Positions 1 to 64,000 of a stretch of 64,000 nt of DNA are shown in pieces (positions within the stretch are counted from its first letter, which is position 1; each line of letters starts with the position of its first letter). The DNA is taken from NCBI GenBank assembly GCA_028287505.1, contig JAQBPN010000096.1, positions 62,001-126,000 on the forward strand, in the 5' to 3' direction. This stretch comes from Fibrobacterota bacterium. Lineage in GTDB: Bacteria; Fibrobacterota; Fibrobacteria; UBA11236. The position numbers and the translations under genes are program-made. Under the pieces are notes generated by a model. The model ran no database searches, was not told the DNA's origin, and was given only the letters and a program-made list of their open reading frames with translations.

Positions 1-984
1 CGGATCCATGCCCGTCCCATTGTCCGTGAAGCGCAAGAGCAGAAAAGGCCCGCCCGGTTTGGCGTCCGCCTCGCCGGAATTCCCCGGAGGCGCCGCTTCC
101 CGGAAGGTTTCATCCAATTCCACGTTCAGGGTTTCCACCACCAGGCGGCCGCCCTTGGGCATGGCATCGCGCGCGTTCAGGGAAAGGTTCAGGATGATCT
201 GCTCAATCTGCCCGGGATTGAACAGCACCGATCCCACTTTCGGGTCCAGGTTCAGCACCAGGTCAACGTCCTCTCCGATCAGGCGCCGCAGCATCCGGTG
301 CATTTCCGTAACCACCTCGTTGACATCCACCACCTGGGGCGCCAAGGTCTGCTTGCGGCCGAAAGTCAAAAGCTGCTTGGTCAGGGAAGCGGCCCGCTCC
401 CCCGCCCGGCTGATTTCCAGGAGGCCGGAACGGAGGGGACTGCCCTCCTCCACCATGTCCAGCAGAAAGGCGCTGAAGCCGTTGATGGCGGTCAGGAAAT
501 TGTTGAAGTCATGGGCGACACCGCTGGCGAGCCGGCCCACCGCTTCCATTTTCTGGCTTTGCCGCAATTGCTCTTCGCTGATCCGGCTGACGGTCTCCGA
601 TCGGCGCATCTCGGTAAGGTCCACCGCCGCCAGGCATACCAGCCTTTCCTTTCCGATACGCGCGCGGCGCGCGGAAAGGAATACCGCGACCACGGACCCG
701 TCCCCGCGCAACAACCGGGTTTCCCGCTTGAACGTCGCATTCCCCTTATCCGCCAACAATGCATCCAGGAAGTCCTGGTCTTCGGGCATGAAGAACGAGC
801 GCATACATGCGCCTGGAAGCAAGTCCGCGGGAACCTGAAGCAGGGCGGCGAATCTCGGGTTGCCGTAAAGGAGAGTCCCTTCCATGGACAGCGCCGCGAC
901 GCCTTCATCCAGGGCTGCCGTGAGCTCCCGGTGGAAATCCTGATTGAGGGCTTTGACCCTTACTGCATTCAGGAGTTCTTTCAA
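1..984 (-). CDS. PAS-containing sensor histidine kinase (C-terminus outside window)
   Basis: This is a cytoplasmic sensor kinase without a visible membrane segment. Reading from a TTG at 984, residues ~25-125 look like a PAS sensor domain. They are followed by a dimerisation/phosphoacceptor helix with the H-box VAHDFNNF (His about residue 158), of the HDxxN class common in hybrid kinases. The N-box (LNLSLNARDAM) and G1-box (FTDNGTGMDP) of the ATPase domain follow, and the frame is open to the window edge. A stop lies eight codons upstream of the TTG, so the start cannot be far away, although the ribosome site is weak. It follows a response-regulator gene on the same strand by 67 bases, so the two probably form one signalling operon. 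The signal sensed and any C-terminal receiver domain cannot be seen here. Confidence 0.85.
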   Translation of the reverse strand, partial: MKELLNAVRVKALNQDFHRELTAALDEGVAALSMEGTLLYGNPRFAALLQVPADLLPGACMRSFFMPEDQDFLDALLADKGNATFKRETRLLRGDGSVVAVFLSARRARIGKERLVCLAAVDLTEMRRSETVSRISEEQLRQSQKMEAVGRLASGVAHDFNNFLTAINGFSAFLLDMVEEGSPLRSGLLEISRAGERAASLTKQLLTFGRKQTLAPQVVDVNEVVTEMHRMLRRLIGEDVDLVLNLDPKVGSVLFNPGQIEQIILNLSLNARDAMPKGGRLVVETLNVELDETFREAAPPGNSGEADAKPGGPFLLLRFTDNGTGMDP

Positions 985-1051
985 GGTAACGCCCTTTTTT
1001 AAAGAGACTTATGCAAATCACTTACCACAAGGAAAGAGGAGTGAAAAGCTT

Positions 1052-1807
1052 TCAAACCAGGGCCCTTACCAGGGATTGCCGCACATTCTCCCAGAGCTCC
1101 GGGATGGTGTCCCGGGGGGCATCCGGAATGAGGGATACGGACTCCTGGCATTCCTCGACAAAGAGAACATCCATAGCCGGACGATGTTCCGAGAAATAGC
1201 GATGCCATTGCCCGTCCTGGCCGGGTTTGGGCGGGTCGCTCAAAAGCAGATGGATGACGCCTTCATGCCAGCGTCCCAGGAACTGGGCTTCGGCGGGATG
1301 GGCGGCGTCGAGCACCCAGAAGCCGCTCCCGGTCAGGCACTCCCTCACCCATTGGCGGCGGTGGACATCGGCCACGCAAAGAAGGATGGTTCCCCGTTGC
1401 CGGAAGCTGTCGCGCTCCAAAGCTCCCCGGGTGCCGTCCAGCATGCTCTCCACCCTTTGCAGAAGCACGATGGGTCCCAAAGGCTTCGGCAGAAAGTCCG
1501 AAAGGTCGTCCTGGAAGACTTCGGCCAGGCGCGGATCCCCCGCGTACGCCGAGACGTAGAGCGCCTTGAGGTCCGGATTACGCGCGCGCAAGCGCCTCAC
1601 CAATTCCACACCGTCGAAGTACGGCGGCATCATCACGTCCGTAACCAGCAGATCCGGGAGACCGTCCCGATCGCAGATCTCCAACGCCTCCACACCGTGC
1701 TTGGCGGTGACGGCGTGGTAGCCGTTCATGCGGAGCACGTCGGCCATCAGATTGCGCACGGCAGGCTCATCATCGACTACCAGGATTCTCGGGGCTCGTT
1801 CAGGCAC
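1052..1807 (-). CDS. Response regulator with receiver domain and degenerate second receiver-like domain
   Basis: The protein has 251 residues. The first ~120 form a canonical receiver: acidic pair at residues 12-13, phosphoacceptor Asp near residue 57 in VTDVMM, and the conserved Lys in FLPKPL. The remainder has a second alternating beta/alpha pattern (TILLCVADVHRR, then LLLSDPPK) that resembles another receiver without a convincing acidic pocket. There is no DNA-binding or enzymatic output domain, so it probably acts by protein contact with a partner such as the kinase encoded next. I chose the GTG at 1807 because AAGGAGG lies eight bases upstream; a longer frame to 1873 has no comparable site. 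The role of the second half is inferred. Confidence 0.8.
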   Translation of the reverse strand: MPERAPRILVVDDEPAVRNLMADVLRMNGYHAVTAKHGVEALEICDRDGLPDLLVTDVMMPPYFDGVELVRRLRARNPDLKALYVSAYAGDPRLAEVFQDDLSDFLPKPLGPIVLLQRVESMLDGTRGALERDSFRQRGTILLCVADVHRRQWVRECLTGSGFWVLDAAHPAEAQFLGRWHEGVIHLLLSDPPKPGQDGQWHRYFSEHRPAMDVLFVEECQESVSLIPDAPRDTIPELWENVRQSLVRALV

Positions 1808-2036
1808 GGTACCAACCTCCTTCCCGCCGGGCGGGATATCCGGGCCGCCAAGGCGGCGCCGGGGGGGAGACAATACCCTCGGATACCGGGGTTTCAGGCC
1901 GAAAATAATTCATGACACCCTGACAAGCCAGGAAAAAACGCGGCCCTGAGGCCTCCGGAACCGGGCACGGAAACCGAAAATTGGTTAAATTGGTTACTTG
2001 GGCTCTGAAGGGCCCTTCGTCACCGAGGAGTTACCC
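1808..2036. promoter_or_regulatory. Divergent intergenic region with tandem AAATTGGTTA repeat
   Basis: This spacer separates the response regulator (minus) from the secreted DUF1080 gene (plus) and has no convincing gene. It contains a perfect 10-base tandem pair, AAATTGGTTA, at 1978-1987 and 1987-1996 (sharing one base), about 40 bases before the DUF1080 start. This could be an operator or part of an A/T-rich promoter. No strong sigma-70 hexamer pair was found. Confidence 0.35.
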
Positions 2037-3287
2037 ATGTTTCCGCCCGCCACCTGGCCCCGTCCCATAGCGGTGCTAAGCCGGGTTTTCGCCAGGCAGG
2101 GTCTTGCATTGATCCTGCTGGCGGGAACGGCCATGGCGCAGACCGCCCTGGAACCGGATCAAGGCGGGGTCGATTTCAAAATCCAGGGCGAGTATTCCGG
2201 CAAGGTAGAAACGGTGACGCCCATGGGGGCCCAGGTCATCGCCCAGGGGTCGGGGCAATTCAAGGCGGTTTTCTTTCCCGGCGGACTTCCGGGACAGGGT
2301 TGGAACGGGACCGGTAGGATTGAAGCGACGGGGACGCTGCAGAACGGCGTGGCCACCTTCAGCGGAGGCGGATACTCGGCGACCATCGGCGAAGACGGAA
2401 CCTTGCTCAATGGCAAAACCGACAAAGCGGAACTTTTCAGTTTCAACAAAATCATGCGCGCCAGCCCCACCGAAGGGGCTCCCGCTCCGGCCGGCGCCAT
2501 CGTGCTTTTCGACGGCGCCGGAGTCTCGGCCTGGAAAGACGGAACCGCAACCATGGATGCGCGCAAACTTTTCAAACCCGAGGGCGCAACCGCCACGGAC
2601 GGCGCGGTGTCCAAACAGGCGTTCCAGGATTTCACCCTTCACCTTGAGTTCCGGGAACCCTTCATGCCCGCGGAACGGGGAACCAAGCGGGGCAACAGCG
2701 GCATCTACCTGCAAGGGAGATACGAGCTGCAAGTGCTGGACTCCTTCGGATCGAATCTGGCCACGGGGGCGGATACCATGGCCCCCAAGCGCGAATGCGG
2801 AGCCATCTGGGAACACTTCGGTCCCGCCTTGAACATGTCCTTTCCCCCGCTTTCCTGGCAAACCTACGATATCGCCTTTACCGCGGCCCGGTTCGACGCG
2901 TCCGGAATGCGGACCTCCCCGGCCATCGTCACGGCCAGATGGAACGGCCAGACCATACAGGATGCGCGCGGCATGCTGAACCATACCCTCGCGGGCGATC
3001 TGGAAGGCGCCGCGGCCGGACCCCTGCGCTTTCAGGGCTACGGAGATCCCGTCTATTACCGCAACATCTGGGTCACGGAAGGCGCCTCATCCGTGCGGCC
3101 GCCGGTACGGAGCCTCCGCCAGCGCCAAGGCCGCCTGGATGCCCAAAGCGTCCGGCTGGCCACGATGGACGGCCGCAAGCTGGGAACCGTCAAAGAGTCG
3201 CGCCCGGCTTGCGGGCATTATTTGTACTCCGGCCCTCAGGGCGGCGGAGAGATTACGTATTCAAGGGGAGCCATTCATGAATTCTGA
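2037..3287 (+). CDS. Secreted DUF1080 (3-keto-disaccharide hydrolase-type) protein
   Basis: This is a 416-residue exported protein. The N-terminus has a signal peptide (hydrophobic LALILLAG, cleavage after AMA). A beta-rich region of ~120 residues follows, then a DUF1080 concanavalin-like domain from about residue 150: IVLFDGAGVSAWK, GNSGIYLQGRYELQVLDSFG and YYRNIWV are typical family signatures. DUF1080 members hydrolyse 3-keto-glycosides or bind carbohydrate, so a periplasmic or secreted sugar role is likely. The last ~50 residues (SVRLATMDGRKLG...GHYLYS) look like a short sorting-tail module also seen in other secreted proteins of this window. The ATG at 2037 has GAGGAG six bases upstream. 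The stop overlaps the next gene by 11 bases. Confidence 0.82.
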   Translation: MFPPATWPRPIAVLSRVFARQGLALILLAGTAMAQTALEPDQGGVDFKIQGEYSGKVETVTPMGAQVIAQGSGQFKAVFFPGGLPGQGWNGTGRIEATGTLQNGVATFSGGGYSATIGEDGTLLNGKTDKAELFSFNKIMRASPTEGAPAPAGAIVLFDGAGVSAWKDGTATMDARKLFKPEGATATDGAVSKQAFQDFTLHLEFREPFMPAERGTKRGNSGIYLQGRYELQVLDSFGSNLATGADTMAPKRECGAIWEHFGPALNMSFPPLSWQTYDIAFTAARFDASGMRTSPAIVTARWNGQTIQDARGMLNHTLAGDLEGAAAGPLRFQGYGDPVYYRNIWVTEGASSVRPPVRSLRQRQGRLDAQSVRLATMDGRKLGTVKESRPACGHYLYSGPQGGGEITYSRGAIHEF

Positions 3288-3840
3288 ATCCTGTTCACGC
3301 CGTTTTTTCCGGCGTGCCGCGTTCGCCGCGGTAGCCTTGGGAGCCGCTCTCCAGGCAGCGCCCGTTCACGCCGAAGATCCGCTGCTCGGACAAATCAAGG
3401 TCATCAAATGCGTGGGTTGCGATCCGGGCGCGGTGAATCTGATCGTGCACGATCCCATCGACGTGCGCGATTTCGAGGTGCAGATCAAGGAAAGCGACTA
3501 CCAGAAAATCGTGACCCCCCTTCCCGGCAAAACGGTGTACGACAAGGAAGGCTGCTTCTATTGGATGGACCTGCCCAAGGGCGCCAAGCCTCCCGTTTCG
3601 AAAGAGCCCGCGAAGGATGGCGCCAAAGCTTCCGGCAAGGATGCCGAGTCCAAGTCCGCCAAAAAAACCGGCAAGCAGGATGCCGCCGATTCCAGCAAAC
3701 CCGATGCGCCAGGTGGCGTCCTGGAAACGTCCTCGCCGGCCCCGTCCGCCGAACCCCAGGGGACTCCGTCCCGGTGCATTCCCTACGTCCGCATAGAGCC
3801 CAAACCCACCCATCAGGGCGGCAAGAAAGACGAAGAATAG
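3277..3840 (+). CDS. Secreted hypothetical protein with charged low-complexity tail
   Basis: This 187-residue protein is not recognised. It begins with an arginine-rich export signal (RRFFRRAAFAAVALGAALQAAPVHA) that resembles a twin-arginine leader but lacks a strict consensus. A compact ~75-residue domain with two close cysteines (IKCVGCDPG) follows, then a Lys/Ala/Ser/Pro-rich stretch, probably disordered, and a third cysteine near the end (SRCIPYV). AAGGGGAG is six bases before the ATG. It overlaps the DUF1080 gene by 11 bases, so the two are translationally coupled and may work in the same compartment. Confidence 0.7.
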   Translation: MNSESCSRRFFRRAAFAAVALGAALQAAPVHAEDPLLGQIKVIKCVGCDPGAVNLIVHDPIDVRDFEVQIKESDYQKIVTPLPGKTVYDKEGCFYWMDLPKGAKPPVSKEPAKDGAKASGKDAESKSAKKTGKQDAADSSKPDAPGGVLETSSPAPSAEPQGTPSRCIPYVRIEPKPTHQGGKKDEE

Positions 3841-3848
3841 GCGCAAGC

Positions 3849-4310
3849 ATGGCCGGCCCAGCGGAAACCCTTTCTTTCATAGCCCGACGCTTGATCCAAT
3901 TCGAGCAGCGTTTTTCCCAGGCGGATGCCACGCGGAAACGGGCGGCGTCCGCCCTGTTCTCCCAGATGTCCCACAGCATTCAGGTCCTGGTCGCCGATTT
4001 GAACCGGGACCAGCTTCCCCATGAAGCCTGCCGCGATCTCATCCTTTATTCCACCCGGATCAAGGATTGCGCGGAAGAGGAATTGGGCGCCACGGAGACG
4101 GACCGCCTGTCCCAGGCCTTGTCGGAGGCCAGCGACAAGGAGAAGATCTATCTGGAATACCGGTCCTCCGACCGGAAAAAATACCTGGAAGAGGAGCTGG
4201 AAAAAGCCTCCATCCTCATCCAGGCGCTCGCCAATGGAATCTACATGGCTCCCCTACCGGAAGAGTCCGCCCCGGCGGACACCCATCCGGACGGCTCCCG
4301 GGTCATCTGA
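3849..4310 (+). CDS. Hypothetical alpha-helical protein
   Basis: This is a soluble 153-residue protein of unknown function. The composition is strongly helical and charged, with heptad-like spacing over residues ~85-125 (EKIYLEYRSSDRKKYLEEELEKA), so a coiled coil or helical bundle is likely. It has no signal peptide, membrane span or recognised motif. It begins eight bases after the preceding stop and therefore looks co-transcribed with the two secreted-protein genes. A GC-rich hairpin without a T-run (4312-4337) follows the stop. Confidence 0.6.
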   Translation: MAGPAETLSFIARRLIQFEQRFSQADATRKRAASALFSQMSHSIQVLVADLNRDQLPHEACRDLILYSTRIKDCAEEELGATETDRLSQALSEASDKEKIYLEYRSSDRKKYLEEELEKASILIQALANGIYMAPLPEESAPADTHPDGSRVI

Positions 4311-4407
4311 CGCCTTCCGGGCCCCGGGGCGAAGGCCTCCATGCCTTAAATCCGGCTTGGATTTCCTCCCCGTCCCATGATAAGATTGAAGGGATGGGGA
4401 GAAGAAA

Positions 4408-4818
4408 ATGAAACACCCTTTCACCGGTGAATACCTGAAAATGGCGGCGGGAGCCCAGGAAGTCCAGATCACCCGGATGGCGGGAATGGTTTTCCAGTCC
4501 GGCGACTTCGTGATTTTCGAATCCGCGTTCACGCCCGCCGGCATGGTCTCCATGATCGACGAGCACTCCCACAATATCCCCCAGGACAATGCCAAGGTCT
4601 GGCTCCCGCAACTGCGCCAATTGATGGACATGTTCGGCGATTTCACCGCATCCCTGGAAGCATTCCGGACCGGCCTGGGAAACCCGGCCGCCGGAGCCCC
4701 GCCCGGTTATTTCGAGAAGTTCAAGAGCTGGGAGGAATGCACCCTGGCCGTGCTGATGCTGAAAAAAACCGGCAAGATCTGGAACGGACAGGGCTGGGTC
4801 GTGACTGCGCGGACTTAA
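4408..4818 (+). CDS. Hypothetical protein
   Basis: This 136-residue soluble protein is not recognised. It has a mixed alpha/beta look with no signal peptide and no obvious catalytic motif. It contains two tryptophan-bearing segments near the C-terminus (KSWEECTLAVLMLKK, WNGQGWVVTART). GGGGAGAAG precedes the ATG. It is the last plus-strand gene before a strong terminator and faces the PEP carboxykinase gene. Confidence 0.6.
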   Translation: MKHPFTGEYLKMAAGAQEVQITRMAGMVFQSGDFVIFESAFTPAGMVSMIDEHSHNIPQDNAKVWLPQLRQLMDMFGDFTASLEAFRTGLGNPAAGAPPGYFEKFKSWEECTLAVLMLKKTGKIWNGQGWVVTART

Positions 4819-4871
4819 GACCCCCCTTAAAAAAATTCTGCGGATTTGAATCGGTGGTGGATTGTAGCGGC

Positions 4872-5046
4872 GTTTCGTCGGGCGTCGGGCGACGGGCGTA
4901 AAACTTTTTCCGCACCCATAGGTCCTAAAAAGAAAAAGCCGAGGGAGGTCCTACGGCTTTTTTCTTTACGCCCGACGCCCGACGCCGAGGCGCCAAACAA
5001 ATGCAATCAAAAGCGGCGTCGGTTCGCGCCGGTCGCCCGACGAAAC
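4872..5046. repeat. 175-bp element with 13-bp terminal inverted repeats (MITE- or REP-like)
   Basis: The ends are perfect inverted copies of GTTTCGTCGGGCG (4872-4884 and 5034-5046). Inside is a second imperfect inverted pair: GTCGGGCGTCGGGCGAC near 4878-4893, and its near-complement at 4969-4987. These flank a rho-independent hairpin. The left end plus eight more bases recurs exactly at 36103-36123, so this is a dispersed family. No ORF or clear target duplication is visible. Confidence 0.6.
4933..4968. terminator. Bidirectional rho-independent terminator
   Basis: The stem AAAAAGCCG (4933-4941) pairs with CGGCTTTTTT (4954-4963) around a 12-base loop. The T-run on one strand and A-run on the other allow termination of both the plus-strand gene ending at 4818 and the convergent pckG gene ending at 5112. 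Confidence 0.75.
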
Positions 5047-5111
5047 GATGCCAGCGCGCAGTCTGTATCCGGCATTGCACTCCTCCCTCCCGAACAGATC
5101 TTCTTCAAGCC

Positions 5112-6893
5112 TCAGAGCCTTGAAATCAACAACTCGCGCTGGAATATCAACTCTTTAGGCAAGTGGTCGTAAAGGGAAATGAACAGTTCATCCTGGGATA
5201 TCACTTCGCGTTTCCAGGCTTCGATGTCGATGGCTTGGAGGTCCTCGAAGTCTTTCCGGGTTACGCCCGCCAGGCCGTTCAGGTCGAACTCCTCGGCCAG
5301 GGGCATCCATCCCAGGGGGGATTCCTCCGCCGCGCGCCGGCCCTTGCAACGCTCGACGATCCAGGCCAGCACGCGCATGTTTTCGCCGAATCCCGGCCAC
5401 ATGAAGCGGCCCGCTCCGTCGCGCCGGAACCAGTTCACGTGGAAGACCAAGGGCGGCCTTTTGATGAGCTTGCGCATCTTGATCCAATGGGCGAAGTAAT
5501 CCCCCATGTTGTACCCGCAGAAGGGAAGCATGGCCATGGGATCCCGCCGTACCAGGCCGACTTTGCCTTCGGCCGCCGCGGTGGTTTCAGAACCCATGGT
5601 GGCTCCCAGGAAAACCCCGTGGATCCAATTGAAAGCCTGGATGAGCAGGGGGACGTTGGTCGCGCGCCGCCCTCCGAAGATCAGGGCGCTCAGGGGAACG
5701 CCCTGCGGGTCCTCCCAGGCCGGATCGATAGAAGGACAATTGGCGGCCGGAGCCGTGAAGCGCGAGTTGGGGTGCGCCGCGGGTGTCTTGCTTTCCGGAG
5801 TCCAGGGATTGCCGCGCCAGTCGAAGACCGGTCCTTTGGGAACCGGACCCATGCCCTCCCACCAGACATCCCCGTCCGCGGTCAGGGCCACGTTGGTGAA
5901 AATGGTGTCGTGGGCCATGCTGTGCATGGCGTTGGGATTGGATTCCCAGGAGGTGCCGGGGGCCACCCCGAAAAAGCCCGCTTCCGGGTTGATGGCGCGC
6001 AGACGGCCGTCGCTTCCGGGTTTGATCCAGGCTATATCGTCGCCCACCGTGTAGGTCTTCCAACCTTGCATGGCGGGGGGCGGCACCAGCATGGCGAAAT
6101 TGGTTTTGCCGCATTGGCTGGGAAAGGCCGCCGCCACGTAAGTCTTATCCCCTTGCGGCGATTCCACTCCCAGGATGAGCATGTGTTCGGCGAGCCAACC
6201 TTCGTCCCGGCCCAGCACGGAAGCGATGCGCAGGGCGAAGCATTTCTTGCCCAAAAGGGCGTTGCCGCCATACCCGGATCCGAAGGACCAGATGGAACGT
6301 TCCTCGGGGAAATGGGCGATGTATTTCTCGGCGGGATTGCATGGCCAGGGTACGTCCTTGGCGCCCGGTTCCACGGGCATGCCTACCGAGTGCAGGCACT
6401 TGACGAAGTCCCCCCGGCCCAGGACCTGCAGGGCCTCGGCGCCCATGCGCGTCATGATGCGCATGCTCACCGCCACGTATGCGGAGTCCGTGATCTGGAC
6501 GCCTATGCGGGCGATGTCCGATCCCAGCGGGCCCATGCTGAAGGGAATGACATACATGGTGCGGCCGCGCATGCACCCTTGGAACAGGCCGGTCAGCTTG
6601 GATTTCATTTCCGCGGGGGCGCGCCAGTTGTTGGTGGGTCCGGCGTCTTCGCGCCGGATGCTGCTGATGAAGGTCCTCTCCTCGGATCGGGCGACGTCTT
6701 CCGGATGGGAGCGGGCGTAGAAGCTGCGCGGGCGTTTCACCGGATCCAGGCGGATGAAGGTTCCGCCTTTGACCAGGCCGTCGCACAGCCGGTCATACTC
6801 TTTCAGGGAGCCGTCGCACCACTCCACCGCGGCCGGGCGGCAGAGTTCAGAGACTTCCTTTACCCAGGCTTCCAATTTCAAGTTACCCGCCAT
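5112..6893 (-). CDS. pckG: Phosphoenolpyruvate carboxykinase (GTP)
   Basis: This cytosolic enzyme interconverts oxaloacetate + GTP and phosphoenolpyruvate + GDP + CO2, the first step of gluconeogenesis or an anaplerotic route. The 593-residue length and sequence match the GTP-dependent family, not the ATP one. The modified P-loop [13 protein letters not shown] (residues ~257-269) contains the hyper-reactive cysteine. The metal/nucleotide loop GDDIAW follows at ~284-289, with the guanine-pocket region FGWRG-like/[16 protein letters not shown] and the C-terminal lid region behind it. It stands alone on its strand with its own promoter (TATAAT at 6919-6914) and a good Shine-Dalgarno (GGAGG). No truncation or missing catalytic element was noticed. 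Confidence 0.97.
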
Positions 6894-6913
6894 GCAACCT
6901 CCAATCCATGTCC

Positions 6914-6942
6914 ATTATATCCCTTCGCGGGGCGCCGGTCAC
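6914..6942 (-). promoter_or_regulatory. Sigma-70 promoter of pckG
   Basis: On the minus strand GTGACC (6942-6937) is separated by 17 bases from a perfect TATAAT (6919-6914). Transcription would begin near 6907, giving a 14-base leader that holds the GGAGG ribosome site before the ATG at 6893. Confidence 0.6.
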
Positions 6943-7139
6943 CCTGTACCCGGACCCTCGGCAGGGCCCGGCCGGATGCCTTACGAGCCTCCATCCGGGT
7001 AAAATAAACTAATTGCCCCCGTGGACCCCAGCTTCCCGACCCCCCTCCTGGTCCTGGCAGGCGCGGGGGGAAAGGTTATATTATGGGTCGGGGCCGGTGC
7101 CGCCAGGGGGCGGATCGGTCCGGTCGGGAGGACCGTAAC

Positions 7140-7628
7140 ATGCCGAATACCATTTCCAGGGAAACCCTGTTGATCGAAATCCGTTCCATCCTTGAAAAGG
7201 GCGGCAATGCCGACCCCGCCATGGACCTGGTGCTGGGAAAACTCCTCGATGCATTCCAGTGTCCGGTCGGCACCATCCACACCGTGGATGCGTCCACGGG
7301 GATGCTCAAGATCCGCGCCCGGCGGGGGATTCCCGATTTCATCCTGGACAAAGTGCGGATGATCCCCATCGGCAAGGGCATGGCCGGCATCGCCGCGGAA
7401 CGCAAGCAGCCCGTGCAGGTGTGCAATCTGCAGACCGATACCTCCGGAGTGGCCAAACCGGGGGCGCGGGACACAAAGATGGAGGGATCGATTTCGGCCC
7501 CGATGCTTTTGAACGGAAAGCTGTACGGAACGCTGGGCGTCGCCAAACCCGTACCTTATGAATTTTCGGACGAGGAAAGCGGCACCTTGATGGACGCGGG
7601 AGCGCTGATCGCTTCCTTCGTCAAGTAA
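7140..7628 (+). CDS. GAF domain protein
   Basis: The 162-residue protein is essentially a single GAF domain: CPVGTIHTVDASTGMLKIRARRGIP, then IPIGKGMAGIAAERKQPVQV, then SAPMLLNGKLYGTLGVAKP. Such free-standing GAF proteins bind small ligands or act as redox-type sensors (fRMsr-like), but the cysteine pattern of methionine sulfoxide reductase is not clear here, so no enzymatic role is assigned. GGGAGG lies eight bases before the ATG at 7140. A TATATT box at 7077-7082 could belong to its promoter. It is a single-gene unit divergent from pckG. Confidence 0.8.
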   Translation: MPNTISRETLLIEIRSILEKGGNADPAMDLVLGKLLDAFQCPVGTIHTVDASTGMLKIRARRGIPDFILDKVRMIPIGKGMAGIAAERKQPVQVCNLQTDTSGVAKPGARDTKMEGSISAPMLLNGKLYGTLGVAKPVPYEFSDEESGTLMDAGALIASFVK

Positions 7629-7682
7629 CCGCTTCGGTTACCGTAACCGCGGAGAGACTTCCGTCTCCCGTGCGGCGGGGGA

Positions 7683-7871
7683 CTATTTCGACCGCATACC
7701 TTCCACCAGCCAGGCTACGCTGAAGTAGCATACCCAGACCGACAACATGGCGAGCACCACCGGCGACCAGTTGGCCCCGTGCCCGCTCTGGGTAATGGAA
7801 GCCCAATAGCCGTTCGCCAGGGAAGCTCCCATCGCCACCGTCCGCAGATACTTTTTCCGATTCTTGTACAT
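7683..7871 (-). CDS. Small hypothetical membrane protein
   Basis: This is a 62-residue protein if started at the ATG at 7871; the frame stays open upstream to 7994 (103 residues), but that extension has no better ribosome site. The N-terminus is basic (YKNRKKYLR), followed by a small-residue segment and one clear transmembrane helix (PVVLAMLSVWVCYFSVAWLV). The function is unknown. It sits alone between the GAF gene and a TlpA-like gene. The start and even the reality of the gene are uncertain. Confidence 0.45.
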   Translation of the reverse strand: MYKNRKKYLRTVAMGASLANGYWASITQSGHGANWSPVVLAMLSVWVCYFSVAWLVEGMRSK

Positions 7872-8062
7872 GACTTGTCCAACCCGTGAAGCGCCAGCTT
7901 CGATTCCGAGGGCGTACATGCGCGCCCGGTATGATCCCAGTGTATGGATCGGAAGCGGGTTTTGGGTATAAGGTATAAGGATTAAATTGCGCACAAACTG
8001 TGCGGATCCTCAAAGTCCCCCTCCGGAGGGGCGCCGGAGGCTTCCGGGCCAAGCCGGCCGGG

Positions 8063-9370
8063 CTAGAAAGACCGCTGGCCCAGGGTCACGTCCTTCTTCT
8101 CCAGGATGCCCTGCTCATTGATCTTGACGGTAAGGGGTAACGGGCGGGTGGCGTAATACCGGCGTGCCTCAGGTCCGGCCATCCCCACCATCCAGTCCAT
8201 GTGGTATTTGAGGACCGCCTGCTGGACCTGGGGCAAATCGGTGTCGGTGGTGATGCTGATGATTTGCCAGTTTTTGTTGTGGAACCCCTTGTAGAAGTCC
8301 CGGACGCCGGACAGGTTCTCCAGGCAGGGTTTGCACAGGGTCGACCAGAACTGGATCATCACCTTCTTGCCCCGGAAATCGGAAAGTTTGACCGTATCCC
8401 CGTCCATGTTGACGAAGCGGATGTCCGGGGCCTTGCGCCCTTCCACGGCCTTGAAAGCCGCCGCAGCCGGGTCATAGGCCCCCAGGCGCCGCAAGTCCAG
8501 CCAGGCCCCCTTTTCGTCCGCGGAAATGATTTCGTAGGAGATTGAGTCCAGGGAGAACCGGAAAGGGGCCCCCCGGGCCGGCGCGGCGATGCCGTCGGCC
8601 TCCAGGGACTTCTCCATCACCCCGTCCCCGTCCCAGTCCACCACCAGGCGGTCACCCCCGTCCAGGCGGATTTTTCCGTCCCCGTCGGCATCGCAAAGAC
8701 CGATATGTTTATTGACTCCTCCCTGGCTTAGGGAGCCGACGGTGAGGTCGAGCACGCGCACCCGGAACGGGCCGTCGTCGCAAATGGCCCAGGTCAAGGA
8801 TGATTTCATGCCTTCGCACTTTGCCTGCCACTCCTTGGCCTTGGCGCCCGCCCGGCACAGGGAAACCGGCGCCGAGCCGCCGCCCGCCCGCTCCAGGGTC
8901 ACGCAGGAATCCCCTTTGGGCCAGAATCTGGCGGGGCCGTCATTGCCGAGATCTTCGTCGTTGTTCAAATCCATGAACACGGAGTCCCCGGCGGGAACCC
9001 CGAACAGGGCGAGGGTCACGACCGGATCGCCCGCTTGGGCGCGGATGGCTTTCAAGGATAGGAAGCGCAGGGACTCCAGCGGTTTGTTCCTGGGCAGGAT
9101 GATTTTCTCGTCCGCCAGGACGCGGGGAATGGCCACCGCCTGGCAGGTCCCTTTGGCATCCGGACAATCCAGGAAGTCGGCTTTGGCCGGCTCGCGCGCA
9201 TCGAAGGTGCGGTGGTCCAACATCACGCGGATGGGCGAGGAATCGGATCCGGTGTTCCAGGCCCTGCCCTCGTCGGGGCAGAGGAGCCCCGCCAATAACA
9301 CAAGGCAAAAGCCGGCAACGGATCGATGACGGGACGTCTTCGTCGGGAAGGGAATGTATGTGGGGTGCAT
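8063..9370 (-). CDS. Secreted TlpA-like thioredoxin-fold protein
   Basis: This is a 435-residue exported protein. A signal peptide (AGFCLVLLAGLLCPDEGRA) is followed by ~280 residues containing Asp/Asn/Gly-rich calcium-site-like motifs (DLNNDEDLGND, DADGDGK, DWDGDGV), probably a beta domain. The C-terminal ~130 residues are a TlpA/ResA-type thioredoxin domain with APDIRFVNMDGDTVKLSDFRGK and the redox motif STLCKPC. Such proteins reduce or isomerise thiols outside the cytoplasm. The best promoter (TTGACG, 18 bases, TATCAT) would begin transcription about two bases before the ATG, so the message may be leaderless. No downstream gene is clearly co-transcribed. Confidence 0.82.
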   Translation of the reverse strand: MHPTYIPFPTKTSRHRSVAGFCLVLLAGLLCPDEGRAWNTGSDSSPIRVMLDHRTFDAREPAKADFLDCPDAKGTCQAVAIPRVLADEKIILPRNKPLESLRFLSLKAIRAQAGDPVVTLALFGVPAGDSVFMDLNNDEDLGNDGPARFWPKGDSCVTLERAGGGSAPVSLCRAGAKAKEWQAKCEGMKSSLTWAICDDGPFRVRVLDLTVGSLSQGGVNKHIGLCDADGDGKIRLDGGDRLVVDWDGDGVMEKSLEADGIAAPARGAPFRFSLDSISYEIISADEKGAWLDLRRLGAYDPAAAAFKAVEGRKAPDIRFVNMDGDTVKLSDFRGKKVMIQFWSTLCKPCLENLSGVRDFYKGFHNKNWQIISITTDTDLPQVQQAVLKYHMDWMVGMAGPEARRYYATRPLPLTVKINEQGILEKKDVTLGQRSF

Positions 9371-9378
9371 GTGGATTG

Positions 9379-9408
9379 ATGATAAGGTGAAGGGGGATTT
9401 CCCGTCAA
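9379..9408 (-). promoter_or_regulatory. Sigma-70 promoter giving a near-leaderless transcript
   Basis: On the minus strand TTGACG (9408-9403) and TATCAT (9384-9379) are separated by 18 bases, each matching five of six consensus positions. The expected start is near 9372 and the ATG is at 9370. There is no Shine-Dalgarno sequence between them. Confidence 0.5.
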
Positions 9409-9600
9409 GGGAACTTACGTTCCGGACGACCCCGGAGCCATTAATGATGGAAACCCGGGGCCGGTCAAAGAGTGGTCAAAGAACGCCCGCACGATTCCCC
9501 ACTTTGACGCATCATTTATCGAAGCGAGGGTAACCATCCATCCATCAAGGCTTTATCCCCTATTGGGTTTCTTCCCACCGGACATGGTCTTCGGCCGTAT

Positions 9601-10551
9601 CTAGACGGTAACCGCATTGGGGGCCATTCCCGTTTCCCGGAACTCCACCGCGATGCGGACAGCTTCCCGGGCCACCGCTTCGGCGGCTTGATCCGTGGAG
9701 GCTCCCAGGTGGGGCGTGCATACCGCCAGCGCGGCCAACTCCACGTCGGCGAAAGGGGCTTCCGGAACCTTGGGTTCCCCGGCGAATACATCCAGCCCCG
9801 CCCGCAATGCCCGGGATCGGATCGCGTCCAACAGTGCGGTCCGATCCACCACCTCCCCGCGGGAGGTATTCACGAACAGGGCTCCGGGTTTGAGGTTCGC
9901 GAAGAAGGACGCCCCGATGAGGTTGCGGGTCTCGCCGTTGGATGCCACGTGCAGGCTTATGGCGTCGCTTGCGCGGGCAAGCTCGTCCAGGTTCGCCGCG
10001 TAGGCGACGCCGGCGTCCCGGGCCGATTCCGGCGTGAGACTGCGCGACCATGCGATGACCTTCATCTCCAAGCCCTGGGCCTTGCGGGCCATGGCGCTAC
10101 CCACCGCACCGAATCCCACCAACCCCAGGCTGCGGCCCTTGAGGCCCATCCCCTGTCCCAGGGCGCCCTTGGCCCACTTTCCCTGCCGCAGCGCCCACGT
10201 GCCTTCGGCGATTCTCCGATCGGCGGCCAACAGAAGGCCCAAAGCCATTTCCGCCACCGCGTCCGCATTCCGGCCGGGCGTGTTGCTCACCTGGATTCCC
10301 CGCGCGGCCGCGGCGGCCACGTCGATGGTATCCGTTCCGGCTCCGGCGCGGAGGATCAGTTTCAAGGCCGGTAGTTGCGGGAGGATTTCCTTGGGCACCA
10401 AGGTGGATCGGACGATCAGGATTTCCGCCGTTGCCGCCTGGACGGGGAGATTGCCGGGGGCCAGCCCTTGGCATTGGACCACGGTGAATCCGGCCGCTCC
10501 CAGGCCCCGCAAGGCCAACCCATCCAACTTGTCCGCCGAAAGTACCATCAT
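9601..10551 (-). CDS. D-isomer 2-hydroxyacid dehydrogenase (phosphoglycerate dehydrogenase-like)
   Basis: This is a 316-residue NAD-dependent dehydrogenase. The Rossmann signature GLVGFGAVGSAMARKA, the catalytic Arg segment NTSRGEVVD and the His motif CTPHLGAST identify the D-2-hydroxyacid dehydrogenase family. The sequence most resembles short phosphoglycerate dehydrogenases without the regulatory ACT domain, so serine synthesis is possible, but glyoxylate or hydroxypyruvate reduction cannot be excluded. The start is the first of two adjacent ATGs at 10551, with a purine-rich AAGGGGGTGGG just upstream. No serB or serC is adjacent, which weakens the serA assignment. Confidence 0.85.
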   Translation of the reverse strand: MMVLSADKLDGLALRGLGAAGFTVVQCQGLAPGNLPVQAATAEILIVRSTLVPKEILPQLPALKLILRAGAGTDTIDVAAAAARGIQVSNTPGRNADAVAEMALGLLLAADRRIAEGTWALRQGKWAKGALGQGMGLKGRSLGLVGFGAVGSAMARKAQGLEMKVIAWSRSLTPESARDAGVAYAANLDELARASDAISLHVASNGETRNLIGASFFANLKPGALFVNTSRGEVVDRTALLDAIRSRALRAGLDVFAGEPKVPEAPFADVELAALAVCTPHLGASTDQAAEAVAREAVRIAVEFRETGMAPNAVTV

Positions 10552-10671
10552 ATTATGCCCACCCCCTTGGTAGCAGTATACCACGATGCACGGCAAGGGT
10601 CGAAGTCGGGAACGGAGTCCGGAACCCGGCCCGGAAACCGCCAGGGCGGCCGGACCCGGATCAAAAGGGGA

Positions 10672-13236
10672 TCAAAAACCGATCAGTTTTTCCAGGGTCC
10701 GCGATTCTCCCTGTCGCACTTCAAGAAGGTAAAGATTGGCGGGCAGGCCCGCCAGATCCAAATCCAGGGCGAAGCCTCCGGGGGGAATCCAGGACCGCGT
10801 GCGGCGCGCCTCCCGGCCATCCAAGGCGCGCACCCGGAACTCAACCGATTGGGATGCGGTCGCCGTGCCCGTGAACCGATACTTCCCTGAGCCTATCTGC
10901 CTCAGGGTGCCGGCGGCCCGGGCCACGGAAGCGATGGGAACGCATGAGATTTCCGCCGCCACCGGAACGCGCACGCTTCCGCATTCGCGCTCCTGGACTT
11001 CCCAATCGTAGAAGAAGTAGTAGTAGCCGGACGGGGCGGTGCTGTCCGACGGGGTGGCGTCCGAATGGGTGATCACAATCAGGGTATCCTTGCTCCGGTA
11101 CGGGAATGCCGCGCCCACGCTGTTGCGGAAGAGCTTCAGGGAATCCGGATTGCCGGAATACTTGATGGCATAATCGTGTCCCGGCTCCAATTCGATGTTC
11201 AGGGCCACCCGGCTTTCGCCATCGGGCACCTGCACCGTGCGGGCGGCGACGCGCACGTCGCCCTGGTCCAGGATTTCCACGGTGCGCGGCCCGGCGCCGG
11301 AGGCGTAGACCTTGGCGGTTTTCAAAATGGCCGGTCGATTCACGTCGAAATACATGCGGCGATCGGAATTGGCGGTGAAGAACTGCCCCGCCCCGATGGT
11401 GTTGGCCGCGGGACCCAGCTTGTTGGCGGGGAAATCGGGATCGCCCGTTTCCACGAAATAGGTTTTGCTTGCGCTGAGAGCCGGAGTCTGGAAGACCGTC
11501 CCCTCCCCCACCTTGTTGCCACCCGCGGCCAGGTCGTACCACTTGAGGATCCCGGCGCCGGTCGCCTTCAGGTCCAGCGCGCCGGGAGAGCAACTGCGGG
11601 CTCCCGTCGCTTCCGGGGCCGCATAGGGCTTGACCTTGATGTTGCCCTTGGAAATGCTGTTCGATCCCACGGCGTTGGTGGAGGTCAACTGGGCGGTGAA
11701 GACGCCTTCCGTTGCGTAGGTGTGCGTGGGATTGCGATCCTTGGAGGTCAGACCGTCCCCGAAGTTCCACAGCCAGGAAGTGGGATCGCCCTTGGAGACG
11801 TCCGTGAACAGGCGCGTGTCCGAGCAGGGGGAATTGGCCTTGACCAGGAAGTCCGCGGCGGGGCCTTGGTTGCAGGAGGAAAGGCAGACGCGCGAATGCT
11901 TGTGGTTCAGGATGGAGGCGATGGTGGTATCGTCCCAGGAAACGTTGTCGCCCAGGATCATGGGATTGAGGATGGCCTTGGGGTTGTTGACGTGGTTGGC
12001 CCCGAAGTTGTGTCCCAATTCGTGCGCCTGGTTGATCATCAGGAAGGAAGCCGTCTTGGTGAAGTCCCGGATCACGTGTCCGCCGGAAGTCTTGTTGCAG
12101 ACCGTGCCTACGTTCGCCAGTCCTGTGGTGCCCGTGGCGACCAGGGGATCGTAATACCAGAGGTCGGCCACGTCGTAGGAGTTCTTGAACCCTTGCGCGC
12201 TGCGCGCCCAGGTGGTGATATTGCCCAGATACGTGTTGATGTTCATGGGCCCCCAGGTGAGGTTGGGCCCGGACTCGATGATCAGCTCCGTAATCTTGAT
12301 ATGGATATCGATGCGGGGGTCTTCGTAGAGGCCTTCCACCATGTTGAAGATATCGTTGATCCTCTTTTCCACGGCGGCATTGCTCCCGTAGCCCTTGACC
12401 ATGGAATACTCCGCGGCCACGCCGATTTCCACCAAGGCGCAAGGCTCCACGGCAGCGGCCGCCTGGGACGCGGACGATTTCCCCAGGCCCGGGACGGTAG
12501 GCGGAGTGCCGGGAACCGTAATGGCTCCCGGAATGGCTCCCGGATCCGGAGAACGGAATCCGGGCGCGGACGTATTTCCCGGCGGTTGCAACTGTCCATC
12601 CGGCCGCCAACCGCATCCGGCCCCTGCGGGCATAATCAGATCCGATTGCTTGTAGACGGCATGTGAGCCCGGGGCCTGTCCCGGTTGCAATTGATCCAAT
12701 GGCTCCAGAAAGGTCTTGTCCCCGTCGCCCGCGTCGATGAAACCCGTGATGCGGCCTTCCGCAAGCGACAAGCGTACGCGGCTTTCCGGGTTGCCGCGGA
12801 TATGGCCGCGGAAGGAAAGCTCCGGTCCGGGGGCGATGTCCCGCAATCCCTGCGGGGTGGACAGGCGGACGCGGTAGCCTGGGGCGCGGACGCTCACGCG
12901 CTCCAACTCAAGGTCCCACCGCAGGCCACGACCCAGGTCAAGTACGAAGGGACCGTCCAGGCGCTCCACCGAACGGAGCAGGACTCCGGGGTCGACATCC
13001 ACCCGCTGGTATCGCCTGATCCCGGGAATGGCGAAAGCGCCGGGCGGATTGGACCATGGGTCGGCCGACGGGACGAGGGGCGGCGCGACGGGCGCAGGTG
13101 GCGAGAGGGTCGTGAAGGGCGCAACGGTGCCGGAGAAGGGGATTTGGGGAAGGGGAACCTGGCCGGCAGCGCTCAGGGCAATCCCGAGGGCCAGGAAAAC
13201 GAATGCCGCGCGCCTTATGGCGATAACCTGCGACAT
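10672..13236 (-). CDS. Secreted reprolysin-type zinc metalloprotease with PKD domain and sorting-type C-terminus
   Basis: This is an 854-residue exported protease. A signal peptide (RRAAFVFLALGIALSAAG) is followed by a propeptide-like region and a long Pro/Gly-rich linker. The metallopeptidase domain carries the zinc motif HELGHNFGANH at about residue 405 (HExGHxxGxxH of the reprolysin/M12B type). A PKD domain follows (WLWNFGDGLTSKDRNPTHTYATEG), then beta-rich modules including an Ig-like cell-adhesion segment. The last ~80 residues end in GGFALDLDLAGLPANLYLLEVRQGESRTLEKLIGF-like text, a type IX/Por-type tail pattern. I chose the ATG at 13236 because GGGGGTGGG precedes it; a longer frame to 13329 is less likely. 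The likely role is extracellular protein degradation. Confidence 0.88.
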   Translation of the reverse strand: MSQVIAIRRAAFVFLALGIALSAAGQVPLPQIPFSGTVAPFTTLSPPAPVAPPLVPSADPWSNPPGAFAIPGIRRYQRVDVDPGVLLRSVERLDGPFVLDLGRGLRWDLELERVSVRAPGYRVRLSTPQGLRDIAPGPELSFRGHIRGNPESRVRLSLAEGRITGFIDAGDGDKTFLEPLDQLQPGQAPGSHAVYKQSDLIMPAGAGCGWRPDGQLQPPGNTSAPGFRSPDPGAIPGAITVPGTPPTVPGLGKSSASQAAAAVEPCALVEIGVAAEYSMVKGYGSNAAVEKRINDIFNMVEGLYEDPRIDIHIKITELIIESGPNLTWGPMNINTYLGNITTWARSAQGFKNSYDVADLWYYDPLVATGTTGLANVGTVCNKTSGGHVIRDFTKTASFLMINQAHELGHNFGANHVNNPKAILNPMILGDNVSWDDTTIASILNHKHSRVCLSSCNQGPAADFLVKANSPCSDTRLFTDVSKGDPTSWLWNFGDGLTSKDRNPTHTYATEGVFTAQLTSTNAVGSNSISKGNIKVKPYAAPEATGARSCSPGALDLKATGAGILKWYDLAAGGNKVGEGTVFQTPALSASKTYFVETGDPDFPANKLGPAANTIGAGQFFTANSDRRMYFDVNRPAILKTAKVYASGAGPRTVEILDQGDVRVAARTVQVPDGESRVALNIELEPGHDYAIKYSGNPDSLKLFRNSVGAAFPYRSKDTLIVITHSDATPSDSTAPSGYYYFFYDWEVQERECGSVRVPVAAEISCVPIASVARAAGTLRQIGSGKYRFTGTATASQSVEFRVRALDGREARRTRSWIPPGGFALDLDLAGLPANLYLLEVRQGESRTLEKLIGF

Positions 13237-13421
13237 CCCACCCCCCCGTTCCATCATCCCCACCGATCCGCTTTGGGCCTCCACCCAGGTCCCGTGATAC
13301 AGCTTATCCCCAGCCGGTCGATTTGACACCCTAATTTACGGCGGAGCGGTGGATTACGGAGGGGAATTCAGGTTTTTGGGAGATGCTCAGGGGAAGAAAA
13401 AGGGACGAATCCCCCCGGACT

Positions 13422-14051
13422 TCATGGCGCGCCGCGGAAATAGATCCAATTGACCGCAGCCTGGATCATGCCGATGAATACGCCCAGGACCAACCCCACC
13501 AGGGCGATTTCGTTGAATTCCTTGTACCCGATTTCCTCGATGATCTTGTTCAGGCGTTGCACGTCGAAAGCGAGGATGTTGCGCCGGATGGTGTCCCGCA
13601 GATCGATTTTGGATTCCAGGCTTTGCACCAGCAACTCCGTGTATTTTTCCGCTTCCGTGGAAAAGATGTCCGCCACCTTGTCGCGGATGCGCGCCAGCTT
13701 GTCCGCCGAGACGAACATGCTGATGAAGGGCATGCTGGCCAGGACCTCCCCCACCTTTTCCTCCCATTTGTCGAGGATCAACTGTCGCATGGCCTTGGCG
13801 GGATCGACTTTCTTGAGAAATCCCATGATGTCCTCTTCCTTGAGGAACTCCCGGGAAATCGCCTCCGATATCCGTTCGGCCAGGTCCGTTTGGCGCCGGG
13901 GCAAAAGCCCCTGGATCTTGAATCCCAGGATATTGATGGGATTGACCGGCTTGAGCAGGAGTTTTACCGCCAGCCAATTCGTGAACCAGCCGTGGAGACC
14001 GGCCAAGAGGATTGGGAGCAGCAACAGAGTGAAGATTTGTGGGAAAGGCAT
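13422..14051 (-). CDS. DUF445 family membrane protein
   Basis: This 209-residue protein has hydrophobic ends. The N-terminal helix (FTLLLLPILLAGLHGWFTNWLAVKLL) contains the GWxTNWLAVK signature of DUF445. A charged helical middle follows, and a C-terminal membrane segment (IALVGLVLGVFIGMIQAAVNW) ends the chain. The family is widespread but of unknown biochemical role, with proposed links to the envelope. It is about half the length of many DUF445 members, yet both the start and the C-terminal membrane anchor look complete. It is convergent with nothing and lies just upstream of tRNA-Asn on the opposite strand. Confidence 0.8.
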   Translation of the reverse strand: MPFPQIFTLLLLPILLAGLHGWFTNWLAVKLLLKPVNPINILGFKIQGLLPRRQTDLAERISEAISREFLKEEDIMGFLKKVDPAKAMRQLILDKWEEKVGEVLASMPFISMFVSADKLARIRDKVADIFSTEAEKYTELLVQSLESKIDLRDTIRRNILAFDVQRLNKIIEEIGYKEFNEIALVGLVLGVFIGMIQAAVNWIYFRGAP

Positions 14052-14152
14052 GGGTTAAAGGTAATCAAACGGATTTTTGAAGCCTGGGGCGTAAAAAGCG
14101 GGCCGGAGGGCATAGACGCCCGTTTGGAATTTTCTTACTTTGGCCTTCGTAT

Positions 14153-14227
14153 TGGTCAGTAGCTCAGTGGTAGAGCCCTCGGCTGTTAACCGAGTTGTCG
14201 TAGGTTCGACCCCTACCTGACCAGCCA
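14153..14227 (+). tRNA. tRNA-Asn (anticodon GTT)
   Basis: A full cloverleaf is visible. The acceptor TGGTCAG pairs with CTGACCA, followed by discriminator G and an encoded CCA. The other parts are the D stem GCTC/GAGC, anticodon stem CTCGG/CCGAG with loop CTGTTAA, and T stem GTAGG/CCTAC with loop TTCGACC. The anticodon GTT reads AAC/AAT. Confidence 0.97.
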
Positions 14228-14376
14228 ACTTCCCCCCTTTCAAACCGCAACCTTCCGCCCTTGGCTTCCCGAGGGTTAATTACTTTTCGCTTACCCCGAT
14301 CCACCCAGCGCGGATTTCCAAAATCGTGTCCGCGGATCGGCCTTTGAGCGTTCTGACAAACCATCAAGGAGCCTCG

Positions 14377-14976
14377 ATGCAACAGGACAATCCCCAGGCA
14401 CAAGCGCCGGTGGCCGCTAGAATCGTGACCTGCGTCGAATGCGGCAGGCAGGTTCCGGCCGATGAAGTCATCCAATTCGGCGAATACAGCGTTTGCGCCG
14501 ATTGCAAACCGGTGTTCCAGCAGAAGCTGGCCGAAGGCTCGTTCCGTCCCATGACGCTCGCATTCGCCAGCGTGGGAAGGCGCTTCGCCGCCGTCAGTCT
14601 GGATGGCGTGCTGATCTGGTTCGTTTTTTTCATAGTCGGAATAAGCGTCTTCGCGGCTCTGGGCAAATCCGGGCTCGCCGCGAGCATGGTAACGCTGAGC
14701 ACGATAGCATGGCCCATTTTTTCCACCGTCATGTCCGCCGGTTATATGATTTTCTTCACCGGGAAATACGGCGCCACTCCCGGCAAGATGGCCTTGGGAA
14801 TCAAGGTGGTGCGCGCCACCGGAGCGCCGATGGGATACGGCCTTGCCACCGGGCGTTATTTCGCAACCTTTGTCAGCAGCATGACCTTGGGGATAGGCTA
14901 TTTGATCGCCTTCTTCGACGAAGAAAAAAGAACCCTGCATGACCGCATCTGCGGCACCCGGGTCATCCGCACCTGA
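14377..14976 (+). CDS. RDD family membrane protein with N-terminal zinc ribbon
   Basis: This is a 199-residue protein. Cys19/Cys22 and Cys40/Cys43 form a zinc-ribbon-like knuckle. An RDD domain follows, with the GRRFAAVSLDG first motif, the TPGKMALGIKVV signature and three or four membrane helices. RDD proteins are proposed to act in transport or envelope physiology; some are Na+/H+ antiporters. AAGGAG precedes the ATG at 14377. It opens a ten-gene convoy that closes with another RDD protein, and its zinc knuckle matches the cysteine-rich theme of the next genes. Confidence 0.82.
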   Translation: MQQDNPQAQAPVAARIVTCVECGRQVPADEVIQFGEYSVCADCKPVFQQKLAEGSFRPMTLAFASVGRRFAAVSLDGVLIWFVFFIVGISVFAALGKSGLAASMVTLSTIAWPIFSTVMSAGYMIFFTGKYGATPGKMALGIKVVRATGAPMGYGLATGRYFATFVSSMTLGIGYLIAFFDEEKRTLHDRICGTRVIRT

Positions 14977-14984
14977 GCTCAGCC

Positions 14985-15611
14985 ATGGATTCCACGCAGG
15001 TCAGATGCACCCGCTGCGAAAACGTGTTCCCGCTCGAGGCGGAGACTGCGTGGACGGTCCGGACCTGCCCAGGGTGCCATGAGCGCCTGCAGGTATGCGC
15101 ATTCCCGGCCTTGCGGCGTCCTTTGCGCTCCCGCCCCGCGCGGAACAACCTGGCGGCGGAAGGCCAGGCGGGGTGCTTCTTCCACGCGCATAAACCCGCC
15201 GCCGTTCCCTGTGACGCTTGCGGCCGATTCCTGTGCGACCTCTGCGATCTCCAGTTCCAGGACCGTCACTTCTGCGCCACTTGTCTGGACTCGGCCCAAA
15301 AGGGCGGCACCGGGCTCCAGAACATTGAATCGCCGTTCCTGAAGGAGCGCGTGTTCCTGCCCCAGAATCTCGCCTTGGGGCTGGCATTGTATACTCCGCT
15401 TACATTGCTGGGGATCTACGTAATCCCTCTCAGCGCGCCCTTCGCTTTGTGGGTGGCCATCCGGAATTGGAAACGGGAAGACGGGTTTCAAGTGCGCGGC
15501 AAGTGGCGCTTCGTGGTCAGCATCGCATTGGCCCTGCTGCAACTCCTGGGCGTGGCCTTGTTCATCGTATTCATGGTCTACGTTTTCCGTGAAACCGCGA
15601 AAAAAACATGA
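14985..15611 (+). CDS. Membrane protein with zinc-ribbon and B-box-type zinc finger
   Basis: This is a 208-residue protein. Cys8/Cys11/Cys28/Cys31 form an N-terminal zinc ribbon. A B-box-like cluster spans residues 64-100 (C64, H67/H69, C76, C79, C84, C87, H95, C97, C100). Two transmembrane helices make up the second half (LGLALYTPLTLLGIYVIPL and VSIALALLQLLGVALFIVFMVYVF). The function is unknown; bacterial B-box/membrane proteins often occur beside MoxR or protease modules. It starts eight bases after the RDD gene and its stop overlaps the next start (ATGA), so translation is coupled. Confidence 0.75.
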   Translation: MDSTQVRCTRCENVFPLEAETAWTVRTCPGCHERLQVCAFPALRRPLRSRPARNNLAAEGQAGCFFHAHKPAAVPCDACGRFLCDLCDLQFQDRHFCATCLDSAQKGGTGLQNIESPFLKERVFLPQNLALGLALYTPLTLLGIYVIPLSAPFALWVAIRNWKREDGFQVRGKWRFVVSIALALLQLLGVALFIVFMVYVFRETAKKT

Positions 15612-16639
15612 ATGACCCCAAGGATTACCGGGCGCTGCCGGGCCGCGTGGCGGGACCTCTGTATTCCGCGCGTCTGTACCAGGGCCGCGATCATCTCCTG
15701 AAAACCACCGTGGTGGGATTCCACGAACATTTCCGCCGCTTCGCCTGGGAAGACATCCAGGCTTTCATCGTGGAAGAGACTCCTTGGGGCGGCGTGACCA
15801 ACCTGTTGCTGGCGATCGTATTCCTCATGCAATTGGTATCCTTCGTCACGTTTACGGACAAGACCCTGGGCGTGCTGGCGATCTATCTCCCCTTTCTGAT
15901 CGGAATCGGCGTGTTGATGGCGGTCAACTTCAGCCGCGGACCCACTTGCAAGACCTATCTGAAAACGGCCGTCACCCGGGAAAGGATATGGTCCTTGAAC
16001 CGGGCCCGGAAGGCGCGCGCCGTCATCGACGGCCTGACCCCGTTGATTCTGGAAAGGCAGGCCGCGGCCGGGTCCGCCGCCGAAGCCTCCGTAACGACCG
16101 CCGGATCCGGACCTGATGCGCCTCTCGCGGAAACATCGCGGGAGGCCCCGCCCAAGCCGATGGAAAAGGGTGTTTGGCACTGGCTGGCCTGCCTCTTCCT
16201 GGCCATTTTCACGGTGGACGACGCCCTCGATCTGTTGGGCCATACGGAAGCCGGAGTGTGGAAGAGCGTGATCCTGATCTGCTTCGCGGCCAGTTGCGCC
16301 GTATGCGCGGCCGCCCTGATTTCCCAATCCCGCAACCACGCGCCCCGATCCGTCCGCCTTTTCGGATTGGCGTTGCTCGGTTATCACCTCGTCTCCACCA
16401 TGCTGATGCTGTCGACCATCGTGGCCGGAACTGCCTTCGCCTTGCGGCATCATGCGCCGGGCCAACCGGCGTTCAACATCAGGCAGATGTCCTGGTACCA
16501 TCCCATGGCCACGTTCGATTTGGTTTTGACGTCCGGGGTGTTATTGTTCGGCGTCGCGACGCTGTTAAGTTACCGTAAGACCATGAACGGGATCGCAGCC
16601 GCCGCCGAGCCGCTCGCGCCCGCATCGGCGGCGGGCTGA
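15608..16639 (+). CDS. Multi-span membrane protein of unknown function
   Basis: This is a 343-residue protein with about six predicted membrane helices. One pair lies near residues 58-105. The others lie after a Pro/Ala-rich cytoplasmic-looking stretch (~155-185): HWLACLFLAIFTV, SVILICFAASCAVCAAAL, LFGLALLGYHLVSTMLMLS and FDLVLTSGVLLFGVATLL. No family was recognised. The first ~50 residues (YRALPGRVAGPLYSARLYQGRDHLL) look like a soluble beta segment. It shares an ATGA overlap with the previous gene. Confidence 0.72.
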   Translation: MNDPKDYRALPGRVAGPLYSARLYQGRDHLLKTTVVGFHEHFRRFAWEDIQAFIVEETPWGGVTNLLLAIVFLMQLVSFVTFTDKTLGVLAIYLPFLIGIGVLMAVNFSRGPTCKTYLKTAVTRERIWSLNRARKARAVIDGLTPLILERQAAAGSAAEASVTTAGSGPDAPLAETSREAPPKPMEKGVWHWLACLFLAIFTVDDALDLLGHTEAGVWKSVILICFAASCAVCAAALISQSRNHAPRSVRLFGLALLGYHLVSTMLMLSTIVAGTAFALRHHAPGQPAFNIRQMSWYHPMATFDLVLTSGVLLFGVATLLSYRKTMNGIAAAAEPLAPASAAG

Positions 16640-16643
16640 AGGC

Positions 16644-17012
16644 ATGCCGTCCCTCGCATACCAGAAATGCCTGAACCATGGCGAACGGGAGGCGGTGGCC
16701 CGATGCCCCCAATGCCGCTCCCACTTCTGCCGCGAATGCGTATCCGAACACCGGGGCAGGATTCTCTGCGCCCAATGCCTGGCCAAGGCAGCGCTGGCCG
16801 AAGAGCGGAATCCCGGCTGGCGGCTGGCCTGGATCCCCGTCGGAGCGGCCGCGGGAATCGCCATGGCTTGGCTGTTTTTCCTTACCCTGGGCAAACTCCT
16901 GGTCCTCATCCCCGCCTCCTATCACGACGGCGCATGGGCGCACGAAACCCAGGGACAGGCCCCGGCCGCGGCGCAGAAGCCCGCGGGTTCCGCTGGTAAA
17001 GGCGGAAAATGA
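16644..17012 (+). CDS. B-box zinc finger protein with one membrane helix
   Basis: This is a 122-residue protein. The first 48 residues hold the pattern C9, H12, C21, C24, C29, C32, H36, C42, C45, a good B-box-type zinc finger (CLNHGEREAVARCPQCRSHFCREC). A single transmembrane helix (WIPVGAAAGIAMAWLFFLTLGKLLVLI) and a short polar tail follow. The B-box is probably a cytoplasmic protein-interaction module. GAAGG precedes the ATG, and the stop shares an ATGA overlap with the DUF4129 gene. Confidence 0.78.
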   Translation: MPSLAYQKCLNHGEREAVARCPQCRSHFCRECVSEHRGRILCAQCLAKAALAEERNPGWRLAWIPVGAAAGIAMAWLFFLTLGKLLVLIPASYHDGAWAHETQGQAPAAAQKPAGSAGKGGK

Positions 17013-18778
17013 CGGCAAAGGATTCCGCCCATAGGGAGCCCGGAGCCTTGGAGGTGGTCGAAGAATCCATCCTGCTTCTCAAGCAGGTGGGGCTCGGGGC
17101 CTATGGCGCGTATGCCGCGGGTACCTTGGGGTTCCTCTGGGCATTGCTCTACTTCTGGGCCTATATGAGCCGCAACGCCTTGGCGGACGCGCGTCTCACC
17201 GAGTTCTCGCTCTTGCTTGCGCTCGCCTTCGTCGCCATGAAATTCTGCCATGCTCTGTTCTTCCGCCGCCTGATGGAAGCCCTGGAGGACGCGGAACCGG
17301 AACCGCCTTCCCTGGGACTGCTGGCCAAGACCGCCCTCGCGCAATCCCTTCTGCAACCGCTCGCTCTCTTCGCCATTCCGCTCGCCTTGCTGCTCACCGT
17401 CCCATATCCCTTCGTCTCGGCATTTTTCCAGAACGCGTTCTGGGTCCGGGACCGGGACGGCTTCATCGAATGGCTTGCGCGCTCCTCCCGGATGGCGCGG
17501 TTGTGGCCCCAACAGAACATGTATCTTCACCTGTTCCTGATGGGCGCGGGACTCTGCATCACCCTCAACGTCTTCTCCGCCCTGGTGACCGCTCCCATGC
17601 TGCTCAAATCCTTTTTCGGCGTGGAAACGGTTTTCAGCCGCAGCCCCTCCGCATACCTGAATACCACCTTCATCCTGATGGGCCTGGCCCTTTCCTGGGC
17701 CGCCCTGGATCCGGTGGTCAAGGCCGTCAACGCCTGGCGCTGTTTCCACGGTCTCTCTCTGCATACCGGCATGGATTTGCGCCTGGCCCTGGCCCGCATC
17801 CGCGGGCGGGAGAAGGCGGTCGTGGAATCCGCATCCGGTAACCCCCCGGGACCGGGTGGGAGCGGGACGGCGCGTCTGAAAATCTCCGCGGCCATCCTGT
17901 TGGCGGCGGCCATAGGCATGGGCGCCCCATCCGCATGGAGCGGCCCCAAAAACGCCTCCCGAAACAAACCGGCGGCTTCGGCCCTGCCGACCCGATCTGT
18001 AAAACCCTCGGAAACCGCCGCGCCCGTTTTGACCGTATCTCCCGAGCGCCTGAAAGCCTTGCTCAAGGAAGAGATCGCGGAATCCCGCTACGGCTGGCGC
18101 CAACCCAGAAGCCCGGATACGGAGGATTCGCAGAGTTGGATCTTCCTTCAGATCAAAAAGGCCCTGCGCGCGATCGGGAGATTGTTCCGGAAAATCGAAA
18201 ACCTCTGGCTGCGCTTCGCGGATTGGTTCAACGGTCTGTTCGGAAAGGACCACCGGCTCAAGTCCGCTCCGGAATCCTTTTCCGCTTCCCCTCTGCCAAC
18301 GCGTATCCTGGTCGCGGTCCTTTCCGCCGCATTCCTGGCGGCCATCGCCCTTTTCTTTCTGCGCCGGGTCAAGCCGGTTCCCGAACAGACGGCCATCCCC
18401 ATCCCCGCCGCGCCCAAGGCTCCGGACGCGGCCCGGGAAGACGCCAAGGCGGACGATTTCCCGGAAGAGGAATGGCTGCGGCTTATGGAAAGCCTGCGCA
18501 CCGAGGGGCAAAGCCGTCTGGCCCTGCGGGCGTTGTTCCTGGCCATGCTTTCCCTATTGGCCCGCAAAGGCTGGGTGACGGTTGCGCGCCACAAAAGCAA
18601 CCGCGACTACCAGCGGGAAGTGATCGCGCGGGCGCGCCGGCGTCCCGGCGTGGCGGAATCCTTCCGGGAGAACTGCAGCCGCTTCGACAGGGTCTGGTAC
18701 GGGTTGCACGAGGTGACGGGCGAAGACTGGGACGTTTCCCGGGCCAACTTCGCCAAGGTGAGGCAGGATGAAGGTTAA
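17009..18778 (+). CDS. Large membrane protein with C-terminal DUF4129 domain
   Basis: This is a 589-residue protein. The N-terminal third has five or six membrane helices. A signal-like hydrophobic segment near 290-305 and a basic amphipathic stretch come next, then another membrane helix (~430-450). The C-terminal soluble domain of ~100 residues carries the DUF4129 pattern (LALRALFLAMLSLLARKGWV, NRDYQREV, FRENCSRFDRVWYGLHEVT). DUF4129 proteins accompany MoxR ATPase, DUF58 and DUF4350 proteins. The function is unknown, with envelope or metal-insertion assembly often proposed. It overlaps the DUF4350 gene by 11 bases. Confidence 0.78.
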   Translation: MTAKDSAHREPGALEVVEESILLLKQVGLGAYGAYAAGTLGFLWALLYFWAYMSRNALADARLTEFSLLLALAFVAMKFCHALFFRRLMEALEDAEPEPPSLGLLAKTALAQSLLQPLALFAIPLALLLTVPYPFVSAFFQNAFWVRDRDGFIEWLARSSRMARLWPQQNMYLHLFLMGAGLCITLNVFSALVTAPMLLKSFFGVETVFSRSPSAYLNTTFILMGLALSWAALDPVVKAVNAWRCFHGLSLHTGMDLRLALARIRGREKAVVESASGNPPGPGGSGTARLKISAAILLAAAIGMGAPSAWSGPKNASRNKPAASALPTRSVKPSETAAPVLTVSPERLKALLKEEIAESRYGWRQPRSPDTEDSQSWIFLQIKKALRAIGRLFRKIENLWLRFADWFNGLFGKDHRLKSAPESFSASPLPTRILVAVLSAAFLAAIALFFLRRVKPVPEQTAIPIPAAPKAPDAAREDAKADDFPEEEWLRLMESLRTEGQSRLALRALFLAMLSLLARKGWVTVARHKSNRDYQREVIARARRRPGVAESFRENCSRFDRVWYGLHEVTGEDWDVSRANFAKVRQDEG

Positions 18779-20042
18779 CCGCCGCGGCATCTGGCTTGGC
18801 GCCCTCTCGCTGGCCGCCTTCATCTACGGGATGTCCCTGCTTTTCCGGGATCGTCTCGAGGCCGGGGACATTTATCCCGCCTATTCCACCTTGCGCAGCG
18901 ATCCGCTGGGTTGCCGGGCCCTCTTCTCCGCCCTGGAACGGTATCCGGACCTGACGGTGAAACGCGCCTTCTCGCGGACGGACTTCCGGGGCCAGAAACC
19001 CGGAGCCGCCTATTTTTTCCTCGGGCTGGACGCGGAAAGCCTGGCCGGCCAAGGAGAGACTTTGAAGGAACTGGACAGCCTGGCCCGCCAGGGCCATCGC
19101 GTGGTCCTTGGCTTGGCGGGACTTGTGATGGAAAAAGGCGACGAGTACAGACTCAAGCGCGCGCGCCTCACGCACAGGGATTCGGCCTCGCAGGCGGCCG
19201 ACAGCCTGGAGACCGATTCTTCCTTCGCATCCGCATTGAAAAAAGCCGCCCGGGATTCCGGTTCCGTCGCCAAGGCAATCCCGGCGCAACCTCCAACCCC
19301 CGATGCCATGGAGTACCTGCGGCAATGGGGATTCCGGGTGATGATCGATACCGCATTCAACGCGGATTCGGCCGGTTCGGCGCTGGCCCAGGGTAACCGC
19401 AAGGATACCCTGCCGTGGCTGAGCGGCCTGTATTTCGATTCCCTGAAAGGACCCTGGACGGTGTGGTACCGCCGGGACGCGCTTCCTGTCGCCATGGAGC
19501 GGACTTTGGGGTCCGGGTCCATCGCCCTGGTCTCGGATACCTATTTCGCCAGCAACCAGGCCCAGTTCCATTCCAGTCCGGCCCTGCTGGCGGGCCTGCT
19601 GGTGGGCGGATCCGATCGCGTCTTTTTCGACGAGCGCCATTTCGGGGTGCGCCAGGACGATGCCATCGCCAGCCTGTTGCGGAAATACCGGCTGCATTGG
19701 GCGCTCCCGTCCTTGCTGCTGCTGTTGGGATTGTACATCTGGAAGGGCCGAAACCTCCTGTTGCCGGAAACCGAACCCGGCCCGGATGCGGCCGCGGGAC
19801 CGGATGCGCGCTCGGCCCTGGCCGGATTGTTGCGCAGGAACCTTACCGCAGAACAGGCGCTGGAAACCTGTTACGGATTCTGGAAAGAAGGCGCCGGCAA
19901 GGCCGCCGATCCGGCATCCTGGCGCCTGGCGGAATCCGAAATCAAATCCGTCCTGGAGCGCCGCAAGGCCGCCGGGAACGTCTCCCTGGCCGCCGGTTAC
20001 GGTGAAATCCAGGCCATCCTCAACCGAAGGAAGCGCGCGTGA
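18768..20042 (+). CDS. DUF4350 domain membrane protein
   Basis: This 424-residue protein starts with a signal-anchor helix (LGALSLAAFIYGMSLLF). It continues with a soluble extracytoplasmic domain of the DUF4350 type: YSTLRSDPLGCRALFSALERYPDLTVKR, DSLARQGHRVVLGL and a late VFFDERHFG motif. A second helix near residue 305-320 (LHWALPSLLLLLGLYIW) and a cytoplasmic helical tail complete it. The DERHFG block is typical of the family. It overlaps the MoxR gene by four bases (GTGA), so the stoichiometry is probably coupled. Confidence 0.82.
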   Translation: MKVNRRGIWLGALSLAAFIYGMSLLFRDRLEAGDIYPAYSTLRSDPLGCRALFSALERYPDLTVKRAFSRTDFRGQKPGAAYFFLGLDAESLAGQGETLKELDSLARQGHRVVLGLAGLVMEKGDEYRLKRARLTHRDSASQAADSLETDSSFASALKKAARDSGSVAKAIPAQPPTPDAMEYLRQWGFRVMIDTAFNADSAGSALAQGNRKDTLPWLSGLYFDSLKGPWTVWYRRDALPVAMERTLGSGSIALVSDTYFASNQAQFHSSPALLAGLLVGGSDRVFFDERHFGVRQDDAIASLLRKYRLHWALPSLLLLLGLYIWKGRNLLLPETEPGPDAAAGPDARSALAGLLRRNLTAEQALETCYGFWKEGAGKAADPASWRLAESEIKSVLERRKAAGNVSLAAGYGEIQAILNRRKRA

Positions 20043-21004
20043 ACCTCCCCACCGAAGAAATGAAATCCCTGCTTGCGGAAGCGCGAAAGGAAGTCAAAAA
20101 AATCATCATCGGCCAGGAAGAAGTCATCGACCTGTGCCTGGTGACCCTGCTGGCCGGCCAGCACGCCCTGGTGGAAGGCGTGCCGGGAGTGGCCAAGACC
20201 CTGCTGGTGCGCACCCTGGCGCTGGTGCTGGGCTGCGAGTTCGGCCGCATCCAGTTCACGCCCGATCTGATGCCATCGGACATCACCGGAACCAACATTT
20301 TCAATCTCAAGAAGCAGGAGTTCGAACTCATACGCGGACCCATCTTCACCTCCTTTCTGCTGGCGGACGAAATCAACCGGGCTCCCGCCAAGACGCAGTC
20401 GGCCCTGCTGCAGGCCATGCAGGAACGCCATGTCACCATCGATCGCGGCACCTACGCCCTGGATGCCAACTTCACCGTGTTCGCCACCCAGAATCCCGTG
20501 GAGCATGAAGGCACCTATCCCCTGCCCGAAGCCCAGAAGGATCGTTTCCTTGTGAAGATCACCATGGGGTATCCCGGCAAGGAAGACGAAGAGGAACTGG
20601 CGCGCCGCACCCTGGGCGACGAGGCTCCCGCGCAGATGGCCGAACGCGGCGGCCTGCGCCGCCTGATCACGCCCGAGGTCCTGGTGGGATTCCGCAGAAC
20701 CCTGCAGGCCATCACGGTGAAGCCGGAACTGATGGCCTACGGCGTGGAACTGGTGCGCAAAACGCGCGAGCATGAAAGCATCCTGGTGGGCGGAGGACCG
20801 CGCGCCACCCAGAGCCTGCTGCTGGCCGCGCGCGCCTATGCGGCGGTAAACGGCCAGGATTTCGTCACGCCGGACGACATCCGCCACCTGGCCCTTCCGG
20901 TGCTGGAGCACCGCGTCGTCATGCGGCCCGAGTTCGAGATCGAGGGAGTGCGCGTCGAGGACGTGATCAAGGACATTGTGCAGGGAGCGACGGTACCGCG
21001 ATGA
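20039..21004 (+). CDS. MoxR family AAA+ ATPase
   Basis: This is a 321-residue cytosolic chaperone-like ATPase. Walker A is GVPGVAKT (residues 47-54) and Walker B is LLADEINRAP (~107-116). Sensor 1 lies in FATQNPVEHEGTYPLPEAQKDRF, and an AAA lid domain sits at the C-terminus. MoxR proteins help assemble or activate partner complexes carrying von Willebrand-type domains, and a DUF58 protein follows directly. The start is GTG with GAAGGA upstream, overlapping the DUF4350 stop. The stop overlaps the DUF58 start. Confidence 0.95.
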   Translation: MNLPTEEMKSLLAEARKEVKKIIIGQEEVIDLCLVTLLAGQHALVEGVPGVAKTLLVRTLALVLGCEFGRIQFTPDLMPSDITGTNIFNLKKQEFELIRGPIFTSFLLADEINRAPAKTQSALLQAMQERHVTIDRGTYALDANFTVFATQNPVEHEGTYPLPEAQKDRFLVKITMGYPGKEDEEELARRTLGDEAPAQMAERGGLRRLITPEVLVGFRRTLQAITVKPELMAYGVELVRKTREHESILVGGGPRATQSLLLAARAYAAVNGQDFVTPDDIRHLALPVLEHRVVMRPEFEIEGVRVEDVIKDIVQGATVPR

Positions 21005-22365
21005 TGGTTCCCCGCGGCCCGCTTCTGTGGGCGGTAGGCCTCTGGCTGGTTCCCTTGAACCTCCTGGCGGCCATCGATCCCGCCCGCGCGGGCCTGTGCC
21101 TTTTGGCGATGCTTCCCCTGCCGTTGGCGGCGGCCTGGGATGCCTTCCGCCTGCGCGGAAGTCTCGCCGGGTTGGAACCGCTGCCCCGCGATCCGGCGCG
21201 CTTCACCCTGGGAAAACCGGGGACCCTGACACTTACCCTGCGCGGCCAGACCGCTTCCCAGCGCACCCTCCGCATCCTGGTGGAACTGCCGCCCCAGCTT
21301 TCCCCATCCCTGGCGGCGGCGGACCTCCGCCTGCGGCCGGGGACGGGCGACTGGAACGTCTCCTTCCCAGTAACACCGGTGCTACGTGGCCGATCGGCAG
21401 TGGGAGGGTTCACGTTGGAAACGGCGTCGCCCCTGGGCCTGTGGAGCCTGCGGAGAAGCGGCACGCTCCCGTGCGGCATCCGGGTCTATCCGGGTCTGGC
21501 GGACGGAACGGGGAAGGTCGCGCTCCCGGAAACCCTGTCCCTGGCGGGACAGCACCTCCGCCGCCAGGTGGGCAAGGGGCGCGAGTTCGACAAGCTTAGG
21601 GAGTACCTGCACGGGGACGACTTCCACGACATCCACTGGAAAGCCACCGCCAAACGCGGTTTCCCCGTGACCAAGACCTTCCAGGCGGAAAATACCCAGC
21701 AGGTCTACGCCATCCTGGACGCGTCGCGCATGAGCTCGGTACCCCTGGCCGCGCAGACGGGGGATGCGGGAGCGTCCTCCCCCGTAGGCATGCCTTCCGT
21801 TCCCATGGAATACTATCTGCGCACGGCGCTGCGGCTGGGCATGGCCGCGGAGCGCCAGGGAGACCGGTACGGCCTGATGCTGTACGCGGAACGTCCCTTC
21901 GATTTCATCCGCGCGGGCAAGGGCAAATCCCATTATGGCCGGTTCCGCGACGCCTTGTGCGGATTGGAGAGCCGCCCCGCCGGCCCGGACTATTCCGAAC
22001 TCTTCACCGACCTCCGCCTGCGCCTGCGCAAACGGGCCATGCTGATTTTCCTCTGCTCCCTGGATGAGCCCGCCCTGGCGGAATCCTTCACGGAACAGAT
22101 CGCCTTGATCAGCCGGCAACACCTGATAACCGTCGTGGCCGTAAAACCTCCCGGCCTGCAGCCCGTGTTCCAGGGCCGGCCCGTATCCGGGGATGCCGAG
22201 GTGTATATCCGCATGGCGGATCAAATCCGGCTCCGCAACCTGGAAAAACTGGCCAAGGACTTGCGGCGGCAGGGCGCCACCTTCAAAGCCTGGGAGCCGT
22301 CCCGCCTTTCCGCGGAAGCGGTGGCCCAATATCTGGACGTGAAAAACCGCCGGGTGGTCGCATGA
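21001..22365 (+). CDS. DUF58 domain protein
   Basis: This is a 454-residue protein. Two hydrophobic segments at the N-terminus (LLWAVGLWLVPLNLLAAI, LCLLAMLPLPLAAAW) form a membrane hairpin, followed by a beta-rich domain. The DUF58 signature GREFDKLREYLHGDDFHDIHWKATAK lies near residues 196-222, and a degenerate von Willebrand A-like fold extends to the C-terminus (VYAILDASR with a metal-site-like DxSR). These are the usual partners of MoxR ATPases. The ATG overlaps the MoxR stop, and a 13-base gap separates it from the SpoIIM gene. Confidence 0.92.
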   Translation: MMVPRGPLLWAVGLWLVPLNLLAAIDPARAGLCLLAMLPLPLAAAWDAFRLRGSLAGLEPLPRDPARFTLGKPGTLTLTLRGQTASQRTLRILVELPPQLSPSLAAADLRLRPGTGDWNVSFPVTPVLRGRSAVGGFTLETASPLGLWSLRRSGTLPCGIRVYPGLADGTGKVALPETLSLAGQHLRRQVGKGREFDKLREYLHGDDFHDIHWKATAKRGFPVTKTFQAENTQQVYAILDASRMSSVPLAAQTGDAGASSPVGMPSVPMEYYLRTALRLGMAAERQGDRYGLMLYAERPFDFIRAGKGKSHYGRFRDALCGLESRPAGPDYSELFTDLRLRLRKRAMLIFLCSLDEPALAESFTEQIALISRQHLITVVAVKPPGLQPVFQGRPVSGDAEVYIRMADQIRLRNLEKLAKDLRRQGATFKAWEPSRLSAEAVAQYLDVKNRRVVA

Positions 22366-22378
22366 TTCCGGAGGCCGC

Positions 22379-23422
22379 ATGATCATCGATCTGGACCGGT
22401 TCGTGAACAGGGAACAGCCCCGGTGGCGGGAGTTGGAAGACTTGCTGGCGCGCCTGGAATCGGAGCCCGGAGCCACCCTCGATTTGCAGGGGGCTTTGCG
22501 CCTGCACCATCTCTACCAGAAAACCGGAGCGGATTTGGCCAAGGTCAAGGGCCAGAGCGCCGCTCCGCAACTTGTGCGTTACCTGGAATCCCTGGTGTCG
22601 CGCGCCTACGCGGAAATCCACGAGAACCGGGAAAAGCGGCTCCGCTTCTCGCCCCGCGTGTTCTTCCTCTCCACCTTTCCCCGAACCTTCCGCCGCCACA
22701 TCGCCGCGTTCTGGCTCTCCGTGTTGGTGACCCTGGCGGGAGCGGCGGCGGGCGGGGCCCTGGTGCGCTGGGATCCGGACGCCAAATCCGTGCTGCTTCC
22801 CTTCGAGCATCTCATGGGGAGTCCCGCGGAACGGGTGGCGCGGGAGGAAAGCTCCGGGCAGAAATTGGCCAACCGGCCCAAGACCTATTTCTCCTCCTAC
22901 CTCATGACCAACAACATCCGGGTATCCATACTCACCCTGGTGACCGGGTTTGCCTGGGGCCTGGGACCCCTGGTGCTCCTGTTCTACAACGGGGTGGTGC
23001 TGGGCGCGGTCATCTATGACTATTGCGCCGCGGGCCAGACGCGGTTCCTGGTGGGATGGCTGCTGCCCCACGGTTCCTTCGAGATTCCCGCCATCCTCCT
23101 GGCCGGCCAGGCCGGGTTCCTGCTGGGCGTCCAGCTGCTGCGCGGCTCCCGCCACGGCGGAGCCGGCAAACGCTTGCGCGCCGCCGCCCCGGATGCGGCG
23201 GTCCTGATCGGCGGTATCACGGCCATGCTGGTCTGGGCGGGCATCGTGGAAGCCTTCTTCTCCCAATACCATTACCCCATCCTGCCCTATTGGTTCAAGA
23301 TTTCCTTCGGATGCGTGGAGCTGGCCGCCTTGATCCTTTACCTGGGATGGGCGGGCCGCGGCGGGCGGCGGGCGGATCAGGTCCGCGTCGCGCAAGGGGG
23401 TAACGTCAATGTATCCCAGTGA
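22379..23422 (+). CDS. SpoIIM-like (stage II sporulation protein M family) membrane protein
   Basis: This is a 347-residue protein. A soluble helical N-terminus (RFVNREQPRWRELEDLLARLE is the family opening) is followed by about six membrane helices, including FWLSVLVTLAGAAAGGALV, ILTLVTGFAWGLGPLVLLFYNGVVLGAVIYDY and SFEIPAILLAGQAGFLLG. Non-sporulating bacteria commonly carry this family beside MoxR, DUF58 and RDD genes, so the name does not imply sporulation. It overlaps the following RDD gene by 14 bases. Confidence 0.88.
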   Translation: MIIDLDRFVNREQPRWRELEDLLARLESEPGATLDLQGALRLHHLYQKTGADLAKVKGQSAAPQLVRYLESLVSRAYAEIHENREKRLRFSPRVFFLSTFPRTFRRHIAAFWLSVLVTLAGAAAGGALVRWDPDAKSVLLPFEHLMGSPAERVAREESSGQKLANRPKTYFSSYLMTNNIRVSILTLVTGFAWGLGPLVLLFYNGVVLGAVIYDYCAAGQTRFLVGWLLPHGSFEIPAILLAGQAGFLLGVQLLRGSRHGGAGKRLRAAAPDAAVLIGGITAMLVWAGIVEAFFSQYHYPILPYWFKISFGCVELAALILYLGWAGRGGRRADQVRVAQGGNVNVSQ

Positions 23423-24167
23423 GGCGCACACGGTCACCTTCCGCACCCCGGAAAACCTGGAATTCTCCCTGACCCTGGCCGGTCCCGCCATCCGTTTCGT
23501 CGCCTGGCTGATCGACATGCTTGCGATTGCCGCCGCTTCCTCCCTGGCCGCGAAAATCCTGGCGGGCATAAGCATTTTCAGCCAGGACGCCGCCGCCGCC
23601 GCGGTGACCCTCGCCTACTTCGGGATATCCGTGGGCTACGGCATGGCCATGGAATGGTTCTACGGCGGGCAGACGCTGGGAAAGCGGCTGATGCGCTTGC
23701 GCGTCCTGGATGCCCAGGGTTTGCGGCTGCGCGGCTATCAGGTGGTGATCCGGAACCTCTTCCGTTTCCTCGACATGCTCCCCGCTTCCTATCTGGTGGG
23801 CGGCGTCGCGTGCCTGTTCAGCGCCCGCTGCCAACGTCTGGGCGATATGGCCGCCAACACCATCGTGATCCGGAATCCCGATCCCGGCAGGCCGGACCTG
23901 GAAAAAGTGGCGGCGGGAAAATTCAATTCCTTCCGGAGCTACCGGCACCTGGGAGCCCGCCTGCGGCAACAGGTCACGCCCGCGGAAGCGGGACTGGCCT
24001 TCCAGGCGCTGCTCCGCCGCGACGAACTCGAGGATTCCCAACGGGTGGACCTTTTCAAGCGCCTGCGGGAACACTTCTCTGCCAAAGCGCCGTTCCCCCC
24101 GGAAGCCGCCGAGGGCCTTCCCGACGAACAATATGTCCGCAACGTGGTGGACATATTGTATCGGTGA
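23409..24167 (+). CDS. RDD family membrane protein
   Basis: This is a 252-residue protein. A short beta N-terminus (HTVTFRTPENLEFSLTLAGPAIRFVAWLID) leads into the RDD domain with three to four helices, the GQTLGKRLMRLRVLDAQG signature and a late CQRLGDMAANTIVI motif typical of family members linked to SpoIIM. The last ~90 residues are a soluble helical extension. It closes the convoy that began with another RDD protein at 14377; the two share only the core domain. Confidence 0.85.
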   Translation: MYPSEAHTVTFRTPENLEFSLTLAGPAIRFVAWLIDMLAIAAASSLAAKILAGISIFSQDAAAAAVTLAYFGISVGYGMAMEWFYGGQTLGKRLMRLRVLDAQGLRLRGYQVVIRNLFRFLDMLPASYLVGGVACLFSARCQRLGDMAANTIVIRNPDPGRPDLEKVAAGKFNSFRSYRHLGARLRQQVTPAEAGLAFQALLRRDELEDSQRVDLFKRLREHFSAKAPFPPEAAEGLPDEQYVRNVVDILYR

Positions 24168-24188
24168 GGCGCGGAAGAGGGCGTGGAA

Positions 24189-24653
24189 TCAGGTCTTGCC
24201 CAGCGCCTTGAGCAGCCTTTTGATCATGGGATAATGCTCGCCTTCGTGGAAGACCAGCAGGTGCAGGTCGTCCGCGACGGTGGCGTAGGCGCTGTTCAGA
24301 TAGTCGAAAGGCTGGGTCAACGGCTCGCTCAGCAGGTTCCCGAACTTCCTTTCCAGATCGAAACTGTACTCCTGGTAAATCCCGAGCAGGCGGGCGAAGG
24401 CGGGGACGTTCCCATCGTAGTCCGATGGGGATTTCCCTTCGCTGAAATATTTCCGGAATCCCGGATCCACGGGAAGGGCCAGACCGCGGCGGACGTACCA
24501 ATGCGCCAATTGCACGTGCAGGATGTGGCCGATGTTCCAATGGATGGAATTGCGGAATCCTTCGGGAACGCGCATCGCTTCTTCATCGGTCAGGGATTGG
24601 ATGCGGGAGTGGACGTCTTTGCGGACGCCTTCGAGAACGGAGAGCAGGTTCAT
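24189..24653 (-). CDS. DinB-like four-helix protein
   Basis: This is a 154-residue DinB/YfiT-type protein with the pattern GFRNSIHWNIGHILHVQLAHWYVRRG and, later, VADDLHLLVFHEGEHYPMIKRLL. The histidines in HWNIGH and FHEGEH fit the metal-binding triad of this superfamily, many of whose members are thiol transferases or have unknown activity. It is transcribed on the same strand as the upstream TauE/SafE gene with a 51-base gap and could be the last gene of the allophanate hydrolase arm. Confidence 0.82.
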   Translation of the reverse strand: MNLLSVLEGVRKDVHSRIQSLTDEEAMRVPEGFRNSIHWNIGHILHVQLAHWYVRRGLALPVDPGFRKYFSEGKSPSDYDGNVPAFARLLGIYQEYSFDLERKFGNLLSEPLTQPFDYLNSAYATVADDLHLLVFHEGEHYPMIKRLLKALGKT

Positions 24654-24704
24654 TCCCTGAATCTAATTCCGTCCACCGTCCCGGCCCAACGGATTGGCGC
24701 GCGG

Positions 24705-25469
24705 CTAGGCATATGCGCGCAAAAAGAAGTACACGGTCATCGCCATGGCCACCAGGGCTATGAAGCGGCGCAGCCACACGGGGTCCACTTTCTGGGAAAG
24801 ATTGCCCGCGCTATAGCCGCCGATGACGCAACCGACCGTCATCACCAGGCAGCGGGCCCATTCCACCTTGCCGGTGGCGATGAAAATCGCCACGCACACC
24901 CCGTTGATGACCACCACCAGCAGCGACTTGAGCGCGTTCATTTCATGGATGTCCCGCATGCCTATCAGGGTCAGGACCGCCAGGGTCATGATGCCCATCC
25001 CCCCGCCGAAATAGCCCCCATAGATGGCGATCAGGAACAGCAGGCACCAGGCGACCGGCCTGGGAAACGGCTCGTCTCCTCCCCGCAGGGCCATCAGCTT
25101 GTCGGTAATGCGTTGGCCCGTCACGAAGAGAACGGTGGCGAAGAGCAGCAACCAGGGGAGCAGGGCCATGAAAAAGGAGTTGGTGGTATACAACAGCAGG
25201 CTCGCCCCGATGGAACTGCCGACCACGGCCATGGCCATGTACAGCCTGAGGGGATGCTTATGGCCTTGCAGATTGCGGCGGAATGCGAAGAGGGCCGCGA
25301 GCAACCCCGGCCAGACCGCGATGGTCCCGCCCGTATTGGCCAGGATGGGCGGAGCGCCGCTCCAGATAAGGGCCGGCAAGGTGATGAATCCGCCTCCCCC
25401 GGCCAGGGCGTTCAACCCTCCGGCCAGGATACCGGCGATGAAAAGGACCAGGGCTTGCGTGGGAGTCAT
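24705..25469 (-). CDS. TauE/SafE (TSUP) family membrane transporter
   Basis: This is a 254-residue integral membrane protein with seven to eight helices and the TSUP hallmarks AGGLNALAGGGGFITLPALIWSGAPP near the N-terminus and YGGYFGGGMGIMTLAVL in the middle. Members move organic or inorganic anions such as sulfite, sulfoacetate or other small carboxylates and sulfonates. The gene begins 44 bases after the allophanate hydrolase stop on the same strand, so it may be co-expressed with nitrogen scavenging. The substrate is unknown. Confidence 0.88.
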   Translation of the reverse strand: MTPTQALVLFIAGILAGGLNALAGGGGFITLPALIWSGAPPILANTGGTIAVWPGLLAALFAFRRNLQGHKHPLRLYMAMAVVGSSIGASLLLYTTNSFFMALLPWLLLFATVLFVTGQRITDKLMALRGGDEPFPRPVAWCLLFLIAIYGGYFGGGMGIMTLAVLTLIGMRDIHEMNALKSLLVVVINGVCVAIFIATGKVEWARCLVMTVGCVIGGYSAGNLSQKVDPVWLRRFIALVAMAMTVYFFLRAYA

Positions 25470-25513
25470 GTCTCAGCAAACAATACACTTCCCGGCCGCG
25501 CGTTTAAAGAGGC

Positions 25514-27481
25514 TCAGGAGGGTGGCTTACTCTCCGCCAGGTATGCCCGCCACCCGCCATAGTCGGTGATCTCCACGGCGCCGTCCACTCCCGAGGGCTC
25601 GCACAGGAATCCTTTCACTTTCTCGCCGTTTTCCAATTCCACCGTGCCGATGCACAGGGGTTCCTTGACGTTTTCCAGAAAGGCGCCCAAGGCCGCCGGG
25701 GTCAACTCCCACACTTCCAGGACCACCGCCGCACCGCCCTCGCTCTGGCGGACCATGCCGGGAAATTTCCGGCCGGGCCGCTCCAAAGCATAGAGGCGAT
25801 AGCGCGGAACGGTTTTGAATGTACCCGCCAACCTTGCGCCCAGATTCAGCAATTGCGGGTTCAAGGGCTGACCGGAAAGATGCAGGCCCGCAACGGCCAA
25901 GCGGATCAAGGACGCCGGTCCACGGCTATCCGGAGAAACCTCGCCCGACGGCGAAGCGCCTGAGAGAGCGGTTCCGGACGGAGAAGCTCCGGACGGAGAT
26001 CCTTCGGACGATAAGACTCCGGCTTGGGAGGATACGGGAAAGGACTTGGATATCGGATTGGACGTGGCGCCCATTGTGAGTCCCGTGGCCGAATGGAAAA
26101 CCGCTCCCAAAGAGGCGATCACTCCTTCCTGGAATGCGGGCGCAATCAAAGTGACGCCGAAGGGAAGTCCGTTCGCTTTGCGTCCCGAAGGCACCGCCAC
26201 GGCGCACAGGTCCAAAAGGTTGACGAAGTTGGTGTAATACCCCAATCGCGTGTTCAGATTGATGGGATCGGCTTCCACCTCTTCGAACCTGTATTGGGTG
26301 GGAGCGGTTGGAGTCAGGAGGAAATCCATCCCTTTGAACAGACCCTCCGTCTGGGTCCGCAATTCCCGCAGGCGATAATAGGCGCGGAAGCCGTCCACGG
26401 CCGTCAGGGTTTTCCCCCGGGCCATCACCTCCCGTATCACGGGCAATACCTCCCCGGAATTCTCATCCACGAATCCTCCGAAGGCGGCCTGGCGTTCCGC
26501 CAGCCAGGCTCCCTGGTACAGAAGCCGCGCCGCCTCCGCGAAGGGTTCGAAAGGTATTTCCAGGCTCACGCCGCCCATGGCGGTCATCCTGTCCACCGCC
26601 TGCCGGAACAGGGCCGCGGATTCATCGTCACCGAAGAATTCCAGGTGCCTCGCATCGGGAATGCCGAAATGGAAACGGGTTTTCCGGCCGGGCGCGAATG
26701 CGGAAGCGGTCGCATTCCGGTGCCAGGGCACGGGGCGGGAAAAAGCGTCCTGGGAATCCGTGCCGCGGCAAAGTTCCAGGACCTTGAACGCGTCCCCGGT
26801 AGTCAGCGCGAATACGGAAACGCAATCCAGGGAGCGGCAGGCGGGGACCACCCCGTGGGCGCTGATCACGCCGCGCGTGGGTTTCAGGCCCACTACGTTG
26901 TTGAAACCCGCCGGCACCCTTCCGGAACCCGCGGTATCCGTGCCCAAAGCGAAGGCAACCAGCCCGGCCGCCACCGCCACCGCGGATCCGGAGCTGGACC
27001 CGCCGGCGATATAGGCGGCATTGAAGGGATTGCGCACGGTACCGTACGGGGAACGGGTTCCCACCAGGCCGGTCGCGAACTGATCCATGTTGGTCTTGCC
27101 AATCAGGATGGCGCCCGCCGCCTCCAGCCTGGCGACCGCCGTGGCGGTGGCTTTCGCCACGTAGGCGAAGGCCGGGCAGGCCGCGGTGGTTTCCATCCCC
27201 TCCACGTCGATATTGTCCTTGACCGCGAAAGGAATTCCGAAAAGCGGATAGCGCCCCGGACCGTCCTGGTTATCCCGGTATGAACTCTCCAAAGCCACGG
27301 CGCGCGCCAGGACTCGCTCCCAGGGGACCCGGGAAATCCACACCGCGGAATCGGGATAATCCCCCAGTCTTTTCTTAAGCTCTTCGAGAAAGCGGAACAG
27401 GTTGGCGGTATCGGATGCGAAAAGGGATTGCAGGGTCCGGAAATCCAGGCTTGCGCCTTTGCTCACTACGCTCAATTTCAA
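25514..27481 (-). CDS. atzF: Allophanate hydrolase
   Basis: This is a 655-residue cytosolic amidase-signature enzyme splitting allophanate to ammonia and CO2. The triad is visible: Lys88 in FAVKDNIDVEG, the cis-Ser region GGSSSGSAVAVAAG (~161-173) and the nucleophile in TDTAGSGR (Ser186). The amidase part ends near residue 465. A ~60-residue Ser/Pro/Gly-rich linker with repeated EGSPSGASPSG-like units comes next, then the C-terminal allophanate hydrolase domain (LAVAGLHLSGQPLNPQLLNLGARL) that completes the two-step hydrolysis. The start is uncertain: TTG at 27481 or a nearby TTG/GTG, with GGGAG just upstream. It diverges from the transporter/carboxylase arm. Confidence 0.93.
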   Translation of the reverse strand: MKLSVVSKGASLDFRTLQSLFASDTANLFRFLEELKKRLGDYPDSAVWISRVPWERVLARAVALESSYRDNQDGPGRYPLFGIPFAVKDNIDVEGMETTAACPAFAYVAKATATAVARLEAAGAILIGKTNMDQFATGLVGTRSPYGTVRNPFNAAYIAGGSSSGSAVAVAAGLVAFALGTDTAGSGRVPAGFNNVVGLKPTRGVISAHGVVPACRSLDCVSVFALTTGDAFKVLELCRGTDSQDAFSRPVPWHRNATASAFAPGRKTRFHFGIPDARHLEFFGDDESAALFRQAVDRMTAMGGVSLEIPFEPFAEAARLLYQGAWLAERQAAFGGFVDENSGEVLPVIREVMARGKTLTAVDGFRAYYRLRELRTQTEGLFKGMDFLLTPTAPTQYRFEEVEADPINLNTRLGYYTNFVNLLDLCAVAVPSGRKANGLPFGVTLIAPAFQEGVIASLGAVFHSATGLTMGATSNPISKSFPVSSQAGVLSSEGSPSGASPSGTALSGASPSGEVSPDSRGPASLIRLAVAGLHLSGQPLNPQLLNLGARLAGTFKTVPRYRLYALERPGRKFPGMVRQSEGGAAVVLEVWELTPAALGAFLENVKEPLCIGTVELENGEKVKGFLCEPSGVDGAVEITDYGGWRAYLAESKPPS

Positions 27482-27520
27482 ACTCCCATGGCTGCCTTAT
27501 CGGCAGGTTTAATTAAACAA

Positions 27521-27536
27521 AGCAAGTTTGCGACCA
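27521..27536 (-). promoter_or_regulatory. Candidate sigma-54 promoter of the allophanate hydrolase arm
   Basis: The minus strand reads TGGTCGCAAACTTGCT, giving the invariant GG and GC elements separated by exactly ten bases, with TGG and TTGCT matching the -24/-12 consensus; the bases after TGG do not match CAC. The expected start is near 27510, about 29 bases before the TTG. No comparable sigma-70 pair was found here. Confidence 0.45.
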
Positions 27537-27544
27537 TGTTCCAA

Positions 27545-27690
27545 TCTTTGTCACTCTTCCCAAAGGTAGCGGACAATCAAGGACAATTGGCCAAAGGAAT
27601 GAATCAGAGCCGGCTCCGCCAATCCCATTTTATGACATTTATCGCCAATGACCATGCCATCTCTTCCCAATTATGACACTTCTCCCGGCG
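27545..27690. promoter_or_regulatory. Repeated TGACA elements between the divergent arms (candidate activator sites)
   Basis: ATGACA occurs at 27632-27637 and 27673-27678, exactly 41 bases apart, inside the related sequences CCCATTTTATGACATTT and CCCAATTATGACACTT. An inverted TGACA lies at 27549-27553. The spacing puts them on similar faces of the helix. They fit enhancer sites for a sigma-54 activator, although they do not resemble the NtrC consensus. Confidence 0.35.
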
Positions 27691-27726
27691 GCCAATCCCC
27701 AATTGCCCATTCCATTCGATTCCGAT

Positions 27727-27741
27727 TGGTACGGGGATTGC
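27727..27741 (+). promoter_or_regulatory. Sigma-54 promoter of the guanidine/urea carboxylase arm
   Basis: The sequence TGGTACGGGGATTGC matches the sigma-54 consensus TGGCACG-N4-TTGC at all positions but one, with GG and GC exactly ten bases apart. Transcription should begin near 27753. The Shine-Dalgarno GGGAGA (27763-27768) and ATG (27776) follow. Confidence 0.62.
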
Positions 27742-27775
27742 GTTTGACGGGTGAAACTCTATGGGAGACCTCCTC

Positions 27776-28810
27776 ATGTCCGATTCCTCAATCGACCGTA
27801 TCAAGGATCAATTCAAATCCGTCCTGAAATTCCTCGGCATCCTGATCCTTATCACGTTCGGCCTGCAAATGAGCGCCCACGGGGCCACGCCCCTGAAGGT
27901 GGCCTATAGCGACTGGCCGGGATGGGTCGCCTGGGACATCGCCGTGCAAAAGGGCTGGTTCAAGGAAGCCGGCGTGGACGTGGAGTTCGTCTGGTTCGAA
28001 TACGTGCCTTCCATGGACGCGTACTCCGCGGGCAAGGTGGACGGCGTGTGCATGACCAACGGCGACGCCCTGGTCACTGGCGCCAACGGCAAAGCCTCCA
28101 AGGGCATTCTGCTCAACGACTTCAGCAACGGCAACGACATGGTGGTGGCCAAGGCCGGCATCAAGTCCATCAAGGATCTGAAAGGCAAGAAGATCGGCGT
28201 GGAAGTCGGATTCGTCGATCACCTACTCCTCCTGAAAGGTCTGGAAGCGGCCGGCCTGCAGGAAAAGGACGTCACCTTGGTCAACATGCCCACCAATCAG
28301 ACGGCCCAGGGACTCGCCTCCGGCTCCGTCTCGGCCATCGCCGCCTGGCAGCCCAATTCCGGACAGGCCCTCAAGGACGTCCCCGGATCCACGGCCATCT
28401 ACACCAGCGCCGACGCGCCCGGCCTCATCTATGACCTTCTCTACGTGAGTCCGGAAAGCCTGGCCAAGCATAAGGAAGAATGGAAGAAGGTGGTCAAGGT
28501 CTGGTTCCGGGTGGTGGACTTCATCAAGGACGACAAGAACAAGGCCGAATACCTGAAGATCATGAGCGCTCGCGTGGGCCTGAAGCCGGAAGCCTACGAA
28601 CCCCTGATGAAGGGAACCCATTTCCTGGACGCGGCGGAAAACAAGAAGCATTTCGCGGCCGGCAAGGACCTTTCCTCCGTCCTCGGCTCCTCCAAGATCG
28701 TCGATGACTTCAACATGAAGAACGCCGTGTACAAGAAGGCCCAGGACGTAGCCTCTTACCTGGACGGCAGCCTGCTCACCGATTCGAAACCCGTCGCGGC
28801 CTCCAAGTAG
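27776..28810 (+). CDS. ABC transporter substrate-binding protein (guanidine/urea carboxylase-associated)
   Basis: This is a 344-residue exported binding protein of the NMT1/SsuA-like fold. A signal segment ([18 protein letters not shown]) is followed by [35 protein letters not shown], a textbook opening of this family. The protein matches the group that accompanies urea-carboxylase-type enzymes and is usually labelled a putative urea binding protein. Given the neighbours, guanidine is a more likely ligand. I chose ATG 27776 because GGGAGA lies seven bases upstream; the ATG at 27761 has none. It is the first gene of the arm behind the sigma-54 promoter. Confidence 0.9.
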
Positions 28811-28844
28811 AATCCAGCGAGCCGGGTCCGGAGGCCAGAAGACA

Positions 28845-29915
28845 TTGATCCAAAGGCGCGTTACGGACTCCCTGCCGACCGACATCGACCAAACCTCCGC
28901 CCCGGCGCTTCCCGCCCGGGCGGTACTCTCCCCGGTAACGGCGCCGCCCAGGTTGCGCCCGCCTTCGCCCGCCTTCCAGGTCCGCAAACCCATATCGTCC
29001 CGAGCCAATCTCTGGCTTACCCAGGGCGCCTTCCTGCTGCCTTTGCTGCTCTGGTGCGCGGTCAGCTATCTCCCCTTCCTCTGGCATCCCAAGGTGAACA
29101 TCCTCGATCCGGGCTCGGTCGACTATTTCCAGAAGGGCATGCAGGTGGATCGCGCCGAATTCCGGGACGAGAACCGCAAGCAGATCGCCGCGGGCGGAGC
29201 GCCGGCCACGGGAGTCCGGGAGAACCCGGTCTATCTGCCCGCCCCGCACCTGGTGGCCAAAGCCCTGTACACGGCGTTCAAAACCCCGCCCCTCAGGGAC
29301 GGCGAACCCTGGCTGCACGAAAGCCTGGGCCACAGCATCCGCATCATCACTCTGGGCTTCCTGCTCTCCGCCCTGTTCGGAGTCCCATTGGGAATCCTGT
29401 GCGGCACCTTCGCCCTGGTCTCGCGCCTGTCGGAACCTTTCGTGGATTTCATCCGTTACATGCCGGCCCCGGTTTTCGGCGCCCTGTCCGTGGCCATCCT
29501 CGGCATCGACGACGCTCCCAAGGTGGCCATCATCTTCGTGGGGACCTTTTTCCAGATGGTCCTGGTGCTTGCCAACACCACCCGCTCGCTCCCCGCCGCC
29601 CTGTTGGAGGCCGCCCAGACCCTGGGCGCCAAGCGCCGGCAGTTGTTGCTCAACGTGGTGGTGCCCGGCGTGCTCCCGTTGCTGTACCGGGACATGCGCA
29701 TCCTGCTGGGTTGGGCCTGGACCTACCTTATCGTGGCCGAGCTCATCGGCGCCAGTTCCGGCATCAGCTTTTTCATCTATCAGCAGGCCAAGTACCGGAA
29801 TTACGACAATGTCTACGCCGCCATCATCATCATCGGTCTCATCGGCCTGGGCACGGACATCGCGCTCAAATGGCTGGGGCGGTTTTTCTTCCCCTGGGAA
29901 AAGGCGGACGCATAA
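28845..29915 (+). CDS. ABC transporter permease
   Basis: This is a 356-residue inner-membrane permease of the SsuC/TauC type. The N-terminal ~55 residues are soluble, followed by a first helix (GAFLLPLLLWCAVSYLPFL). A polar loop of ~100 residues is unusually long for the family. Then come the five core helices with the EAAxxxGA-like coupling loop AALLEAAQTLGAKRRQLLLNVVVPGVLP, which contacts the ATPase. The TTG start is not well supported; a later start is possible within the first 50 residues. A one-base spacing separates its stop from the ATPase start. Confidence 0.9.
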   Translation: MIQRRVTDSLPTDIDQTSAPALPARAVLSPVTAPPRLRPPSPAFQVRKPISSRANLWLTQGAFLLPLLLWCAVSYLPFLWHPKVNILDPGSVDYFQKGMQVDRAEFRDENRKQIAAGGAPATGVRENPVYLPAPHLVAKALYTAFKTPPLRDGEPWLHESLGHSIRIITLGFLLSALFGVPLGILCGTFALVSRLSEPFVDFIRYMPAPVFGALSVAILGIDDAPKVAIIFVGTFFQMVLVLANTTRSLPAALLEAAQTLGAKRRQLLLNVVVPGVLPLLYRDMRILLGWAWTYLIVAELIGASSGISFFIYQQAKYRNYDNVYAAIIIIGLIGLGTDIALKWLGRFFFPWEKADA

Positions 29916-29916
29916 C

Positions 29917-30831
29917 ATGCAAGAGACGCTCGCACTTCCCGATTACCTCGACCTCTCCCCCGATCTGGTCAAAAGGTTCCGGACCATCGAGTCGCGGGAA
30001 ACCATCCTCCGGATCGAACACCTGCGCAAGGATTTCGTCGGCCGCAACGGCGACGGAGCGGGCATGCCTCCGGTATTGGGCGATATCTCCTTCGAGGTCA
30101 AACGCCGGGAATTCATCTGCGTGATAGGCGCCTCCGGTTGCGGCAAGTCCACCATGCTGCGGATTCTCGGCGGCCTGGAACCGCGGACCGGCGGCGATGT
30201 CCGCATGAACGGCCATAGCGTATCGGGACCCGGCGCGGACCGGGGCATGGTGTTCCAGGAATACACCCTGTTCCCATGGCTCACCGTCAAGAAGAACGTC
30301 ATGTTCGGGCCCAGGATGTCCGGGCACGGCAAGGACGCCTCGGAAGCGGAAGCCCTGCAATGGCTGGACATGGTGGGCCTCTCGGAACGGGCGGACGCCT
30401 ATCCCCACCAGCTTTCCGGCGGCATGAAGCAGCGCGTGGCCATCGCCAGGGCCTTGGCCAACTATCCCGCCATCCTGCTGATGGACGAGCCCTTCGGCGC
30501 CCTGGATGCGCAGACCCGCTGCCAGATGCAGCGCCACCTGCTGCAGATCTGGAAAAACGTGGACGTTACCGTGCTTTTCGTGACCCATGATCTGGACGAA
30601 GCCATCCTGCTTGCGGACCGGATAGTGGTGCTGGGCGCGCGCCCGGGGCGCATCCTGGAAATCATCAAGGTCCCGGTGGACCGGCCGCGCCATCAAGGCC
30701 AATTGTTGTCGCCGCATTTCCTGGCGATCAAAAAAAGGCTGGAACAGTTGATCCATCCGGATGATTCGGAAGCGCTCAAGGATTTGCCGTTGATGAGGAT
30801 GACCCAGGTAGGCGACGAAGCCGAGGATTGA
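29917..30831 (+). CDS. ABC transporter ATP-binding protein
   Basis: This is a 304-residue ATPase of the nitrate/sulfonate/taurine class. Walker A is GASGCGKST (71-79), the Q-loop lies in VFQEYTLFPW, the signature is LSGGMKQR (166-173) and Walker B is ILLMDEPFGALD (186-197), with the switch histidine in FVTHDLDEA. The ATG at 29917 directly follows the permease stop. With the two preceding genes it makes a complete importer energised in the cytosol. Confidence 0.95.
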   Translation: MQETLALPDYLDLSPDLVKRFRTIESRETILRIEHLRKDFVGRNGDGAGMPPVLGDISFEVKRREFICVIGASGCGKSTMLRILGGLEPRTGGDVRMNGHSVSGPGADRGMVFQEYTLFPWLTVKKNVMFGPRMSGHGKDASEAEALQWLDMVGLSERADAYPHQLSGGMKQRVAIARALANYPAILLMDEPFGALDAQTRCQMQRHLLQIWKNVDVTVLFVTHDLDEAILLADRIVVLGARPGRILEIIKVPVDRPRHQGQLLSPHFLAIKKRLEQLIHPDDSEALKDLPLMRMTQVGDEAED

Positions 30832-30919
30832 CGGCGCCGGCCGTGGGAACGGCCGCGGATTCGATCAGGTTGATCGGGATTGCTGTGGAACTTTGTTTTT
30901 TGGGAGGCGATGAAAAGCG

Positions 30920-31636
30920 ATGGACGATGATTTGCTCATCCGGTCGGAGACCCTGCGGGGCGGAGCCATGTGGTCCTGGACCCTCAAGCGCGGGACATCC
31001 CTGCGCCTGGTCGATCCGGAAGGCGGCGCCAACGTTTCCGCGCTTTTCCTGAACGCGGACGCGCCTCTGGAACGCTACAACATGCCGGATACCCTCAAGG
31101 CGCAGTTCATCGCCTTTCTCACCAAGGGCAATGTGCTCTATTCGGACATGGGGCGGATCCTCTGCTCCATCGTGGAGGATACCTGCGGCTGGCATGACAC
31201 GCTCTGCGGCGCCACCGACGCCGGCCTTACCAAAGCCAAATACGGGGATTCCGGCTACCAGCGGCATCGCAATGATTGGTTCCGCAACGGGCGCGACAAT
31301 TTCCTGGTGGAGCTGGGAAAGTACGGGCTGGGAAAGAAGGATCTCCCCGTGCCCGTCAATTTTTTCAGCAAGGTCACGGTCGACGGGGAGGGTAACCTGC
31401 GGTGGCAATCCGGGAACTCCGGACCGGGCTCGCTGGTGGAACTGAGGGCGGAAATGGACACCCTGGTGGTCCTCTCCAACACGCCCCATCCCATGGATCC
31501 CGTTTCCACCTATTCCCCCAGGCCCGTGCGCCTGGAAATCCGCCGCTGCCCGCCGCCGGGCCCCGGCGACCTGTGCCGCAACTCCCGCCCGGAAAACGGC
31601 CGGGGATTCCTGAACACCGAAGCCCTGTACAGGTAG
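30920..31636 (+). CDS. DUF1989 urea carboxylase-associated protein, probable carboxyguanidine deiminase subunit
   Basis: This is a 238-residue DUF1989 protein of the second urea carboxylase-associated type. The conserved blocks are [52 protein letters not shown] and NFFSKVTV. The cysteine/histidine motif [11 protein letters not shown] probably binds metal. In guanidine-degrading bacteria two such proteins form the deiminase that converts carboxyguanidine to allophanate, so this gene supplies the step between the carboxylase and allophanate hydrolase. The second subunit follows after 16 bases. Confidence 0.88.
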
Positions 31637-31652
31637 GAGCGAAAGGAAGCGC

Positions 31653-32318
31653 ATGCCCATCCTGGTCTACACCGAAAGCGGATTGAGTCCCGAGGACGCG
31701 ATCCATGACGAAATCCTTCCCGCCGGCAAAGGCTGGATCCATTCCCTCAAAGCGGGACAACATTTCCGCATCCTGGACCTGGAAGGCAACCAGGCGGTGG
31801 ATACGCTTTTCTACAGCCAGTCCGACCCCGCCGATCGCTACGATGCCGTGGCCACCATCCGGGCCCAGGGAAACATTTTCCTCACCACCGGCACGCGCCT
31901 CATGTCCAGCGAAGGAAACGTATTGCTCACCATCACCGCCGATACCTGCGGCCGCCACGACACGTTGGGCGGGGCCTGCTCGGCGGAGAGCAATACCGTG
32001 CGCTATGCGCTGGAAAAAAAGCATATGCACAATTGCCGGGACAGCTTCCTGATTGAATTGGCGGGCTCGCGGGACGGGATGAACAAACGGGATCTGACCA
32101 GCAACATCAATTTCTTCATGAACGTTCCCGTCACTCCGGAAGGCGGACTCACCTTCGCGGACGGCGTATCGGGAGCGGGCAAATACGTCGAGATGCGCGC
32201 CGAAACGGACGTCATCGTACTGATCTCCAATTGCCCCCAGCTCAACAATCCCTGCAATGCCTACAACCCCACCCCCGTGCGCCTGCTGGTCTGGGACCCG
32301 CCCGCCCGGATCGCCTGA
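31653..32318 (+). CDS. DUF1989 urea carboxylase-associated protein, probable carboxyguanidine deiminase partner subunit
   Basis: This is a 221-residue paralogue of the preceding gene, of the first urea carboxylase-associated type. The matching blocks are [51 protein letters not shown] and [16 protein letters not shown]. It retains the same DTCGxHDTLGG metal/active-site motif. The two proteins are related but differ enough to form a heteromeric enzyme. It ends 18 bases before the carboxylase start. Confidence 0.88.
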
Positions 32319-32336
32319 ACCCCGGGAATTCCAGCC

Positions 32337-35300
32337 ATGTTTTCCAAGGTCCTGATTGCCAACCGCGGCGAAATCGCCTGCCGCATCGCCCGCACCCTCC
32401 GCACCATGGGCATCCGCTCCGTGGCCGTCTATTCCGAAGCCGACGCCGGCTCCCTGCACGTATCCGCTTGCGATGAGGCCCATTGCATCGGCCCCGCCCA
32501 GCCCGCGGCCAGCTATCTCGACTCCGCCAAGATCCTGGCGGCCGCCAAAGCCTCCGGGGCCCAGGCGATCCATCCAGGCTACGGCTTCCTGAGCGAGAAC
32601 GCCGCCTTCGCCGAGGCCTGCGCCTCGGCCGGCATCGTCTTCATCGGTCCCGCTCCGGACCATATGCGCGATTTCGGCCTCAAGCATACGGCGCGCGCCC
32701 TTGCGGAAAAGAGCGGCGTGCCCCTCCTGCCCGGCACCGGCCTGCTGGCCGACGCCGCCGATGCGGCCGCCCAGGCGGAACGCATCGGTTTCCCCGTGAT
32801 GCTCAAGAGCACGGCGGGCGGAGGCGGCATCGGCATGCAGGTGGTCAAGGACGGCCGGGAACTGTCGGCCGCGTGGGAAACCGTGAGCCGGTTGAGCCAG
32901 AGCAATTTCAAGCATGGCGGCATCTACCTGGAGAAGTACGTCACCCGGGCACGCCACGTGGAAGTGCAAATCTTCGGCGACGGCAAAGGCCGGGTGCTGG
33001 CCCTGGGGGAGCGCGATTGTTCCGCGCAACGCCGCAACCAGAAGGTGCTGGAGGAGACTCCCGCCCCCGGCCTGAGCGCGGCCTTGCGTAAAGCCCTCCT
33101 GGAGGCGGCCGTACGTCTGGGGGAAACCGCCGCTTATGAAAGCGCCGGAACGGTCGAGTTCGTGCTGGACGCCGAGGCCGCGGCGGCCCAGGCCGAGGCC
33201 GAAACCGCCGGAGCTCCGGGATCCGCCCGGCCATCCGGATATTACTTCCTGGAGGTCAACACCCGTTTGCAGGTGGAGCATGGCGTCACCGAAGAGGTCA
33301 CCGGCGTCGATCTGGTGGAATGGATGATCAGGCAGGCCGCCGGCGAGCTGGGCGATCTGGAACGGTTGCGTCCCACGGCCGGCGGGCACTCCATCCAGGC
33401 GCGCGTGTATGCCGAAAACCCCCGGCTGGATTTCCGCCCCAGCGCCGGCGTCGTCACGGAAGCCGCCTTTCCGTCCGGGACCAGGGTGGATACCTGGATC
33501 GAGCGGGGCAGCGAGGTCTCCCCCTTCTACGATCCTCTGGTGGCCAAGGTCATCGTCAAAGGCAAGGACCGGGCCGAGGCCCTGGCCGCGCTGGAAAAAG
33601 CCCTGGCGGCCACGCGCCTGGATGGGATTGAAACCAACCTGGAGTTCCTGCGGGCGGTGGCGGCTTCGCCTGTATTCTCCCAGGGCCGCATGACCACGCG
33701 GGAACTGGCCGGATTCTCCTACCTGTCCAATACCATCGACGTGCTCACGCCCGGGGCCCAGACCACCATCCAGGACTACCCCGGCCGCATCGGCTATTGG
33801 GACGTGGGCGTGCCGCCTTCCGGCCCTTTCGATCCCCTGTCCTTCCGCCTGGGGAACCGTCTGCTGGAGAATCCCGAAAGCGCCGCCGGCCTGGAAATCA
33901 CCGTGGCCGGCCCCACCCTGCGCTTCAACCGGGCCTGCGGCGCCATCGTCACCGGCGCGGCCCTGAAGGCGGAATTGATTACCCCCGAGGGTACCAGGGA
34001 AGTTACCCAATGGGAACCCTTCCGGATCCCCGCCGGCGGCGTTCTCAAGCTCGGCGCGGTCACGGGGGCGGGTATGCGCGCTTACCTGTGCGTCCAGGAG
34101 GGCCTGGACTCTCCCTTGTATATGGGCAGCCGTTCCACCTTCACGCTGGGAAATTTCGGCGGACATGCCGGACGCACCTTGCGCGCCGGAGACGTGCTCC
34201 ACCTGCATCCCGGCGCGGCGGAGAAGCCCGCGCAAGGGCGACTGGCCCCGGCCCTGCGGCCGGTGTTCACCCGTGAGTGGGAGATCGGAGTCCTTTACGG
34301 CCCGCACGGATCCCCGGACTATTTCACCGATCGCGACATCGAGACCTTTTTCTCCACCGATTGGGAGGTCCACTACAATTCCAACCGCACCGGCGTGCGC
34401 CTTATCGGCCCCAAGCCGGAATGGGCGCGGCCGGACGGCGGCGAAGCGGGCCTGCATCCCTCCAACATCCATGACAACGCCTACGCCATCGGCACGGTCG
34501 ACTTCACCGGGGACATGCCCATCCTGTTGGGCCCGGACGGACCCAGCCTGGGAGGGTTCGTGTGCCCGGCCACCATCGTGCAGGCCGAGCTGTGGAAAAT
34601 GGGACAGTTCAAACCCGGCGACAAAATCCGCTTCCGCAAATTGTCCCTGGATCAGGCGCGGGACCTGGAACAAAACCAGGAACGGCTTATCAGCCGCCTG
34701 ACGGAAGGAACGGAAGCCGCGACGAGAATCCCGCCGCAGGCGCCCCCCATGCCCGCGGGCCGGCCCCATGCGCAGTCCGATGCGTTCGGCCCTGAGGCGA
34801 ACATCCTCCATCGCATTCCCCCCGCGGCCGGCAGCCTGGAAGTCCGCTATCGTCGCGCCGGAGATCGCAACCTCCTGGTGGAATACGGCCCCCCCGTGCT
34901 CGATCTCAATCTGCGCTTCCGTGCGCATGCGTTGAGGACGCATTTGGAATCCCTGCGCCTGGAAGGCGTCCTCGATCTCACTCCCGGCATCCGATCCCTG
35001 CAGATCCATTTCGACGGCCGGGTGCTGCCCATGGAAAAACTCCTGCAAACCCTCATCGACGCGGAAGGCCGGCTCCCGGCCATCGACGCCATGGAGATCC
35101 CCACCCGCATCGTGCACATGCCCTTGTCCTGGGACGACGAGGCCACCCACGCGGTCATCCGCAAGTACATGCAATCCGTGCGCGCGGACGCGCCCTGGTG
35201 TCCCAGCAACATCGAGTTCATCCGGCGCATCAACGGCCTGGATTCCGTCGAAGACGTCTTCAATACCGTGTTCAAGGCGGACTACCTGGTGATGGGCCTG

Positions 35301-36056
35301 GGGGATGTCTACCTGGGCGCCCCGGTCGCCACGCCCCTGGACCCGCGCCATCGCCTGGTCACCACCAAATACAATCCCGCCCGCACTTGGACGGTGGAAA
35401 ACGTGGTGGGCATCGGCGGAGCCTATATGTGCATCTACGGCATGGAAGGCCCGGGCGGTTACCAGCTTTTCGGCCGCACCTCGCAAGTGTGGAACACCTA
35501 CCGGCAGACCGGGGACTTCCGCGAGGGGAAGCCCTGGCTGCTGCGCTTCTTCGATCAAATCCGTTTCTTCCCGGTGAGCGGCAAGGAACTGCTCGAATTC
35601 CGCTCCGATTTCATCCGCGGCCGCGCGACCCTGAAAACCGAGCCCCACGTCTTCCGGCTCAAGGACTACAACCGCTTTCTCCACGACAACAGTACCGATA
35701 TCGCCGCCTTCCGGGAAAAGCAGCGCGCCGCCTTCAGCGCGGAACGCGAACGCTGGAAGGCCGCCGGCGCTCTCGAGTCCGATCGGAAGCCGGAACCGGA
35801 GGGTACCTCCGAGGTTACCCTGGCGGCCGATCCCGGAACCGGCATCCCCGTGGACGCGCACATTTCCGGAAACGTATGGAAGGTGCTGGTGGAACCCGGC
35901 CAGGAAGTGGAAGCGGAGGCGCCTCTGCTGATCCTGGAAAGCATGAAGATGGAATTCACGGTTACCGCCCCCGCCGCCGGCAAGGTGAAGTCGGTGGTGG
36001 CCAAGGAAGGCTTGTTGGTGACCAGTGGCCAGACGCTGTTGTACATGGAAGAGTGA
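32337..36056 (+). CDS. uca: Urea carboxylase-family biotin enzyme, probably guanidine carboxylase
   Basis: This is a 1239-residue single-chain biotin carboxylase. Residues 1-450 are an ATP-grasp biotin carboxylase ([48 protein letters not shown]). The central part is the KipA-like then KipI-like carboxyltransferase pair ([32 protein letters not shown]; later [17 protein letters not shown]). The C-terminal biotinyl domain has [10 protein letters not shown] with Lys1204 as biotin site. The family carboxylates urea to allophanate or guanidine to carboxyguanidine. The two DUF1989 genes favour guanidine, but sequence alone does not settle it. Oddities are a ~20-residue Ala/Glu-rich insertion near residues 277-300 inside the carboxylase domain and the Gly of EHGVTE where Pro is usual. 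Confidence 0.93.
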   Translation: [1239 protein letters not shown]

Positions 36057-36102
36057 TTTGAAGGGCGCAGAGTAAACTTGAACCAGCTTCTCCTGCTCCG
36101 AT

Positions 36103-36123
36103 GTTTCGTCGGGCGTCGGGCGA
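36103..36123. repeat. Second copy of the dispersed repeat end
   Basis: This 21-base sequence beginning GTTTCGTCGGGCG is identical to 4872-4892, the left end of the 175-bp element at 4872-5046. No matching inverted end is found nearby, so this looks like a solo or degraded copy, lying between the carboxylase gene and marR. Confidence 0.6.
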
Positions 36124-36186
36124 AATCTTCCAAATTCAGCCCATCCTTCAAATTCCAGTACCCAGCTTGGAAAAGATCTTCCCCGC

Positions 36187-36215
36187 TTGACTTCCGGATA
36201 TAATTGGTTTATACT
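36187..36215 (+). promoter_or_regulatory. Sigma-70 promoter of marR (near-leaderless)
   Basis: TTGACT (36187-36192) and TATACT (36210-36215) are 17 bases apart, each matching five of six consensus positions. The predicted start is about 36222, two bases before the only good start codon (ATG 36224), leaving no room for a Shine-Dalgarno site. Confidence 0.65.
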
Positions 36216-36227
36216 TAAACTGTATGG
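36211..36227 (+). promoter_or_regulatory. Candidate MarR operator (autoregulation)
   Basis: ATACTTAAACTGTATGG covers the -10 box and start codon of marR. It recurs inverted, with two mismatches, at 36684-36700 before doxX. It has ATAC/GTAT dyad ends around seven bases. Binding here would block transcription initiation of the regulator itself. Confidence 0.55.
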
Positions 36228-36673
36228 ATGAGAACGGTTGCCCGGAAGGCGAAAAAACCAAGAAAAGCCTCGATTGCTGGCTTCAGATGATCAGGACCTA
36301 TGATCATCTGCAAAACCAGGTGGCTTCCCTGCTGCAACGGCATAACCTGACGGTGCCGCAATTCGAGGTTCTTTCCACTCTCGCCATCGCCGATTGCACC
36401 ACCCAACAGGAACTGGCGGAACGGCTGCAGGTGACCAAGGGAAACCTGGTCGGCCTCATCGACCGCCTGACCGAACGCGGCTGGGTGGAGCGCATGCAGG
36501 TGCAGGGCGATCGCAGGGTGAACCGGGTACGTATAACCGAGGGAGGTAAAGAGATATTGAAAACGGCCTTTCCAGAACAGGTCAGCGCTGTGCAAACCAT
36601 GATGTCCGGGCTGGAAGAAACGGAGCTGGATTCCTTGAGGGGTTTGCTGCAAAAACTGGCCAAAAATGATTGA
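36224..36673 (+). CDS. MarR family transcriptional regulator
   Basis: This is a 149-residue winged-helix repressor. The recognition region (TTQQELAERLQVTKGNLVGLIDRLTERGWVER) and wing (GDRRVNRVRITEGGKEIL) are clear, framed by N- and C-terminal dimerisation helices. It contains two cysteines near the N-terminus (Cys6, Cys19) and one in the first domain (IADCTTQ) that could sense electrophiles, which would suit its neighbours. It is followed on the same strand by DoxX and azoreductase genes. Matching operator-like sequences lie before marR and before doxX, supporting local autorepression. Confidence 0.9.
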   Translation: MDENGCPEGEKTKKSLDCWLQMIRTYDHLQNQVASLLQRHNLTVPQFEVLSTLAIADCTTQQELAERLQVTKGNLVGLIDRLTERGWVERMQVQGDRRVNRVRITEGGKEILKTAFPEQVSAVQTMMSGLEETELDSLRGLLQKLAKND

Positions 36674-36683
36674 TTTTTTTTAC

Positions 36684-36700
36684 CCATATAGTTTAAGCAT
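36684..36700 (-). promoter_or_regulatory. Second candidate MarR operator upstream of doxX
   Basis: The complement of this segment, ATGCTTAAACTATATGG, matches the sequence overlapping the marR promoter at 15 of 17 positions. It lies 72 bases before the doxX ATG in an A/T-rich spacer (36674-36772), the only one of such composition nearby. A TATATA near 36752 may be the doxX -10 box, but no good -35 was found. Confidence 0.5.
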
Positions 36701-36772
36701 GAACGATAAGCGCATTAACGATCTATTCAGAAACCATTATTTGATAAACCGTATATACCGAAAGGATTCCTT

Positions 36773-37300
36773 ATGATTACCGCATCCACCGTCCGCCCCC
36801 ACACCTTCAACGCCACCGTTGCCCAATCGCCTGTTCGTCGGGCTCTGGTCGCCTTTTTCAGCACCCCCCAGGATTCCACCGGCCTCATTCTGCGCCTGGG
36901 ACTGGCCATCACCATGTTTCCCCATGGCGCGCAAAAGGCCTTGGGTTGGTTCGGCGGATTCGGATTCGAAAAGACCGTCGGGTTCTTCACCCAGGGCGGG
37001 ACTCCCCTTCCCCTGACGCTCGCCATCATCGCGGCCGAGTTCCTGGGACCCATTGCCCTGGTCACCGGCTTCTTCACCCGCTGGTCGGCCTTCGGCATCG
37101 GCCTGGTAATGACCGGCGCGGCTCTGATGGTCCACTCCTCCAACGGGTTTTTCATGAACTGGATGGGGAATCAGAAGGGCGAAGGCATCGAATACTTCAT
37201 TCTCGCCATCACCCTGGCCGTGGCCTTGATCGTCAAGGGCGGCGGACGTTGGTCAGCGGACCGCGTCATAGCCCGCAAGGTTTCCGGAGATAGAAAGTAA
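36773..37300 (+). CDS. DoxX family membrane protein
   Basis: This is a 175-residue integral membrane protein. The DoxX core comprises the helix LILRLGLAITMFPHGAQKALGWFGG, the GFEKTVGFFTQ loop, the helix LTLAIIAAEFLGPIALVTGFFTRWSAF, and a last pair of helices ending in FILAITLAVALIVKGGGRWSAD. DoxX proteins are linked to quinone or thiol redox homeostasis and often sit with MarR regulators. AAAGGA lies before the ATG. A 35-base gap leads to the azoreductase gene. Confidence 0.9.
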   Translation: MITASTVRPHTFNATVAQSPVRRALVAFFSTPQDSTGLILRLGLAITMFPHGAQKALGWFGGFGFEKTVGFFTQGGTPLPLTLAIIAAEFLGPIALVTGFFTRWSAFGIGLVMTGAALMVHSSNGFFMNWMGNQKGEGIEYFILAITLAVALIVKGGGRWSADRVIARKVSGDRK

Positions 37301-37335
37301 GCATACCAGAATCGATATTGATAGAAAGGACTCTG

Positions 37336-38016
37336 ATGAAAACCTTGTTGCACATCGATGCCAGCGCCAACGTGGCGGGTTCGGTTTCCCGCCGGCTTAG
37401 CGCCGGCTTCATCTCCGATTGGCTGGATGCGAATCCGGGCGATGCGGTGAACTACCGCGATCTGAACGCGGAAGTCGTGCCGGTGGTCACCAGCCATCTG
37501 CTCGAAGCCATCTATTCACCCCCCGGCACCTACCTGTCCGAGAAACAGCGTTCGGCGCTGTCCATCTCGGACGCTTTGGTGGACGAGTTCCTGGCCGCGG
37601 ACATGTTCGTCTTCGGCGTACCCATGTACAACTTCACGATACCGGGTTCTTTCAAAGCCTATATCGATCAGGTTGTGCGCGTGGGACGAACCATGGGCCG
37701 CGGGGAAAAGGGCCTGGAAGGATTGGTGAAAGGCAGGAAGATGCTCATCATCTCCACCCGCGCCGGCGATTACTCCAAGGGCGGCCCCCGGGAAGACTGG
37801 GACTTCCATGAACCCTACCTGCGCAAGATCTTCGGATGGATGGGCATCCAGGACATCACCTATGTTCCGGTGATGAACAGCCGCAACCATGCCGATCAGG
37901 AAAAGCGCGTGGTGGAGGCTGAAGCGTTGTTGCGCGGGACCGCGGATAGATGGAACGCGGAAATCCAGGCGGCGAAAGCCGGCAATGGAACGGCCGTGCC
38001 CAATCTGGCCGCATGA
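37336..38016 (+). CDS. azoR: FMN-dependent NADH-azoreductase
   Basis: This is a 226-residue flavodoxin-fold oxidoreductase. The FMN-binding loop LHIDASANVAGSVSRRLSAGF, the MYNFTIPGSFKAYIDQVVRVGRT block and the late GDYSKGGPREDWDFHEPYLRKIFGWMGI region are diagnostic. The enzyme reduces azo compounds and, physiologically, quinones by two-electron transfer. This fits a MarR/DoxX quinone- or electrophile-stress operon. AAAGGA precedes the ATG at 37336; the frame is open to 37318 but without a better site. The stop lies inside the first unit of a short repeat array. Confidence 0.93.
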   Translation: MKTLLHIDASANVAGSVSRRLSAGFISDWLDANPGDAVNYRDLNAEVVPVVTSHLLEAIYSPPGTYLSEKQRSALSISDALVDEFLAADMFVFGVPMYNFTIPGSFKAYIDQVVRVGRTMGRGEKGLEGLVKGRKMLIISTRAGDYSKGGPREDWDFHEPYLRKIFGWMGIQDITYVPVMNSRNHADQEKRVVEAEALLRGTADRWNAEIQAAKAGNGTAVPNLAA

Positions 38017-38080
38017 AGCATGCGGTTGGCGGCATGAAGCATTCTGGAGCCGTGGGAAGCATGCCATATCGGCATGAAAC
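38011..38080. repeat. Short degenerate 21-bp-period repeats with GCATGAAGCAT core
   Basis: GCATGAAGCAT occurs at 38011-38021 and 38032-38042 (period 21). Degenerate versions follow near 38054-38062 (GGGAAGCAT) and 38072-38080 (GCATGAAAC). The first unit contains the azoR stop codon. The origin may be local duplication. Confidence 0.5.
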
Positions 38081-38097
38081 GCGCGTGTGACCCCCTG

Positions 38098-38193
38098 GTG
38101 GGGAGCGGCGGACGTGCCGTTCCCCACACTCTTGAGGAGTATTTGCGGCGTTTTAGGCCGGAAATCCGCTCCGGCGCTAATTTCCTTTTGTTT
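38098..38193 (+). terminator. Two hairpins downstream of azoR, possible terminators
   Basis: A 12-bp stem (38098-38109 with 38116-38127, one G-U pair, loop GGACGT) is followed by a second stem, GCCGGA/TCCGGC (38157-38162 with 38170-38175), and a T-rich stretch ending in CCTTTTGTTTT. The first lacks a T-run; the second is the better terminator for the marR-doxX-azoR unit. The rest of 38081-38377 is the leader of the helicase gene and holds no gene I can see. Confidence 0.4.
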
Positions 38194-38377
38194 TCACCGT
38201 ATGTATTAGTATCATTTAGCATAAGCCGACACGCTTCCCCCTCTTTTCGTCGGCTTTCCCGGATCAGGACTCTTTAGATAATCCTCTTCCAACCAACGCG
38301 GCACCGGTCCAAGGGGGACATCTCGCGGACCCGGAATAGCGCCAGCGTAACCGTTCTAAGAACCTAGGAGTTCTATT

Positions 38378-39952
38378 TTGTTGTTCAGAGATCTGAATCT
38401 CATTCCTTCCATTTTGTCCGCCGTCGAAGCCGAAGGCTATACCACGCCCACTCCGGTGCAGGCCGCATCCATCCCCTCCATCCTGGAACGCCGGGATCTC
38501 TTGGGCTGCGCCCAGACGGGCACCGGCAAGACCGCGGCTTTCGCCCTTCCCATTTTGCAGAACCTCAATGCCACGCGTCCCGCCAACGGACGCCCTGTCC
38601 GCGCCCTGGTGCTCACGCCCACGCGCGAACTGGCGTTGCAAATCGCCGAAAACTTCGCATCCTACGGCAAGAACCTCGACCTGCGCGTCGCGGTCATTTT
38701 CGGCGGAGTGGGCGAAGGCCCCCAGAAAGCCAAACTGCGCGCCGGCGTCGATATCGTGATCGCCACGCCCGGCCGTTTGATCGATTTGCTCGGCCAACGG
38801 GCTTTGTCCCTGGGCCAGCTGGAAATCTTCACCCTCGATGAAGCCGACCGCATGCTGGACATGGGATTCGTGAACGACGTGCGCCGCATCAGCGCGCTCC
38901 TTCCCGCCAAGCGCCAGACCCTGCTTTTCTCGGCCACCATGCCGAACGAAATCCGCAAGCTGGCCGACGGCCTCCTGCGCAATCCCGTCAAGGTGGAAGT
39001 GACTCCGGTCTCCTCCACCGTGGAAAAGATCGAACAGAGCGTCTATATGGTGGGCAAGGACGGCAAGCCCGCTCTGTTGCGCCACATCCTGGCCGATGAG
39101 ACGGTGAAACGCGTTCTCGTGTTCACCCGTACCAAGCACGGCGCCGACCGCCTGAAGAAGAACCTGGAGCAGTTCAGCATCCCGGCCGAAGCCATCCACG
39201 GCAACAAGTCGCAGAACCACCGCGTCCGCTCGCTCGCGAGCTTCAAGGATGGTTCCACCCGTGTGCTCGTGGCCACCGATCTCGCCTCGCGCGGCATCGA
39301 CGTGGACGAAATCACCCACATCGTGAACTACGATCTGCCGGCCGAACCGGAGACCTACGTCCATCGCATCGGCCGCACGGCCCGCGCCGGACATTCGGGA
39401 ATCTCCTTCTCCTTCGTGGGACCGGAAGACCGCGGCACTCTGCACGACATCGAACGGCTCATCCGCAAGCGCATCCAGGTGGCCCCCACCCCGCATGCTT
39501 CGGAAATGAAGACCCCTGTGCCCGTGGCCATGCCCGAGCGCGCCGGCGACGATTCCCGGGACACCGAGGACAGGCGTTCCGACGGCTCCAGGAATCCCCG
39601 CGGCCAGCGCAATGGCGGACGCTCCCAGGAATCCCGCGGTCGCGGCGAACGCCGGGACAGCGGACACCGTCGCGCATCCACGGGACACAACCAAGGCAAC
39701 CGCACCAACGTGTCCGAAGGCGCCCCCCAAGGCAACTTCGCTCCCGCCGGAGCGCAGCCGGAACATTCCCGCGAGAACCGTTCCAACGGCCAGCCGCGCG
39801 ATACGCGTCCCGCGCACATGCGCGGCAACGCCGCACCCCAGGGCGAAGGCCAGGGGGCGCAGCAGGGCAACCGCAACGGACAGGCCAAGCGCCGCAGTTC
39901 CCAGGGCCAGGGTAAATCCTATGCCCGGGAATATTACAGCAACGGTCGTTGA
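38378..39952 (+). CDS. DEAD-box ATP-dependent RNA helicase with RG-rich tail
   Basis: This is a 524-residue cytosolic RNA helicase. The Q motif ([10 protein letters not shown]), motif I AQTGTGKT (~45-52), DEAD in [15 protein letters not shown], motif V ([11 protein letters not shown]) and motif [15 protein letters not shown] are all intact. The last ~140 residues are a disordered Arg/Gly/Gln/Asn-rich tail of the RhlE type that binds RNA. The start is TTG 38378 (or the TTG immediately after), with AGGAG seven bases upstream. A possible promoter (TTGTTT, 16 bases, TATCAT, 38188-38215) would give a ~155-base leader, as often seen in cold-induced helicase genes. A strong terminator follows. Confidence 0.95.
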
Positions 39953-39982
39953 TCGTATCCTGAAGCGATATTGATTTTGCCG

Positions 39983-40017
39983 GGCCCTCTTTCCCATGGA
40001 AAGAGGGCCTTTTTTTT
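39983..40017 (+). terminator. Rho-independent terminator after the helicase gene
   Basis: A perfect 12-bp stem, GGCCCTCTTTCC (39983-39994) with GGAAAGAGGGCC (39998-40009), closes a three-base loop. Eight T residues (40010-40017) follow. It also protects the convergent AraC-type gene. Confidence 0.9.
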
Positions 40018-40036
40018 GGCCGGTCATAACGGCGGA

Positions 40037-40792
40037 CTAGATATACCGCTTCCGGTACTGGAGCGGCGTGTAGCCCATGTTCTTCTTGAAGTGCGTGGCG
40101 AAGGCGCTCTGGTCCGTGAACCCCAGTTCCGAAGCGATATCGGAAATCGACATACGCCGGTCCCGCAACAAATCGCAGGCCATGTGCACGCGCATCTTGA
40201 TGATGTATTGGTGGGGCGTGGTGTTGAATGCGGACTTGAAGCGACGTTCGAATTGGCGCAGGGAAAGATCCGTGAGATCCGCAAGGCGCTGCACGGGAAC
40301 GTTTTCGCGGAAGCGGCTTTTCAGATAGTCCACCGCGGGACCGATGCCGGCCAGGCCTTCGCCGCGCGGATCCGGGCCCTTGTACTCCTGGATGGTCCCC
40401 ATGATGCCGATGACATGTCCGGTCTTGGAGAGCACCGGCAGCTTGTCGGTGAGATACCATTCGGGGATGCCCTGGAAATTCAGGAACAGTTCCACGATGT
40501 TCAGCATCGGGTTGCCGCTCTCCAGGATTTTCAAATCATCGGCGCGGTACTTCTCCGCCAGACGCCGCGGAACCAATTCGAAATCCGTCCGTCCGATGAA
40601 CTCGGCTTCGCTGCCGTAGCCGTACAAACGCACCAATCCTTCGTTGGCGAAGAGAATCTCCCCGTTGCGGTTTTTAACAAAAAAGAGAACGCCGGGAAGG
40701 TGATCGAACAGCTTGTTGAAGTGATGCTCGAAACTCATCTGCGAGAGGAAATGGGTCTTTTTTTCGTTTGGTTCCGGCTTTTTCGCGAACAT
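40037..40792 (-). CDS. AraC family regulator with N-terminal PAS domain
   Basis: This is a 251-residue protein. Residues ~25-135 form a PAS domain (LPGVLFFVKNRNGEILFANEGLVRLYGYGSEAEFIGRTDFELVP, ending VIGIMGTIQEYKG). Residues ~150-251 are an AraC-type double helix-turn-helix (VQRLADLTDLSLRQFERRFKSAFNTTPHQYI; later MSISDIASELGFTDQSAFATHFKKNMGYTP). PAS-AraC fusions are found beside sugar dehydrogenase genes in Planctomycetes and relatives. It diverges from such a cluster here and is its likely activator. GGAGGAGAGA precedes the ATG. Confidence 0.92.
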   Translation of the reverse strand: MFAKKPEPNEKKTHFLSQMSFEHHFNKLFDHLPGVLFFVKNRNGEILFANEGLVRLYGYGSEAEFIGRTDFELVPRRLAEKYRADDLKILESGNPMLNIVELFLNFQGIPEWYLTDKLPVLSKTGHVIGIMGTIQEYKGPDPRGEGLAGIGPAVDYLKSRFRENVPVQRLADLTDLSLRQFERRFKSAFNTTPHQYIIKMRVHMACDLLRDRRMSISDIASELGFTDQSAFATHFKKNMGYTPLQYRKRYI

Positions 40793-40844
40793 CGGATCTC
40801 TCCTCCGCCGATCCCGTCCTGACCCGCGCCGGTTTCAATATAAT

Positions 40845-40867
40845 GTCGGTTTTCGTATTTTCCCGAC
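40845..40867. promoter_or_regulatory. Candidate operator between the PAS-AraC and dehydrogenase genes
   Basis: GTCGG (40845-40849) and CCGAC (40863-40867) are inverted around 13 A/T-rich bases. The half-site GTCGGGAAAA is repeated near 41018 (with one extra G) and at 41033. A TATAAT at 40839-40844 overlaps on the left. No good -35 was identified. The remaining intergenic DNA (40868-41030) holds no recognisable gene. Confidence 0.35.
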
Positions 40868-41030
40868 CATTAATCGCCAAGACTTTCATTATCCCGCGCC
40901 TTACTTTGTGATCGTAACCGAGTCGCTTCGCGAAGGGTTGCAGGATGCTTGCGCATCGCCGGTGCCGACCGGCCGCAGGCGCAATAAACCAAAGGCTTCA
41001 GTCCACGGGGATGCAAATGTCGGGGAAAAA

Positions 41031-42260
41031 ATGTCGGGAAAATTGAACGTCGCCATCGTCGGCCTCGAGTTCGGCAAGGAATTCATTCCCATCTACCGGC
41101 TCTACCCGCACACCAACATGTACGCCATCTGCCAGCGCAACCGGGAGAAGCTGGACAGGACCGGGGAGGAGTTCGGAGTGGAAGTCCGCTACCAGGATTA
41201 CGCGGAATTGCTCCGGGACCCCAAGGTCGACATCGTCCACATCAACACGCCGTTGCAGATGCACGCGGACCAGGTGGTGATGGGCCTGGAGGCCGGCAAG
41301 CATGTCGCCTGCACCATCCCCATGGCCATCGCCGTCGAGGATTGCCGCCGCATCGTCGAGGCCGTCGAGAAGACGGGCATGACTTATATGATGATGGAAA
41401 CCGTGGTCTATGCGCGGGAATATCTCTACGTCAAGGAGCTCTACGAACGGGGTGATCTCGGCAAGATCCAATTCATCCGCGCCTCCCACCAGCAGGAAAT
41501 GTGGGGCTGGCCGGACTACTGGCATGGCATGCCCCCCATGCACAACGCCACCCATGCGATCTCCCCCTGCCTTTCCATCGGCGGCTGGGAGGCCGAATAC
41601 GTCTCCTGCTTCGGCTCCGGCCGGGTCCAGGATTCCATGATCCCCAAATACGGCTGCCCCTACGCCATCGAATCCACGCATATCAAGTTCAAGGACAGCG
41701 ACGTGGCGGCCGAGGTGACCCGCTCCCTGTTCAACACCGCGCGGCAATACCGCGAGCACTTCGACGTCTATGGATCCAAGCAGACCTTCGAATGGACCTT
41801 GATCGAACATGAGGATCATATCCTCCATACCGGGGAAACGCCCAAGCGGATCAGGATTCCGGACTTTGCGGACCGCCTGCCCAGGGAGATCCGGGTCTTC
41901 ACCACCGGCGGCGTATACAACGTGGGCGAAAACGGGCACCGCTCGTTCACCCAGGGCGGAGGCCATGGCGGATCGCACCCCCATCTGGTCCACGAGTTCA
42001 TCTCGTCGATCCGGGAAGGACGCGATCCCTATCCCAACGCCCGCCAGGCGGCCAACATCACCTGTTCCGGCATCCTGTCCCACCAGAGCGCCATGGAAGG
42101 CGGCAAGCATATCCGCCTGCCGGAGTGGACATTCTCCAAAGGCAAACCCCTGTTGAGTCGCGTGGCGGCCGGAAGCGTTGAAATCGGCGGGAACGGGCGC
42201 GTCGCAGGGGGCGCCCGTGCCGAAGCCCTGGGCGGGAAACCGCCCCGGGTCCTATCCTAA
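41031..42260 (+). CDS. Gfo/Idh/MocA family oxidoreductase
   Basis: This is a 409-residue NAD(P)-dependent dehydrogenase fold. The Rossmann opening VAIVGLEFGKEFIPIYRLYP is followed by YAELLRDPKVDIVHINTPLQMHADQVVMGLEAGKHVACTIPMAIAVEDC. This is the family EKP region, but the usual Lys of EKP is replaced (here ...CTIPMA), which is odd for catalysis at that position. The C-terminal substrate domain is complete. Many such proteins oxidise or reduce sugars at C3. The ATG at 41031 has GGGGA upstream. It diverges from PAS-AraC and is followed by a TIM-barrel isomerase. Confidence 0.88.
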   Translation: MSGKLNVAIVGLEFGKEFIPIYRLYPHTNMYAICQRNREKLDRTGEEFGVEVRYQDYAELLRDPKVDIVHINTPLQMHADQVVMGLEAGKHVACTIPMAIAVEDCRRIVEAVEKTGMTYMMMETVVYAREYLYVKELYERGDLGKIQFIRASHQQEMWGWPDYWHGMPPMHNATHAISPCLSIGGWEAEYVSCFGSGRVQDSMIPKYGCPYAIESTHIKFKDSDVAAEVTRSLFNTARQYREHFDVYGSKQTFEWTLIEHEDHILHTGETPKRIRIPDFADRLPREIRVFTTGGVYNVGENGHRSFTQGGGHGGSHPHLVHEFISSIREGRDPYPNARQAANITCSGILSHQSAMEGGKHIRLPEWTFSKGKPLLSRVAAGSVEIGGNGRVAGGARAEALGGKPPRVLS

Positions 42261-42277
42261 TGCAAGGGGAGTTCGCG

Positions 42278-43147
42278 ATGAACATGGATGCCGACCAGGG
42301 CCGGGCCGCGCGGAGCGGAAAGGTCGTCCGCAATGGACGGATCAAACAGGCGTTGACCCGTTGGTGCCTGCATGACCTGGGCGAGAAATGGACCATGGAG
42401 AAAATCTGCCGGGTGGCGGTGGATCTCGGCGTGCCCGCCGTGGAAGCGGTGCCTCCCGCGGACTTTCCCCTGTTGCGCCGATACGGTCTGGTCTCGGCCC
42501 TGACCACCTCCCACCTGTTCGTGCGCGGCATGAACAACCCCCGGCATTGGGACGAGTGTCTTTCCAAACTGGGAACGGCCATCGAAGCCAATGCGGAGGC
42601 GGGATTTCCCAACGTGGCGACCTTCGCCGGCTTTTCCGACACGACGGTTCCGGAAGCGGGCGCGCCCGCGGGAAGCCGGGTCACGCGCGAACAGGGGATC
42701 CACAATTGCGTGGAAGGCTACAAGAAAATCGTCGGCCACGCCGAAAAGAAAAAGGTCACCCTGTGCCTGGAGCCGCTGAACTCCCGCGAGGCTGCGGGCA
42801 TGAAAGGCCATCCCGGATACCAGGGAGACCATATCGACTTCTGCATCGAAGTGATCGATAAGGTGGGATCGCCCGCTCTGAAGCTGCTCTTCGACGCCTA
42901 TCATGTGCAGATCATGGACGGGGATCTCATCCGCCGCATCCGCTCCTTGGGCGGCAGGATCGGCCATGTGCAGGTGGCCGGAAATCCGGGGCGCGGCGAA
43001 CCCGATGCAACCCAGGAAATCAATTACCCGCCGGTGATGCGGGCGCTTTTGGAATCAGGGTATGACGGTTATGTGGGATTGGAATTCATCCCCGTCCGGG
43101 ACGCGCTGCAATCGCTGACGGACGCGGTCGCCTTGCTCGACGTTTAG
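42278..43147 (+). CDS. TIM-barrel sugar isomerase/epimerase (hydroxypyruvate isomerase-like)
   Basis: This is a 289-residue AP endonuclease 2-type TIM barrel. Acidic and histidine metal ligands are visible in KVTLCLEPLNSRE, LKLLFDAYHVQIMDGDLI, GHVQVAGNPGRGEPD and YDGYVGLEFIPV. The closest named group is hydroxypyruvate isomerase, but related proteins act on 3-keto sugars with Gfo/Idh/MocA enzymes, and the neighbour is such a dehydrogenase. I chose ATG 42278 because AAGGGGAG lies just upstream at 42264-42271; an earlier ATG at 42260 precedes this ribosome site. The longer N-terminal segment before the barrel is retained. Confidence 0.87.
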   Translation: MNMDADQGRAARSGKVVRNGRIKQALTRWCLHDLGEKWTMEKICRVAVDLGVPAVEAVPPADFPLLRRYGLVSALTTSHLFVRGMNNPRHWDECLSKLGTAIEANAEAGFPNVATFAGFSDTTVPEAGAPAGSRVTREQGIHNCVEGYKKIVGHAEKKKVTLCLEPLNSREAAGMKGHPGYQGDHIDFCIEVIDKVGSPALKLLFDAYHVQIMDGDLIRRIRSLGGRIGHVQVAGNPGRGEPDATQEINYPPVMRALLESGYDGYVGLEFIPVRDALQSLTDAVALLDV

Positions 43148-43156
43148 AAGGCATCA

Positions 43157-45433
43157 ATGGAACGGATGTTCAGGGGGTTTTCGATGGCGGTTTGCGTTAC
43201 GGGTTACGCCACGGTTTGCGGTAAGGTTCGCGGTTCCAGAGGGGCGTCGCTTTCCCGTGCCGTGATCGCTTTGTCATGCCTGGCAGGTCTGACCGGACGG
43301 GCCCAGGCGGCCGCCCTCAAGACGCCTTTGACCAAGACGGGCGCCTGCCCGGAGCTGATTCGCACGGCCATGCCGTCCCCGCCCCGCTTCCAGAACAATC
43401 CCAACGACATCACCATCAAGCAATTTCCCAACACCATGCAGGTGGACCTGACGCCCGAACAATCCGTGAACTGCGCCCAGACCCCGCCGGAGTTCAAGGT
43501 CGAGACCTGGGCTTCGGAACAGGATGTCGGCAACATCAAGGCCGTGCAGAACTTCGCCTTCGATGAGCGGGGACGCGTGTGGGCGGTGGAAACCTTCGAC
43601 TACCCCAACACCATCACGGAGCCCTTCTCGGGCGGCGACCGGATCATCATCCTGGAGGATACGGACGGCGACCGCGTGATGGACAAGCGCACGGTATTCG
43701 TTTCCGGCCTGAACATCCCCCAGGGCATCGAAATCGTGCCCGGCGGCGTGGTGGTGGCCATGGCGCCGCATCTGGTCCTGTTCCAGGACAAGAACGGAGA
43801 CGACCAGGCCGATTCCCCCACCGGCCAGATCCTGTACACAGGTTTCAAGAAAAACGATCCGGGCGACACCCACGGCAGCATCGGCCACATGAAATACGGG
43901 TTGGACGGATGGCTTTACGGTTCGGTGGGATACAACGGCGGCACCGTCAAGAACATCGGCTTCATCCAGGGTCTATGGCGCGCCAAGCTCGACGGGAGCA
44001 AGTTCGAATTCCTGGGCAAGCTCGGAAACAATTCCGCCGGCATCGGCATGATGGAGGACGGCCAGATTTTCGGATCCTCGGCCAACAATGATCACACTTT
44101 CCATCTGGTCATCCCCGGACCCGACGCGCTGCCGGGAATTTCCGCATACGGACAGTCTTACAAGCCCGTCACCAAGGATGTATGCCAAGGGGATTGGTTC
44201 GGCAATTTCACGGCGGCCTCGAACCATGAAATCTATACCGCCCGCCTGTTCCCCAAGGCCTATTGGAACCGGGCGGCGCTGGTCTGCGAAGGCACCGGCC
44301 ACCTGGTCAACGTGGACTTCCTGAACAAAAAGGGCAGCAGCTGGGAAGCCACGCGCATCGACGCCACTCCCAATCTGTTCGCCAGCACGGATGCCTGGAC
44401 CGCCCCGGTGGCGGCCAAGGTGGGCCCGGACGGCGCGGTGTGGGTGCTCGATTGGTACAACTACCTCTTTCTCCACAACGGAGAGGCGCCGGAGGGCGTG
44501 GGACACGCCTATATCAGCCCCCTGCGCACCAAGAAAGCCTGCCGCATCTATCGCGTGGCTCCCAAGGACGGGAAGCTCGACCCCATTCCGAACCTGACGG
44601 GCGCGTCCAACGAAGTCCTGGTTTCCACCTTCCGGAATACCAATATGCTGTGGCGGCTGAATGCCCAGAAAATCATCATCCGCAACACGACCACGCCGGA
44701 AGCCAAGGCCGCCCTGGAGCCCTTGCTGATCGCGGCGGTCAAGAACCGCCAGAAGGATGATGTAGACAATGACCCCCTCTTCGTGCACGCCCTGTGGACC
44801 GCCCAGATCCTGGGCCTCATCGACGCGGCTCCGGCCAAATGGGATCCCTTGCTCAAGGACGCGCTGCTCCATCCCGCCGCGGGCGCGCGCATGAACGTAC
44901 TGAAAGCCATGCCCCTGACCGCGGCCTCGGCCCAGGCCATCAAGGACCAGAATCGCGTGAACGATCCCGACGCCCACGTGCGCCTCCAGGCCCTGCTCGC
45001 GCTCGCCAACAATTCCAACAAGGTCGCGGGCGTTTCCATGTTCGTGGAGTATCGCAACCTGGATGACGCCTCCAAGCTCGCATTCACAAAGTCCGGCGTC
45101 GCCGAAACCGCCGTCAAACCCGCGATTCCGGAATTACAATCCGTGGCCGTCCGGGAAACCGGCGGGCGGAACGCCACCGCTCCCAGCCGGGGACTGCGTT
45201 TCGGCATGGGCCCGGGCGGCGCCTGGGAGCCCTTGGCGGACGGGCGTCTGGAACCGGGCATCCTGTTCCTTTACAATCTGCGGGGCAGACTGGTCGGGCA
45301 ATCGCGATTCGACGGAGTCGCCTGGTCTACGCCCCCGTATAGCGGGACGTTGAGCGCCAGCCTGTATGTGTTCCGCGCAGTGTCCGGAAAAGCCTTCCAA
45401 GGGGAGTTGCCGGCGGGAGGCATCCGCCCGTGA
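43157..45433 (+). CDS. Secreted PVC-type membrane-bound dehydrogenase-like beta-propeller protein
   Basis: This is a 758-residue exported protein. A long basic N-region and signal helix (RAVIALSCLAGLTGRAQA) precede a six-bladed propeller of the kind called putative membrane-bound dehydrogenase: FAFDERGRVWAVETFDYPN, GGDRIIILEDTDGDRVMDKRTVFVSGLNIPQGIEIVPGGVVVA and DTHGSIGHMKYGLDGWLYGSVG. An Armadillo/HEAT-like helical part follows. The family often ends in a cytochrome c domain; no CxxCH is present here. Instead the last ~60 residues carry a sorting-like tail (GILFLYNLRGRLVGQSRF...LSASLYVFRAVSG). Its position suggests sugar oxidation outside the cytoplasm, upstream of the isomerase and dehydrogenase. 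Confidence 0.82.
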   Translation: MERMFRGFSMAVCVTGYATVCGKVRGSRGASLSRAVIALSCLAGLTGRAQAAALKTPLTKTGACPELIRTAMPSPPRFQNNPNDITIKQFPNTMQVDLTPEQSVNCAQTPPEFKVETWASEQDVGNIKAVQNFAFDERGRVWAVETFDYPNTITEPFSGGDRIIILEDTDGDRVMDKRTVFVSGLNIPQGIEIVPGGVVVAMAPHLVLFQDKNGDDQADSPTGQILYTGFKKNDPGDTHGSIGHMKYGLDGWLYGSVGYNGGTVKNIGFIQGLWRAKLDGSKFEFLGKLGNNSAGIGMMEDGQIFGSSANNDHTFHLVIPGPDALPGISAYGQSYKPVTKDVCQGDWFGNFTAASNHEIYTARLFPKAYWNRAALVCEGTGHLVNVDFLNKKGSSWEATRIDATPNLFASTDAWTAPVAAKVGPDGAVWVLDWYNYLFLHNGEAPEGVGHAYISPLRTKKACRIYRVAPKDGKLDPIPNLTGASNEVLVSTFRNTNMLWRLNAQKIIIRNTTTPEAKAALEPLLIAAVKNRQKDDVDNDPLFVHALWTAQILGLIDAAPAKWDPLLKDALLHPAAGARMNVLKAMPLTAASAQAIKDQNRVNDPDAHVRLQALLALANNSNKVAGVSMFVEYRNLDDASKLAFTKSGVAETAVKPAIPELQSVAVRETGGRNATAPSRGLRFGMGPGGAWEPLADGRLEPGILFLYNLRGRLVGQSRFDGVAWSTPPYSGTLSASLYVFRAVSGKAFQGELPAGGIRP

Positions 45434-45450
45434 TTATCGGGCGGGACGGC

Positions 45451-45931
45451 TCAACCTAATATCTGATTGACGTTGATTCCACCGTCTATCAGATATTCCG
45501 CGCCGGTGATATAGGACGCATCGTCCGAGGAAACGAAAGCCGCCAACTTGGCGATGTCGCCGGGTGTCCCAATCCTCCCCAACGGGATGCGACGTTGCAT
45601 CGCGGTGTTGAAATCCGGCATGGCCGACTCGGGAACGCCCGCCTTTTTCACGAAAGCGGTGTCGACGGGGCCGGGGCAAACCGCATTGACCCGGATGCCT
45701 CTCGGGGCCAGTTCAATGGCCGCGGTCCGCATCAAAGAATTTATCGCCGCCTTGCCCGCCCCGTAGACGGAGGTTTTCGGCGCCCCGGTGAAAGCGTTGA
45801 CCGAGGACAAAAAGGTCACCGCGGATCAGGACCCTTGCACCCTGGGAAACGAATTCCCTGGCCGTCGCAAAACCGATTCCGCTGTTTCCGCCCGTAACTA
45901 CGGCGACTTTTCCTTCCAGATTTTTTGCCAT
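45451..45931 (-). pseudogene. Short-chain dehydrogenase pseudogene with internal deletion and frameshift
   Basis: Two frames carry the two ends of one SDR. From ATG 45931 the first ~37 residues are [20 protein letters not shown]...QGARVLIR, the dinucleotide-binding start. After about 45820 that frame loses homology, and the adjacent frame carries [14 protein letters not shown], the catalytic YGAGK and the complete C-terminus ending in YLIDGGINVNQILG at 45451. The ~95 residues between them, including the NNAG region, are missing, and the frames no longer match. A normal member has ~245 residues. A recent deletion is likely because both halves remain well conserved. Confidence 0.8.
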
Positions 45932-46038
45932 GGCGCCACCTTTTCCGGGATGGTTTTCTTCCCCGGGGAAAATATCATTTCAAGATATCGCAGGGGGGAA
46001 AAAGATCGGACGACGGCTTCGGAAACGACGGCGACTTT

Positions 46039-46575
46039 TCAGGATTGGAAAAGATAGATGGTGCCTCCCAGGGGCCGCGTGGGCACCTTGCCCCTGAAGC
46101 CGGCCAGCACCAATTCCTTTTCCAGCCATTGCATGAAGAATCCGTGGGTCACGATGAGGACGTTCCGGTCCCGGTGGTCCGCTTTAAGTTTGGCCACGAA
46201 CTCGGCGATGCGCCGCTTGGTTTGCGTGCGGTTCTCCCGCTGGGACGCGTGGTCCAGATACCACCCCAGGCGGCTGGTAGCCTGCCACAGGAGCAGGGGA
46301 AGGGTCAATCGGCGCGGCAGAAAGGAAGTGAAGGGGACCTCGCGCAGGAGCGGAGTAACTTCTATGTTACCTTTGAAGATGGTCTTGGCCGTGAACATGG
46401 CCCTGGGCAGATCGCTGCACAGGCAATGATCCCATTCCTGTCCCGCCGCCGGCACCTCTTTGGCGTGCACTTCGGTGGTATCGTACCAGACGGCCCATTC
46501 ATCGAAGCCGGGGCCATCCACCATTTGCATGCGGTCGTGGGGGATTTGGAAATGGCGGACGATTCCGAGTTTCAT
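46039..46575 (-). CDS. Histidine phosphatase superfamily protein
   Basis: This is a 178-residue phosphoglycerate-mutase-like protein. The catalytic histidine lies in GIVRHF at residues 4-9. It lacks the usual Gly-Glu/Thr after RH, but the later CSDLPRAMFTAKTI block (the usual SxxxRAxQTA) and VLIVTHGFFMQWLEKELVL (second His) are in place. Such proteins dephosphorylate small metabolites or phosphohistidine. It stands alone between the SDR pseudogene and the MMPL transporter, all on the minus strand. Confidence 0.85.
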   Translation of the reverse strand: MKLGIVRHFQIPHDRMQMVDGPGFDEWAVWYDTTEVHAKEVPAAGQEWDHCLCSDLPRAMFTAKTIFKGNIEVTPLLREVPFTSFLPRRLTLPLLLWQATSRLGWYLDHASQRENRTQTKRRIAEFVAKLKADHRDRNVLIVTHGFFMQWLEKELVLAGFRGKVPTRPLGGTIYLFQS

Positions 46576-46602
46576 CCGGGGTAAAATAGCATTCCCCGCG
46601 CC

Positions 46603-48855
46603 TTAGGGGGAGCGCCTGCTCCCGTACGGCCACCAGTTCCACTTCCCAGCCATTTTCATGAATGCGGGGACCAGCAGGATGCGGATCAAGGTGGCATCGA
46701 CCAGCACGGCGATGGCCAGCCCCAAACCGAGCATCTGGACCACAACCACCCGCGCGAATGCGAAAGCGCCGAACACGGCGGCCATGATCAGGGCGGCGCT
46801 GGTAATCATGGGACCGGTGGCCGCCAACCCTTCGATGACGGACCCTTCGTTGTCCCCGGTGCGCGCGAAACTTTCCCGGATACGGCTGAGCAGGAAGACT
46901 TCATAGTCCATGCTCAAACCGAAGAGGATGCAGAACAGCATCAGCGGCAAAGTCAGGGGAACCACTTGCGACGGACCGAGATCCGTGAAGAGACCGTTCA
47001 GATGGCCCTCCTGGAAAACGTATACGACGGCGCCGTATCCGGCCGCCACGGAAAGGGCGTTCATGATCAGCGCCTTGATGGAAACCAAGGGGGATCGGAA
47101 GAACAGCAATAATGCCGCCAGGGTCACGGCCAGCACGAAGGAAACGCAGGGGAGATAGGAAGCCTTCATGGCCTTGTCGAAATCGTTGTAATATACGGCC
47201 TGCCCGCCCACGTCCATTTCCAGGCCGGGCAGATTGAGCCAGGCGGGAAGCGCCCTGGCCAGGGCTTTCTCCTGCTCCAGATCCACCTGGGGCTTGAGCA
47301 TCACTTGCATCAAGAGCGAGCGGCCGTCGCGGCTCAGGAAAAAATCGCGCACAAAGGGCGCCCTTTCCAGGGCGTCCCGAACGTCCGCGTAGAGCGTCCG
47401 GTATTTGGCCAGTGGCCAGCCATCGGCAAGATCCATCGGCCCGAAAATACGGCCCACGGCCGTATCCTTGCGGATGCGCGCCGAGAAGGCGAATAGGGAG
47501 TCCACCCTTTCCGTGGTCAGGGCCGGTCCGCCGTTTTTGGCGGTCAGGATGATATTGATGGGCCGCACCAGGCCTTGCATGCCCATACTGTCCAACATCA
47601 GGAAGCCGCGGGAGAATTCCAGTTCCCGGGGAATGAAACGGCCCTCCGGAAAACCGAAGCGCGTGTGGCGCGCGGGCAGGGAAAAAATCAGGATCACGAT
47701 CAAACTGGCCGCCGCGCACCAGGGCGCGTTCTTCAGGACCCAGTGGGACCACCCCGCCCATTTGCGGCCCCGGTGGCCTCCGCCCAACCGGCGGGACAAG
47801 GCTTTGGGCCAATCCAGGGCGGGCCCCAGAAGGATAAGCAGGGACGGGAGGAAGGTCAGGGCCGCGAACAGGGAGACGAATACCACCAGGCAACCGCCCC
47901 AACCTATCGAGCGGGTCTCCATCAGGGGCGTGAACAACATCCCCGCGAATCCGATCATCACCGCTAGGCCGCTGTAGAATACCGCTTTGCCCGCCGTTCC
48001 CATGGCCTCTTCCAGGGCCCCCGCACGGCCGGCGCGATCCGCCGCGGCGCCGGTCCGCGTGAATGCGGCGGCCAGGACCTCCCGGTACCGGTGGATGATG
48101 AGCAGGCTGTAGTCGATGCCGACCGCCAACCCGATCATGCTGGAAACGTTCTGGACCAGGTTGGAAAGCACCCAATGGCGGGCCAGCAGAAAAACGATTC
48201 CCATGCTCACCGTGGTGGACAGGATTCCCAGCATCAGAGGCACCCCCGCGGCCACCAGGGAGCCGAAGGCGAACAGCAGGATGAGCAAGGTGAGGGGAAT
48301 GACGCGCACTTCCGCTTGCGCGGTATCCTTGGCGTTGAAGACGTTCAGATCATACGTCAGCGCCGATCGCCCGGTCACGGCCCAACGCAGGCCCGGATGG
48401 CCGCCCTTGATGGGAGCCAGGATCGAATCCACGGTTTTCCGCACCACGGGAATGGCCTGCTCGGCATCGCGCACGGTGCCCGCCTTGACGCCGATCAGGA
48501 TCATGAGCCCGGCGCCCGGAGGCAGCTGCAGTCTTTTGTCGAGGACGGTTTCCGGCGTCATGACGGCGGCGATTTGCGGGAGCGCGGTCAGGGCCTTATC
48601 CAATCGTCCCACCGCTTCCGCGGATGCGCCCGGCGCCTCCAGCCCCCGGATGGCGAGAATGAGCAATTGGGAATAGGGATTGTCGAAGTTCGCGCGCAAG
48701 AGACTGTCCGCGCGCTGGGAAGGACTGTGGGGGATGTCCCCGGAACCGCTGAACAACAGGGACGGAGCCTTGCGCGCGCCGCCCGCGCCGACCACGGCGA
48801 TGACAAACCAAACAGCCAGGAAGAACCAGGGATACCGGGCGGCCAACCGGCCCAA
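46603..48855 (-). CDS. MMPL/RND family transporter
   Basis: This is a ~750-residue inner-membrane exporter with the duplicated RND-like layout. Helix 1 is WFFLAVWFVIAVVGAGGA, followed by an extracytoplasmic domain, then a first bundle with NLVQNVSSMIGLAVGIDYSLLIIHRYRE. The second half repeats this with LPLMLFCILFGLSMDYEVFLLSRIRES. The paired GIDYSLL and SMDYEVF motifs are the MMPL signature. The substrate could be lipids, fatty-acid-like molecules or hydrophobic drugs. The TTG start at 48855 is uncertain. The gene lies 16 bases after the radical-SAM stop and is probably in the same operon. Confidence 0.9.
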   Translation of the reverse strand: MGRLAARYPWFFLAVWFVIAVVGAGGARKAPSLLFSGSGDIPHSPSQRADSLLRANFDNPYSQLLILAIRGLEAPGASAEAVGRLDKALTALPQIAAVMTPETVLDKRLQLPPGAGLMILIGVKAGTVRDAEQAIPVVRKTVDSILAPIKGGHPGLRWAVTGRSALTYDLNVFNAKDTAQAEVRVIPLTLLILLFAFGSLVAAGVPLMLGILSTTVSMGIVFLLARHWVLSNLVQNVSSMIGLAVGIDYSLLIIHRYREVLAAAFTRTGAAADRAGRAGALEEAMGTAGKAVFYSGLAVMIGFAGMLFTPLMETRSIGWGGCLVVFVSLFAALTFLPSLLILLGPALDWPKALSRRLGGGHRGRKWAGWSHWVLKNAPWCAAASLIVILIFSLPARHTRFGFPEGRFIPRELEFSRGFLMLDSMGMQGLVRPINIILTAKNGGPALTTERVDSLFAFSARIRKDTAVGRIFGPMDLADGWPLAKYRTLYADVRDALERAPFVRDFFLSRDGRSLLMQVMLKPQVDLEQEKALARALPAWLNLPGLEMDVGGQAVYYNDFDKAMKASYLPCVSFVLAVTLAALLLFFRSPLVSIKALIMNALSVAAGYGAVVYVFQEGHLNGLFTDLGPSQVVPLTLPLMLFCILFGLSMDYEVFLLSRIRESFARTGDNEGSVIEGLAATGPMITSAALIMAAVFGAFAFARVVVVQMLGLGLAIAVLVDATLIRILLVPAFMKMAGKWNWWPYGSRRSP

Positions 48856-48871
48856 GACCGCGAAACGCAGG

Positions 48872-51481
48872 CTAACGCGACCCGAGGGAGGAAACGGGAT
48901 CGGGCACGGCGGGCAGAACGATTCCGGGCAGCCAGGTTGCGAACGCGGAAGTCCGCACCCACTCTTCCGGCGCCGGCAGGGAGAAGCCTTCCCGCTGGAA
49001 TTCCTCGGGAGAGAACTTGGCGCCGGCCTCGATGCGCACCAGCCATTCCTTTCCCATCACCCCGTCAATCTCCTGGGCGGTCAAGGTCTTGAGCAGGCGC
49101 TTTTTAAGGGAGTCCTTGCTCAGTTCATACACGCGCAAACCGTCGGTTTTCTTCAAGGTAAAACGCAGTCCCCGCGCCTTGCAATACCCATCGATGTTCA
49201 GGGGAAAAGGCGAACGGAATCCGTAGCTCCACTCCCGGGCTTCCTCCTTGGGTTTCGCGGAAGCGGGTATTTCGCCCAGCACCTCGCCCCATTCGGCCAG
49301 GGCCGCGTTCACATCCGCCAGGAAATCCGGATCCGCCATGCGGCTGCGCAGCAAAGCCAGGCCTTCCGGAAGCCAGTCCAGCATCAGGCCGTCTTCGCCC
49401 GCCACCCAGCAGATTTCCTTCGAGCCCGGAGCCCAGGATTCACGGTAACGCCAGAAATACGGGGTCAGCGCCTTATCCGCGCGCATCAGGCAGCTGGCCA
49501 GCACCAGGCCCGGGTATTTGCGCGGAAGCCCCAGCACGCGATCCGTCCAGCGGACGCCCAGGGCGATGGTCTCCGCGGACTTGAGGATCAATTTGCGGCG
49601 GCTGTCGAAACCTTCCGCGTCCGCCTCGTGCTTGCGCCGCAGGTCGGTGAGGAAATCCATCTCCTCCTTGGTTTCGCAGGCCGTGCAGGCCAGGCAGGCG
49701 GCTTCTTCATCGACGGTCCCCAGGCAATAGCCCGGATCCACGAAACGGCGGGCGCGCTTGTATTGCACGTGCAGAAACTCGCGGCGCACGCCGGTCTCCC
49801 ACCGCGTCCAGGGCTTTTTGCGGCTCTCTTCAAGGTCGAAGCCGCCCAGGGATTTCGCGTCGTCGATGCCGCCCTCAGCGAGTTTTTTCCGGAGCGAATC
49901 CATGAACTCCATGGACATCTCGCGGTAGTACCGGAACCCGGTCTCCGTGGTGGCCTGCTTGAGCGCGGCCCAGAAGCCCGCTCCGTCGGCCCGCACGAGC
50001 ACCTGCGATACGTAGTTCTCGGCCTCATCGGCCGCGCCGCGGTATTCGAAGCCGGCCATGCGGGCGATATGGCCCAGGCGGCGCGTGACCTTGGAATAGA
50101 CCTCGGGCGGAAAGGCGGGCGCGAACTCCAGGGGCGTCCAGGGAAAACGCACCAGGGGCGTGGCGCTGAAAACCACTCGGGGCCGATGCGATGCGGAACG
50201 CATGATTTCCGGCAGTCGCTTGACAAAGGTTTCGAACTCCCTGAAATCCTCTTCCTCCTCCACGCCGGTGGCGATCATGAACACCTTCAGTTCGCGCAGG
50301 GGCCTTTTCAGCACGGCTCCCAGGGCCTTCCAGAGGTCGGGCTCGTCCAGGCCCTTCTGCAGATAACGTCGGATGCGGGCGGATATGCCTTCCATCCCGA
50401 AGGTGAGGCTCCCCTTCCCCACCGCGCGCAGGTAGTCCAGGATGGCCGGGTCCCGCGCAATCATGTCGAAGCGCTGGCTCTTGAGCCCGATGGCGCTGAA
50501 GTTCTTCGCCAGCGCTTCCAGGAGCGGATAGAGGTCCTGGTAGAAATTGAAATTGAAACTGAACAGATCGATGCCTTCCAGGCCCATGTCCCGTTTCAGC
50601 TTCAAGGCGTTGTTGACCACCGCCTCCACGGGATTCTCCCGGTAGGGTTTGGTATCGAAGCTCTCGGCGCAAAAGGAACAGAATGCCGGGCAGCCGCGGC
50701 TGATGGCCACGGGTTCCTGGCCCAGGCCTTCCAGTTTGTAGATGACGGGGCGCGCGGCCTTGACCTTGCGCAGGTCCAGGGTCTCGGTATTGCGCTTGCG
50801 CGTGCGCTTGTCCTGTCCGGGCCTGGCGAAACCGGGCACTTCCAGAAGCTTGTCGAGCAGCGCCGCCTTGGAAATCCCGGCGCGCTTGGCATCCGCGCAG
50901 ACCAGCATGATCTCCTGGATGTCTTCGATCTGTTCGCCCGTGAAGATCCCGTCCACGGGGGAATCGTCATGGTCCAACAGGGAGGTGTGCAGCGAGTTCG
51001 CTCCGCCGATGAGGATCAACGGAAGGTCCGCGCGTTGCAGACGTTCCCTGGCGGGCACGGCCAGGCCGCTGCGTTCCATGAGGGCGGGAAGATTGACCAG
51101 TTCCTGCACGATGGCGTTGCTTAGGGCGATGACGTCGAAGTCCAGCGGGCCGCGCTTGGTCTGGGTTCCCAGCAGCCAGGGCACGCCGTCCCGGGTCATG
51201 ATTTCCCCGTCCTTGGGCGGAGGCAGGAAGGCCAGGTCCGGATAGATGGCGGGAAGATCCGCCAGGGCCTGGTACAGCAACGGATGGGTGAAGGATTCGG
51301 AGGTGTCCAGGTAGGTGGACATGCGGGTGATGAGCACGCGTAAGGGCCGATCGTCCCATTGGGCGGGCGGAACCATGTTCCATTCCCCGCCCCGCAGCCA
51401 AAGTCCTGCGCCGCTCAGGTAGGGCCTGCGCCGTTCATACCAGGATCCGAAGCCCGTTCCGTTCCGCGATTCGTTATGCAT
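48872..51481 (-). CDS. Large radical-SAM protein with B12-binding-like N-terminal domain
   Basis: This is an 869-residue protein. The N-terminal ~250 residues resemble a Rossmann-type B12-binding domain (PLRVLITRMSTYLDTSESFTHPLLYQALAD; LPLILIGGANSLHTSLL). The radical-SAM core has the 4Fe-4S motif SRGCPAFCSFCAESF (CxxxCxxC). A second cysteine cluster, YCLGTVDEEAACLACTACETKEE, could hold an extra cluster. The C-terminal ~250 residues resemble the DUF2344-type extension of large radical-SAM proteins of the TIGR03960 kind. The substrate is unknown; tRNA or lipid modification is possible. The start ATG has GAGG four bases upstream. An MMPL transporter follows directly. Confidence 0.8.
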   Translation of the reverse strand: MHNESRNGTGFGSWYERRRPYLSGAGLWLRGGEWNMVPPAQWDDRPLRVLITRMSTYLDTSESFTHPLLYQALADLPAIYPDLAFLPPPKDGEIMTRDGVPWLLGTQTKRGPLDFDVIALSNAIVQELVNLPALMERSGLAVPARERLQRADLPLILIGGANSLHTSLLDHDDSPVDGIFTGEQIEDIQEIMLVCADAKRAGISKAALLDKLLEVPGFARPGQDKRTRKRNTETLDLRKVKAARPVIYKLEGLGQEPVAISRGCPAFCSFCAESFDTKPYRENPVEAVVNNALKLKRDMGLEGIDLFSFNFNFYQDLYPLLEALAKNFSAIGLKSQRFDMIARDPAILDYLRAVGKGSLTFGMEGISARIRRYLQKGLDEPDLWKALGAVLKRPLRELKVFMIATGVEEEEDFREFETFVKRLPEIMRSASHRPRVVFSATPLVRFPWTPLEFAPAFPPEVYSKVTRRLGHIARMAGFEYRGAADEAENYVSQVLVRADGAGFWAALKQATTETGFRYYREMSMEFMDSLRKKLAEGGIDDAKSLGGFDLEESRKKPWTRWETGVRREFLHVQYKRARRFVDPGYCLGTVDEEAACLACTACETKEEMDFLTDLRRKHEADAEGFDSRRKLILKSAETIALGVRWTDRVLGLPRKYPGLVLASCLMRADKALTPYFWRYRESWAPGSKEICWVAGEDGLMLDWLPEGLALLRSRMADPDFLADVNAALAEWGEVLGEIPASAKPKEEAREWSYGFRSPFPLNIDGYCKARGLRFTLKKTDGLRVYELSKDSLKKRLLKTLTAQEIDGVMGKEWLVRIEAGAKFSPEEFQREGFSLPAPEEWVRTSAFATWLPGIVLPAVPDPVSSLGSR

Positions 51482-51670
51482 TTGCCTCTGGTTCCCGGGA
51501 AATCCGAAAGCGCGCCCGTTACCGGTCCGCTTGGGCCGGTGGGAGCAAAATATAGCAAGCCGCCGCTCCGGTAACCGGCGCCGTCTGCGGGGATCCCTGC
51601 CGTTATCGTGCCCGAAGCGGGCTTTGCGAATTTATCTTGATCGCAACAACCCTCGAATCCGGACCCTCCC

Positions 51671-52333
51671 TTGCGCGACACCATACCGCTTCCTTCCGAA
51701 TCCCTGATTGCCCGCTTGGCCCCGCTGGCGCCCGTGCCGGGACGACCCGATCTGGTCGCCCATCAGGCGCCGGACGTCTTCGCGGTATGGCAGACCTGGG
51801 AAAAGGAGAGCGGAGCAAAACAGGACATTCCCTATTGGGCCACCGTCTGGCCCGCCGCCTTGATGACCGCCAGATTTTTGGCGGCGAAGCCGGAAACGGT
51901 CGCGGGCCGGACCGTGCTCGACTTCGGATGCGGGGGCGGAGTCGCCGGCATCGCATCCATGAAGGCGGGAGCGGCCCGCGCGATCGCGAACGACATCGAC
52001 CCCGTCGCGTTATGGATGGCGGAACGCAACGCGGTCGCCAATGGAGTCTTCTTGCAGGTGGAGGATCGGAACCTGCTGGAATCCCCGCCTTCGCCCGATT
52101 GGGACGTCATTCTGGTCGCGGACCTTTTCTATGAAAAAACCGTGGCGGAAACGATGTTGCAATGGCTCGGGAACGCCCGGGCGCAAGGGGCCCAGGTCTT
52201 CATCGCCGATGCATCCCGCCCCTTTTCGCCCCGCACCGGAGTAAAGGTGCTGATGGAAGAGCGTTATCCCACCGATGCGGACCTGGAAGGGTCTTCCGAA
52301 CGGATCGTGCGCCTGCTCGCCTATCTTCCCTAA
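51671..52333 (+). CDS. Class I SAM-dependent methyltransferase (METTL20/ETFB-lysine type)
   Basis: This is a 220-residue methyltransferase. The opening PYWATVWPAALMTARFL is typical of the ETFB-lysine/nicotinamide-N-methyltransferase-like group. The SAM motif I is VLDFGCGGGVAGIASMKAG and the acidic motif II is ANDIDPVALWMAERNAVANG. Substrate-loop residues follow in VILVADLFYEKTVA (D/N-LF-Y). The likely target is a protein lysine, but a small amine cannot be excluded. The TTG start has a weak ribosome site and no in-frame ATG nearby, so the first residues are uncertain. It diverges from the radical-SAM gene. Confidence 0.85.
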   Translation: MRDTIPLPSESLIARLAPLAPVPGRPDLVAHQAPDVFAVWQTWEKESGAKQDIPYWATVWPAALMTARFLAAKPETVAGRTVLDFGCGGGVAGIASMKAGAARAIANDIDPVALWMAERNAVANGVFLQVEDRNLLESPPSPDWDVILVADLFYEKTVAETMLQWLGNARAQGAQVFIADASRPFSPRTGVKVLMEERYPTDADLEGSSERIVRLLAYLP

Positions 52334-52425
52334 GCGGATCTTCGAGGTTATTTTTTTCCCGTCAGATTCCGTCTTCCCCATTCCCCGGAAGCGGAACCGG
52401 GGCGCATGCGCTCCGGGGAGGTTCC

Positions 52426-54873
<2,448 letters not shown>

Positions 54874-54922
54874 TGCTTGACGGGAAGAAGCTCCCGCATC
54901 CGTCCGGACACGCCCGGGCCCG

Positions 54923-56758
54923 CTACCTGATCCGCTTGTAGATCACGAAGGACCGCGCCGGGAGTTCCAGGGAATCTTCCGCCTTCGCTGTGCGGGGAGC
55001 GTTCGATCCGGGGCCTCCCCAACGCTTGTCCGCCGAGTCCATCACCAGTTCCCATTCCCCGTCGCGGACCTGCGCCTCCATCCGGATCGGGTGGGTTTTG
55101 AAATTCAACATGCAGAATATCTCCCCCGTCTCCACATCCCCGGTCCCCTGGCTCCGCCGCCGCAGGAAGAAAGCCGGACCATGGCTGGACATTTCCATTC
55201 CCGCCCGATCGAGCCTGCGCAACGCGGGCAGCCGCTTCCGCAAGGCGATCAATTCCCGGTAGAAATCCAATGTCGTCCTATGCCGCCCGGAATCCATGCG
55301 GCTCCAATCCAGTTTCGAACGCCGGAAGGTTTCCGCCGCCGCCGGATCCGGAACGTCCTCGCCTTTATGCAGGTGGGCGAACTCCGCTTTGCGTCCCTCG
55401 CGGACCGCGTCCACCAGCTTCTTGTCCCCGTAGTCGGCGAAGAAAAGGAACGGATTGCTCTCCGCATACTCTTCGCCCATGAACAACAGGGGGATATAGG
55501 GGGAAACGAACATGGCTCCGGCCGCCAGCTTGTAGGATTCGAAATCGACGATCTCATTGAAGCGCTCGCCCAAAGGACGGTTGCCCACCTGATCGTGGTT
55601 CTGGATGAACACGATGAACTGTCCCGGAGGCCTCAACGCCGAGGAGGCTCCGAACCGTTTTCCGCGCGACGGGCAATATTCCCCCGCGTATACGAAGCCT
55701 TCCCGGTTGGCCTGCACGAACTGATCGGGAGCCCCGTAGTCCACGCGGTATCCGGATTTCTCCCCCCGGATCATGGCATCCACGCAATGCTGGAAATCGT
55801 CCAGCCATTGCGCCTGCATTCCGTATCCGCCCCCGTCCCTGCCCACCAATATGCCGGGATCGTTCAGGTCGCTTTCCGCGATCAAATGCCGCTGTCTGCC
55901 GTGCCGGGCGGAGAATTCCGTCACGCGCTCCTCCAGCTCCGCCAGGAAATGCCGCGCGGACATGTCATACATCTGGTGGGTCGCATCCAGGCGCAAGCCA
56001 TCCACGTGGAATTCCCGGAACCAGTACAACGCGTTCTCGATGAAATAGTCGCGCACCTGATCGCTCCAGGCCCCGTCGAAGTTGATGGCCTTGCCCCATG
56101 GGGTTCTGTAGTGATCCGTAAAGTAGGGAGCGAACTCCTGGAGATAGGTGCCCTCAGGTCCCAAATGATTGTAGATCACGTCCAATACCACCGCGAAGCC
56201 TTGGGCATGGCACGCGTCCACCAGGCGCTTGAAACCGTCCGGCCCTCCGTAAGTGTTCTGCACGGCGAAAGGGAATGCGCCGTCGTAGCCCCAGTTGTGG
56301 GCGCCGGGAAACTGGTTGACCGGCATGATTTCCAGGGTGTTGACCCCCAGCTCCTTGAGGTAGGGCAGCTTGGAGGCGATGGCTTCCAAGGAACCTTCGG
56401 CGGTGAAGGTTCCCGGATGGATCTCGTAAAAAATGGACTCATCCAGGGTTATTCCCTGCCAGGACTGATCTGTCCATGGGAAGGAACCGTGATCCAGGAT
56501 TTGCGAGCTCCCGTGCACCCCGTCCGGCTGGAAGCCCGAGGCCGGATCGGGTCTTGATGGGCCGCCATCGAGGCTGTATCCATACAGGTCTCCGGGCTGC
56601 ACGCCCTCCACCCTGGCTTCCCAGTATCCCTGATCGCGCGGTTGCAGAGGCTGCGACCCGCCGCCTCGGGTCAATTCCACACGCACATTTTTCGCCTTGG
56701 GCGCGAAAACCCTGAACACGCAGGATCCCCCGCCTTGATATAGCGCACCGACTTTCAT
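54923..56758 (-). CDS. treZ: Malto-oligosyltrehalose trehalohydrolase TreZ
   Basis: This is a 611-residue GH13 enzyme that releases trehalose from maltooligosyl-trehalose. It has an N-terminal CBM48-like fold (CVFRVFAPKAKNVRVELTRGG), then the block NWGYDGAFPFAVQNTYGGPDGFKRLVDACHAQGFAVVLDVIYNHLGPEG. The nucleophile is Asp258 in GLRLDATH, the acid lies in LIAESDLNDP and the third Asp in FIQNHDQVGNRPLGERF, all typical of TreZ. No TreY is present in the window, so the pathway must be completed elsewhere. The ATG 56758 has GGGGGAT upstream; an earlier start at 56800 is less likely. Confidence 0.93.
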   Translation of the reverse strand: MKVGALYQGGGSCVFRVFAPKAKNVRVELTRGGGSQPLQPRDQGYWEARVEGVQPGDLYGYSLDGGPSRPDPASGFQPDGVHGSSQILDHGSFPWTDQSWQGITLDESIFYEIHPGTFTAEGSLEAIASKLPYLKELGVNTLEIMPVNQFPGAHNWGYDGAFPFAVQNTYGGPDGFKRLVDACHAQGFAVVLDVIYNHLGPEGTYLQEFAPYFTDHYRTPWGKAINFDGAWSDQVRDYFIENALYWFREFHVDGLRLDATHQMYDMSARHFLAELEERVTEFSARHGRQRHLIAESDLNDPGILVGRDGGGYGMQAQWLDDFQHCVDAMIRGEKSGYRVDYGAPDQFVQANREGFVYAGEYCPSRGKRFGASSALRPPGQFIVFIQNHDQVGNRPLGERFNEIVDFESYKLAAGAMFVSPYIPLLFMGEEYAESNPFLFFADYGDKKLVDAVREGRKAEFAHLHKGEDVPDPAAAETFRRSKLDWSRMDSGRHRTTLDFYRELIALRKRLPALRRLDRAGMEMSSHGPAFFLRRRSQGTGDVETGEIFCMLNFKTHPIRMEAQVRDGEWELVMDSADKRWGGPGSNAPRTAKAEDSLELPARSFVIYKRIR

Positions 56759-56828
56759 CGCACGGCATCCCCCCGTCCCCGCGCGGCCCAATCCGGTCAC
56801 CGCCCAAGGACAATGGGAAAGAAAAATT

Positions 56829-57155
56829 TTACAGCTTGGATTCCAATTCCCGTTTGAGCTGGGCCAGAGGCAAGGCTCCCTGGAAGCGGTGGACTTCCTG
56901 GCCGCCCTTGAAGAGTATCATGGTGGGGATGGCCGAGATTTGGAATCGGTTGGCCAGCTGGGGCTTTTTCTCCGTGTCCACCTTGATGATGGTAAGGCGG
57001 CCTTTCCACTCTTTGGCCAGGTCCTTGAGCACCGGGTTCATCATCTTGCAAGGACCGCACCACTCGGCCCAAAAATCCGTCAGCACCGGCAAAGCCTGGG
57101 AGGAAATGAAGGTATCGAAATCCGTGGTCTGGGTGGTTTCCTGTTGGGTGGTCAT
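56829..57155 (-). CDS. trxA: Thioredoxin
   Basis: This is a 108-residue cytosolic thioredoxin. The redox motif WCGPC (Cys33/Cys36), the buried cis-Pro in AIPTMILF and a full-length thioredoxin fold are present. A longer frame to 57392 has no thioredoxin homology upstream of MTTQ, so I start at 57155. It is divergent from the dienelactone hydrolase gene. A TTAATA box near 57168 on the minus strand could belong to its promoter, but a -35 was not identified. Confidence 0.93.
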   Translation of the reverse strand: MTTQQETTQTTDFDTFISSQALPVLTDFWAEWCGPCKMMNPVLKDLAKEWKGRLTIIKVDTEKKPQLANRFQISAIPTMILFKGGQEVHRFQGALPLAQLKRELESKL

Positions 57156-57351
57156 GTTTCGATCCAGGGTGGGTTGACTATTAACATACATCCCCCGCCC
57201 GATGCCGAACCGTTTTTCTCCCGCCAAGATGTCAGGGATCATGCTTATCCATAGGCTTACCTCCTGGTTACCGTTACCGCCGGAAAAACGGTTGCACGGG
57301 GACTTGAAATCTTTTAGATCGTCAGAATTCGAAACCAAGGGAGATCCTTCC

Positions 57352-58155
57352 ATGCCCAAGCTCCGCATCCTTTCCGCCGCCTTCGCCCTCATCCTTTCCG
57401 TCTCGGCCCTTTCCGGAGCCGCGGTGAAAACGGAAATCGTCGCCTATAAACAGGATACCACCACCCTGGAAGGGCTGTTGGTGTATGATGGGGCCGCAAA
57501 GGGAAAGCAACCCGGCATCGTCCTGGGCCCGGATTGGATGGGCGTTTCCGATCTGGCGAAACAGTATGCTGAGAAAGTGGCAAAGCTCGGCTACGTAGTG
57601 TTGGTGGCCGACATATACGGGAAAAATGTCCGGCCCAAGGATATGAAAGAAGCCGGCGCCGCCTCCGACATCTACAAGAAAGACCGCGCCCTGATGCAGG
57701 CCCGCGTCCGGGCCGCCTATGATCAGCTCAGGAAATCCGCCCGGGTGGACACCAGCAGGCTTGCGGCCATGGGCTATTGCTTCGGCGGCGGCGTGGCGCT
57801 GGAACTGGCCCGGAGCGGCGCCCCTCTCAAAGGCACCATCACCTTCCACGGCAATCTGGACACGCCCCATCCGGAGCAGGCCAAGAACATCAAAGGCGAA
57901 GTGCTGGTGAACCATGGGGCCGACGATCCCTTCGTCACGCCGGACCAGGTCAAAGCCTTCACGGATGAAATGCGCGCGGGCGGGGTGGATTGGAGGCTGA
58001 TCAAATATGGCGGGGCCGTGCACGGCTTCACCAACCCCAACGCGGGCACCGACAACTCCAAAGGCATGGCCTATAACGCCAAGGCCGACAAGCGCTCCTG
58101 GCAGGCGATGGTTGATTTCTACCAGGAGATTTTCTCAGGCTCCGGAAGCCGTTGA
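57352..58155 (+). CDS. Secreted dienelactone hydrolase family protein
   Basis: This is a 267-residue exported alpha/beta hydrolase. A signal peptide (ILSAAFALILSVSALSGAA) is followed by IVLGPDWMGVSDLAKQYAEKVAKLGYVVLVADIYGKNVRP and the nucleophile elbow AAMGYCFGGGVALELA, with Cys as in true dienelactone hydrolases. The acid/histidine region is VNHGADDPFVTPDQV, then GAVHGFTNP. The natural substrate is unknown; periplasmic ester hydrolysis is likely. GGGAG is about ten bases before the ATG, and an in-frame extension upstream is ignored. Confidence 0.9.
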   Translation: MPKLRILSAAFALILSVSALSGAAVKTEIVAYKQDTTTLEGLLVYDGAAKGKQPGIVLGPDWMGVSDLAKQYAEKVAKLGYVVLVADIYGKNVRPKDMKEAGAASDIYKKDRALMQARVRAAYDQLRKSARVDTSRLAAMGYCFGGGVALELARSGAPLKGTITFHGNLDTPHPEQAKNIKGEVLVNHGADDPFVTPDQVKAFTDEMRAGGVDWRLIKYGGAVHGFTNPNAGTDNSKGMAYNAKADKRSWQAMVDFYQEIFSGSGSR

Positions 58156-58167
58156 AACCGGACCGGC

Positions 58168-58767
58168 CTATTTGCGTTGCAGCGTAAAATAGCAGGCGCG
58201 ATTTCCGCTTCCGCGGGTTAGCACCCGTTCCATGGACCGGGCCGGCAGAATCCCCTGGAATACCAATTCACCCGAGGGCAGGTAGCCCCTAAGCGAAGCG
58301 TCCTTCTCCAAAACCGGATAGCGAAGCAGGATATTCCCTCCTGGAAGCGGCTGCCAGGTAAACGTGGATGCCTCCGCCAATCCACCCCCGATTCCAATCG
58401 CGGTAGTGGCCGGCTGCAAATCATAGTCCCAGACGGAATTCCCGGACCCGGGGTAAAGGATGACTTGGTGGAAGGTCTTGTATCCGTCGCGGGTGACATC
58501 CACCACGCCGGAACCGGCCCGGGGCAGGCTATCGAACTTGTAGTTGCCCTGCGCATCGGTTTTCGCGCTGGTGAACAGGAACTCCTTGTTGGTGGCGGGA
58601 TTCCAATCATAGAGGGATAGGGTGGCTTGGCTTACCGGAAGACCCGTGGACTTATTCTTGACGGTTCCGGTCATGGTCGGACCAGCCATTACGATCGCAG
58701 GTATCCAAAGCGACAGGGTCAAGAAAGCAAGCCGGGTCCAAGTATCCTTCATCGCGACATTTTTCAT
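58168..58767 (-). CDS. Secreted protein with carboxypeptidase regulatory-like domain
   Basis: This is a 199-residue protein. A signal peptide (LAFLTLSLWIPAIVMAG) precedes a carboxypeptidase-regulatory-like beta sandwich (MTGTVKNKSTGLPVSQATLSLYD, FDSLPRAGSGVVDVTRDGYKTFHQVILYPG). The C-terminus (LRGYLPSGELVFQGILPARSM...RACYFTLQRK) resembles the short sorting-like module of other secreted proteins here. No enzymatic motif is present. The start is either ATG 58767 or the in-frame ATG at 58752; neither has a clear ribosome site. Confidence 0.72.
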   Translation of the reverse strand: MKNVAMKDTWTRLAFLTLSLWIPAIVMAGPTMTGTVKNKSTGLPVSQATLSLYDWNPATNKEFLFTSAKTDAQGNYKFDSLPRAGSGVVDVTRDGYKTFHQVILYPGSGNSVWDYDLQPATTAIGIGGGLAEASTFTWQPLPGGNILLRYPVLEKDASLRGYLPSGELVFQGILPARSMERVLTRGSGNRACYFTLQRK

Positions 58768-58877
58768 AAGCCTGAGGCTCCCTTCCGGTTCGCCCGATGC
58801 ATGGGGCGATGGTGACCGGAATCTATATCCCGGCGCCGGGAAATAGGGACAATCGGCCCATTTACCGGTTCATGGTG

Positions 58878-58908
58878 TTGTCCATGGACAACAAGCCCTT
58901 TCTATATT
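58878..58908 (+). promoter_or_regulatory. Candidate promoter of cydAB (near-leaderless)
   Basis: TATATT (58903-58908) is a near-perfect -10 box seven bases before the ATG at 58916, with TTGTCC (58878-58883) as a weaker -35 at 19 bases. The predicted transcript starts about 58915, one base before the start codon. Confidence 0.4.
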
Positions 58909-58915
58909 GGATTCC

Positions 58916-60280
58916 ATGCAGGACCTGCTGGCCGCCCGATCGCAGATGGCGGTCTCCCTCGGCTTTCACATCATCTTCGCGTCCATCGGCATGGCCATGC
59001 CTTTTCTCATGGCCATCTCCCATTACCGGTGGATCCGCACGGGCGAGACCGTCTACCTGGATCTCACCAAAGCCTGGTCGCGCGGCGTCGCCATCTTTTT
59101 CGCCACTGGGGCGGTTTCCGGGACGGCCCTCTCCTTCGAGCTCGGCCTGCTCTGGCCCAAATTCATGGAGCATGCCGGACCCATCATCGGCATGCCGTTT
59201 TCCTGGGAAGGCACGGCCTTCTTCCTGGAAGCCATAGCCCTCGGGCTTTTCCTATACGGTTGGAACCGCTTGTCTCCCTGGGTCCATTGGGGCGTGGGCC
59301 TGACCGTGGGCATCACGGGAGTCCTCTCCGGTATCTTCGTGGTCTGCGCCAATGCGTGGATGAACAGTCCCGCCGGCTTCGACTGGGTGGACGGACAGGC
59401 CCTCAACATCGATCCCGTAAGGGCCATGTTCAATCCCGGCTGGAAAACCCAGACCCTGCACATGACCCTGGCCGCATTCGAAGCGACCGGCTTCGCGGTG
59501 GGAGGCATCCACGCCTTGCTTCTGCTGCGCCGGCCCGCCTCCGCGCTGCATCGCGAGGCGTTCAAAATCGCCCTGCTGATCGGATCCATCGCCGCCCTGC
59601 TGCAACCTTTGAGCGGCGACCGGCTGGCCAAGGGGACCGCGCAGCGGCAACCGGCGAAGCTCGCCGCCATGGAGGCCCATTTCCACACCGAGAACGGCGC
59701 GTCGCTGATCCTCGGCGGGATTCCGGACCTCCAGGAGAAACGCGTGCGTTACGCCGTGAAACTGCCCACCCTGCTGAGTTTCCTCGCCCACGGGGACTTC
59801 CATGCCCAAGTGAAGGGCCTGGAGGATTTCCCGGAAAAGGATTGGCCGCCCGTCCTGATCGTGCACACCGCCTTCCAGGCCATGGTCGGCGCCGGCTCGG
59901 CCTTGGCGGCCCTGGGGCTGGCCTTTCTGGTCCTCTCCCTGCGCCGGTCCCGCCTGCTGCTGCACCGCCGCTTCCTGCTCGCCGCCGCCTTGGCCACTCC
60001 CCTGGGATTCCTGGCCCTGGAAGCCGGATGGGTGGTCACGGAAGTGGGCAGGCAACCGTGGATCATCTACGGGATCATGCGCACCGCGGAAGCAGTCACA
60101 CCCATGCCGGGCCTGGTCTATCCATTCCTGCTTTTCACCGCGGTCTACTTCTTCCTGGCCGCAGTGGTCTCCTGGCTCATGCTCCGGCATATCCGCGCCG
60201 CGGACCGCGAGTTCCCATCGGCTTCCTCCGCCGAGCCGGCCGGATCCGGGTCGCCGCTCCCGGAAGGGTCCCATGCCTGA
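58916..60280 (+). CDS. cydA: Cytochrome bd ubiquinol oxidase subunit I
   Basis: This is a 454-residue inner-membrane subunit with eight to nine helices. The b595/d-side histidine lies in SLGFHIIFASIGMAMPFLM and a second in KTQTLHMTLAAFEA. The quinol-site region DRLAKGTAQRQPAKLAAMEAHFHTE is followed by a short Q-loop, and the late motif GWVVTEVGRQPW is diagnostic of CydA. The length and short Q-loop put it in the cyanide-insensitive/short-loop group. The enzyme reduces O2 to water at low oxygen with quinol. I chose ATG 58916; TTG 58907 is possible. The stop overlaps cydB. Confidence 0.95.
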   Translation: MQDLLAARSQMAVSLGFHIIFASIGMAMPFLMAISHYRWIRTGETVYLDLTKAWSRGVAIFFATGAVSGTALSFELGLLWPKFMEHAGPIIGMPFSWEGTAFFLEAIALGLFLYGWNRLSPWVHWGVGLTVGITGVLSGIFVVCANAWMNSPAGFDWVDGQALNIDPVRAMFNPGWKTQTLHMTLAAFEATGFAVGGIHALLLLRRPASALHREAFKIALLIGSIAALLQPLSGDRLAKGTAQRQPAKLAAMEAHFHTENGASLILGGIPDLQEKRVRYAVKLPTLLSFLAHGDFHAQVKGLEDFPEKDWPPVLIVHTAFQAMVGAGSALAALGLAFLVLSLRRSRLLLHRRFLLAAALATPLGFLALEAGWVVTEVGRQPWIIYGIMRTAEAVTPMPGLVYPFLLFTAVYFFLAAVVSWLMLRHIRAADREFPSASSAEPAGSGSPLPEGSHA

Positions 60281-61325
60281 GATTCCCGCCGGCGGCTCCG
60301 CCATGCTCTGGGTGGTCATCCTGTTCCTGGGCGTGTCCCTGCTGCTTTATTGTCTGCTGGCCGGCGCGGACTTCGGGGCGGGCATCCTGGAGATTTTCAT
60401 GGGGCGGGAAAACCGCCGGGCCCAACGGGACATCATCGACAGGGCGCTGGGGCCCGTCTGGGAAGCCAACCACATGTGGCTCATCCTGATGGTGGTCATC
60501 CTGTTCATGGGCTTTCCCCTGGTCTACAGCAGCGTTTCCACCTATCTGCACCTGCCTCTCACCGCCATGTTGATCGGCATCATCGCCAGGGGTTGCTCGT
60601 TCACCTTCCGGCATTACGATGCGGTAAAGGGGCGGTCGCAACGATCGTACACGCTTTTCTTCATCTATTCCAGCGTCTGGACGCCGTTCTGGCTGGGCGT
60701 GGTGACGGGCGCGCTGGTTCCCGGAGGCATCGACCCGGCGGCGCGCGGGTATCTGGAAGGTTACGTATGGCCCTGGCTGAGGCCCTTTCCCCTGGCCCTG
60801 GGCGCATTCACCGTATGCCTGTTCGCGTTCCTGGCCGCCGTGTACCTGATCGGGGAAAGTCCGCCGGGAGCCTTGCGGAGGCGATTCGCCCGCAGGGCCG
60901 CCATCGCAAGCTCCGTGGCCGTGGCCGCGGGCGGTTTGGTTTTCTGGGCGGCCGAGCGGGACGGGGTCGATTTGGCGGCGCGCTTCATGGGGTCCGGAGC
61001 GGCGGCGGCCTGCGTGGTCGCCGCCACCTTCATCATGCCGGTGCTCTGGGCCGTTTTGGGCCAACAATGGGGCTGGGCGGCGCGTATGCTTGCGGGAAGC
61101 CAAGTGACCTTGATCCTGGGGGCCTGGTTCGTCGTGCAGTTCCCCATCCTGGTGAAAATGGGAAACGGCCGAGACCTGACGTTTTTCAACGCCCATGCCC
61201 CGGAAGCCACCCTGGATCAACTGGGCATCGCCCTCATCGTGGGCGCCGTCCTGATCCTGCCTGCCCTGTTTTTTCTGCTCAGGGTTTTCAAGTCTTCGGA
61301 AAGCCCGGCTTCCGGAGGGCATTGA
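60273..61325 (+). CDS. cydB: Cytochrome bd ubiquinol oxidase subunit II
   Basis: This is a 350-residue membrane partner of CydA with eight to nine helices. Typical CydB blocks are LYCLLAGADFGAGILEIFMGRENRRAQRDIIDRALGPVWEANHMWLILMVVILFMGFPLVYS and, later, WAVLGQQWGWAARM. It overlaps cydA by eight bases, giving coupled translation. No cydC/D or cydX is recognisable in the window; assembly genes would lie elsewhere. It is convergent with the lipoprotein gene at 61333. Confidence 0.95.
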   Translation: MPEIPAGGSAMLWVVILFLGVSLLLYCLLAGADFGAGILEIFMGRENRRAQRDIIDRALGPVWEANHMWLILMVVILFMGFPLVYSSVSTYLHLPLTAMLIGIIARGCSFTFRHYDAVKGRSQRSYTLFFIYSSVWTPFWLGVVTGALVPGGIDPAARGYLEGYVWPWLRPFPLALGAFTVCLFAFLAAVYLIGESPPGALRRRFARRAAIASSVAVAAGGLVFWAAERDGVDLAARFMGSGAAAACVVAATFIMPVLWAVLGQQWGWAARMLAGSQVTLILGAWFVVQFPILVKMGNGRDLTFFNAHAPEATLDQLGIALIVGAVLILPALFFLLRVFKSSESPASGGH

Positions 61326-61332
61326 TCCGGTT

Positions 61333-62670
61333 TTAAGGATTCCCGGCCAATGCGGGCTGACCCATGCCGATATAGGACTTGGCGATCACCACGTCGTCCA
61401 TGTGGAGCTTGGCGGGTTGGCTGGGATTGGCGCAGGCCGAATTCCCGTTGGCGCCGTTGGAGTACCAGCCGCCGATCTTGACGGTGTTCAGCTTGGCGTC
61501 CGCTCCCAACGAGCCGCGGATGGTGAGGTTCTGGCGCGCCGCCACCTGCACTCCATCCACCCACAGGCGCACGGCGCCGTCGGATTTCCCCGGGCTGTTG
61601 AGAACCACCTGGTATTCCAGCGCATACCATCTGCCGCGCTGGAAGGACGTGGTGGCGGCCACGTTGCCCCAATCGGAACCCTTGGGGGCGCCGTTGAAGA
61701 ACAGGCCCACGTCCCGCATGTCCGTCACGCCGCATTGGTCGCCTTTGGCGCTGCGGACCTCCAGGATGATGTCCACGTCGTTCATCTGCTTGGCGGTGTT
61801 GAAGGAGGAGACGCGTCCGATTTTCATGCCCTGGCCGAAATCGAATCCGGGTTCGAAATAATACCAGGCGCGCACGTTCACCGAGTCGGTATTGATGCCC
61901 ACGTTGGCGCCGCCGGCCTCCTCATTCTTCGCGTAGGTGATGTCGATGGCCTTTCTTCCCGAATGGGCGATGCCGGATTCGGAAAGGGAGAAAGGCTTGG
62001 CGCCCATGGATTTGAATACGCCGCATCCCGCGCTGCGGGCAGAGCCTCCGTTCCAACAGTCGAGACTTTGGTCCTCCAGGTCCGTGCTGAGAAGCACGTT
62101 GGGGCCCGCGGCGGGTATTGGCGGGATTACCGTCGGAACCGCCACCACCGGCGCGTCCAATGCCGGAACGGCGGGATTGGAAGGAGCGGCGTCCGCGGGC
62201 GTCCCTCCGGCGACGGGCGCGGCGGGTCCCGATCCGGAATCAATGGCCGGGGTTCCGGGATCGACCGCGGGGGATCCCTGGGGCTTTGCCCCGGCGGCCA
62301 GGATGGAGTCGACGACGGACATCGGCTTGGGGGCGTCTACCGCAGGGGTGGGAGTCGAGGCCACCGTCGGCGAAGCTGCGGCGGTATCCGAAGCCGCAGC
62401 GGTACCTATCGCCGGAACCGGATCCGCAGCCACCGCGGGAGCCGTGACCGGATCGGCGGCTATGGCGGAATCCTTGGCCGCACCCGCGACGGCAGCCACG
62501 TTCCCGGAGGCGGAATCCAACCGGGCCTTGGCCAGGCCGGCGGAATCGTTCCGGGTGACCGGATTCCCCTCCTCTTCGGAGACGCCCAGAGGCGATCCCC
62601 CTTGGGAGCAGGCTGCGATGATGAAGGTTGATAAAATGGAGGCCAACAGGGCGGATGGGGAATGGCGCAT
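61333..62670 (-). CDS. Lipoprotein with Pro/Ala linker and polysaccharide-lyase-like domain
   Basis: This is a 445-residue lipoprotein. The signal ends in a lipobox (LSTFIIAACSQ, Cys near residue 21). Residues ~50-190 are an Ala/Pro/Val/Asp-rich linker that should be extended. The C-terminal ~250 residues form a beta-jelly-roll of the alginate/heparin-lyase-like type: SGRKAIDITYAKNEEAGGANVGI, RAWYYFEPGFDFGQGMKIGRV and LWVDGVQVAARQNLTIRG. The likely target is a polysaccharide at the cell surface, but the catalytic class cannot be fixed from sequence alone. AAGGAA lies before the ATG. It is convergent with cydB, whose stop lies eight bases away. Confidence 0.8.
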   Translation of the reverse strand: MRHSPSALLASILSTFIIAACSQGGSPLGVSEEEGNPVTRNDSAGLAKARLDSASGNVAAVAGAAKDSAIAADPVTAPAVAADPVPAIGTAAASDTAAASPTVASTPTPAVDAPKPMSVVDSILAAGAKPQGSPAVDPGTPAIDSGSGPAAPVAGGTPADAAPSNPAVPALDAPVVAVPTVIPPIPAAGPNVLLSTDLEDQSLDCWNGGSARSAGCGVFKSMGAKPFSLSESGIAHSGRKAIDITYAKNEEAGGANVGINTDSVNVRAWYYFEPGFDFGQGMKIGRVSSFNTAKQMNDVDIILEVRSAKGDQCGVTDMRDVGLFFNGAPKGSDWGNVAATTSFQRGRWYALEYQVVLNSPGKSDGAVRLWVDGVQVAARQNLTIRGSLGADAKLNTVKIGGWYSNGANGNSACANPSQPAKLHMDDVVIAKSYIGMGQPALAGNP

Positions 62671-63121
62671 GCGCGGGTTCCTTCTCGATAATGGGCCTCA
62701 CTGCGCGCCGGGCCGATCCGGCCTGGCATACATTGGGAGCCCGTGGGTGGTTTTCGAGAGCCCTCGTCGCGTAGCGGCAATAAAGGACCGCTCCGGCTCT
62801 GGGCCGGCTGGGAGACAAGGACAATAGGCCGAACTGTTATCCGGGGTGGGAGGATCTGGCCAAGGGAATCATTTCCCCGCGGACCGGCTCCATGGACGCC
62901 CGCCCGGCATTGTATCGTGCCTGAGGCGGATGTCGATGCGACCTATCCTGGCGCCGCCCTTCCATCGGGGAGAACCATCTTTCGACCCAGGGAGTATAGA
63001 AAAGCGGAAAATCGAATTCCACCCATCGGGGATTGGCGCGGGTAAAATGATCGTATGAAGTAAAGGAAAGGTATGATAACCCCTGGAATGCCCGTATTTA
63101 CGGGCCTCCAGGACTTCCGCC
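62671..63121. other. Intergenic region without a recognised gene
   Basis: No ORF of plausible composition is present in these 451 bases. They hold the upstream region of the 61333-62670 lipoprotein gene and a hairpin (63082-63112) with outer arms CCTGG/CCAGG and inner arms GCCCGT/ACGGGC. That hairpin lies ten bases past the stop of the CPxCG gene and may end its transcript, although it has no T-run. Confidence 0.4.
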
Positions 63122-63325
63122 TCAGGCCGTGTCGTCCTCGGACCGGAGCTTCATGACCGGCTCACCCCGTGCCCCAGAGGTTACGGTCACTTCGATGGGA
63201 CGGCAGCAGACGGTGCAATCGCTGATGAATTCCTGGGGGAGGTTTTCGCTCAGATCGATTTCCATGGTTTGCCGTTCCCCGCAATAGGGGCAGCGCGATA
63301 CGAAGTTCCGAAGGCCCGTGGTCAT
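63122..63325 (-). CDS. CPxCG-motif zinc-ribbon protein
   Basis: This is a 67-residue small cytosolic protein. CPYCG at residues ~12-16 and CTVC at ~38-41 form a four-cysteine zinc ribbon, the layout of the CPxCG cysteine-rich family of unknown function. The remaining residues are acidic and beta-rich. It is a single gene with its start at 63325. A hairpin follows the stop. Confidence 0.82.
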   Translation of the reverse strand: MTTGLRNFVSRCPYCGERQTMEIDLSENLPQEFISDCTVCCRPIEVTVTSGARGEPVMKLRSEDDTA

Positions 63326-63485
63326 GGTCCAGGGAATCTAGGTTTTACCCGGGCCGCGAGCAATGAAGGCGGGACCCGGAATGGAAATTCCCAGAGGAAA
63401 GCATCCCTTCCGGTGCAAAAGGTTTGAACGCATGCCCGCCTTTTGTTTATTAGTAAAGAAACCAGACACCCTCAGCCGGGAAACC

Positions 63486-64000
63486 ATGCGAACCTTCATA
63501 CCCTTACTGTTTTTGGCATTCATCCTCCCTTTCCCCGCTTCCGCGGGCCAATCCGCCATATTCGTCCTGATCCGGGGGGAGTCCGCCCAATCGGTCCTGC
63601 AGCGCAAGCTTGCGATCCTGGATTCCTCCGGGAAAATCACACTCAGCGGCGACACGGTCGTCAAAAGCAAGGACCTGCTCTCCTTCTACAAAGGGAGGGA
63701 GGGAAAAACCGCCTGGCTTTCCCGCGGCGCCCCCGTTCGCGGCGCCTGGCAGCTTTTGGACGCGGTCCGCAAATGCGGCATGGAAGGCTTGGAACCCTTC
63801 GACTATCATGTCCGCAGCCTCGACTCCCTGCTGCGCAAGTACAACCGCAGGATTTTCTGGAGCCGGCGGGCCGATCCGGAAACCTCCGCCAATCTGGACC
63901 TCCTGTTGTCCGATGCCTATCTGAAGCTTTCCCGCCACTTGTTGTCCGGACGGGTGAAACCGAAAATCCCCCAGGACATCTGGCACATCAGCCAGGAACG
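63486..64000 (+). CDS. L,D-transpeptidase scaffold-domain protein (3' end outside window)
   Basis: This is the first 171 residues of a periplasmic protein. A signal peptide (IPLLFLAFILPFPASAG) precedes the scaffold-type domain of YcbB-like L,D-transpeptidases: SAIFVLIRGESAQSVLQRKLAILDSS, SRGAPVRGAWQLLDAVRKCGMEGLEPFDYHV, LDLLLSDAYLKLSRHLLSGRVKP. The catalytic YkuD domain (HxxxCG-type) would lie beyond the window, so enzymatic activity is inferred. Such enzymes make 3-3 cross-links in peptidoglycan. The frame is open to base 64000. Confidence 0.85.
   Translation, partial: MRTFIPLLFLAFILPFPASAGQSAIFVLIRGESAQSVLQRKLAILDSSGKITLSGDTVVKSKDLLSFYKGREGKTAWLSRGAPVRGAWQLLDAVRKCGMEGLEPFDYHVRSLDSLLRKYNRRIFWSRRADPETSANLDLLLSDAYLKLSRHLLSGRVKPKIPQDIWHISQE

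Follow-up and report, generated by a model that had tools for sequence, protein, structure and literature searches.

The locus lies in a window of 64,000 nucleotides (the whole stretch of DNA that was analysed), which comes from a genome of 6.07 Mb that is 98.7% complete, and it consists of two divergent arms: the gene of the allophanate hydrolase AtzF on the minus strand and, on the plus strand, the genes of a substrate-binding protein (SBP), permease, ATPase, CgdA, CgdB and a carboxylase. AtzF (25514..27481, minus strand) is matched by TIGR02713 with 737 bits (cut-off 511), contains the amidase signature (PF01425, 305 bits) and AH_C (PF21986, 155 bits) domains of the AtzF family, and keeps the amidase-signature motifs GKTNMDQFATG, GGSSSGSA and DTAGSGR. 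Its start codon is a TTG, located at 27481 or 27475. The ABC importer is composed of an SBP of NMT1 type (27776..28810; PF09084), a permease (28845..29915; PF00528, 91 bits) and an ATPase of 304 amino acids counted from the ATG at 29917 (29917..30831; PF00005, 111 bits). The best family for the SBP is TIGR03427, named 'putative urea ABC transporter SBP', with a score of 166 bits that stays under the cut-off of 334. The SBP gene has a Shine-Dalgarno sequence, GGGAG, at 27763..27767 (plus strand); an alternative ATG is present upstream, at 27761. Further downstream two DUF1989 proteins are encoded, CgdA (UAAP1; 30920..31636; TIGR03425, 346 bits) and CgdB (UAAP2; 31653..32318; TIGR03424, 334 bits), both above the cut-off, and then the probable guanidine carboxylase, annotated as urea carboxylase, of 1239 amino acids (32337..36056; TIGR02712, 1795 bits, cut-off 1304). 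The latter has the full BC-CT-BCCP architecture with all Pfam domains and the biotin motif SMKM (biotin Lys1204). Directly 3′ of it a MarR-family regulator is found (36224..36673; PF01047), which, like the importer, CgdA, CgdB and carboxylase genes, is on the plus strand. All genes listed by the initial annotation were recovered at its coordinates with very strong family matches, and the complete gene set of the route that it proposed is borne out by profile searches, in which SBP, permease, ATPase, CgdA, CgdB, carboxylase and AtzF were all matched.

The gene order is kept in genomes of the same genus, including the divergent AtzF gene and a TauE-type gene beyond it. The identity in these genomes is 83–90% for the SBP and 74–82% for the carboxylase if its gene is unsplit (in one genome it is divided over two contigs). 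The nearest relatives of the carboxylase are found in Fibrobacteres/Fibrobacteria metagenome assemblies of the same genus (74% in L005 and 81% in L072), which places the organism in Fibrobacterota.

CgdA-type and CgdB-type DUF1989 subunits are encoded together, as a CgdAB pair. CgdB keeps three cysteines, C109, C128 and C194, and in the alignment the same columns of CgdA are occupied by T, G and T. When aligned, the CgdB cysteines match the zinc cysteines reported for the TMAO demethylase Tdm (PDB 9q59), and by this alignment they are likely zinc ligands. The DUF1989 fold is common to Tdm and to the structures 3ORU, 3SIY and 3DI4; in contrast to Tdm, CgdA and CgdB appear to be stand-alone subunits of a heteromeric deiminase with no GcvT domain, and CgdA is without the cysteine set.

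Is the substrate of the carboxylase guanidine or urea? Guanidine carboxylases are distinguished by Asp at positions 1330 and 1584 of the Kluyveromyces lactis urea carboxylase (PMC11410670), while urea carboxylases have Asn at position 1330 (PMC11410670; see also PMC12186494). Alignment to urea amidolyase (PDB 5i8i, 3va7) placed D722 (codon 34500–34502) at the position of K. lactis N1330 and D990 (codon 35304–35306) at that of D1584. The active-site comparison that the initial annotation had proposed thus gives the guanidine state, with Asp at both equivalents, and the Asn expected of a urea carboxylase is not what stands at the first of them. Among 101 aligned carboxylases position 722 is occupied by Asp in 95, by Cys in three and by Asn in two, one sequence being truncated. 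One Asn-type sequence, L122, belongs to Fibrobacterota, and on its 7.4 kb contig the carboxylase and AtzF are present and CgdAB is absent, which is how a true urea route should look. The other, L060 from Hyphomicrobium, carries Asn at 722, yet its operon includes CgdAB and both Gd-I and Gd-II riboswitches, so that a rule based on this single residue does not hold absolutely and has at least one apparent exception.

The initial annotation had also pointed out that no urease is encoded in the window. This is true of the window, which lies on contig C101, but incomplete for the genome, in which a urease is encoded on another contig (C112) and the urea importer UrtA on a further one (C35). Since urease and a urea importer are provided elsewhere, guanidine is the likely substrate of the locus, and this assignment is well supported at the level of sequence: the signature Asp residues, the complete CgdA/CgdB pair and the separate urea system in the genome all agree with the guanidine reading of the initial annotation. 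Its suspicion of mislabelling by homology was justified as well, given that the library names are 'urea carboxylase' and 'urea amidolyase associated protein'. However, the entire family is known to be affected by such mislabelling (PMC12186494; PMC11410670), and its occurrence here is therefore not new.

Upstream of the importer genes a putative sigma-54 (-24/-12) promoter, TGGTACG-GGGA-TTGCG, was recognized by motif and conservation at 27727..27742 (plus strand); it starts 49 nt and ends 33 nt upstream of the SBP start (ATG at 27776), a fitting distance, and rpoN is present in the genome. At 16 of 17 Fibrobacterota loci, spanning families f1 and f4, a sigma-54 site with a score ≥9 was found between -44 and -59 relative to the SBP ATG, vs. 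14 of 201 control ORFs; the loci are related, so that the counts are not independent, and some control ORFs are spurious. The one exception, L120 from a sister genus, has no recognisable site. On the minus strand, the best candidate for a sigma-54 promoter of AtzF scored only 8, and no such promoter is claimed. The strict sigma-54 motif occurs 17 times genome-wide, compared with five occurrences of the reversed pattern, and the genes behind the strict sites include flgB, genes of a flagellar lytic transglycosylase, a chemotaxis receptor and a pilin-like protein, urtA, an nrtA-like gene and nir, which is a classic sigma-54 set.

In most of the guanidine carboxylase operons described so far, control is exerted by guanidine riboswitches. 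In the window no guanidine riboswitch was found, neither leader nor operon yielding a guanidine-I, II or III aptamer, and upstream of the SBP gene there was no hit even at E 10, i.e., below the Rfam threshold. A riboswitch would not fit into the predicted leader of about 20–25 nt. A class I riboswitch was absent genome-wide, no guanidine riboswitch was found in 15 related Fibrobacterota stretches, and classes I and III were found in none of 168 Fibrobacterota genomes; class II was present in only two of the 168, both of another family. In other phyla the same scans did recover riboswitches at guanidine loci (L008, L009, L017, L031, L042, L060 and others). Neither the lack of a riboswitch nor the putative sigma-54 promoter had been noticed in the initial annotation.

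Two TGACA half-sites (plus strand), which fit the nitrogen-promoter pattern and form a candidate upstream activating sequence, are located at 27633..27637 and 27674..27678, 41 bp or about four helical turns apart. Their positions are similar at L119 (both sites) and at L117 and L118 (one each), and the half-site is mostly missing from loci of the f4 family. Of the 17 strict sigma-54 sites of this genome, the four that belong to nitrogen genes (guanidine SBP, urtA, nrtA and nir) all have TGACA or TGTCA 35–130 bp upstream of the -24 element, and the other 13 have neither. The half-site is a short element of 5 bp that was first spotted at the guanidine locus itself; with this locus left out the comparison becomes 3/3 vs. 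0/13, with a chance probability of 1/560. When the composite pattern was searched in six genomes of the genus, it matched only guanidine SBP, nir, nrtA and urtA promoters, while the reversed pattern matched nothing. The matches come from three of the six genomes; two of the three without a match (those of L119 and L123) have a guanidine promoter that does not conform to the strict motif. Inspection by eye revealed no NifA-type TGT-N10-ACA site. Which activator could act here? The genome encodes about 20 NtrC-like enhancer-binding proteins, none of which scores over the NtrC cut-off, and a GAF-AAA+-Fis activator whose gene lies directly upstream of urtA is one candidate among them.

Taken together, we consider it probable that the locus encodes a nitrogen-scavenging route of the guanidine carboxylase type, which would be expressed from a sigma-54 promoter, probably be activated under nitrogen limitation and be free of riboswitch control. 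The ABC importer would bring in guanidine, which the biotin carboxylase, judged by its signature residues, would convert with ATP and bicarbonate to carboxyguanidine. CgdA/CgdB, according to their family membership, would turn carboxyguanidine into allophanate and ammonia, and AtzF would release ammonia and CO2 from allophanate. The importer–carboxylase operon would be transcribed from the promoter that lies 49 nt upstream of the SBP ATG, and an enhancer-binding activator that recognizes TGACA/TGTCA probably turns it on when nitrogen is limiting, without the involvement of a guanidine riboswitch. Within this genome, such elements would also be shared by the promoters for urea import, nitrate import and nitrite reductase.

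Other explanations have to be considered with regard to the substrate. That urea is degraded via urea carboxylase and allophanate hydrolase, as annotated, with the DUF1989 proteins being accessory, would agree with the library names and the TIGR02712 equivalog score, with a urea route that likewise ends in AtzF, and with the exception to the Asp/Asn rule at L060; we regard it as very improbable, given the Asp at the discriminating position, the presence of genes for both deiminase subunits, the Asn-type relative L122 that lacks CgdAB on its contig, and a genome that has both urease and UrtA, with the UrtA gene behind its own sigma-54 promoter. The weak assignment of the SBP leaves room for an importer that takes up a substituted guanidine, e.g., methylguanidine, or several guanidino compounds, so that guanidine would be an intermediate or one of several substrates, and elsewhere MgdH/MgdL indeed add methylguanidine to the range of such operons (PMC12508155). 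However, no gene of a dioxygenase or lyase was recognised in the operon, and the extra genes seen at loci of the f4 family are not in the window, which makes this variant rather improbable.

Another question is whether, with guanidine as the substrate, the locus might be controlled by a local guanidine sensor, either the MarR protein next to it or a different one, the sigma-54 motif being minor or due to chance. A MarR gene adjoins the carboxylase gene in the window and in two genomes of the same genus, at L118 (79% identical) and at L119 (70%), and the f4-family locus L130 has a divergent ROK regulator at a comparable location, so that MarR is a candidate local regulator. On the other hand, the sigma-54 site is kept in sequence and distance across two families, its promoter features are common to other nitrogen genes, and no MarR gene is found beside the sister-genus locus L120. 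We therefore find local sensing as the main control unlikely and favor sigma-54-dependent expression of a guanidine operon.

Outside Fibrobacterota, a sigma-54 site (score ≥10) within 250 bp was found at 24 of 56 SBP genes of guanidine loci vs. 51 of 1087 control ORFs. At eight of ten examined loci with a Gd-I aptamer (L008, L009, L015, L017, L031, L077, L079 and L084) a site with a score ≥10 starts 54–68 nt before the aptamer; of the remaining two, L060 has its site at -25 and L025 has none. By these predictions, a similar promoter is placed just 5′ of the riboswitch in many proteobacterial guanidine operons. COG3665 is taken here to be the DUF1989 group. A 2025 survey of sigma-54 lists it among proteobacterial sigma-54 targets, 59% of its members being annotated as 'urea carboxylase' (PMC12316311). 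In an ntrC mutant of Burkholderia cenocepacia H111 a 'urea carboxylase' gene was down 64-fold (log2 -6.0), and the ntrC-dependent set also holds the carboxylase-associated transporter and an aminomethyltransferase (PMC5491218). The B. cenocepacia data and the COG3665 listing imply that sigma-54 control of such operons is partly known, under the wrong name. A 2025 review on guanidine mentions neither sigma-54 nor RpoN nor NtrC, and we found no earlier report of sigma-54 control without a riboswitch in Fibrobacterota. It can tentatively be proposed, as a possibility somewhat short of an even chance, that sigma-54-mediated nitrogen control is the common layer across phyla and the riboswitch an optional second layer, placed behind the promoter in many proteobacteria, and that Fibrobacterota follow nitrogen status alone, through an activator that binds TGACA and also serves the urea, nitrate and nitrite genes.

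Guanidine metabolism was discovered via riboswitches, and riboswitch-free operons are for this reason easily missed and easily mislabelled as urea genes. With this locus, attention is drawn to a phylum where the pathway occurs repeatedly, free of class I riboswitches and apparently tied to nitrogen limitation, and the 'urea carboxylase' of nitrogen-regulon transcriptomes may really represent guanidine scavenging. Clean comparisons are offered too: Asp vs. Asn carboxylases within one phylum, and a Verrucomicrobia group with Cys at the specificity position.

As to the origin of the locus, in a FastTree phylogeny of the carboxylase the sequences of genus g1 are united in a single clade (support 1.0) that groups with sequences from Alphaproteobacteria (support 0.94), and those of the f4 family (probably Fibrobacteraceae) form another clade elsewhere, the deep support of the tree being weak. 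The separate clades suggest separate acquisitions in g1 and f4.

When set beside known systems, the locus looks like a known pathway equipped with a nitrogen-starvation layer and devoid of the riboswitch layer. It resembles the guanidine carboxylase operon of Pseudomonas syringae, Raoultella, Klebsiella and Vreelandella boliviensis (gca, cgdA/B, atzF, ABC importer) in its enzymes, signature Asp and importer type; however, it has no class I or II riboswitch, its AtzF gene is divergent and not co-transcribed as in those organisms, and a putative sigma-54 promoter with a very short leader precedes the operon. In the guanidine locus L031 of Paraburkholderia, a relative of the B. cenocepacia cluster, a Gd-I riboswitch stands behind a sigma-54-like site, whereas the window has none. 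The yeast and bacterial urea amidolyases share a homologous carboxylase (the match to the K. lactis enzyme is full-length) and the AtzF chemistry, but the locus differs from them by an Asp in place of their Asn at position 1330, by the presence of CgdA/CgdB and by an unfused AtzF. The NtrC/sigma-54-dependent cluster of B. cenocepacia H111 (I35_7283-7286) contains a similar annotated gene set, and its genes, too, are annotated as urea genes (PMC5491218).

The guanidine operons of the second Fibrobacterota family (f4), which is probably Fibrobacteraceae, encode a third DUF1989 protein at all 12 loci examined (L125-L136), that shares about 50% identity with the deiminase subunit CgdB and retains the full set of zinc-type cysteines. 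At L130, where its gene occupies 8271-8912, an alpha/beta hydrolase gene (8905-9699) is placed between it and the carboxylase gene and a ROK-type regulator is encoded divergently; a similar-sized gap is present at the hydrolase position in the other f4 loci (L125-L129, L131-L136). The third DUF1989 gene and the L130 hydrolase gene may extend the pathway. The L130 permease gene (4961-6033), found in a single-contig genome, is apparently split by a frameshift, which may reflect either a sequencing error or an inactivation.

Sigma-54 promoter-like sites were found 54-68 nt 5′ of Guanidine-I riboswitches at L008, L009, L015, L017, L031, L077, L079, and L084, which suggests dual control of these loci by nitrogen and guanidine. 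In the window genome, a gene for a GAF-AAA+-Fis sigma-54 activator lies directly 5′ of urtA (L170:3138-4817; G000:C35, about 71137-72817) and its product is a candidate nitrogen activator. In the window AtzF, a low-complexity Ser/Gly/Pro-rich linker (residues about 480-525; about 25900-26050, reverse strand) joins the amidase and AH_C domains.

At the carboxylase Asp/Asn specificity position, which corresponds to residue 722 of the window enzyme, three Verrucomicrobia enzymes (L022, L026, L028), encoded in operons ordered carboxylase-AtzF-CgdA-CgdB, contain Cys, and possibly represent a third specificity class. The Hyphomicrobium carboxylase (L060:10001-13597) contains Asn even though its operon includes Guanidine-I and Guanidine-II riboswitches together with CgdAB; this enzyme apparently departs from the published rule based on that single residue.
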